A DNA stretch of 26,845 nt, from positions 1 through 26,845 of the IMG/VR virus record IMGVR_UViG_3300047409_000153. The stretch is one strand, 5' to 3'. This stretch comes from a virus. Position 1 is the first letter of the stretch. The number at the start of each line of letters is the position of its first letter. The notes beneath the pieces are model-generated. The model saw only the letters and a program-made list of their open reading frames with translations, was not told the origin of the DNA and made no database searches. Position numbers and translations under genes: made by a program. Positions 1-26,845 of the stretch are shown here, in pieces.

Positions 1-14
1 TATGCCTTCAAACC

Positions 15-37
15 AAGAATAGATCAAGACTGTTCTT
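15..37. promoter_or_regulatory. Imperfect palindrome, possible operator or RNA hairpin
   Basis: Arms AAGAATAG (15-22) and CTGTTCTT (30-37) pair over 8 positions with one G-U, around a 7-base loop. The surrounding 60 bases are clearly more AT-rich than the rest of the window, as expected of a control region between transcription units. No -35/-10 pair can be assigned with confidence. It could be an operator for the late operon, or simply the hairpin of an upstream transcript. Confidence 0.3.
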
Positions 38-61
38 AGCCGTATCAGGGTGTGCAAGCAA

Positions 62-91
62 CCCGGCTGGTTTAAGCCGGGCTGTTTATTT
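62..91 (+). terminator. Rho-independent terminator upstream of the packaging genes
   Basis: Perfect 7-bp GC-rich stem: CCCGGCT (62-68) pairs with AGCCGGG (75-81) around loop GGTTTA, followed by the T-rich run CTGTTTATTT (82-91). This is a classical intrinsic terminator on the + strand. It would end transcription entering from the left, so the late genes should either have their own promoter in or near 1-143 or be read by antitermination. Confidence 0.75.
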
Positions 92-143
92 CCGGCGAAT
101 GGGCGTATGAAACCGGCTTTCCATCCAGCACGGCTGAAAAATC

Positions 144-602
144 ATGCCAGTCCTTGCCAATCCCCGCTACGAGCGTTTTGCGCAGGGGATCGCCAAGGGC
201 ATGTCGCAGGTCGACGCCTACAACTACGCCGGCTATCAGCCCAACCAGGAACGCAAGGACATCGCCTCGAGTGCCAGCGCCGTGGCCCGCACACCGCAGG
301 TCGCCGCCCGCATCAAGGACCTCTTGACACGCCAGGCCAAGCGCGTCGGCATCTCGGTCGACGACCTCCTGGTCGAACTCAACGCCATGTACCAGCTGGC
401 CATGCGCACCAAGCAGCCGGCGTCCGGCGTCGGCGCGGTGATCGCCAAGGCCAAGCTGCTCGGCCTGATGGTCGACAGGGTCGAAACCGACGTCAACATC
501 CGCAAGCCGGCCCGCTCGCCGACCGAGGACAAGACCATGTCGCTGGACGAGTGGCGCGACAAATTCACGCCAAGGGACACCTCCAAGGACCAGCTGCAAT
601 GA
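144..602 (+). CDS. terS: Terminase small subunit (DNA packaging)
   Basis: A protein of 152 residues. The N-terminal half (about residues 7-60) has the helix-turn-helix layout of phage small terminases: RYERFAQGIAKGMSQVDAYNYAGY, split here as the RYERFAQGIAKGMS helix and the VDAYNYAGYQP turn region, then SASAVARTPQVAARI. Family knowledge: the small subunit oligomerises, binds the packaging site and stimulates the large subunit. It directly precedes and overlaps the large terminase (ATGA at 599-602), which fixes the assignment. The start at 144 has no good Shine-Dalgarno, but an in-frame upstream ATG at 99 is stopped after three codons, so 144 is the longest possible start. As the first gene of the operon it follows the terminator at 62-91. 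Confidence 0.85.
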   Translation: MPVLANPRYERFAQGIAKGMSQVDAYNYAGYQPNQERKDIASSASAVARTPQVAARIKDLLTRQAKRVGISVDDLLVELNAMYQLAMRTKQPASGVGAVIAKAKLLGLMVDRVETDVNIRKPARSPTEDKTMSLDEWRDKFTPRDTSKDQLQ

Positions 603-2161
603 AAGGCGAACGGCGCATCGGCTCCTTCGCCACCCGCGCCCTCAAGGCCGCCCAGTCCGCAGGGGCCAAGAGGGCCCGCGCCGCCGAGGCGCTGGCCAAG
701 GCCGCCGGCACGGTCGATCCGCGAAAAGTTCACGCCAGGGGCCAGCGCCAGGTCGAGCTTGGATTTATCCCACAAGCCGGGCCGCAGCAGGCCTTCGTCG
801 ACTGCCCCTGTGACGTCGTGATCTTTGGCGGCGCGCGCGGCGGCGGCAAGACCTATGCCTCGCTCGGCGAGTGGTGGATACACTCCGAGGACTTTGGCCC
901 CGAGGCCAAGGGCCTGATGGTGCGCAAGACCCGCGAGGATTTGCGCGACACCATCAACGCCGGCATGCAGATGTTTGGCGCTGCCGGCCAGTGGAAGGAA
1001 AAGGGCGGCTATTTCCAGATGGCCAATGGCGGCAGGCTGACCTGCGCCTACCTCGAAAACGACCAGGACGCGCAGAACTACCAGGGCTGGTCGCTGACCC
1101 GCGTCTATGCCGAGGAACTGACGCAGTACGCCAACCCCGCGCCGATCTTCAAGCTGTTTGCCTGCCTGCGCTCGGCGGCTGGTGTTCCTTGCCAGTTCCG
1201 CGCCACCTGCAACCCGGGCGGCCCCGGCCATCACTGGGTCAAGCAGTGGGCCATCGATCTCGGCCCGTACCAGATTTTCACCGACCCGGAGACGCAGATG
1301 ACCCGCGTCTACATCCCGTCGCGCCTGGTCGACAATCCCAAGCTGATGGAGAACGACCCCGGCTACGTCAACAAGCTCAGGGCATCGGGCTCGGAGCAGT
1401 TGGTGCGCGCCTGGCTGGAAGGCGACTGGAACGTCATCGAGGGCGCGTTCTTCCCCGAATTTGCCATCCACCGCCACGTCATCCCCGGCTTCCGCGTCCC
1501 CGACCACTGGACCAAGTTCCGCTCGATGGACTGGGGCTCGGCGAAGCCGTTCTCGATCGGCTGGTGGGCGGTCTGCCAGGACGATCTCGTCCATGCCGGG
1601 CGCGTCATCCCGCGCAACGCCATCATCCGCTACCGCGAATGGTACGGCACCGTGAAGGGCCTCGCCGATGTCGGCCTGAAACTGTCCGCCGAGCAGGTCG
1701 CGGCGGGCATCGTTTCCCGTGAAACCGACAACGGATCGCGCGAAAAGATCGCCTATGGCGTTCTCGATCCGGCGGCCTTCGCCGTGGTGTCGGGCCCGTC
1801 GATCGGCGAGACGCTGGCCCGCCACGGCGCGATCTTCCGCCGCGCCGACAATGCCCGCGTCACCAGGGACAAGCGCATGGGCGGCTGGGACCAGCTGCGC
1901 CAGCGCCTGGTCGGCAATGCCGATGGCGACCCCATGATGTTCTTCTTCGCCAGCTGCCGCGACACCATCCGGACGCTGCCGATGGCGCAGCACGACGATA
2001 ACAGGCCCGAGGATTTGGACAGCGATGGCGAGGACCATGCGCTGGACGACATCCGCTACGCCTGCATGAGCCGGCCCTACCGCGCCGTCACGACGATGCG
2101 CGAGGACCGCAACCCGTATCTGGTCAGCAACGCCTTCAAGTTCAGCGAACTGAGGGGCTGA
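599..2161 (+). CDS. terL: Terminase large subunit (packaging ATPase and nuclease)
   Basis: A protein of 520 residues starting at the ATG that overlaps the small terminase stop; reading further upstream would run antiparallel in frame with that gene and is not real. The ATPase domain shows Walker A GGARGGGKT at residues 77-85 (Lys84) and Walker B RVYAEEL with acidic Asp/Glu positions at Glu172-Glu173. The RNase H-like nuclease domain has the three expected acidic sites: Asp311 in SMDWGSAKP, Asp390 in GVLDPAAF and Asp484 in ALDDIRY. Together these show that both activities, DNA translocation and headful or site-specific cutting, should be intact. An N-terminal extension of about 45 residues is Arg/Ala-rich and basic. 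It lies between the small terminase and the portal, the usual order. Confidence 0.95.
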   Translation: MKGERRIGSFATRALKAAQSAGAKRARAAEALAKAAGTVDPRKVHARGQRQVELGFIPQAGPQQAFVDCPCDVVIFGGARGGGKTYASLGEWWIHSEDFGPEAKGLMVRKTREDLRDTINAGMQMFGAAGQWKEKGGYFQMANGGRLTCAYLENDQDAQNYQGWSLTRVYAEELTQYANPAPIFKLFACLRSAAGVPCQFRATCNPGGPGHHWVKQWAIDLGPYQIFTDPETQMTRVYIPSRLVDNPKLMENDPGYVNKLRASGSEQLVRAWLEGDWNVIEGAFFPEFAIHRHVIPGFRVPDHWTKFRSMDWGSAKPFSIGWWAVCQDDLVHAGRVIPRNAIIRYREWYGTVKGLADVGLKLSAEQVAAGIVSRETDNGSREKIAYGVLDPAAFAVVSGPSIGETLARHGAIFRRADNARVTRDKRMGGWDQLRQRLVGNADGDPMMFFFASCRDTIRTLPMAQHDDNRPEDLDSDGEDHALDDIRYACMSRPYRAVTTMREDRNPYLVSNAFKFSELRG

Positions 2162-2162
2162 G

Positions 2163-4439
2163 ATGGCGCAGGACCTGTCGCTGAAACCCGAACCCGTCAC
2201 CTCCGGGCCGCCAGGCAAACCCGACCAGCAGGATGTCGCCTCGACCGACACCTACGCCCAGGTCGACCAGGTCGACAAAAAGTACTGGATCGACTGCCTC
2301 GACGACGCCGAGCGGGCCGAGCAGGAATGGCGGCGTCGGGGCCGCGAGATCATCCAGATTTACCGCAACGAAAGCCGCAACACCCGCTCGACCGGCAAGA
2401 GCCTGCTCGGCAACATCACCTTCAATATTTTGTACGCCAACACGGAGGTCATGCTGCCCGCCGTCTACCAGAAACCGCCGGAGCCGGTGGTCCGATCCCG
2501 TTTCACCAAAGTGGCCACGCCGCCGCCAATGCCTCCTCCCCTGGGCGTCGGCATGCCGCCGATGGGGCCGCCGGGCCTGCCGCCTCCTCCCAGCGCTCCT
2601 GTTCCAGAGATGCCTCCCGGTCCGCCGCCGATGAACGGACCACCGCCGATGGGGCCGCCGGGTCCTCCGCCCGGCATGGTCGGACCGCCTATCGCGTTGC
2701 CTCCCGGTCCCCTACCCACCGCACCCCCGCCGGGCGCTCCCGCGATGGGCGGTATGCCGCCGCCAATGGGCATGCCGCCACCGATGCCGCCACCAATGCC
2801 ACCACCGCCGCCGCCTCAGATAGGGCCGGCGCAGGCCGACATCGAGACCGCCGCCTCGGTGATGGAGAAGGCGCTCGAAATCGTCATGGACGACGAGCAT
2901 TCCGACGAGGCCGTCAAGATGGCGCTCAAGGACCTCTTGCTGCCCGGTCGCGGCGTCTGCCGGGTGCGCTGGAAGCCGTTGATGAAGCAGATGCCGGTGC
3001 TGGCCGGCGACGCCACGACGCCGCTGCCTGGCGGGGCCGTGCCGGGTGCGCCGCCGCCGATGCAGGACGTCAAGATTTGGGAGGAGGTCGACGACGAATA
3101 CGTCTACTGGGAAGATTTTCTCTGCGATCCGGTGCGCTCCACCGCCGACATGAACTGGCTCGCCTTCCGCCACCTGTTCACCGAAAAGGACCTCGACACC
3201 GAGTTCGCCGGCTCGCCGCAATACGACAAGCTGAAGGCCGCCAACCGCGTCTCGGACCTGCTCAAATGGACCGACGAGAGCGCGGCGCAATCGCCGGTCG
3301 GCGGCGGCGCGGCGATGAAGACCGCCAACAAGCTCGGCAACAAAATCAAGAAGGCGATGCTGTGGGAAATCTGGGATCGCACCCAGCGCCAGATCATCTG
3401 GTTCTGCCGCGACGCCGCCGGCCTGGTGTTCCGTGTCGACCCCGACAGCTTGCAGCTGGAAGGCTTCTACCCGATCCCGACGCCGATGCTGGCGGTGACC
3501 ACCACCGACAGCCGCATCCCGCGACCGTTCTTCGACCTCTACGCCAAGCTCGCCGACGACCTCGACGAGACCTCGCGCCGCATTTCCAACCTGACCAAGC
3601 AGATCAAGGTCAGGGGCGGCTACAACTCGGCCTCCAGGGAGATCGCCGACATCCTCACCGCCGACGACCAGAAGATGATCCCGGTCGAGGGCGTCGACAT
3701 GATCAACGGCGGCCTGCAAAACCACATTTGGATCGTGCCGATCGTCGACTGGATGAACGCCCTCGACAAGCTGTTCCTGGCCCGCGAACAGACCAAGCAG
3801 GCGATCTACGAGGTGATGGGCATCTCGGACATCATGAGGGGCGCGACCAAGGCCTCCGAGACGGCGACAGCCCAGAGGATAAAGGGCTCGATGGGGGCGT
3901 CGCGCCTGGAGGACGCCAAGCAGCAGGCCGGCAATTTCGTGCGCGACCTTTTGCGCCTCAAGGGCGAGATCATCGCCAAGAATTTCGATGCCGCGACGCT
4001 TGCCGCGATGACCGGCGAGGACGTCACGCCCAAGGTCATGGACATCCTGCGCTCCGATTTTATGAGGACGTGCACGATCGACATCGAGGCCGACAGCACC
4101 GTCATCCCCGACGAGCAGCAAGAGCAGCAGTCGATGGCGATGATCATGCAGTCGGTGCAGCTGGTCATGCAGGGCACCCAGGGCATGCTGATGACCGGCA
4201 TCCTGCCGCCTGACAAAGTGATCCAGCTCAGCCTCGAACTGTTGAAAATGGCGCTGCATCCGGTGCGCTATTCCAGGGGCGTCGTCGAACTGATCAACCA
4301 GTTCCAGGACCAGCTGGCGGCGATGCCGCCACCACCGCCGCCCGGCATGGGACCGCCACCGATGGGACCCCCCGGCGCACCACCTCCGATGGGCCACAAC
4401 GGCGGTCCGCCGATGACCGGCCCACACCCGATGATGTGA
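2163..4439 (+). CDS. Portal protein with proline-rich insert
   Basis: A protein of 758 residues forming the dodecameric ring at the packaging vertex. Portal-like features include the N-terminal helix ending GREIIQIYRNE, the segment ITFNILYANTEVMLPAVYQ, a long stem/crown helical part around DLDETSRRISNLTKQIKVRG and the helix EQTKQAIYEVMGISDIMRGA. Length and neighbours fit the P22-like long portal type. Odd features: residues about 119-219 (nt 2518-2820) are almost only Pro, Met, Gly and Ala, and the last ~40 residues are a second Pro/Met/Gly tract ending MTGPHPMM. A 20-bp exact repeat (2556-2575 and 2643-2662) lies in the insert. Shine-Dalgarno GAGGGG at 2152-2157 supports the start. Confidence 0.85.
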   Translation: MAQDLSLKPEPVTSGPPGKPDQQDVASTDTYAQVDQVDKKYWIDCLDDAERAEQEWRRRGREIIQIYRNESRNTRSTGKSLLGNITFNILYANTEVMLPAVYQKPPEPVVRSRFTKVATPPPMPPPLGVGMPPMGPPGLPPPPSAPVPEMPPGPPPMNGPPPMGPPGPPPGMVGPPIALPPGPLPTAPPPGAPAMGGMPPPMGMPPPMPPPMPPPPPPQIGPAQADIETAASVMEKALEIVMDDEHSDEAVKMALKDLLLPGRGVCRVRWKPLMKQMPVLAGDATTPLPGGAVPGAPPPMQDVKIWEEVDDEYVYWEDFLCDPVRSTADMNWLAFRHLFTEKDLDTEFAGSPQYDKLKAANRVSDLLKWTDESAAQSPVGGGAAMKTANKLGNKIKKAMLWEIWDRTQRQIIWFCRDAAGLVFRVDPDSLQLEGFYPIPTPMLAVTTTDSRIPRPFFDLYAKLADDLDETSRRISNLTKQIKVRGGYNSASREIADILTADDQKMIPVEGVDMINGGLQNHIWIVPIVDWMNALDKLFLAREQTKQAIYEVMGISDIMRGATKASETATAQRIKGSMGASRLEDAKQQAGNFVRDLLRLKGEIIAKNFDAATLAAMTGEDVTPKVMDILRSDFMRTCTIDIEADSTVIPDEQQEQQSMAMIMQSVQLVMQGTQGMLMTGILPPDKVIQLSLELLKMALHPVRYSRGVVELINQFQDQLAAMPPPPPPGMGPPPMGPPGAPPPMGHNGGPPMTGPHPMM

Positions 4440-4462
4440 ACGCTAACCGCAGGAGATGAAAC

Positions 4463-4726
4463 ATGGCACTGACCCCCAAGAACGACCCAAAAGTTGAACC
4501 GAAGACCCCGCCCTACCGTGACGCCGTGACCGAACGCCCGCATTTTGAAGGAGCCAAAGCCGCCACCAAGGCGGTGGTCCAGCCGACGGTCGAGGCCGCC
4601 GATATCCCGGCCAACGAGCCCTATCCGACCGGCGATCCCAAGGGCCCGCAGACCTGGGCCGAGATCAATGGCCTGGTCCCGATCGGCACCGGGCCGTTGG
4701 CACCGGCAACACCCCCGGCGAAATAG
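4463..4726 (+). CDS. Small hypothetical protein, Pro-rich
   Basis: A protein of 87 residues with Shine-Dalgarno AGGAGATG upstream. Composition is Pro/Ala/Lys-rich with no predicted membrane segment or recognisable domain; the sequence looks mostly unstructured, with a short conserved-looking C-terminal piece TWAEINGLVPIGTGPL. It opens the group of small genes between portal and scaffold, so it is probably a minor head or accessory protein. I do not recognise a family. Confidence 0.7.
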   Translation: MALTPKNDPKVEPKTPPYRDAVTERPHFEGAKAATKAVVQPTVEAADIPANEPYPTGDPKGPQTWAEINGLVPIGTGPLAPATPPAK

Positions 4727-4737
4727 GGAGCAAGAAG

Positions 4738-5337
4738 ATGGCCCTGCAACTGCTCGACCTCAACCGCGCCAACGACACGCCGGTCACGACCCTGAAACTG
4801 TCGGAGATCGTGCCTGACAACACGCATGTGTATCCGGCGGTGGTGCCGTCGACATCCCCGATCAACGTGCCGACCGTGACCTTTGCCGGCGGCGCGGTTG
4901 GCGACGACGTCGCGGTGGCCACCGCCAATTCGACCACCGCCTACACGCCGAGGACGCAGACCGAAAAGGCCAGCCTGATGGTGCCCGCCGGCTCGCTCGT
5001 CGTCGACATTGGCCGGGCGCGTGGCGCGATCTCGCCGCAGCAGCCCTATCCGGTCGTCGGCGACGTCGCCCCGGCGGCCCCGACCATCACCACGCTGACG
5101 CCGGCAACGGCGGTGACAGGGGCCGGCAAGCCGACCGTGGCGGTGACAATCACCGGCACCGGCTTCACGTCGTGGTCGACGGTGACCAGCGGGGCCTTCC
5201 CGCTCCCGTCGCGATACCTCAGCCCGACCACCCTGGAGATCATCCAGAAGCCGGCGGCGTCGGTGCCCGGCACCGTCCAGGTCGTGGTCACCGACCACGG
5301 CGTCGCCAGCAACGCCTCGAACTTCGTGTTCACCTGA
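4738..5337 (+). CDS. IPT/TIG-like Ig-fold protein, possible head decoration protein
   Basis: A protein of 199 residues with Shine-Dalgarno GGGAG at 4726-4730. The C-terminal part (about residues 115-199) reads as an IPT/TIG-type immunoglobulin-like domain: PTITTLTPATAVTG, then VAVTITGTGF, then a strand pair ending GTVQVVVTDHGVASNASNF. The N-terminal ~100 residues are beta-rich and without recognised family. Family knowledge: Ig-like domains on phage particles are commonly displayed on capsids or tails and aid weak surface binding. Its place just before the scaffold and coat genes makes a head decoration or fibre role plausible, but this is inference. No signal peptide is seen. Confidence 0.7.
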   Translation: MALQLLDLNRANDTPVTTLKLSEIVPDNTHVYPAVVPSTSPINVPTVTFAGGAVGDDVAVATANSTTAYTPRTQTEKASLMVPAGSLVVDIGRARGAISPQQPYPVVGDVAPAAPTITTLTPATAVTGAGKPTVAVTITGTGFTSWSTVTSGAFPLPSRYLSPTTLEIIQKPAASVPGTVQVVVTDHGVASNASNFVFT

Positions 5338-5349
5338 AAGGAGATCGAC

Positions 5350-5649
5350 ATGGCTAGATACGCAGGCGAACTCGTCCCCGGCGGGGCCAGCATGGGAGCC
5401 GGCATCACCGTGCCTCCGTCGCCGATCACCAACGGCGGCTACCCGACCGCAATCGTGGCCCCCGGCACCTATCCGAACAGCCCGCTCGCGGCCACCACCA
5501 ACAACAAGTCGGGCGTCCCCAACAGCCCCGACGAGAAGACCGTGGCGATCGCCGCCGGCTCCGTGCTCGGCCCCGCCTATTCGAACTACTCCTGGAAGAC
5601 GTGGGAGGAGAAGGCGTTGGTGACGATCCCACCAGGCGTCTTCGCCTGA
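5350..5649 (+). CDS. Hypothetical protein of the head gene cluster
   Basis: A protein of 99 residues with a strong Shine-Dalgarno AAAGGAG ending 6-7 bases before ATG. Rich in Gly, Pro, Ala, Asn and Tyr; the final part AYSNYSWKTWEEKALVTIPP suggests a small folded unit. No cysteines, membrane span or known motif. The stop overlaps the start of the next gene (TGATG), indicating coupled translation. The function is unknown; a small structural protein is the simplest guess. Confidence 0.7.
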   Translation: MARYAGELVPGGASMGAGITVPPSPITNGGYPTAIVAPGTYPNSPLAATTNNKSGVPNSPDEKTVAIAAGSVLGPAYSNYSWKTWEEKALVTIPPGVFA

Positions 5650-5918
5650 TGACCGGGCCGCGCGACCAGCCAACCCGCTTCGCCGTGCCGGTCAACTACG
5701 AGACCGGGGCTGAGATCACCGAGCGCCAGCTGCACCACCTCGAGGCAATCTCGTCGGCTGGCGATGCGCTTTACGAGGCGATGCATTTCGCCGAGGGGAG
5801 CAATCCGCCCGGCGAGCATCAGGAACATGATTTCCGCTCCAAGCGGATGAACGAGGGCGCGACGCTTCTGGAGCTCGCCCTGATGATGGCCCGCAAGGCG
5901 GCGCTGGAGGCAACGTGA
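5649..5918 (+). CDS. Small helical-hairpin protein, function unknown
   Basis: A protein of 89 residues. The start is the ATG in the TGATG overlap; a longer in-frame reading from 5601 would lie wholly inside the upstream gene. It predicts two long helices, TERQLHHLEAISSAGDALY and the C-terminal TLLELALMMARKAALEA, joined by a polar loop containing GEHQEHDFRSKRM. A short helical hairpin ending in LE-x-A-x-MMA-x-x-A is reminiscent of the Acb2/Tad1 hairpin proteins that sequester cyclic nucleotides in anti-defence, but the resemblance is by eye only. A minor structural or regulatory role is equally possible. No membrane span or cysteines. Confidence 0.75.
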   Translation: MTGPRDQPTRFAVPVNYETGAEITERQLHHLEAISSAGDALYEAMHFAEGSNPPGEHQEHDFRSKRMNEGATLLELALMMARKAALEAT

Positions 5919-6166
5919 TGTTCGCCGCCGAGTGGATGCTCACAACGAAAAGCGATTGGCTGTATGGCGACAAGGATAAACCCGAACGCCACTTTGCCAT
6001 CGACGTCGATGGCCGTTCCGCGTGGGAAGACCGCGACAAGGCCGAGGCTGTCGCCCGCGAGATGGCGATCCTCCTGCACCTTCCGGGCACTCAGGTCGGT
6101 TGGGCGGCGGTCGATACGGCCACCCTGCATCCAAAAGTGCGTGAGAAACTGGAGGGAAAAAGCTGA
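5918..6166 (+). CDS. Small hypothetical protein
   Basis: A protein of 82 residues from the ATG in a TGATG overlap with the preceding gene; a GTG at 5915 would add one residue. Mixed alpha/beta look: FAIDVDGRSAWEDRDKAEAV then a helix EMAILLHLPG, and a C-terminal basic tail. No recognised family. Coupled at its own end to the next gene (TGATG at 6164-6168). It is part of the small-gene block between portal and scaffold. Confidence 0.7.
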   Translation: MFAAEWMLTTKSDWLYGDKDKPERHFAIDVDGRSAWEDRDKAEAVAREMAILLHLPGTQVGWAAVDTATLHPKVREKLEGKS

Positions 6167-6351
6167 TGGCAAAAATCCCGTTCATGGCCGTTCCCGGCTC
6201 CGATCCCAACGCCACGATGAAGGGCGACAAGGCGCAGTTTGTGAAGGGCTCGACGGCCCCCAAGAGCAAACCGAAGAAGCCGCAGAAGGTCGGCTCGAGA
6301 GGCTATGTCGGCGGCGTCAGCCAGTTCGCGCTGCCGAGGACGAAGAAGTGA
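6166..6351 (+). CDS. Small lysine-rich hypothetical protein
   Basis: A protein of 61 residues with about one fifth Lys/Arg, concentrated in APKSKPKKPQKVGSRG and in the final PRTKK. No hydrophobic span. Likely unstructured and nucleic-acid-contacting or capsid-lining, but this is inference from charge only. The start overlaps the previous stop, and its own stop overlaps a GTG start of the next gene (GTGA at 6348-6351). Confidence 0.65.
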   Translation: MAKIPFMAVPGSDPNATMKGDKAQFVKGSTAPKSKPKKPQKVGSRGYVGGVSQFALPRTKK

Positions 6352-6635
6352 TTTTCGTGTTTCGGGACGGCGCTGTTGTCCCGAAAGGGTCCGACCGGGC
6401 GCGATGCCCTCAAACTGACACCCGGTCGGATTTCCCCGCGCCCAGGCTGAGCCGCCTCGAGCCGTTCGAGAGCCCGGTCACCGGGCGCGAAATTACGTCG
6501 TGGCGCGAACGCGACCGCGACATGGAGGCCGCAGGCGCGGTCGATCCGCGCGACCTGAAGCCAAAGGAGGCCAAAAATGCCACCCGACGAACCGACACTC
6601 CCTTCGAATGGGGACACCTCCCAGACCCCGGCTGA
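6348..6635 (+). CDS. Hypothetical protein with SPVTGREITSW motif, GTG start
   Basis: A protein of 95 residues. The GTG at 6348 overlaps the previous stop, with GAGGA (6335-6339) as ribosome binding site. It begins VIFVFRDGAVVPKGS, a short beta strand pair, and has the block ESPVTGREITSWRERDRDM followed by AGAVDPRDL. I remember similar short proteins just ahead of scaffold/coat genes in other proteobacterial phages, without a known function. The 3' end overlaps the scaffold gene start by 59 bases in another frame. The region has no other long + frame candidate, which supports it. Confidence 0.75.
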   Translation: MIFVFRDGAVVPKGSDRARCPQTDTRSDFPAPRLSRLEPFESPVTGREITSWRERDRDMEAAGAVDPRDLKPKEAKNATRRTDTPFEWGHLPDPG

Positions 6636-7764
6636 ACAGCCCCGGCCAAGCCTCCGCGAGGTCGCCGAAGCCAGCTGGGACGAGGTCCAGGACGCCGCCC
6701 TGGCGGACGACGGTGGTGAGCCGTCTCAGCAAACGGTTGACGAAGGCGGCAGACGGCGCGATGCTTATGGTCGCTTCCTGCCAGCAGATCAGGGCGGTGA
6801 GCCGGGTGAGCAGTCGCAAGACCCAGCCCCGAAACCAGTTCCCGCGCCCGATGCCACGAAACCGGTCGATCCAGCCCTTGGGAGCAATCAACCGCCGCAG
6901 CATTGGCCCGAGCAAGCCCGCCAGATGTTCGCCAAGCAGAGCCCGGAGGCGCAGGCCTTCTTGCTCGAACGGGTGACCAGCACCGAGCGGGACTATCAGG
7001 CGAAGGCGCAGGCCGCAGCGACAGCAGTTCAGTTCACCCAGTCGCTCGCGCCGATCTTCCAGGACCCGGTCATTGCCGGGTCGTTGCAGCAGGCCGGTGT
7101 TTCGCCCCATGACGCGATTGGTCAGTGGGCGGGCTTCCACCGGAGGGCGATGGACCCCAATCCAGCCGTCCGCGCCGCGCTGCATCAGGAACTCGGCCAG
7201 AGGATGGGACTGAACCCAGCGGCGACAGGCCAGATGAGCCAGCCGGGCCAGGTGGCCCTCTCCGAGGAAGACCTCAAGGACCCGGCTATCCGTTATTTCG
7301 CTGATCACATCAGCAAAACGCTTCAAGAGCAGCAGGCCCTGCGGGGCGAACTCAACCAGATGCAGCAGGAAACCCAGAAACGGGCCAATGCTGAAGTCCT
7401 GAAGGTCACCAGGTGGTCAATCGACAGTTTCGCGGACGAAAAGGATGCTTCGGGACAACCGAAGCGGCCTCACTTCGACGCGGTGCTGCCGCTGATGATC
7501 GATCTGTTCCGGGCCAACCCGGAACGCGACATCCAGGAAGCCTACGACTACGCCATCTGGGCGGTTCCCTCGGTCCGCGAGAAGCTGCTCGCTGCTGAGC
7601 GCCAAGGCATTCAGCAGCAGCAGGGCAACTTGCGGGCACGACAAGCGGTGCGGTCCAACGTGCGTGGCATCACCTCGCCCGTGGCCAAGCCAGCCGGAGA
7701 CGGCAAGTCGTCGGGGCTCAGAGCGACCCTTGAAGCAGCCGCTGAAGAGATCGGCCTCAGTTGA
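6577..7764 (+). CDS. Probable scaffolding protein
   Basis: A protein of 395 residues with strong Shine-Dalgarno GGAGG (6566-6570). The N-terminal ~110 residues are acidic, Pro/Gln-rich and look disordered. The middle is helical, including PEQARQMFAKQSPEAQAFLL and the coiled-coil-like stretch KTLQEQQALRGELNQMQQET. The C-terminus is basic, with RARQAVRSNVRG. Long charged helical proteins directly before the coat gene are normally scaffolds that direct procapsid assembly through a basic C-terminal coat-binding element. Position and composition support this, but no sequence motif proves it. The stop lies at the base of a hairpin that precedes the coat gene, so the two genes may be regulated together. 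Confidence 0.75.
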   Translation: MPPDEPTLPSNGDTSQTPAEQPRPSLREVAEASWDEVQDAALADDGGEPSQQTVDEGGRRRDAYGRFLPADQGGEPGEQSQDPAPKPVPAPDATKPVDPALGSNQPPQHWPEQARQMFAKQSPEAQAFLLERVTSTERDYQAKAQAAATAVQFTQSLAPIFQDPVIAGSLQQAGVSPHDAIGQWAGFHRRAMDPNPAVRAALHQELGQRMGLNPAATGQMSQPGQVALSEEDLKDPAIRYFADHISKTLQEQQALRGELNQMQQETQKRANAEVLKVTRWSIDSFADEKDASGQPKRPHFDAVLPLMIDLFRANPERDIQEAYDYAIWAVPSVREKLLAAERQGIQQQQGNLRARQAVRSNVRGITSPVAKPAGDGKSSGLRATLEAAAEEIGLS

Positions 7765-7801
7765 GGAGCGCCGCCGAGCGGGCTCCTCTGACAGGAGCCC
7801 G
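7763..7801 (+). promoter_or_regulatory. Alternative hairpins over the capsid ribosome binding site
   Basis: Arms 7779-7787 and 7793-7801 form a perfect 9-bp GC-rich stem with loop CTGAC. The 3' arm holds AGGAG, the ribosome binding site of the capsid gene (ATG 7804). A second stem, GAGGAGC (7763-7769) with GCTCCTC (7782-7788), shares bases with the first, so the two exclude each other, and the second frees the ribosome binding site. The stop codon of the scaffold gene (7762-7764) lies at the foot of the second stem, so ribosomes finishing the scaffold would disturb it. The layout fits translational control or mRNA stabilisation; it has not been tested. Confidence 0.5.
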
Positions 7802-7803
7802 TC

Positions 7804-8757
7804 ATGGCCGAACCCACCACCAATAACCTAGTTGCAACTACATTAAATAACTACCATAAAGAATTCGCAGATAACGTATCAAATAGTAACGCTGTAACGG
7901 CTTTACTTCGGCAAGGTGATCGTATCCGCACTATTGATGGCGGCAAAGCAATTGCTTGCCCCCTTAGTTACGCAGAAGAAACTTTTGCTTGGTACAGCGG
8001 CACGGAACTGCTTTCCCGCGCCGTGAAAGAGACGATCAGCGAGGCCGACTACGCCCCCGCGAACGCCGTTGCCTCGATCACGCTCTCCGGCCCCGACCTG
8101 GCCAAGAACAAGGGCAAGGAGCGCATCCTCAACCTGCTGGAAGGCAAGGTGGAGAACGCCCAAAGCACGATGAACAATAACGTGACCAAAGCGATTTACG
8201 GCGACGGCACGGTGGCAAAGTCGTTTGCCGGCTTAAAGGCGATGGTGACGAATGACGGCCTTGGCATCGTCGGCGGCATCGACGCCGGCACCTGGGCGTT
8301 CTGGAAAAACCAGTTCACCTCAGTCGCCCGCGCCACCGGCCTGCAATACCCGGCCTTGAAGGCGGCGATGAACGCCACCTGGATGAAGCTGATCAGGGGC
8401 ACCGAACACCCCGACCTGATCGTCGCCGATGGCGAAATCTATTCGACCTACGAGAGCGGCTTGCAGGAAAACCAGCGCTATGCCGACGCCCGGCTTGGCG
8501 CGCTCGGCTTCGAAACCCTGAAATACAAGCAGGCGGCAATCGTCTTCGACGGCGTCGCCACCGGCCTGACTGGGGCTTATTTTTTGAACACGAAATATCT
8601 CAAGTTCGAGATTTATTCGGGCCGGAATTTCGAGACGCTCGACCTGCCCGACCAGTCGCCAGACATGGATGCCATCACCAAGCACATCGCCTTCATGGGC
8701 GCGCTGACGCTGTCCAACCGCTCGATGCAGGGACGGCTGTTCGCCACCGGCACCTGA
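7804..8757 (+). CDS. Major capsid (coat) protein
   Basis: A protein of 317 residues with AGGAG 6 bases before ATG. The sequence has the look of HK97-fold coat proteins of short-tailed phages: N-arm with NSNAVTALLRQGDRIRTIDG, then the FAWYSGTELL strand, a long helix LEGKVENAQSTMNNNVTKA, the region TWMKLIRGTEHPDLIVADGE and a C-terminal strand LTLSNRSMQGRL. It follows the scaffold and precedes connector genes, the standard order. Codon use is odd: nt 7821-7990 contains only 69 G/C of 170 bases with rare codons such as CTA, TTA and AGT, then changes abruptly to the GC-rich usage of the rest of the genome. No protease or delta domain is visible. Confidence 0.85.
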   Translation: MAEPTTNNLVATTLNNYHKEFADNVSNSNAVTALLRQGDRIRTIDGGKAIACPLSYAEETFAWYSGTELLSRAVKETISEADYAPANAVASITLSGPDLAKNKGKERILNLLEGKVENAQSTMNNNVTKAIYGDGTVAKSFAGLKAMVTNDGLGIVGGIDAGTWAFWKNQFTSVARATGLQYPALKAAMNATWMKLIRGTEHPDLIVADGEIYSTYESGLQENQRYADARLGALGFETLKYKQAAIVFDGVATGLTGAYFLNTKYLKFEIYSGRNFETLDLPDQSPDMDAITKHIAFMGALTLSNRSMQGRLFATGT

Positions 8758-8839
8758 TTGCCTCGCAACCGCGTGGCAAAACGGGATCGGCGGCGGGGTT
8801 TCACTCCTTGGCTCGTCGCCGATCCTCCCCAAAGGAGGA
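8758..8839 (+). promoter_or_regulatory. Structured intergenic spacer after the capsid gene
   Basis: Three consecutive stems are present: TTGCC (8758-8762) with GGCAA (8775-8779); a perfect 9-bp stem, GGATCGGCG (8784-8792) with CGCCGATCC (8817-8825), loop 24; and TCCTCC (8823-8828) with GGAGGA (8834-8839), loop CCAAA. The last covers the ribosome binding site GGAGG of the gene at 8847 and competes with the 9-bp stem. There is no U-run, so it is not a normal terminator. It may lower expression after the coat gene or protect the coat mRNA. Confidence 0.45.
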
Positions 8840-8846
8840 CTGAAAA

Positions 8847-9416
8847 ATGCCAGAAGAAAGCCAGGCCCTTATCCGCTTCACCGCCGGCTGGGTCGAGGAA
8901 GGCGTCAGCACTGACGGCCTGCCGCGTTTCCGCGACACGGTGCGCATCATCAAGTCGGTGCCGCCCTACACCCAGGTCGAATACGAGGCCACCGAGGCCG
9001 ATTTCGACGACAATCCCATGCAATACCAGGCCTTCCTGCGCGAGCAGGGTGCCCGGCTGCAAGCCCCCGCCGAGGGCGGCTTCCCGCTGGCGCTATGGCC
9101 GGTGATCAGCCCGGCGCAGTTCAAGATGCTGACCGCCCGCGACATCACCACCATCGAGCAGCTGTCGAAGCTGCGCCCTGATACGGCGATGCCTGGCGAT
9201 CTCAAGGAACTGGTCGAACGCGCCAAGCAGATGCTGGCGCTGTCGGCCAATCTCGGCAAGTTCGAGGCGATGATCCGTGACCGCGACGGCCAGATCGCCG
9301 CGCTCACCGAGCAGGTCGTCGAACTCAGGGGCACCGTCAGCGCCCAGAACGCGCTGATCAACACCATGCGGGTGACCGCCGCGCCGATCCAGCAGCCGAT
9401 AGCGCAGGTCGCCTGA
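8847..9416 (+). CDS. Hypothetical head-region protein with C-terminal coiled coil
   Basis: A protein of 189 residues with GGAGG 8 bases before ATG. The N-terminal ~70 residues look beta-rich (VRIIKSVPPYTQVEYEATEADF). Residues ~85-130 are helical (PAQFKMLTARDITTIEQLS), and residues ~140-175 form a heptad-like coiled coil with IRDRDGQIAALTEQVVELRG. No recognised family. Position between coat and adaptor suggests a minor head or head-completion protein. The next gene starts one base after the stop, so translation is probably coupled. Confidence 0.75.
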   Translation: MPEESQALIRFTAGWVEEGVSTDGLPRFRDTVRIIKSVPPYTQVEYEATEADFDDNPMQYQAFLREQGARLQAPAEGGFPLALWPVISPAQFKMLTARDITTIEQLSKLRPDTAMPGDLKELVERAKQMLALSANLGKFEAMIRDRDGQIAALTEQVVELRGTVSAQNALINTMRVTAAPIQQPIAQVA

Positions 9417-9417
9417 G

Positions 9418-9891
9418 ATGGGCGCGCTGATCACCGTCAAGGACTGCATCAGCCAGGCGTCGATGGAGATCGGCATCGCGCAGAAGCCGATCCAGACGGC
9501 GGTCGGCTCGCTCGACCAGGACATCGCCCAGATGCTGGCGCTGCTCGAAGTGGTCGCCGACGAGGTGCTGCTCGACCAGCCCTATGTCGACACGCTCGGC
9601 GATGGCATCTGGGTCTATTCGTCGAGCGGTGTGCCCAAGCAGTCGATCACCGCCGACGACGACGTCATCGCCTTCGAACGCCGGCTGGCGATCGACGGCC
9701 TGAAGTACCGTTTCCTGAAGGCCAAGGGCTTGGAATTTGGCGAGGAGATGCGCGACTTCCTGACCCGCCTCAACAAGCTCGCCGGGCGCGTCAACGGCAA
9801 GGTCCTCGATCTCGACGAGGCGTCGGGTGCCGACGACAGCGGCGGCTCGCCCTGGGGCTATGCGTCCCGCTACGGAGGGCGTGTCCAGTGA
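9418..9891 (+). CDS. Probable head-tail adaptor protein
   Basis: A protein of 157 residues. It opens ITVKDCISQASMEIGI and continues with a long helix DQDIAQMLALLEVVADEVLL, then the segment RLAIDGLKYRFLKAKGLEFG. This order of helices is what short-tailed phage adaptor/connector proteins (P22 gp4-type and related) show. The gene lies exactly where that gene is expected, between coat and tail-hub genes. The assignment rests on order and helix pattern rather than on a diagnostic motif. The C-terminus is acidic then Gly/Ser-rich. It overlaps the next gene by GTGA. Confidence 0.55.
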   Translation: MGALITVKDCISQASMEIGIAQKPIQTAVGSLDQDIAQMLALLEVVADEVLLDQPYVDTLGDGIWVYSSSGVPKQSITADDDVIAFERRLAIDGLKYRFLKAKGLEFGEEMRDFLTRLNKLAGRVNGKVLDLDEASGADDSGGSPWGYASRYGGRVQ

Positions 9892-11456
9892 GGATGGTGC
9901 CGTCCCGGTATGTCATGGGCAAGCCGGCGCAGGTCAAGCGCCAGGTCGCCAATTTGAAGCATATCTCGGCACCGCTCAAAGGCCTGTCGCTGTCCTCCAA
10001 GCTGATCCAGGGCGATCCCCTCACGGCGATCGTGCTGGACAATTTCGTCATCGAGGAAAATCAGATCCGATGCCGGGCCGGCACCGTGCTGCGGCATGCC
10101 GATCCGGCGGCCAAGCCGATCGAGACGATGGTCCCCTATTATGGCTTCCCCAGCAAGATGGCGGCGGCCACCAACGGAACGTTGATGCTGCTCGACGGCA
10201 CCCTGGTCCATTCCGGCTTCACCGCCAACGACTGGTCGTGGACCTCGTTCTCGAACCTGTCGTCGATCGACTACACGGTGATGGTCAACGGCCATGACGG
10301 CGTCTGGTCGTGGGACGGCACGACGATGGTCAAGGAGACGGTGACCGCGCCCGCCACCGAGACGTGGATCACCCCGGACCAGTTCAACATCGTGCTGGCC
10401 TACCAGAACCGGCTCTGGTTCGCCGACACCTCCAACCTGGCCGTCTACTACCTGCCGATCCAAACCAAGGCCGGCGCGGTGGCGCTGCTGCCTCTCAACG
10501 CGGTGTTCAAGCGCGGCGGCACCATCCGCGCCATGTACACCTGGACCACCGAGGGCGGCGAGAACCTCAACGACCAGCTGGCGATCTTCACCTCCAACGG
10601 CGAACTGGCGCTCTATGGCGGCGTCGATCCGACCAATCCAGCCGATTTCGGCCTCCAGGGCGTGTTCCGTTTCGACGCGCCGATGTCGAAGCACAGCGTC
10701 GTCAACTATGGCGGCGAATTGTACGTGCTGATCTCGACCGGCCTGGTGCCGATGTCGACGCTGATGCGGGCCGAGAGCGAGCAGCTGGGCCAGGCCGATC
10801 GCAACATCTATTCGGATTTCTACGGCACCGCGCTGCGCCACCGTGACAGTCCCGGCTGGCAGGTGATCCACAACCCGTCGAGCGGGCGGATGATCTGCAA
10901 CACGCCGCAGGGCGGCATCAACACCTACCGGCAGGAAGTGCGCTTCATGCCCAGCGCGATCTGGGCGACCTGGTCGGCGCTGCCGTCGCGCTGCTGGGGC
11001 TGGATGGACGCCCGGATGTTCTTCGGCTCCGACGACGGCAAGATTTACGAAATACACCCGTCATTCCTCAACGACGACGGCCAGCCGATCAAGGTCGACG
11101 TGATGATGACGTGGTCGAACTACGGCACCCCGGCCTCCAAGCACTTCAAGATGGTGCTGCCCTATGTCCAGAGCGACGGCACACCGCAGCCGTTCGTCGA
11201 CCTCAAAGTCGACTATGACATGACCGAACCCTCAAACCAGCCCGATGTCACCTTGTCCAGCGAAGGCGCTCCCTGGGAGACCTCCGACTGGAACACCGCC
11301 GACTGGGCGGGCGCTCTGGTGAGCCACAACAACTGGACCGGCGTCGGCGTCATGGGCCGCGTCGGAGCCCCGCGCTTCACCGCGCGGGTGCTGAATTGCC
11401 AGCTGGCGCTGACCGGCTTTGATGTCCTCTACGAGAGCGGGAGCATTTTCGGATGA
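9888..11456 (+). CDS. Tail hub / packaged-DNA stabilisation protein, P22 gp10-like
   Basis: A protein of 522 residues. The GTG at 9888 is preferred because the ribosome binding site GGAGGG (9874-9879) is 8 bases away; ATG 9894 would be 14 away. The sequence is rich in repeated Trp/Gly/Asn beta-strand motifs: MVNGHDGVWSWDGTTM, YQNRLWFADTSNLAVYYLPI, LAIFTSNGELALYGGVDP, GDDGKIYEI-like SDDGKIYEIHP. These look like beta-propeller blades, as in P22 gp10-type tail hubs that close the portal after packaging. The order adaptor then hub agrees. An alternative is a more general tail tubular protein. It overlaps the GNAT gene by ATGA. Confidence 0.7.
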   Translation: MRMVPSRYVMGKPAQVKRQVANLKHISAPLKGLSLSSKLIQGDPLTAIVLDNFVIEENQIRCRAGTVLRHADPAAKPIETMVPYYGFPSKMAAATNGTLMLLDGTLVHSGFTANDWSWTSFSNLSSIDYTVMVNGHDGVWSWDGTTMVKETVTAPATETWITPDQFNIVLAYQNRLWFADTSNLAVYYLPIQTKAGAVALLPLNAVFKRGGTIRAMYTWTTEGGENLNDQLAIFTSNGELALYGGVDPTNPADFGLQGVFRFDAPMSKHSVVNYGGELYVLISTGLVPMSTLMRAESEQLGQADRNIYSDFYGTALRHRDSPGWQVIHNPSSGRMICNTPQGGINTYRQEVRFMPSAIWATWSALPSRCWGWMDARMFFGSDDGKIYEIHPSFLNDDGQPIKVDVMMTWSNYGTPASKHFKMVLPYVQSDGTPQPFVDLKVDYDMTEPSNQPDVTLSSEGAPWETSDWNTADWAGALVSHNNWTGVGVMGRVGAPRFTARVLNCQLALTGFDVLYESGSIFG

Positions 11457-11944
11457 ACGTCACCTTCGCCCCGTTCGAACCCGACGCCGCGGAATTTTTG
11501 ACCCAGGAGACCGGCATTGATTTCCTGCGCACCGACTTCCGCCATCCGCGCTGGTTCTGCGTCTCGGCCAGGCGCGACGACGGCTCGCTGATGGGCGTCG
11601 CCGCCTTCGAGTTCAAGACCTGGTTCGACGCCCACTTCTCGACCGCCATCTGCGATCCGCGCTGCATGTCGCGCAAGCTCTTGCGGGCAATGTTCCGCGC
11701 CGTCTTCTCCCAGGCTGTGCGCGTCACCGCCCTGGTCGATCCCGACCATCAGGCGGCGATCGAGCAATGCCGCCGCATGGGCTTCGTCTACGAGGGCTTC
11801 CTGCGGCTCGGCGTCGAGGGCAAACGCGATGCGCTGATCTTCGGCATGCTGGCCGAGGACTGCCGCTACCTGCCCGGCTACCACCCAGCCAAAACCTCGA
11901 TCATCCCCGTCGCCCTTGGAGGGTTTCATGGTCTCCAGTCCTAG
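11453..11944 (+). CDS. GNAT-family acyltransferase-like protein
   Basis: A protein of 163 residues. The GNAT signature is seen in the order of strands and helices: GSLMGVAAFEFKTWFDAHFS, then the acyl-CoA-binding helix region SRKLLRAMFRAVFSQ, then VRVTALVDPDHQAAIEQCRR followed by MGFVYEGFLRLG, which is the typical C-terminal beta-bulge pattern of acetyltransferases. Family knowledge: GNAT proteins move an acyl group from acyl-CoA to an amine or protein. Such genes occur among tail genes of several podoviruses; the substrate is not known. Overlaps at both ends (ATGA at 11453; 17 bases with the next gene) show that it belongs to the structural operon. Confidence 0.75.
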   Translation: MNVTFAPFEPDAAEFLTQETGIDFLRTDFRHPRWFCVSARRDDGSLMGVAAFEFKTWFDAHFSTAICDPRCMSRKLLRAMFRAVFSQAVRVTALVDPDHQAAIEQCRRMGFVYEGFLRLGVEGKRDALIFGMLAEDCRYLPGYHPAKTSIIPVALGGFHGLQS

Positions 11945-12884
11945 CGCCCCCAATCCTTACTCACAGGCGGCGGCGCAGCAGTCGTCCGACCTCTACGGGG
12001 CGCAGGCCTCGTCAATCATCAACAACGCCAACGAGACCAACCCCTATGGCTCGGTGAAGTACTCCAACGCGGGGTATGAAACGATCTACGACGCCAAGGG
12101 CAACCCGTCCTATGTGCCGCGCTACCAGCGCGACGTCTCGCTCTCCCCCGACCAGCAGACGCTGCTCGGCTACCAGACGCAGGCGCAGGGCAATGCCGGC
12201 CAGGCCGCCGTGACCGCCAGCGCCAACCTGGCCGACCAGTTCAAGACCAGCCTCGACCCGTCGTCATGGCAGGCCTGGAATGCCGGGACAAATCCCGGCG
12301 AGGTCAGGCAGGATCAGGGTCCGACCGACCGCGCGGCGATCGAGCAGGCGATGATGGGCCGCTACCTTGAAGGGGCCGGCAAGCAGGCGACGTCGGAGGA
12401 CGCGCAGCTGGCGGCGCGTGGGCTGAACCCCGGCAGCCAGGGTGCTGGCTCGGTCGCCGACACCCGCGCCCGCGCCTTCACCGACGCCACCAACCAGGCC
12501 TACCTGGCCAGCGGCAACGAAAGCCGCGCGGCGCAATCGTCATTCAATCAGGCGACGGCGCAAAAGTACCAGCAGGACAGCGACCGCGCCGCGTTCCTGA
12601 ACAATCTGCGCCAGGCGCAGCAGACGAGCGACACCGCCCTACGCAACCAGCTGCCCAACGAGGTCAGTGCCTTGATGGGCATGGGCCAGGTGACGACGCC
12701 GCAATTCAGCCCATTCAGCCGCCAGGGCGTCAATGCCGCCCCGGTCGGCCAGTACATGAGCGACGCCTACAACAACCAGCTACAAGCCGCGAACTCCGCC
12801 AATCAGGGCCTCTTCGGCCTGGCCGGGGCGGGCGCGAGCGCCGCCTTCGGCCCCGCCGGCTTCGCAACCAAGTACTTTGCATAG
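11928..12884 (+). CDS. Probable internal virion / DNA-ejection protein
   Basis: A protein of 318 residues from ATG 11928, with GGAGG at 11918-11922; a TTG at 11916 would overlap that site and is less likely. The N-terminus SPNPYSQAAAQQSSDLY-like region (starting VSSPSAPNPYSQ) and SVKYSNAGYETIYDAKGNP resemble a recurrent phage virion protein whose role is poorly known. The middle is Ala/Gln-rich and helical with many Gln and Asn, and the C-terminal end GAGASAAFGPAGFATKYF is small and hydrophobic, as in ejection proteins that contact membranes. Its location at the start of the ejection block supports this role. Not proven by any catalytic motif. Confidence 0.65.
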   Translation: MVSSPSAPNPYSQAAAQQSSDLYGAQASSIINNANETNPYGSVKYSNAGYETIYDAKGNPSYVPRYQRDVSLSPDQQTLLGYQTQAQGNAGQAAVTASANLADQFKTSLDPSSWQAWNAGTNPGEVRQDQGPTDRAAIEQAMMGRYLEGAGKQATSEDAQLAARGLNPGSQGAGSVADTRARAFTDATNQAYLASGNESRAAQSSFNQATAQKYQQDSDRAAFLNNLRQAQQTSDTALRNQLPNEVSALMGMGQVTTPQFSPFSRQGVNAAPVGQYMSDAYNNQLQAANSANQGLFGLAGAGASAAFGPAGFATKYFA

Positions 12885-12893
12885 GAGGCCCCG

Positions 12894-13289
12894 ATGGGTT
12901 CCAGCGCCGACGACACCAGCACCCCTCCGACGAGCCCGGCACCGCCGTCGAGCATGATCGCGCCGCAGGGCCAGTCGGCCCCGTTCAATCCGCATTTCAT
13001 CAACTTTCTCAGCGGCACCAACACACCGTCGCGCGGCCTGACGCCGGAGATGCTGTCGGCGATCGCCGGCTCGAATGGACCACCGCCCGGAGCGGCCCGA
13101 CCCGGCATGGCCCCTGGCGGGGCGGGAGCGCCCCCTGGAGCGCCTCCGACCGATCCGAAGCGTCAGCAGCTGGCGGCGATGATGCTGCGCACGCAGCAGT
13201 CGCCTGAACGCGGCTATGGCATGCCGCGTGGCGCAGGCTCAGGCCATGGCGCTGGCGGCGGCATGGGCGGAGGCTGGGGAGGTCGCTGA
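12894..13289 (+). CDS. Pro/Gly-rich small virion-region protein
   Basis: A protein of 131 residues with ribosome binding site AGGAGG at 12883-12888. Low complexity: Pro/Ser/Thr-rich at the start, a central block FNPHFINFLSGTNTPSRGLT followed by TPEMLSAIAG that looks conserved, a GAPPGAPPT tract, and a C-terminus made mainly of Gly, Met and Arg. No known domain. The composition echoes the portal insert. The stop overlaps the next start (TGATG), so it is coupled to the transglycosylase-like gene. Confidence 0.65.
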   Translation: MGSSADDTSTPPTSPAPPSSMIAPQGQSAPFNPHFINFLSGTNTPSRGLTPEMLSAIAGSNGPPPGAARPGMAPGGAGAPPGAPPTDPKRQQLAAMMLRTQQSPERGYGMPRGAGSGHGAGGGMGGGWGGR

Positions 13290-14086
13290 TGCCAGCCAAT
13301 CCGCAAGTTGCAGCTTATATCCGGCAGGCGGCCATCGCGCGCGGCATCGATCCCGAGGTCGCGCTGCGCGTGGCCTCATCGGAGGCGCTCAACGTCTTCG
13401 ACCCGTCCAAGCCGGATTTGGGCGGCGATGAGCGCTCGTCGTTTGGTCCGTTCCAGCTGCACTACGCGGGCATGTCGAGGAACATGCCGAACCCCGGTCT
13501 GGGCGATGCCTTCACCAAGGCCACCGGTCTGCATGCCAGCGATCCGTCAACGTGGCAGAAGCAGGTGGACTTCGCCCTCGACCAAGCGACGCAGGGCGGC
13601 TGGGGGCCGTGGATGGGGGCCAAGGCCTCTGGCATCACCGGCAAGATGGGCATCGGCGGTCGACCGGCCAACGCGCCGCCGCCTGTAGCGGGTCAGCCAG
13701 CAGCCCCCGATGGTCCAAAGGGTCAGGAGGCCTATGCGCCGGCCAACCAGTATGCGCTGCCCGCCACCCGCATCCACCCACCCAATCCGACAGTCGGCAC
13801 AGGTGGCTATGTCGCGCCTGGAGCCGACACCACGCCAGTGCCTGGAGCCGAGGCGCAGCCGGAAAACTGGTGGCAGAGCCTGGCGAAAAACATCGGCAAG
13901 CTCGGCCCGACCGGCGGCATTGGCAACATCGAGCCGGCCAGGGGCGGCATGGCGCAGCCGGCAGCGGCGCGGATAGACCAGCCAGATGTAGCAACGATCG
14001 ACCCGCAGCAGGCCGAGGCGCAGAGGCAGCAATTAGCGCTGGCCATGCAGAGGTTGAACTCTGGAAAACTGTGGGGGGCAGGCTGA
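13289..14086 (+). CDS. Virion-associated lytic transglycosylase-like protein
   Basis: A protein of 265 residues. The N-terminal ~110 residues read as a lysozyme-like (SLT-type) peptidoglycan hydrolase: RGIDPEVALRVASSEALNVF with Glu31/Glu-rich helix, then SSFGPFQLHYAG, the usual SxGxxQ-like core with Gly-Pro-Phe-Gln in place of the canonical Gly-Leu-Met-Gln. The exact catalytic Glu (probably in SSEAL) cannot be proved from sequence. The rest is a Pro/Gly/Ala-rich linker and a short Gln-rich helix QAEAQRQQLALAMQRL. Family knowledge: such virion enzymes open the murein during DNA entry. It lies among ejection genes, which agrees. Confidence 0.7.
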   Translation: MPANPQVAAYIRQAAIARGIDPEVALRVASSEALNVFDPSKPDLGGDERSSFGPFQLHYAGMSRNMPNPGLGDAFTKATGLHASDPSTWQKQVDFALDQATQGGWGPWMGAKASGITGKMGIGGRPANAPPPVAGQPAAPDGPKGQEAYAPANQYALPATRIHPPNPTVGTGGYVAPGADTTPVPGAEAQPENWWQSLAKNIGKLGPTGGIGNIEPARGGMAQPAAARIDQPDVATIDPQQAEAQRQQLALAMQRLNSGKLWGAG

Positions 14087-14238
14087 TGACCCACCCCCCG
14101 ACCTTGCCCAGACATGCCACGCCTCGCCCCGCCTGTCCCAGCCGGGGCCTGCTGCGCCGCGCCGTTCCGCGCCCAGCCCAGCCTTGCGGTGCCAAGCCGT
14201 GCTGGACGATCTTATACGGAGATGGACAGGATGGCTAG
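14086..14238 (+). CDS. Possible 50-residue overlapping small ORF
   Basis: ATG 14086 overlaps the previous stop (TGATG) and the ORF ends at 14238, inside the next gene by 8 bases, copying the coupling pattern of the operon. The product is Pro/Arg/Cys-rich (three Cys) and is mostly encoded by a 5-base-periodic sequence, so the reading frame may be accidental. There is no known family. If not translated, this stretch would leave the only long untranslated + strand gap in the ejection block apart from the minus-strand cassette. Confidence 0.3.
   Translation: MTHPPTLPRHATPRPACPSRGLLRRAVPRPAQPCGAKPCWTILYGDGQDG
14104..14203. repeat. 100-bp NNGCC pentamer-periodic array
   Basis: The sequence can be read as about 20 five-base units ending in GCC or a close variant: TTGCC CAGAC ATGCC ACGCC TCGCC CCGCC..., continuing to CAGCC CAGCC TTGCG GTGCC AAGCC. 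One extra base and one 4-base unit shift the phase in the middle. The first two bases vary. It fills the gap between the transglycosylase-like gene and the next ejection gene. I know of similar GCC pentamer runs between genes of GC-rich alphaproteobacterial phages only from memory. The function is unknown. Confidence 0.55.
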
Positions 14239-15340
14239 GATCGTCTCAACCACCACCGCAGGCGTCCCGACCGATCCGACCGGCGGCATGACGCTCGACG
14301 CATTGATGGCCCGCCAGAAGGAACTGGCCGATCGCGCCTCGACCATCGCGGCACCCCGTAATATGCAGAGCCCCTGGCAGGGCGCTGCCATGTTGGCACA
14401 AAGTTTTGTCAACAGCCGGGAGGAAGCCCAGACCGCCGACCAGCTGACGGCGGGCCGTGACGAATTGTCCAAGCTCAAGGCTGGCATCAACCTCGACACC
14501 GGCCCGACGTCGGAGCAGATCGCCGCCGCTGACCGCATCGATCCGAACTATGCCGACGCGCTGACGGCGATGGCCTTCAAGTTGCGCGAGGAGCAGAAGA
14601 CCCGCGATGCGACGCTGGCGGCTGAACAGGCGAAGGCCGGTGCTGCTGGCGCGTGGAAGCCGACCGACATCGCGGCACGAGCCGACGACTATACCAAGGC
14701 GGCGGCCACCTACGACACTGCGGCACCCAGCTGGCAGTCGATGCAGGATGCCGCGAAGACGGCTATAGGCCAGTCCGGCCCGAATGTCGGCAGCGCCGAC
14801 CTCAATCTGGTCGTTGGCCTTGCCAAGATACTCGACCCGAACTCCGTCGTCCGCGAGGGCGAGAGCGAGAGCGTCAAGAAGACCGGCGGTGCCGCCGACT
14901 ATCTGGTCAGCTACTACAATCAGCTGGTGCAGGGTGGCGCGCTCACGGACGATATCCGCAGGGGCATTATGAACACCGGCCAGAGCCGGATGAAAGCCTA
15001 CTACGATCAGGCCAAGGTCAAGCGCGACTGGATTTCCAGCGTGGCCGCCCGCCACGGCGTCAACCCCGATGACGTCGTGCCGCCGCTGGCCGCGTTCTCG
15101 CCCTTCACGGAGGCGGCGCAACCCGACGATCCGAACAACCCCGATCCGAATAAACCGCCGCCACCGCCCGCTGAGCCGCCACGCGATCTTACCAATGCCC
15201 CTCAAGGAACGGTGCCGAGGAAGGGCGACACCATGACCGATGGCCGAGGCACGTTCGAGTACTCGGGAGCGGGTGATCCGAACGACGAAAACAACTGGAA
15301 AAAAGTCAAAGGGCCTGCGAACGGCAGGACAGGTATGTGA
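14231..15340 (+). CDS. Internal virion / DNA-ejection protein
   Basis: A protein of 369 residues. ATG 14231 is chosen because GGAG (14218-14221) sits 9 bases upstream; an ATG at 14222 would touch that site. The helical Ala/Gln-rich body includes LMARQKELADRASTIAAP and the block VVGLAKILDPNSVVREGE followed by SESV. The motif DP-x-SVVREGE is a recurrent feature in phage internal virion proteins. The C-terminal ~75 residues begin with a Pro/Asn/Asp linker and end in a small beta unit with TMTDGRGTFEYSG. The stop overlaps the next gene (TGATG). The precise role in ejection is inferred from position. Confidence 0.7.
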   Translation: MARIVSTTTAGVPTDPTGGMTLDALMARQKELADRASTIAAPRNMQSPWQGAAMLAQSFVNSREEAQTADQLTAGRDELSKLKAGINLDTGPTSEQIAAADRIDPNYADALTAMAFKLREEQKTRDATLAAEQAKAGAAGAWKPTDIAARADDYTKAAATYDTAAPSWQSMQDAAKTAIGQSGPNVGSADLNLVVGLAKILDPNSVVREGESESVKKTGGAADYLVSYYNQLVQGGALTDDIRRGIMNTGQSRMKAYYDQAKVKRDWISSVAARHGVNPDDVVPPLAAFSPFTEAAQPDDPNNPDPNKPPPPPAEPPRDLTNAPQGTVPRKGDTMTDGRGTFEYSGAGDPNDENNWKKVKGPANGRTGM

Positions 15341-17283
15341 TGGCTACTTTCGGGCAATTTGGTCAACCCAAGCCGGTAGAAGCGACGCCCGTCACCGCGA
15401 CTGGTCTGGGCAAGGCTACTGCCACGGGCACTCGCGGCGGCCTGGAAGGGCTCGTCAGCGCGCCTGGCGATCTGGTGACGTGGGAGAGCCGCAAGGCGGC
15501 CCAACTCGCCCAGTATCTGGGGGCGTCGCCGGAGACCGTCCAGTCGATCCAGAACTACTTCACGAAACCGACGCGAGGACCCGGCGTGGCGACCACGCCC
15601 GACGTGCAGGCGGCGACCGACGCTGCCGTGACGAAGGTGCTGCCAAAAAGCATCTCTGGTCCGGTGCAGGACATCACTCGGCACCAACCGCAGAACAAGG
15701 CCGAGGAGTGGGCGCAAACCGGCGGCTCCATGCTCCCTGCCGCACTGCTGCCCGGCAGCCTGGCGACGCGCGCCACCCGCGTATTGATCCCAACCGCCTC
15801 CGTCGAGGGCACCGGCCAGGTCACGCGCCAACTCGCCCCAGAGTACGAAGACGCCGCCCGCCTCGTCGCTGGCTTCCTGTCCGGGGGTGGCTTGAAAGGC
15901 GGGGCCGAGCCAGGCGGCTTCCGGTTTCGCTCCAATCTGCGCAAGCTGGCTGACGTCGGCCCGAAGGGTGTCGAGCGCGTCAAGCAGCTACTTACCGAGC
16001 AAGGCATGAGCCCTGAGGATGCCATCGCTGCTACCAAGCAGCTGGGCCCGGAGGGCCGGGTGCTAGACACCGGACCCAACGTGCGCCAGGAGGCACAACA
16101 AATTCAGGCCGCAGGCGGCGAGGGACGCGGCATCCTCGACCCGATGCTGCGCGCCCGCGAAGAGGGCAAGAACCGGCGGCTGATGGAAGATGTCGGGGCC
16201 ACGGTCGGACCACAGGAACATCCGACGGCGGTCGTGCAGGCGCTGGAAGATCGCGCCACCCGCGTCGGCCAGCAATATCCTGCGGCCAAGTCGAACCAGA
16301 CCCGGCCTGCCGGGCTTGATGGGATCGCTTACGATCTCGACGCCGAGATCGCGAATGCGCGCGGCGGCACGCAGAGCAAACTGCAAAAAATCCGCGACAT
16401 GCTCGACATCCCCGGCGGCAAGGGCAATCTCGACCCGTCGTCGGAAGGCGTGCATGCAATGCGCCAGGAAATTGACCGGATGATCAATAAGGAGAAGCCA
16501 GGATCACCCGTCTACGCGCGCCTGAACGAATACCGTCAGCGGATCGACAGTGAGTTGAAGGACATCGCGCCCGACATCAAGTCGCTCGATGCGCAATACA
16601 GCGGTATCAAGGACGAGGGTCGGGCCTTCGAAAAAGGCCAGCAGATTTACGAGAACCCGCGCGGCACTGACCCGGCGGATTTTCAGCAGACCTGGGACGC
16701 GATGACGCCAGGCGAGCAGGCGCATGTCCTAAAGGGGATGAACACCGAAACCTATCGGCAGCTTGGCATCAGTGGCAAAAACCTATCCGAGTTGCAGAAG
16801 TTGATCTCTGGCGAGGGCAAGTGGAACCAGGCCAAGGTGGCGACCGTCATCGGCGACCAGAAGGCCCAGCAGCTGATGGACGCCATCAGCAGGGAGAAGA
16901 CCTTCAACGAAAGCTACAACACGATCGTCAAAGGTTCGAAGACGGCGGAAACCAGCCGGAACCCTTCGCAGCGCAGCTTCGGTCGGGCGGCGGCGGATAC
17001 GGCCAAGGACATGCTTTTTGCCGCAGGCACTGGCGGCGGCTGGGCCGGAGCCGGAGGTGCCGCCGTGTCCAATGTCCGCCGTTTCATCGGGGAAAGGATG
17101 AAGGGTGGTGGGACCGGCAACGCGGCGGTGGATACCGACGTGGCGCGGCTGCTGTCGTCAGACAGACCGGAAGATTTGCTGAAGGCGTTGAGGATGGTCG
17201 AGCAGCACCAATCGCATTCGGTGCCGGGTGCTGTCCTGGGCGCGCTGCTGGCCCGGCAGCAGGATCAGGGGGCTCAGCGATGA
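15340..17283 (+). CDS. Large internal virion / DNA-ejection protein
   Basis: A protein of 647 residues from the ATG in the TGATG overlap (GTG at 15337 would add one). Gly/Ala-rich hydrophobic parts near residues 125-155 (GSMLPAALLPGSLATRATRV) and near 555-580 (MLFAAGTGGGWAGAGGAAVS) could enter membranes, while the centre is a long charged helical region with RQEIDRMINKEKPGSPVYARL, DSELKDIAPDIKSLDAQYSG-like heptads. This is the pattern of large podovirus ejection proteins. The last 10 bases overlap, on the opposite strand, the end of a small membrane-protein gene (17274-17363), and the end of the gene lies in a 25-bp direct repeat. Confidence 0.7.
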   Translation: MATFGQFGQPKPVEATPVTATGLGKATATGTRGGLEGLVSAPGDLVTWESRKAAQLAQYLGASPETVQSIQNYFTKPTRGPGVATTPDVQAATDAAVTKVLPKSISGPVQDITRHQPQNKAEEWAQTGGSMLPAALLPGSLATRATRVLIPTASVEGTGQVTRQLAPEYEDAARLVAGFLSGGGLKGGAEPGGFRFRSNLRKLADVGPKGVERVKQLLTEQGMSPEDAIAATKQLGPEGRVLDTGPNVRQEAQQIQAAGGEGRGILDPMLRAREEGKNRRLMEDVGATVGPQEHPTAVVQALEDRATRVGQQYPAAKSNQTRPAGLDGIAYDLDAEIANARGGTQSKLQKIRDMLDIPGGKGNLDPSSEGVHAMRQEIDRMINKEKPGSPVYARLNEYRQRIDSELKDIAPDIKSLDAQYSGIKDEGRAFEKGQQIYENPRGTDPADFQQTWDAMTPGEQAHVLKGMNTETYRQLGISGKNLSELQKLISGEGKWNQAKVATVIGDQKAQQLMDAISREKTFNESYNTIVKGSKTAETSRNPSQRSFGRAAADTAKDMLFAAGTGGGWAGAGGAAVSNVRRFIGERMKGGGTGNAAVDTDVARLLSSDRPEDLLKALRMVEQHQSHSVPGAVLGALLARQQDQGAQR

Positions 17284-17286
17284 CGC
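17262..17286. repeat. 25-bp direct repeat, copy 1
   Basis: Exactly identical to 17391-17415, with starts 129 bases apart. This copy covers the last codons of the + strand ejection gene and, on the minus strand, the last codons (RHR stop) of a small membrane-protein gene. The two copies are the conserved ends of a duplicated unit of about 130 bp whose interior has diverged. Confidence 0.9.
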
Positions 17287-17363
17287 CGACGACGCGCCCA
17301 CCAACCTTCAATAAGGCCGGAAGCTACGCCACCGACCAAGACCATAAAAATAAAAGTACCCAT
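17274..17363 (-). CDS. Tiny single-span membrane protein, distal copy
   Basis: A 29-residue ORF on the minus strand (start codon at 17363-17361, stop at 17276-17274). Residues 3-22 are a hydrophobic span, TFIFMVLVGGVASGLIEGWW, followed by the strongly basic tail ARRRRHR, so the positive-inside rule puts the C-terminus in the cytoplasm. A ribosome binding site AAGG lies 11 bases upstream, in a remnant that resembles the 3' end of the coiled-coil gene. It is a diverged tandem copy of the ORF at 17403-17489: both share the pattern hydrophobic-GL-[IL]-EGW and end in RHR. Role unknown; a holin-like, exclusion or accessory membrane peptide are options. Confidence 0.6.
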   Translation of the reverse strand: MGTFIFMVLVGGVASGLIEGWWARRRRHR

Positions 17364-17390
17364 GGAAGTTCAAACCTTTTCGTTTTGTTT

Positions 17391-17415
17391 GGATCAGGGG
17401 GCTCAGCGATGACGC
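17391..17415. repeat. 25-bp direct repeat, copy 2
   Basis: Second exact copy of 17262-17286. On the minus strand it codes for the C-terminal RHR and stop of the proximal small membrane protein. Here it no longer overlaps any + strand gene, so it probably arose by duplication of the end of the ejection gene together with the membrane-protein gene. Confidence 0.9.
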
Positions 17416-17489
17416 TCAGTCCGCTCAGCCCAGCCTTCAAGGAGGCCCATGATGACGGCTACGGCGCAGCCGAGGAGAAAAATGTGCAT
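17403..17489 (-). CDS. Tiny single-span membrane protein, proximal copy
   Basis: A 28-residue ORF on the minus strand (start codon at 17489-17487, stop at 17405-17403). Hydrophobic span HIFLLGCAVAVIMGLLEGW, then the charged tail AERTERHR. The ribosome binding site AAGG lies 8 bases before the ATG, inside the last codons of the coiled-coil gene, whose stop is 4 bases upstream; translation is probably coupled. It shares with the distal copy (17274-17363) a similar length, a GL-[IL]-EGW end to the span and the same C-terminus. It contains one Cys that the other copy lacks. It is too short for automatic gene finders. Confidence 0.65.
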   Translation of the reverse strand: MHIFLLGCAVAVIMGLLEGWAERTERHR

Positions 17490-17492
17490 GGT

Positions 17493-17723
17493 TCAAGCCT
17501 TTTCTTCGAGTTTATGGACGCGATCCTCGACGCGCCGGTTGTAGGCATGCATGTCGGTCAACTGCGCGCTCATCGAATTGATGCTGAATTCGGTCGCCTC
17601 GACGCGCTTTTCCATGCGGCGAAGGATTTCCATCATCACCGTCAAGTCCTCGCGCAGGCTGCCGATCTCGGTCAGTACACGGTCCAGCTGCCTAGCCACG
17701 AAATTCAGATCAATGTCCGCCAT
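17493..17723 (-). CDS. Coiled-coil protein MADIDLNF-type, opposite strand
   Basis: A 76-residue ORF on the minus strand; ATG at 17723 is chosen over upstream in-frame starts because the protein then begins MADIDLNFVARQLDRVL, as in small coiled-coil proteins I associate with rhizobial genomes, and because GAGGGG lies just upstream. Nearly the whole length is helical with heptads: SLREDLTVMMEILRRMEKR, ending VEDRVHKLEEKA. No membrane span. This is the only convincing stop-to-start reading in 17284-17757, a region where the + strand has no gene. It is the first gene of a three-gene minus cassette with the two tiny membrane proteins, perhaps a moron expressed separately from the late operon. Function unknown. 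Confidence 0.75.
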   Translation of the reverse strand: MADIDLNFVARQLDRVLTEIGSLREDLTVMMEILRRMEKRVEATEFSINSMSAQLTDMHAYNRRVEDRVHKLEEKA

Positions 17724-17726
17724 GCC

Positions 17727-17747
17727 CCTCACATAGATGAAGTGAGG
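17727..17747. promoter_or_regulatory. Palindrome supplying ribosome binding sites to divergent genes
   Basis: CCTCAC (17727-17732) pairs with GTGAGG (17742-17747) around 9 bases. On the + strand GTGAGG is the ribosome binding site of the gene at 17758; on the minus strand the other arm reads GTGAGG just before the ATG at 17723. The two divergent start codons are only 34 bases apart. TATAAA on the minus strand near 17750 might be a -10 element for the cassette but no -35 at the right spacing is evident. Confidence 0.45.
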
Positions 17748-17757
17748 CTTTATATCA

Positions 17758-19293
17758 ATGCCTAGCCAGCAAGATTGGATGGAAGCGCAAAAACGCCGCA
17801 TGCAGCCCGGCGGCTTCAATCCGTTCGACCGCATGCTGGCGGGGATGGACAATCCCGGCTCTGGCGGGACCGGCGACCTGACGGCGGGCGATTATACGCT
17901 GAAGGACCGCCTGACCGACCTCGTCAGCTACCTCTACGGCGGCAGCGATCCGAAGGCGGCGCAGTCTTTCGGGCGCAGTGCCTCCGACCTGGCGACGATG
18001 GTGCCCGGCCCCGGCCAGGTGCTGAGCGGCGACGAGGCTCTCAGGGCGGCCCGCAAGGGCGATTACAGCGGCGCGGCTCTGGCTGGCATAGGAGCATTGC
18101 CCGGCGGCGGTCCGGAAGCCAACGCCGGGCGCGAGGCGCTCGCAGAGGCGAAGCTGGCCGCGCCTGCGGTGCATACCGGCGGCAACCAGTCGCTGATCGA
18201 CAAGATTTTCCAGCATGCCGAGCAGCAGCGCACTCCGCAGTACCCAACGGCCACCGAGCCGGTCTTCGGACCCGCCGATCCTGAACTGACCAAGCAGCTG
18301 GTGCCGCAGCGCTCGGTGGCGGGCGAACTGCCGCCCGTGCCGACCGGCAAGCTGCCGTACAACGACCGCGCCCGCCCGATCCTCGAAAATCAGGACGCCA
18401 TCGCCAAGCAGATGGCCGACGACCTGACCAAGGCTCCCGGCCAGCCGGAGTTTTATTCTACCGGCTCGGTGCTGGCCGGCCTGGAGGACCGCGCCGGGCT
18501 CAGGCCGAAAGAGGCGCTCGATTTCATGGGCGACTGGTCGGGTCAGGGTGCCGCCACCTCGCCACGCACCAAGACGCCGCAGAACCTGCGCAACGCCTCT
18601 TACCTGATGTTCGAGCGGGCGCGCGGCAATCCGCTGACCAGCGCCAGGCGCGAGGCCGAGGGCAACCGGCCTGGCTTCGCCATGATGGGCATGCACACCG
18701 ATCTGGCCGACCAGTTCGCCAAGGGCACGGTCGATCCGTGGACCAATCCGAAACCATTCACCTTCCAGCAGAATTGGAAGGGCAATATGGCCGACGTCAC
18801 CGGAGACACCCACAACATCCGCAAGGTGCTGGACACCTACGACCGGCTCAACCCCGGCGGCCTGCCGAAAGAATGGTTCAGCAGCGAAGAGGCCTACCAG
18901 GCCTACAAGGCCAACAAGGGCTTCCCGAAGGAAGGAGCGCTGCCGGTCGGCGACATCAGGGACAGTCTCGGCAGCGGCATCGTCCCTGGTACCGGCAGGA
19001 AGGCGCAGGTCGAATATCCGATCATCACCAACCCGACCCGGCTGACCGCCGAGAAGATGGGCATCGCGCCCGCCGAGGCGCAGGAGCGGCTGTGGTTCGA
19101 GGGTGGGCCGAGAACCGGCCTGATGTCGCCTGCGGTGACCATCCCTGGCCTGCTCAACTCACAGATCGAGGCGACGGCGCGGGCTACGGGCCTGTCGCCG
19201 GATGCGATCCTGAAACTGTGGGCGCATCGCGGCATCCCGCTGGCTCAGAACGAACCTGACAACAACATGCCCGGCGCTTCGGCGGTCGGGTAA
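17758..19293 (+). CDS. Ejection-block protein of unknown function
   Basis: A protein of 511 residues; GAGG 10 bases before the ATG lies in the divergent palindrome. The N-terminal ~110 residues (DWMEAQKRRMQPGGFNPFDR, then a Gly/Ala-rich stretch AALAGIGALPGGGPEANAG) resemble the start of ejection proteins. Residues ~230-370 form a compact, conserved-looking domain: FYSTGSVLAGLEDRAGLRP, MMGMHTDLADQFAKGTVDP, and KGNMADVTGDTHNIRKVLD. Several His and Asp residues there could be catalytic but I recognise no enzyme family. It is the last gene before the fibres and may be a third ejected protein. The minus cassette separates it from the preceding late genes. Confidence 0.7.
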   Translation: MPSQQDWMEAQKRRMQPGGFNPFDRMLAGMDNPGSGGTGDLTAGDYTLKDRLTDLVSYLYGGSDPKAAQSFGRSASDLATMVPGPGQVLSGDEALRAARKGDYSGAALAGIGALPGGGPEANAGREALAEAKLAAPAVHTGGNQSLIDKIFQHAEQQRTPQYPTATEPVFGPADPELTKQLVPQRSVAGELPPVPTGKLPYNDRARPILENQDAIAKQMADDLTKAPGQPEFYSTGSVLAGLEDRAGLRPKEALDFMGDWSGQGAATSPRTKTPQNLRNASYLMFERARGNPLTSARREAEGNRPGFAMMGMHTDLADQFAKGTVDPWTNPKPFTFQQNWKGNMADVTGDTHNIRKVLDTYDRLNPGGLPKEWFSSEEAYQAYKANKGFPKEGALPVGDIRDSLGSGIVPGTGRKAQVEYPIITNPTRLTAEKMGIAPAEAQERLWFEGGPRTGLMSPAVTIPGLLNSQIEATARATGLSPDAILKLWAHRGIPLAQNEPDNNMPGASAVG

Positions 19294-19305
19294 CAGGAGG
19301 CACCA

Positions 19306-20322
19306 ATGCCGTTCGATGGTTCTGGGAATTTCAACCGGGTGATGAACTGGGTCAACGACAGCCTGGCGAACATCAAGATCAAGTCCGACCGCCACGACCA
19401 GGAGGACGATAACTTCGCCTCCGGGCTCAGCAACGTCATCACCAAGGACGGCCAGACCCAGCCGACCAACGATATCCCCCTCAACGGGCATAAGCTGACC
19501 AATGTCGGTGTGCCGACCGGGGCGACCGACGCGGCGATCAAGAGCTATGTCGACGCCAAGCTGGATTTCTCGACAACCGGCGTTCCGGTTCCCGGCTCCG
19601 GCGCGGCGGCCTCGATCCGCTTTGCCGACGCCGACATCGGTTTTGGCACCCGCCACGTCGACACGCCTCCCGGCACGGTCAACCGCTTTGTCTGGAACGA
19701 CAAGCCCGACCTGTCCGGCACTGATGTCGCGGTGCTGACCGACGTCGGCAATTTCTCGGTCAATGGCACCTTCACCACGACCGGCGCGGTCACTTGCGGG
19801 AACATCGTCACGCCCGTGGTGAGCGTCAAACCGGCGTCGGGCAACGCCGTGGTCTACTTCTTCGCCCCTAATGGAGCGACGGCGCGCATGTACCTCTACA
19901 CCAACGCCGACGCGCAGGGGGCGGGCAACCTGACGGTCGGCGTCCAGAATTTCGCCTTTGGCGCGGACGGCGTCTTCACGGCTCCCGCCGCGCTCAAAAC
20001 CGGGGGCGCGACCTACCAGACCGATGGCAACGTCATCGGCACCGTCTGGAGCCCGTGGGGCGCGAACGATGCCATCAGCGCCATCAACCTCCGCATCGAG
20101 GCGCGCGCGGCGGCCTATGCCAACAATTGCGTCACGCAGATGCGCTCGGCAGGCTACATCGAGGTCAACCACACCACTGGCACTCAAGGGCAGCGGCTGA
20201 CCACCAGCGGCTACTACTGCGTAATGAGCATGCGAGTTGCCGGCGACCAGTACCTGTTTGGCTACAGGCAAATCCAGCATTTCGTCCCCAGCGCGGGCTG
20301 GATACAATCGACGGCATGGTGA
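19306..20322 (+). CDS. Tail fibre / spike protein
   Basis: A protein of 338 residues with AGGAGG 5 bases before ATG. The N-terminal ~85 residues are a typical virion-attachment region of podovirus tail fibres: NFNRVMNWVNDSLANIKIKS, RHDQEDDNFASGLSN, DIPLNGHKLTNVGVPTGATD then SYVDAKLD. The rest is beta-rich with Gly/Thr/Ala, and the C-terminal domain contains FFAPNGATARMYLYTNAD and YYCVMSMRVAGDQYLFGYRQ. It is likely trimeric and anchors to the tail hub. It heads the receptor-binding block. Confidence 0.85.
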   Translation: MPFDGSGNFNRVMNWVNDSLANIKIKSDRHDQEDDNFASGLSNVITKDGQTQPTNDIPLNGHKLTNVGVPTGATDAAIKSYVDAKLDFSTTGVPVPGSGAAASIRFADADIGFGTRHVDTPPGTVNRFVWNDKPDLSGTDVAVLTDVGNFSVNGTFTTTGAVTCGNIVTPVVSVKPASGNAVVYFFAPNGATARMYLYTNADAQGAGNLTVGVQNFAFGADGVFTAPAALKTGGATYQTDGNVIGTVWSPWGANDAISAINLRIEARAAAYANNCVTQMRSAGYIEVNHTTGTQGQRLTTSGYYCVMSMRVAGDQYLFGYRQIQHFVPSAGWIQSTAW

Positions 20323-20326
20323 TCTG

Positions 20327-20713
20327 ATGGCGACCAATCTCGGACAACTGCACTCGGAGCCGTTCCGCACGGCGGACTTCTTCGCCCTGCAATCTCCGCA
20401 AGATGAAGCCGCCGGCAAGCCCCCGACCGTGCTGATCCCCGGCCAGCTGTTCTACCGGGCGCACCGGGAAGACGGCAGTCCTTGGAACGACTACTGCAAG
20501 GGCCTGAGGCTGGCCGGCGACGACTGGTTCATTGCGGTCAAGCCGGATGACGGCTGGATATTGAGCGCTACGCAGGACCCGACCGAACTGGCGATGGCCG
20601 GTGCCGACATCTGGCGTATCAAGCACCCCGGACCAGATAAGGCGATAATAGCCCATCGATGGACCGGCAAAGAGGTGGCCGTCTTTCCCGGAATGGAGGC
20701 TTTGGAGCCATGA
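20327..20713 (+). CDS. Hypothetical protein of the fibre block
   Basis: A protein of 128 residues from ATG 20327, four bases after the fibre stop; a longer in-frame reading would sit inside the fibre gene. It has several Trp residues, with FYRAHREDGSPWNDYCKGLR, LAGDDWFIAVKPDDGWILSA and IIAHRWTGKEVAVFPG, giving a beta-rich small fold. No known domain. It overlaps the next gene by ATGA. It could be a fibre assembly or small adhesin component. Confidence 0.65.
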   Translation: MATNLGQLHSEPFRTADFFALQSPQDEAAGKPPTVLIPGQLFYRAHREDGSPWNDYCKGLRLAGDDWFIAVKPDDGWILSATQDPTELAMAGADIWRIKHPGPDKAIIAHRWTGKEVAVFPGMEALEP

Positions 20714-21342
20714 TCGACCGCACCATCGTCGTCAATCCGATCGAGCCGGCGCTGTTGTCGGCGCGGGTGGCGCTCGGCGTCCCGTTCGATCTGCACCTGA
20801 GCTTCCGCAGGCAGGACGGGCTGACCCCGGTCGATCCCAACACGCTGATGTCGCAGCTGGCGCTGCTGCCGCGCTCGGCCCGCCAGGTGTGGGCCTATGA
20901 CGTGACCACCTCGAACGTCTACGAGGGCACGGCATCCGTCTCGGTGCCTGGCACGGTGCTGGTCGATCCCAACGGCTACAACCTCGAACTCTACCAGCGC
21001 CGCACCGCCCTCAACCCCACCGATCCGCCGGTCGCGGTCGGTCTGCTGGCCAAGGGTGTGCTTAGGCTGGAGGGCTCGGCCTACATGCAGATGGGTCCGC
21101 TGGGAATGGTCAACATCCCTGTCGTGGTCGGCCCTCCCGGCCCTCCCGGCCTGTCCGTCACCGGCCCTGCCGGCCCAGTAGGCAGCCCCGGTGCATCCGG
21201 CCAGCGCGGTTCGATCTGGACCACGGGCGTTGGCTCGCCGGGCACGGTCGGCACCGAACTGACCGGCGACATGTATCTCGACGAGAGCAATGGCGACGTC
21301 TGGCGCTTCGACGGCGCGACGTGGATGCGTGGCACTTTCTGA
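20710..21342 (+). CDS. Tail protein with short collagen-like tract
   Basis: A protein of 210 residues starting at the ATG that overlaps the preceding stop. The N-terminal ~135 residues are a beta-sandwich-like domain: PFDLHLSFRRQDGLTPVDP, RQVWAYDVTTSNVYEGTASV. Residues ~143-170 carry Gly-X-Y repeats (GPPGPPGLSVTGPAGPVGSP), and the end has GDMYLDESNGDVWRFDGATW, a motif common in modular tail proteins. Collagen-like triplets usually make a trimeric stalk. It is coupled to the long collagen-like fibre by TGATG. Confidence 0.75.
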   Translation: MIDRTIVVNPIEPALLSARVALGVPFDLHLSFRRQDGLTPVDPNTLMSQLALLPRSARQVWAYDVTTSNVYEGTASVSVPGTVLVDPNGYNLELYQRRTALNPTDPPVAVGLLAKGVLRLEGSAYMQMGPLGMVNIPVVVGPPGPPGLSVTGPAGPVGSPGASGQRGSIWTTGVGSPGTVGTELTGDMYLDESNGDVWRFDGATWMRGTF

Positions 21343-23597
21343 TGGCTTGGAACCCGGAAACCAACATCAAGGGTCCAGCTGGCCCTGCAGGACCCACCGG
21401 CCCCGCCGGAGCCGCCAGCACGGTGCCGGGGCCGCAGGGGCCTATTGGACCGGCTGGCTCGACCGGCCCACAGGGGCCGGCGGGTGCCACTGGCAGTACC
21501 GGCAGCACCGGCAGCCAAGGTCCGCCGGGTCAGGGCGTCCCGACCGGCGGCACCACCGGGCAGGTGCTGACCAAGGTCAACGCCACCGACTACAACACCA
21601 ACTGGCAGACGCCATCCGGTGGCGGCGGTGGCACACCCAGCACCGCCAACCCGATCATGGATGGCACTGCCGCGCCGGGTGTCGCCACGCCGTATTCGCG
21701 CGAGGACCACGTCCATCCTTCGGACACGTCGCGGGTCGGCAAGGCTGGCGACACCATGACCGGCAAGTTGACGTTACCGGTGGGAACGACTGCCAGCGCG
21801 TCGCTCAACATTCCGTCAGGTGTTGCGCCGACGACGCCAACAACGGGCGACATATGGGCGACATCCACAAATCTGCTGTACCGCGTGTCAGGGTCGTCAT
21901 TGACCGTGATGAACTTGGAGGGCGCGCAGCAGGTTGGTGGCGTCAAGACGTTCAACGCCAAGCCCCTCTTCCCCGGTTCATCGTCCAGCACGGCGTCGAT
22001 CAACATCTCGCAAGGCACGGTGCCGACAACACCAACCAACGGCGATGTCTGGACTACCAACACAGGCATTTTTGTCCGCGTCAATGGCGCGACAGTCGGC
22101 CCGCTGATCGATGCGACCGGAAACGTGCCGCCGGCCACGGTCGCGCCACTGATGAACGGCACGGCAGCGGTGGGGGCGGTCGCCAAGTATGCCAAGGAAG
22201 ATCATATTCATCCATCCGACACGGCCAAGCTCGATGTAGCATCGGCCACGCCGCCGGCCACCGTCGCGCCGTTGATGGACGGCACCGCCGCCGTCGGCAC
22301 CACCACCAAATACGCGCGTGAAGACCACAAGCACCCGACCGACACATCGAGGGAACCTTCACTGCCGGCGGGCGGCACGACCTCCAACTATTTGCGTGGC
22401 GACAAGACGTGGGCAGTCCCAGCCGGCGGCGGGGCAGCCACCAGCATCTCCGATACCCCGCCGGGATCGCCTGTCGCCGGGCAACTTTGGTTCGAGAGCG
22501 ACACCGGCAACACCTTCATTTACTACACCGACGCTGACAGCAGTCAGTGGGTGCAGGTCTCCGCCGCGCCGTCGACATCGGCGTCCGCCGGGCTGACCGC
22601 CGAGACGCGAAATAGACTTGTGAATGGCGCGATGCAGATCAGTCAGGAAAACGGCACGAACCCCGCGACGACCAATGCTTACTTCCTAGCCGATCAGTGG
22701 GAGACGAACTTTGTGACAACTGGGTCGGTTCTATGCGGGTTAAGCGCTGTAGCCACCCCATATGGTTCGGTCTGGCGAGGTCTGCTTTCTGTTGCCACTG
22801 CGGATACGTCTATCGCTGCTTCGGAGTTCGTCTCTGTCCGACAGAGGATCGAGGGCAAAAGGATTGCCGATTTTCAATGGGGAACCGCCGCCGCCAAGCA
22901 GGCCGTGCTGCGTTTTGGTTTTAATGGACCGGCGGGTACTTATTCCGTAGCTATTATAAATGGCGCGGGTAACCGGTCTTATGTAGCTAACTTTACTATT
23001 CCCGATGCGGTTGACGCTTACTATACCATAGTCATTCCGGGCGATACGACAGGGACATGGCCCAAGGATAACTCCTATGCGATGTCGCTGAATTTCACCA
23101 TCTCCTGCGGGTCGACCAATCAGACAGCGCCGGGTGCATGGCTAGCCGGCGTCGCTGTTGCCGGGACTGGCATTTCCAATGGTATGGGGGTGGTTGGAAA
23201 GAACTTCTACCTTTACGATGTCGGCCTCTATCTCGACCCCTTAGCGACCGGCGTTGCCCCGGCATGGACGATGCCCGACGAGGCCGGGGAATTGCTGGCG
23301 TGTCAGAGGTATTGGCGGGGCAACCCCATGTCGATGGGGCAGTGGCTTAATCCGTCAGTATTTAGATCGATAGCACCAATTGTCCCGCCAATGCGTACAG
23401 CACCTGCACTAGCGGTGAAGGTCGCGACTGGCATACTCGAAGATTTAGGCGTTCAATTTTACAATATCTCAGCGCCATCGGCAGCATCGTTCAGTGGTGT
23501 TGATGGCCTTCATTTGGGTATAACGCCTTCAGGAGGTGTTGGTGGGCATATCGGCTGCCTCTCTCCTAATTGCATCATACTGAACGCGAGGATGTAG
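21342..23597 (+). CDS. Long collagen-like tail fibre / adhesin
   Basis: A protein of 751 residues from ATG 21342. Order of parts: Gly-X-Y collagen-like tract (residues ~7-70, GPAGPAGPTGPAG onward); the linker GQVLTKVNATDYNTNW; three copies of a module with DGTAA or NGTAA followed by [RK]EDHxHPxD (HxH at residues 123-125, 288-290 and 329-331); two copies of a PTTPTxGDxWxT module; then a C-terminal receptor-binding-like domain starting SDTPPGSPVAGQLWFESDT and RNRLVNGAMQISQENG. The last domain is paralogous to most of the next gene. Base composition drops in 22921-23040 (54 G/C of 120) and again near the end, suggesting exchange of receptor-binding parts. Confidence 0.8.
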   Translation: MAWNPETNIKGPAGPAGPTGPAGAASTVPGPQGPIGPAGSTGPQGPAGATGSTGSTGSQGPPGQGVPTGGTTGQVLTKVNATDYNTNWQTPSGGGGGTPSTANPIMDGTAAPGVATPYSREDHVHPSDTSRVGKAGDTMTGKLTLPVGTTASASLNIPSGVAPTTPTTGDIWATSTNLLYRVSGSSLTVMNLEGAQQVGGVKTFNAKPLFPGSSSSTASINISQGTVPTTPTNGDVWTTNTGIFVRVNGATVGPLIDATGNVPPATVAPLMNGTAAVGAVAKYAKEDHIHPSDTAKLDVASATPPATVAPLMDGTAAVGTTTKYAREDHKHPTDTSREPSLPAGGTTSNYLRGDKTWAVPAGGGAATSISDTPPGSPVAGQLWFESDTGNTFIYYTDADSSQWVQVSAAPSTSASAGLTAETRNRLVNGAMQISQENGTNPATTNAYFLADQWETNFVTTGSVLCGLSAVATPYGSVWRGLLSVATADTSIAASEFVSVRQRIEGKRIADFQWGTAAAKQAVLRFGFNGPAGTYSVAIINGAGNRSYVANFTIPDAVDAYYTIVIPGDTTGTWPKDNSYAMSLNFTISCGSTNQTAPGAWLAGVAVAGTGISNGMGVVGKNFYLYDVGLYLDPLATGVAPAWTMPDEAGELLACQRYWRGNPMSMGQWLNPSVFRSIAPIVPPMRTAPALAVKVATGILEDLGVQFYNISAPSAASFSGVDGLHLGITPSGGVGGHIGCLSPNCIILNARM

Positions 23598-23600
23598 AGG

Positions 23601-24836
23601 GTGAGCTTCAATTTTCCCAACAGCCCCGTCGACGGCACCGTCTTCACCCCCTCCGGTGGTCCGACCTATACTTTTTCGGGCGGCGTCTGGAAGCTGTCTG
23701 GCGGCGGTTCCGGCTTCGTCGTCGTTTCCGATACGCCGCCAGCGACGCCGTTTCCGGGGATGCTGTGGTGGGAGAGCGACACTGGCGCGCTGTGGTTCTG
23801 GTACGTCGACGCCAATTCGTCGCAGTGGGTGCAGATCAACTTCACCCCGACCGGCGTCGCCACCGCCGAGACGCGAAATCGACTGGTGAATGGTGCCATG
23901 CAGATTTCACAGGAGAACGGCAATACCTCTGTCGGCATGGCAACCGGGCCAGTTATCGTGGATCAGTGGTACACGGCGAACAGCACCGCAACAGTGGCTG
24001 CGGCGGTGCAGCGGGTTCAGGTTACGACACCAAAAGGGTCCGTCAACCGCATTCGCGTGACCGTCAATACCGGTGCCGCTGTCTCCTCCGGGCTGTTTGC
24101 CCTTTCGCAGCAGATTGAGGGCATTCGAGTTGCCGATTTCGGTTGGGGGACGGCAACGGCCAAGCAGGTGATCGTGCGTTTTGGCTTCAAGGCTCCGGCG
24201 GGCACCTACACCTTTAAAATTGTCAACACAGCCGCCAATCGAACCTATCTGGCTGCCTTCACCATTGCCGCCGGGCAGGCCAATGCCGACACCGAACAGG
24301 TTCTGGTCATCTCCGGCGACGTGACCGGGGCGTGGCCTGTGGATAACACGGCGAGTTTTCAGATGCTCGTCGTATTGGCAGCGGGCACGACTGCGGGGGT
24401 GGCGGGCTGGCAGGCCGGAAATATCGGCTACCTGCCGGGCCAGAGCAACGGCGGCGCGACGACCGGCAATATCTTCGAACTGTTCGACGTTGGCCTCTAT
24501 CTCGACCCGCTCGCCACCGGGGTGCCGCCAGCGTGGACGATGCCCGACGAGGCGAACGAACTGGCGGCGTGTATGCGGTACTGGCAGCTGATGCATATGG
24601 ATATGGTGACCTACGCTCCTATCGCCGGCACTTACTTTGGGGTGCAATATCCGTTTACGGTTCGAATGCGGACGGTTCCTGCGCTCTCAACTGCTACGGA
24701 CGGCACGGGGACCAATGCGTCTTCGGCACAATTCGACCAAGCGACAATCATCAAATGCCGCGCCCTGTTGCAGACCACTGCGATAGGGACGTCTTCCATC
24801 ACCAACCGTAGCGGTATAGCCAACGCGAGGATGTGA
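23601..24836 (+). CDS. Receptor-binding tail protein, paralogue of upstream fibre C-terminus
   Basis: A protein of 411 residues with GTG start at 23601; ribosome binding site GAGG (23588-23591) lies in the last codons of the upstream gene, 9 bases away. The N-terminus SFNFPNSPVDGTVFTPSGG and VWKLSGGG is a short attachment module. From SDTPPATPFPGMLWWESDT onward it matches the C-terminal part of 21342-23597 (NRLVNGAMQISQEN, QIEGIRVADFGWGTATAKQ, DVGLYLDPLATGVPPAWTMP) and both end in NARM. A duplicated adhesin carried on a shorter stalk is the most likely interpretation. Confidence 0.8.
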   Translation: MSFNFPNSPVDGTVFTPSGGPTYTFSGGVWKLSGGGSGFVVVSDTPPATPFPGMLWWESDTGALWFWYVDANSSQWVQINFTPTGVATAETRNRLVNGAMQISQENGNTSVGMATGPVIVDQWYTANSTATVAAAVQRVQVTTPKGSVNRIRVTVNTGAAVSSGLFALSQQIEGIRVADFGWGTATAKQVIVRFGFKAPAGTYTFKIVNTAANRTYLAAFTIAAGQANADTEQVLVISGDVTGAWPVDNTASFQMLVVLAAGTTAGVAGWQAGNIGYLPGQSNGGATTGNIFELFDVGLYLDPLATGVPPAWTMPDEANELAACMRYWQLMHMDMVTYAPIAGTYFGVQYPFTVRMRTVPALSTATDGTGTNASSAQFDQATIIKCRALLQTTAIGTSSITNRSGIANARM

Positions 24837-24838
24837 TC

Positions 24839-25030
24839 ATGACCTACGTCTCCACACATGCCATTGAACGCACCAGTCCGAAAGGCGAGAAGTTCATTGG
24901 CACCTGCTTCAAATGCGGCAGGACCGGCCTGACCACCGCCGACATGGGTGATCCCTGCGAGAACATCGCTGGCATCTCGGAGGACGAAGCCCTGATCATG
25001 GCTATTGAAGGCCCCAGTAAGGACAAATGA
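24839..25030 (+). CDS. Small Cys-containing protein
   Basis: A protein of 63 residues from ATG 24839; GAGG (24828-24831) inside the end of the upstream gene is 7 bases away. A Cys pair CFKCG followed 16 residues later by a third Cys (DPCENI) suggests a small zinc ribbon or knuckle with an incomplete ligand set (His9 or Asp may serve as the fourth). The acidic C-terminal helix reads SEDEALIMAIEG. Function unknown. Coupled to the next gene by ATGA. Confidence 0.7.
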   Translation: MTYVSTHAIERTSPKGEKFIGTCFKCGRTGLTTADMGDPCENIAGISEDEALIMAIEGPSKDK

Positions 25031-25254
25031 CCATGCCCTACGTCTCCTGTTCCTATGTCCCACCCGATCCGCTGCTGCCAGAGCCGAAACCGGCTGGCCA
25101 GCGCGCCATCACCTGCATCGATGACGCAGGCCGCGTCTGGTGGCTGACAGAGGACAGCCAAGTGGGGGACTGGCTGGAGTTCCTCAAGCGTGGCGGCATC
25201 GTGACGCCTTACAAGGCAGCCCCGGAAGCCAAGCCGGCGAAAAGGAAGAAGTGA
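25027..25254 (+). CDS. Small hypothetical protein
   Basis: A protein of 75 residues from the ATG in the ATGA overlap; ATG 25033 is an alternative. It begins with Pro-rich YVPPDPLLPEPKPAG, followed by a beta-alpha piece ITCIDDAGRVWWLTEDSQVG and a basic tail ending AKRKK. No known family. It overlaps the next gene by TGATG. It lies inside the fibre block, so a fibre-accessory role is possible. Confidence 0.65.
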   Translation: MTMPYVSCSYVPPDPLLPEPKPAGQRAITCIDDAGRVWWLTEDSQVGDWLEFLKRGGIVTPYKAAPEAKPAKRKK

Positions 25255-25463
25255 TGGCCTTCGACTTCCCAGCCAGTCCCTCTGTCGGTGCCGTCTACAC
25301 CCCGGCGACCAACGGCCCGTCGTGGCAGTGGAACGGCACCGGCTGGGCGCAGATATCGCCGATCACGCTGATCCCGGATGAAGTGGTCGGCGGCATGATC
25401 ACCATCGCCAGCACCGCGCCGACATCGCCCGCCGTCAACGATGTCTGGATCGACACCACCTGA
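25254..25463 (+). CDS. Stand-alone tail attachment module
   Basis: A protein of 69 residues from ATG 25254. It is made almost wholly of the module seen at the N-terminus of the gene at 23601: FDFPASPSVGAVYTPATNGP then WQWNGTGWAQIS, plus a C-terminal piece TAPTSPAVNDVWIDTT like the PTTPTxGDxW modules of the long fibre. It may be a detached N-terminal module of a former fibre, or a small separate subunit. The stop overlaps the start of the next gene (TGATG). Confidence 0.65.
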   Translation: MAFDFPASPSVGAVYTPATNGPSWQWNGTGWAQISPITLIPDEVVGGMITIASTAPTSPAVNDVWIDTT

Positions 25464-26845
25464 TGGCCTCGATCCCGACCACTATCCTGAATTTCCTGCC
25501 CGGCGCTCTCGCCGCAACCTATACCTCCGCGTCGTTCACGCCGGTCGTCAGCACACGGCTGATTGTCTTCGGCTGCGCCTACAAGGCAACGGCGCTGGCG
25601 TCCAAGCCGACTGTTACCTCAACGGCGCTGACGTGGACCGAAATTGGCAACTACCACAATTCGACATTCGCCAACCCGGACCTGTGGGTGGTCGGCTGGA
25701 TATCGTCGGTCGTGCCGGCCTCGCCTGCGGCAATGACGGTCACTGTCGCCGCCGCCGCCGCCGCTGGTATCGCGCTGTGCGTCGTCTCGGTTCCGAGCGT
25801 CGACACCGATGGCACCGTGGTCCAGTTCGCCGGCGGCGAAGACCTCGCCAGCGGCGATCCGAGTTTCACCTTTGGCGCTGTACCGGGAGCCAACAATCTG
25901 GTCATCGGCTGCAACTGGATGGGCGGCCCCAATGCCATCACCAAGCCGACCGGCTACACCAACCTGTTCGACAACACCCCGACCAACCTCGTCTCGCGCC
26001 GCGCCGAGGTGTTTTACGACAACACCAGTGCCGCCAAGGGGCCGAACCAGTCGACTTCGACCAACATCCGTTCAATTGTGCTGGCGATCGAACTGGGCGT
26101 CACCGCAGCGCCGGCGATCACTCGCATCCAAGGCACTTCTGGCAACGATCTCTCTGGAACTTATTTTGCCAGTTTCCCTATGTCGTTTTCAGTGCCTGTG
26201 ACGTCTGGGAACACTGTTATTGTTTGCTGGAGTTGTACCGGTCCTGTCACTGTTACGATAACCGACGACAAGAGCAATGTTTACACCATGCTCCCAGCCG
26301 ATTGGATGGGTACTTACGGTGTCGGTATTGGTTATTGCATTAATGCCACTAATGGCCCCAAGGTCATCAGCGCAAATTTCTCGCCGTCAACGCCTTATGC
26401 TAGTTTGATCATTGAAGAGTTTTCCGGTGTTCTTGCCTACGACAGCACCAACGGTAATACTAGCGCGGCGTCTACCTATCCAACCGGCACCGTTACCCCG
26501 GCCGGGAATGGGGCATTACTGTTCACCAACTGTTGGGCTGAGAGCAGCGGCCCGATCACCGTCAACAGTCCGTTCACCTATCTGCAACAGGCAGGCTCGT
26601 TCAACAACGTCGCCGATGGCTGGTATGTGCAGCCGATTGCGGCGGCGATACAGGCAACATGGAACCCACCATCGTCGCAGAATGGCGTGGCGCGCATTGT
26701 CGCGTTCACACCGGGGACGGCGGCGGCACCCAGTGGCCGCGCCAAGGTCTGGAGCGGCACGGCATGGGTGATCAAACCGACCAAGGTATGGTCCGGCAGT
26801 GCGTGGGTGGCCAAGCCGGCCAAGATATGGACCGGCTCCCTCTGG
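25463..26845 (+). CDS. Large tail/adhesin-like protein, incomplete at window end
   Basis: Open for 461 codons from ATG 25463 to the last base without a stop, so the C-terminus is missing. Beta-rich, Ala/Thr/Val/Ser-rich protein composed of two similar halves: the first holds PDLWVVGWISSVVPA and TFGAVPGANNLVIGCNWMGG; the second holds ISANFSPSTPYASLIIEEFSG and TVTPAGNGALLFTNCW. This internal duplication looks like two jelly-roll-type domains. It ends in tandem 13-residue repeats of the type KVWSGSAWVAKP. Nt 26161-26340 has 84 G/C of 180, much lower than the start of the gene. Probably part of the receptor-binding apparatus. Confidence 0.75.
   Translation, partial: MASIPTTILNFLPGALAATYTSASFTPVVSTRLIVFGCAYKATALASKPTVTSTALTWTEIGNYHNSTFANPDLWVVGWISSVVPASPAAMTVTVAAAAAAGIALCVVSVPSVDTDGTVVQFAGGEDLASGDPSFTFGAVPGANNLVIGCNWMGGPNAITKPTGYTNLFDNTPTNLVSRRAEVFYDNTSAAKGPNQSTSTNIRSIVLAIELGVTAAPAITRIQGTSGNDLSGTYFASFPMSFSVPVTSGNTVIVCWSCTGPVTVTITDDKSNVYTMLPADWMGTYGVGIGYCINATNGPKVISANFSPSTPYASLIIEEFSGVLAYDSTNGNTSAASTYPTGTVTPAGNGALLFTNCWAESSGPITVNSPFTYLQQAGSFNNVADGWYVQPIAAAIQATWNPPSSQNGVARIVAFTPGTAAAPSGRAKVWSGTAWVIKPTKVWSGSAWVAKPAKIWTGSLW
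26741..26845 (+). repeat. 13-residue tandem repeat KVWSGxAWVxKP (39-bp units)
   Basis: Units at 26741-26779, 26780-26818 and 26819 to the window end (partial) encode AKVWSGTAWVIKP, TKVWSGSAWVAKP and AKIWTGSLW. The units are conserved in protein but have diverged in third positions, so the repeat is kept by selection rather than being newly amplified. The array may continue beyond the window. Confidence 0.8.

Follow-up and report, generated by a model that had tools for sequence, protein, structure and literature searches.

We analysed the scaffold-coat junction of IMG/VR record IMGVR_UViG_3300047409_000153, which belongs to a large group of uncultured soil phages and whose whole stretch of 26,845 nucleotides is called the window here. 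A probable scaffold gene ends 39 nt upstream of the major capsid (coat) gene, and four segments, designated P, A, B and C, occupy the end of the former and the gap. The features of the junction are as follows:

6577 to 7764, plus strand: probable scaffold gene, an open reading frame of 395 amino acids that sits between portal and coat and adjoins the coat gene; stop codon TGA at 7762-7764
7804 to 8757, plus strand: coat gene, 317 amino acids, PHROG 9953 (major head protein)
7793 to 7797, plus strand: coat Shine-Dalgarno (SD) sequence AGGAG, 6 nt 5' of the ATG (7804)
7752 to 7758, plus strand: segment P, last scaffold codons CGGCCTC, with SD-pairing potential through 7756-7758/7795-7797 and 7752-7754/7799-7801
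7760 to 7774, plus strand: segment A, 5' arm of the upstream hairpin (parts 7760-7762, 7763-7769 and 7771-7774), with the stop codon inside and covariation
7778 to 7792, plus strand: segment B, 3' arm of the A:B hairpin (7778-7781, 7782-7788 and 7790-7792) and also 5' arm of the SD hairpin (7778-7787)
7793 to 7802, plus strand: segment C, 3' arm of the SD hairpin, partner of 7778-7787

The upstream open reading frame is probably the scaffold gene, judging from its position and from a structure model that is mostly helical and of low confidence (pLDDT 62); comparison with PHROG and Pfam yielded no match. Named coat relatives (Mx8, Mx9, BUCT555 and a Bradyrhizobium phage) share only 26-39% identity with the coat protein, and a DNA-level search of a phage collection with window positions 6800-9000 gave no match. 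Codons 7 to 66 of the coat gene (7822-8001) are markedly AT-rich at third positions (GC3 0.32, as against 0.84 elsewhere in the gene), while the encoded protein is 94-100% conserved relative to L003 and L002. Milder patches of this kind were seen in a few other relatives (e.g. L116, 0.43/0.87; L182, 0.48/0.74), and the patch probably results from recombination of the 5' end of the coat gene with a lower-GC relative.

A preliminary description of this locus reported two mutually exclusive hairpins around the coat ribosome binding site, and both stems are indeed present and perfect. The core of A:B pairs 7763-7769 (GAGGAGC) with 7782-7788 (GCTCCTC), while B:C pairs 7779-7787 (CGGGCTCCT) with 7793-7801 (AGGAGCCCG) over 9 bp and is extended by a tenth pair, the G-U pair 7778:7802. 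Folding bore out that the stems exclude each other, with B:C hiding the coat SD and A:B keeping segment B off it, and the scaffold stop lies at the foot of the A:B stem as described, TGA 7762-7764 overlapping the foot of arm A. The size given for this overlapping stem (7 bp) was too small, as pairing extends inward (7771-7774/7778-7781) and outward (7760-7762/7790-7792), yielding a hairpin that spans 7760-7792 and, because its outer pairs reach 7792, ends directly before the SD. The energy calculation proposed at that time gave fold energies of -20.2 kcal/mol for A:B and -19.4 kcal/mol for B:C, which makes the two hairpins nearly equal in stability. The junction thus holds two exclusive pairing sets of similar energy, the arrangement that defines a four-segment switch. 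When folding was modeled on a growing transcript, A:B had a probability of about 1 with the RNA end at 7788-7798, and B:C became dominant from about 7808. The open and hidden SD states of the window lie 1.5-3 kcal/mol apart, and as a result of this small difference predicted SD access (0.02-0.4) varies with the folded length.

A stem of at least 9 bp over the SD arose in only 2 of 5000 shuffles of 7740-7850, which by itself is only moderately significant because the window contains about 20 starts. Two perfect 9-bp stems with loops of 3-10 nt occur in the entire window, compared with 0-4 in shuffled genomes; the other one lies at 6360-6386 (TTTCGGGAC...GTCCCGAAA), between the open reading frame 6166-6351 and the scaffold gene. 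That a second such stem exists and that shuffled genomes also contain some would fit a chance structure, and a stem of this kind could also act as a DNA-level signal such as a terminator or operator. We consider either explanation extremely improbable given the shuffle result for a position over the SD, the family-wide masking described below and, for a DNA signal, the lack of a T-run 3' of the stem, of a terminator-like call and of any Rfam family at gathering threshold. An intrinsic terminator was rejected since no U-run is found and TCATGG directly follows the stem. Prediction returned neither promoters nor terminators at the junction, and the only Rfam matches there were far below gathering thresholds. 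Readthrough of the scaffold stop to a second in-frame TGA (7789) was likewise discarded, as the frame is lost in L003, L009, L012 and L015. It is the comparative evidence, rather than the shuffle statistic, that makes the hairpin observation convincing.

Five scans yielded many uncultured coat relatives with 74-100% identity, and a further scan added three Aureimonas genome loci with 47-49% coat identity. Deduplication resulted in 93 distinct leaders, in 92 of which both SD and stop codon could be identified, and statistics were calculated on 49 clustered leaders more than 20% apart. Across these 49 leaders, mean accessibility of the coat SD was 0.18 as opposed to 0.385 with shuffled upstream DNA, with none of 60 shuffled sets as low, so that masking of the coat SD is a rule of the family. 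No such effect was seen for the downstream neighbour gene (0.250 versus 0.273 shuffled). Most relatives hide the SD by base pairing with the scaffold gene's own last codons, as a rule GGC UUC (Gly-Phe) opposite GGAGCC. Such codon masks reach 13 bp in L184 and 12 bp in L126, comprise 8 bp closed by GAAA or GCAA loops in L113 and L116, and take the form GGCCUC-UAAG-GAGGCC in L020; the second hairpin, A:B, is often nested in the loop of the P:C helix. B:C had been put forward as the mask of the coat gene, which holds for the window and its closest look-alikes but not for most relatives, where the last scaffold codons do the masking. The coat SD is accordingly sequestered in structure in the window and throughout the family, and the upstream codons pair with it in most relatives but weakly in the window, where arm A lies within the footprint of a ribosome.

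Three further checks provide independent support for selection. Scaffold ends matched the gap of their own leader more closely than gaps taken from other phages (0 of 5000 permutations; 5 of 5000 for SD pairing), exchanging the halves of A:B among long-gap leaders likewise worsened their fit (0 of 5000, z -6.9), and replacing the last 8 scaffold codons by synonymous ones raised SD access from 0.196 to 0.252, none of 60 recoded sets being as low as the native sequences. The mask over the coat SD is well supported as a genuine feature under selection. Among distant relatives, a short look-alike (CCTC-TGAATT-GAGG) was seen in Mwe-JY13 only; in Mx8, Mx9 and BUCT555 the gap measures 141-163 nt and showed no comparable mask.

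Other arrangements were observed in individual leaders. L117, L119, L130 and L162 belong to a sub-clade whose gaps measure 17 nt and in which a hairpin (GAGGTC...stop...GACCTC) encloses the scaffold stop and ends two bases 5' of a comparatively open SD; L130 carries a two-sided change in it (GAGATC/GATCTC). The scaffold genes of L132, L148 and L189 end in CTA, a rarely used codon for Leu (4 of 337 Leu codons), through which CCTAT can pair with ATAGG at the coat SD. In L173, L174 and L123 a short GC-rich hairpin directly 5' of the SD contains the scaffold stop in its loop.

Gaps of about 32-49 nt combined with strong B:C pairing were found in the window and in L002, L003, L005-L009, L012, L015, L021-L023 and L025. 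The codon mask has decayed in most of these long-gap members and gap bases are the main partner of the SD; the window itself carries CTC (Leu) at the codon that is TTC (Phe) in most relatives. On the coat tree the window sits in a poorly resolved fork, and the identity of the SD partner has changed several times. Pairing of P with A together with B:C was seen in L007, which is from the same contig as L102. A covariation analysis, suggested in the preliminary description, was carried out on twelve long-gap leaders; an alignment of the short codon-mask leaders, in which the SD was misaligned, did not enter the pair counts. A:B yielded three two-sided pair changes and scored higher than every slid control; the nine core pairs of B:C showed no compensatory change. 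The latter result is uninformative because the SD arm cannot vary, and selection on B:C is thus visible through retention only. Pairing was retained in 90% of the B:C cells, and none of the 12 leaders departs from GU, AU or GC at pair 7778:7802.

The missing compensatory change in the B:C core would also be expected if only A:B or masking in general were selected and B:C were a by-product of the resemblance between A and the SD, perhaps after tandem duplication of a stop-codon/SD palindrome. AGGAGC is common to A and C, the P-A and B-C units look repeat-like by eye, L003 has GGCCTC-TGA-GGAGCGCC next to GGGCTCCTC-TGA-CAGGAGCCCG, and L020 carries a single unit, GGCCTC-TAAG-GAGGCC. Judged by eye, an origin by repetition of a GGCCTC-TGA-GGAGC unit may be suggested. 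B:C nevertheless survives where A has changed (with 11 bp in L008 and with a bulge in L009 and L005) and the tenth pair is kept throughout, and we regard a pure by-product as fairly unlikely.

To mimic a ribosome at the scaffold stop, RNA was treated as covered to about ten bases past the stop codon, a crude footprint, and minimum-energy and partition-function estimates were made for 37 °C, ignoring kinetics, proteins and S1 binding. Averaged over 41 other relatives, SD opening became cheaper, going from 4.8 to 2.5 kcal/mol, so that a ribosome at the upstream end is predicted to open the coat SD in most of the family. The opposite was obtained for twelve long-gap members, where the mean cost increased from 5.1 to 10.3 kcal/mol, with a rise in 11 of 12 (L093 being the exception); the 11-12 long-gap members compared here are related and were chosen partly for this layout. 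Division by gap length alone (at least 32 nt versus shorter) resulted in mean changes of +3.3 and -2.8 (p about 1e-5), with L128 (44-nt gap) showing a small fall against the long-gap trend. When the gap was shuffled in 11 members, the observed mean of +5.7 compared with -1.0 for shuffled sequences, the highest mean of any shuffled set being +1.0. In the window the cost climbs from about 2 to about 11 kcal/mol, since the footprint occupies arm A and leaves B available to pair with the SD; with RNA covered to 7774, B:C has a probability of 0.99 and SD access is 0.00. For the window, the model thus contradicts the earlier suggestion of SD release by terminating ribosomes. The masking, its pairing partners, their conservation and the sign of this energy change are results of computation.

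Based on these results, we propose that the junction carries a cis-acting four-segment RNA mask of the coat SD which responds to the ribosome in opposite ways in the window subgroup and in most relatives, a proposal to which we assign an even chance of being correct. Segments P, A, B and C can adopt one of two full folds, P:C enclosing A:B or P:A together with B:C, and the SD is hidden in either. In most relatives P:C serves as the mask, and a ribosome finishing the scaffold gene would strip P away and open the coat start, i.e. coupling by RNA unfolding; positive coupling is the natural reading of these folds. In the window subgroup P:C is weak and B:C takes over the masking. With no ribosome near, A:B would compete with B:C as the counterweight in a bistable mask and render SD opening cheap (about 2 kcal/mol in the window), while a ribosome at the scaffold stop would cover A, release B and let B shut the SD (about 11 kcal/mol). 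The window element would thereby make coat initiation independent of termination on the scaffold gene, or hold up initiation for a short time, instead of coupling the two. Effects on translation, on the protein ratio and on phage fitness are what we infer from these models. A stronger version, in which scaffold termination and coat initiation exclude each other and this inverted coupling evolved from a positively coupled ancestor as the SD partner moved from scaffold codons into the gap, strikes us as doubtful.

A ribosome dwells at a stop codon only briefly, and in the window the opening cost drops to 2.0 kcal/mol once the covered stretch extends past stop+18 and to 0.9 past stop+24, so that coupling of the two genes by scanning or read-through ribosomes is still conceivable. 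The window might then use ordinary positive coupling as well, its hairpins keeping the SD shut until a ribosome that has finished the scaffold gene scans on or reinitiates. The fold of most relatives predicts such behavior and unfolding or scanning mechanisms are well known (PMC12548453), but a ribosome placed at the usual stop position is predicted to shut the window SD further, the gap measures 39 nt, and structure just 3' of a stop codon correlates with weaker coupling (PMC12548453). Positive coupling in the window is possible in our estimation, if somewhat unlikely.

The proposed four-segment mask shares properties with several known systems. It is textbook knowledge that translation of an upstream gene can open a hidden start further downstream, and the trp and his leader attenuators contain four segments that pair as 1:2 plus 3:4 or as 2:3 plus 1:4, with ribosome position making the choice. 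Alternative four-segment pairings are common to these attenuators and the window element, whose predicted output is however SD access instead of termination, which has no leader peptide and in which the SD is hidden in both full folds. Coupling by RNA unfolding has been reviewed for genes VII-IX of phage f1, MS2 coat-lysis and E. coli rpmI-rplT (PMC12548453). A hidden downstream ribosome site within a structure altered by upstream translation is the shared property, and most relatives fit it; the window subgroup differs, as a ribosome at the upstream stop is predicted to close the SD. In MS2, coat protein binds an operator hairpin and long-distance masking links coat and replicase (PMC9894550). 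Its upstream coding sequence masks a start as in the P:C relatives and its start hairpin resembles B:C, whereas its RNA genome, distant element and proven repressor protein set it apart.

By analogy to the MS2 operator (PMC9894550), the scaffold or coat protein might bind the B:C hairpin and operate the switch; the preliminary description had also considered a bound protein. The SD does lie in a stable stem whose loop, CUGAC, is the same in 7 of 12 aligned relatives (in one of these inside a longer loop). This loop is not kept in L006, L008, L009, L012 and L093, and a protein-operated switch appears improbable.

The element bears on how tailed phages set the scaffold:coat ratio from one message; for P22 the translational mechanism was described in a 2023 paper as yet to be elucidated (PMC9894550). 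Published work traces coat relatives of the Mx8 lineage and P22 back to a shared ancestor (PMC10386132), and gene order and the need for a fixed scaffold:coat ratio are shared with P22, the likeness being one of analogy. A four-segment scaffold-coat switch with reversed predicted polarity was not found in a limited open-access literature search. In one phage family, a conserved, varied and compact RNA element sits at exactly the scaffold-coat junction, and because its natural variants predict opposite responses to upstream translation, these responses would be testable with short reporter fusions.

Follow-up and report, generated by a model that had tools for sequence, protein, structure and literature searches.

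A minus-strand unit of micro-membrane protein genes beside a presumed ejection gene of a soil phage as a possible superinfection-exclusion locus

In every case examined, the superinfection-exclusion gene sieA of phage P22 was flanked by genes 16 and 9; it occurs in three types that are about 25% identical, its product SieA (162–164 aa) has three transmembrane (TM) segments, and escape mutants map to the ejection genes 16 and 20 (PMC10883804). The minus-strand unit described here resembles P22 sieA in several respects: an accessory gene with a membrane product lies between the last (here presumed) ejection gene and a tail gene, it is present only in some relatives, and strongly diverged types occupy the same site. 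P22 sieA has its own promoter; for the present unit clear promoters were found in relatives and a weak candidate in the DNA under study. In contrast to SieA, the present unit encodes single-TM peptides of 28–29 aa plus a coiled-coil protein, with no sequence similarity found to SieA, and a search for homology of its products to known exclusion proteins found none. The gp15 protein of phage HK97 is a superinfection-exclusion moron. By its description gp15 is likewise a small membrane moron protein encoded among late genes, but it is the product of one larger gene, without tandem micro-peptides and without a coiled coil.

The DNA analyzed is a 26,845-base IMG/VR piece (26.8 kb) of a tailed soil phage, which we refer to as the window. 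Tailed-phage genes were recognized for the terminase, the portal protein (phrog_12082) and the major head protein (phrog_9953), and the late genes run on the plus strand through to the tail fibres. The stop of p648 and the start of p511 are separated by 474 bases, and the minus strand there holds three closely spaced ORFs (Table 1). The original prediction of a minus-strand cassette at 17274–17723, between the p648 stop (17283) and the p511 start (17758), was confirmed in its coordinates and motifs. The position of the unit between p648 and p511/p338 is syntenic across relatives; the ejection role of p648 is presumed. The predicted structure of p648 is all-helical at low confidence and its fold search gave no match and was uninformative. 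A single-sequence scan with p648 found nothing, and the members of a five-member profile were too diverged for scanning. Two further observations concern the neighbouring late genes. Two successive tail-fibre genes at window positions 21321–24836 both match phrog_4492 and phrog_9729, the first of them with collagen-like GPAGPTGP repeats. In p408 (window 14114–15340) and its homologues in three relatives (L031, L043 and L079) a short N-terminal segment is kept while the rest varies; in the relatives this segment reads Y.DP.KA[ML][TS][LI]KAL and it persists across very diverged genomes.

Table 1. Features of the window (by position) and of the corresponding junction in relatives (L numbers, by sequence)
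Feature	Position or sequence	Strand	Description
p648	15337..17283	+	presumed ejection protein, phrog_5880 (function unknown); convergent with the minus-strand unit
p511	17758..19293	+	next late gene; minus-strand promoter region at its 5′ end
p338	19306..20322	+	virion/tail-fibre-type gene, phrog_13989; N-terminal domain is the synteny anchor
cc	17493..17723	-	76 aa, ATG start; soluble coiled-coil protein; first gene of the unit
m1	17403..17489	-	28 aa, ATG start; single-span membrane peptide; starts 3 nt past the cc stop
m2	17274..17363	-	29 aa, ATG start; single-span membrane peptide, m1 homologue; 3′ end overlaps the p648 stop
25-nt exact direct repeat, copy 1	17262..17286		end of p648 and m2
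25-nt exact direct repeat, copy 2	17391..17415		end of m1
Candidate extended -10 TGATATAAA	17749..17757	-	ends 25 nt before the cc start; weak, no good -35
Dyad CCTCAC-9-GTGAGG	17727..17747	-	covers part of the cc Shine–Dalgarno site
L105 promoter	TTGAAG-17-TATATG	-	-10 ends 24 nt before the start
L111 promoter	TTGAAT-17-TATATG	-	-10 ends 24 nt before the start
L019 promoter	TTGCAG-17-TATATT	-	-10 ends 24 nt before the start
L162 promoter	TTTAAG-16-TATAAT	-	-10 ends 24 nt before the start
L119 and L137 promoter	TTGTCA-17-TATATA	-	-10 ends 30 nt before the start
L105/L110 micro-membrane gene	MATCLLIICFLFAAHDSMKKKRGEKD	-	3′ end of the p648 equivalent
L111 micro-membrane gene	MLYALFWMFLGLAHWYGDRRKGKR	-	3′ end of the p648 equivalent
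L119 micro-membrane gene	MSELFTVPNLIAVLGIYVLLIMLEVGAKRRR	-	3′ end of the p648 equivalent
L137 two tandem micro-membrane genes	MITGFSIFCIAMLVLGAFEKAGW then MSELFTFPNLIALVGVYALLILFDVMRAKSRGRRPDRW	-	3′ end of the p648 equivalent
L096 micro-membrane gene	MCVAIFAAIGLILIGQIITADI	-	3′ end of the p648 equivalent
L019 micro-membrane gene	MLYSLLLVACALAGGGLAIGVQVAWIMLFCEN	-	3′ end of the p648 equivalent
L120 probable micro-membrane gene	MEWLFLAAVVVFFMWLAYTSG	-	no Shine–Dalgarno site seen

The three ORFs, named cc, m1 and m2, are very likely real genes. In cc, hydrophobic residues occupy 18 of the 22 heptad a/d positions, a value reached by none of 5000 shuffles; the AlphaFold model is a single helix over residues 6–75 (pLDDT 96), and codon usage in the minus frame is that of the late genes. 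m1 and m2, with m2 starting 39 nt after m1, are too short for a codon-usage test. Each bears, as described before, one hydrophobic span, the motif GL[LI]EGW, an RHR end and an AAGG; the last lies 8 or 11 nt before the ATG. Kyte–Doolittle hydropathy in a 17-residue window reaches 2.43 for m1 and 2.08 for m2, and the m1 value together with a Shine–Dalgarno site was matched in 0 of 300 shuffles of the gap. The two peptides share 12 of 28 residues (50 of 84 nt) and find each other with phmmer among ~28,600 ORFs (E 0.005–0.012). Both copies retain their length, topology, start, Shine–Dalgarno site and stop, in line with the original prediction, which had also proposed a dN/dS comparison: the ratio is 0.58–0.72 over 24–28 codons, too short a stretch for this value to decide.

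A point that is new to this analysis is the 25-nt exact direct repeat, the longest in the window, which contains the last codons of p648, m1 and m2. Since GAAAAGGYTTGAAC moreover precedes both the m1 and the m2 start, the two short-ORF units are copies; their ends are identical and their bodies ~60% identical. As read from the sequence, this pattern fits an in-place tandem duplication followed by divergence, or equally a recombination at the p648 end between phages with different alleles.

No homologue of cc, m1 or m2 was detectable in the collections searched. For cc, phages, viral contigs and the PDB yielded none, plasmids gave only chance coiled-coil matches, and 385 alphaproteobacterial genomes gave three weak matches, all inside ORFs of 345–394 aa. 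A possible link to a rhizobial family with the motif DIDLNF.ARQ was dropped after the pattern search came back empty, and PHROG, Pfam, NCBIfam and PADLOC hold no family for m1 or m2. Because these searches gave nothing, the junction was compared by synteny: a scan with the head protein yielded 80 loci, and alignment scans with the p338 N-terminal domain yielded 79 viral loci and, in bacterial genomes, a further 80, nearly all alphaproteobacterial. The closest relatives spanning the site are at most 60% identical (in part of p511, its N-terminus in L105 being 60% identical) and at most 37% identical in p648. A nearer relative, L002, has a portal 98% identical to that of the window, but its sequence stops short of the junction.

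The strongest evidence comes from position. Minus-strand micro-membrane genes sit at the same junction in several of these relatives and end at the stop of the p648 equivalent. A basic tail is carried by m1, m2 and five of the relatives' peptides, from which an N-out/C-in orientation is predicted by the positive-inside rule. Longer TM ORFs occupy the minus strand of the junction in L129, L133 and L162, and in 30 of 65 viral loci, about half, no gap of at least 70 nt lies nearby, so that the site is empty. Most relatives with a unit carry a single micro gene and no coiled coil, and no cc-like gene was found in any of them; the predicted grouping of a coiled coil with a peptide pair is thus not conserved. 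In an alignment of L105 with L111, identity is 77% over the 60 nt upstream and 72% over the 60 nt downstream, against 45% with gaps in the ORF body: here the reading frame has been swapped or has diversified between fixed flanks. L119 looks like L137 minus the first tandem micro-gene, the second occupying the same GTG start. The cultured Rhizobium phage RHph_I3_18 resembles the present unit in having minus-strand envelope genes between a phrog_5880 gene and a tail-fibre gene: the annotated EVC14_017, which encodes a 96-aa lipoprotein (lipobox LSGC), and a TM ORF that follows it with an overlapping TGATG. It differs in that these are a lipoprotein and a TM ORF, not a coiled coil and micro-peptides. 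Among NCBIfam families, EVC14_017 matches best to the IncN-plasmid entry-exclusion lipoprotein EexN (E 0.0017; 18.3 bits, below the cut-off of 33), a match that we treat as a lead only.

We then compared strands and compositions: among the 21 junction gaps, 7 contain a minus-strand ORF that is preceded by a Shine–Dalgarno site and has a hydropathy of at least 1.8, none contains such an ORF on the plus strand, and dinucleotide shuffles predict 0.10. The gaps were picked after inspection, so that this comparison is controlled for strand and composition but is not blind, and one of the seven positive gaps is the lipoprotein signal of RHph_I3_18. In a per-gene control over 851 plus-strand ORF ends, 10 minus-strand micro-TM ORFs were found, four of them at the junction under study; this is a lower bound because the filter missed L105, L111, L120 and L137 (frame, Shine–Dalgarno site or threshold).

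Minus-strand promoters in the relatives are significant over 12 loci (Fisher p 1.3e-6). L105/L111 and L119/L137 are homologous pairs, and when one of each is dropped p becomes ~2e-5 (calculated by hand from the same p values). On the plus strand, promoter scores at this site do not rise above chance level. For the window, the automated promoter pair was not significant (p 0.19), and the candidate extended -10 has a spacing to the start like that of the -10 boxes of the relatives. The dyad before cc is a possible operator or leader hairpin by its sequence; the folding energy of the cc leader is not unusual. In L096 (5975–5995, minus strand) an inverted repeat, TTTAAACCT-CCA-AGGTTTAAA, lies upstream of the micro-ORF and overlaps the candidate promoter; its operator-like form hints that the unit may be under repressor control. 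At the same junction the unit is present in some relatives and absent from others, as is typical of morons; the term ‘moron-like’ is used loosely here because no terminator of its own was found (no terminator-like site lies within 17000–18100).

These data bear on whether the short ORFs could be chance products or relics, untranslated leftovers of a recombination junction. A dN/dS near 0.6–0.7, the recombination evident from the 25-nt repeat and the failure of any close relative to keep the same sequence would fit such an origin, which we nevertheless rate as scarcely probable given the strand bias, the shuffles and the promoters across independent relatives, and the intactness of both copies. 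The proposal of real products under selection is supported, chiefly by minus-strand micro-membrane genes that recur with promoters of their own at this junction in relatives, and not by dN/dS.

Among the functions that had been proposed, a holin/pinholin-like role is disfavoured. In this scheme m1 and m2 would form a pinholin/antiholin-like pair controlling lysis, with cc as a modulator, which agrees with the tandem arrangement of short single-TM peptides and with the lack of a clear holin elsewhere in the window, an incomplete record. However, such a pair would be expected in a lysis cassette on the late strand, whereas the unit is opposite the late operon and has its own promoter in relatives, which often carry one peptide or none. 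Furthermore, the two relatives checked have plus-strand endolysins elsewhere, which argues against a lysis role: a GH108 endolysin in RHph_I3_18 and, in L119's phage, one with a weak GH19 match below the cut-off, beside a TM ORF. We regard the probability of lysis control as low.

For the toxic pair, no positive evidence was found. With 28–29 aa, a single TM span, charged tails and tandem arrangement, m1 and m2 resemble the type I toxins Ldr, Ibs and TisB in form, these being very short single-TM peptides that sometimes occur in tandem; the peptides would depolarize the membrane and be silenced by an antisense RNA, for example the plus-strand late transcript. However, the relatives' promoters predict short 5′ leaders (about 17–24 nt) with a plain Shine–Dalgarno site, plus-strand promoter scores do not exceed chance and there is no Rfam match. 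By comparison with type I toxins, neither an antisense RNA nor a long leader is in evidence, and the genes lie at a phage late-gene junction; we consider a toxin pair most improbable.

Superinfection exclusion fits best among the proposed functions, on account of the site, the orientation, the envelope products, the exchange of reading frames and the parallel to sieA. It leads because position, envelope products, the relatives' promoters, presence and absence, and divergence all parallel P22 sieA, and we tentatively favour, at somewhat less than an even chance, a moron-like, rapidly exchanged minus-strand exclusion locus with sieA-like placement. The same positional, promoter and exchange evidence would also suit a moron-like unit with another envelope function, in which the peptides bind an inner-membrane enzyme, a transporter or a stress sensor of the host and alter the physiology of the lysogen or infected cell without excluding phages. 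Most of the bacterial micro-membrane proteins known so far act as regulators of larger membrane proteins, and the site holds widely differing products (micro TM, two-TM, lipoprotein), both of which count for this alternative. It leaves unexplained the placement beside ejection genes and the fast exchange of the ORF bodies, and we judge it unlikely while granting it appreciable weight.

Under superinfection exclusion, a promoter of its own would drive the unit, uncoupled from the plus-strand late operon, presumably also in the window's phage. Its products would be a cytoplasmic coiled coil and inner-membrane micro-peptides, the latter predicted to be N-out with their basic tails on the cytoplasmic side. 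Residing in the inner membrane of a cell that is infected or lysogenic, the peptides could keep the DNA-delivery conduit of related incoming phages from assembling or opening properly, and cc may, as a guess, be a cytoplasmic partner of the basic tails. An integrase is encoded by L119's phage, by RHph_I3_18 and by the records of L162 and L169; in several other bearers no integrase was recognized. A more specific version, which we consider doubtful, is a hypervariable exclusion locus: opposite the ejection gene's 3′ end, the promoter and ribosome site of the minus strand would stay fixed while unrelated membrane peptides of 21–38 residues are swapped in, sometimes as pairs and here together with a coiled coil; each would match a particular ejection apparatus, so that ejection gene and blocker would form a linked specificity pair. 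If the peptides do exclude phages, the specificity of exclusion would be tied to the adjacent ejection gene, and to our knowledge they would be among the smallest exclusion proteins. If the function differs, the site still predicts where new envelope-acting micro-proteins may be found. Because most annotation passes over genes of fewer than 40 codons, the site has for the most part escaped notice in these phages, a group common in soil metagenomes.

The synteny scans yielded several further observations. Minus-strand ORFs with DFG[SR]P[NY]...VLV or VVV (L029, L046, L059 and others) were set aside as the antisense shadow of a small plus-strand gene (...QFGLPKS...). A distant alphaproteobacterial prophage from roe deer cecum (L205) bears, opposite the late genes and near the corresponding junction, a minus-strand outer-membrane beta-barrel gene (8437–9063; PF13505, E 3e-20), a candidate for Lom-like lysogenic conversion. 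In distant gut and rumen prophages (L186, L187, L190, L191, L195, L221 and L222) short plus-strand TM genes lie ~0.5 kb upstream of the p338-type gene, and these (MLKKYRLAIFFVGLIILSIVSLLKPEAAENVARAFLLLWGMG; MIIRIVGLVLILLLCYLLGRSHSQTQ...) look like a holin and a small i-spanin. A recurring plus-strand gene of ~80 aa is found ~2 kb upstream of the p338-type gene in L180, L183, L184, L188, L189, L202, L215 and L233; with its motif MLKA.[AES]DRII[VI]...V.FH.FDELPLP....V.REKS.LGIY it resembles, by eye, a GroES-like chaperonin.
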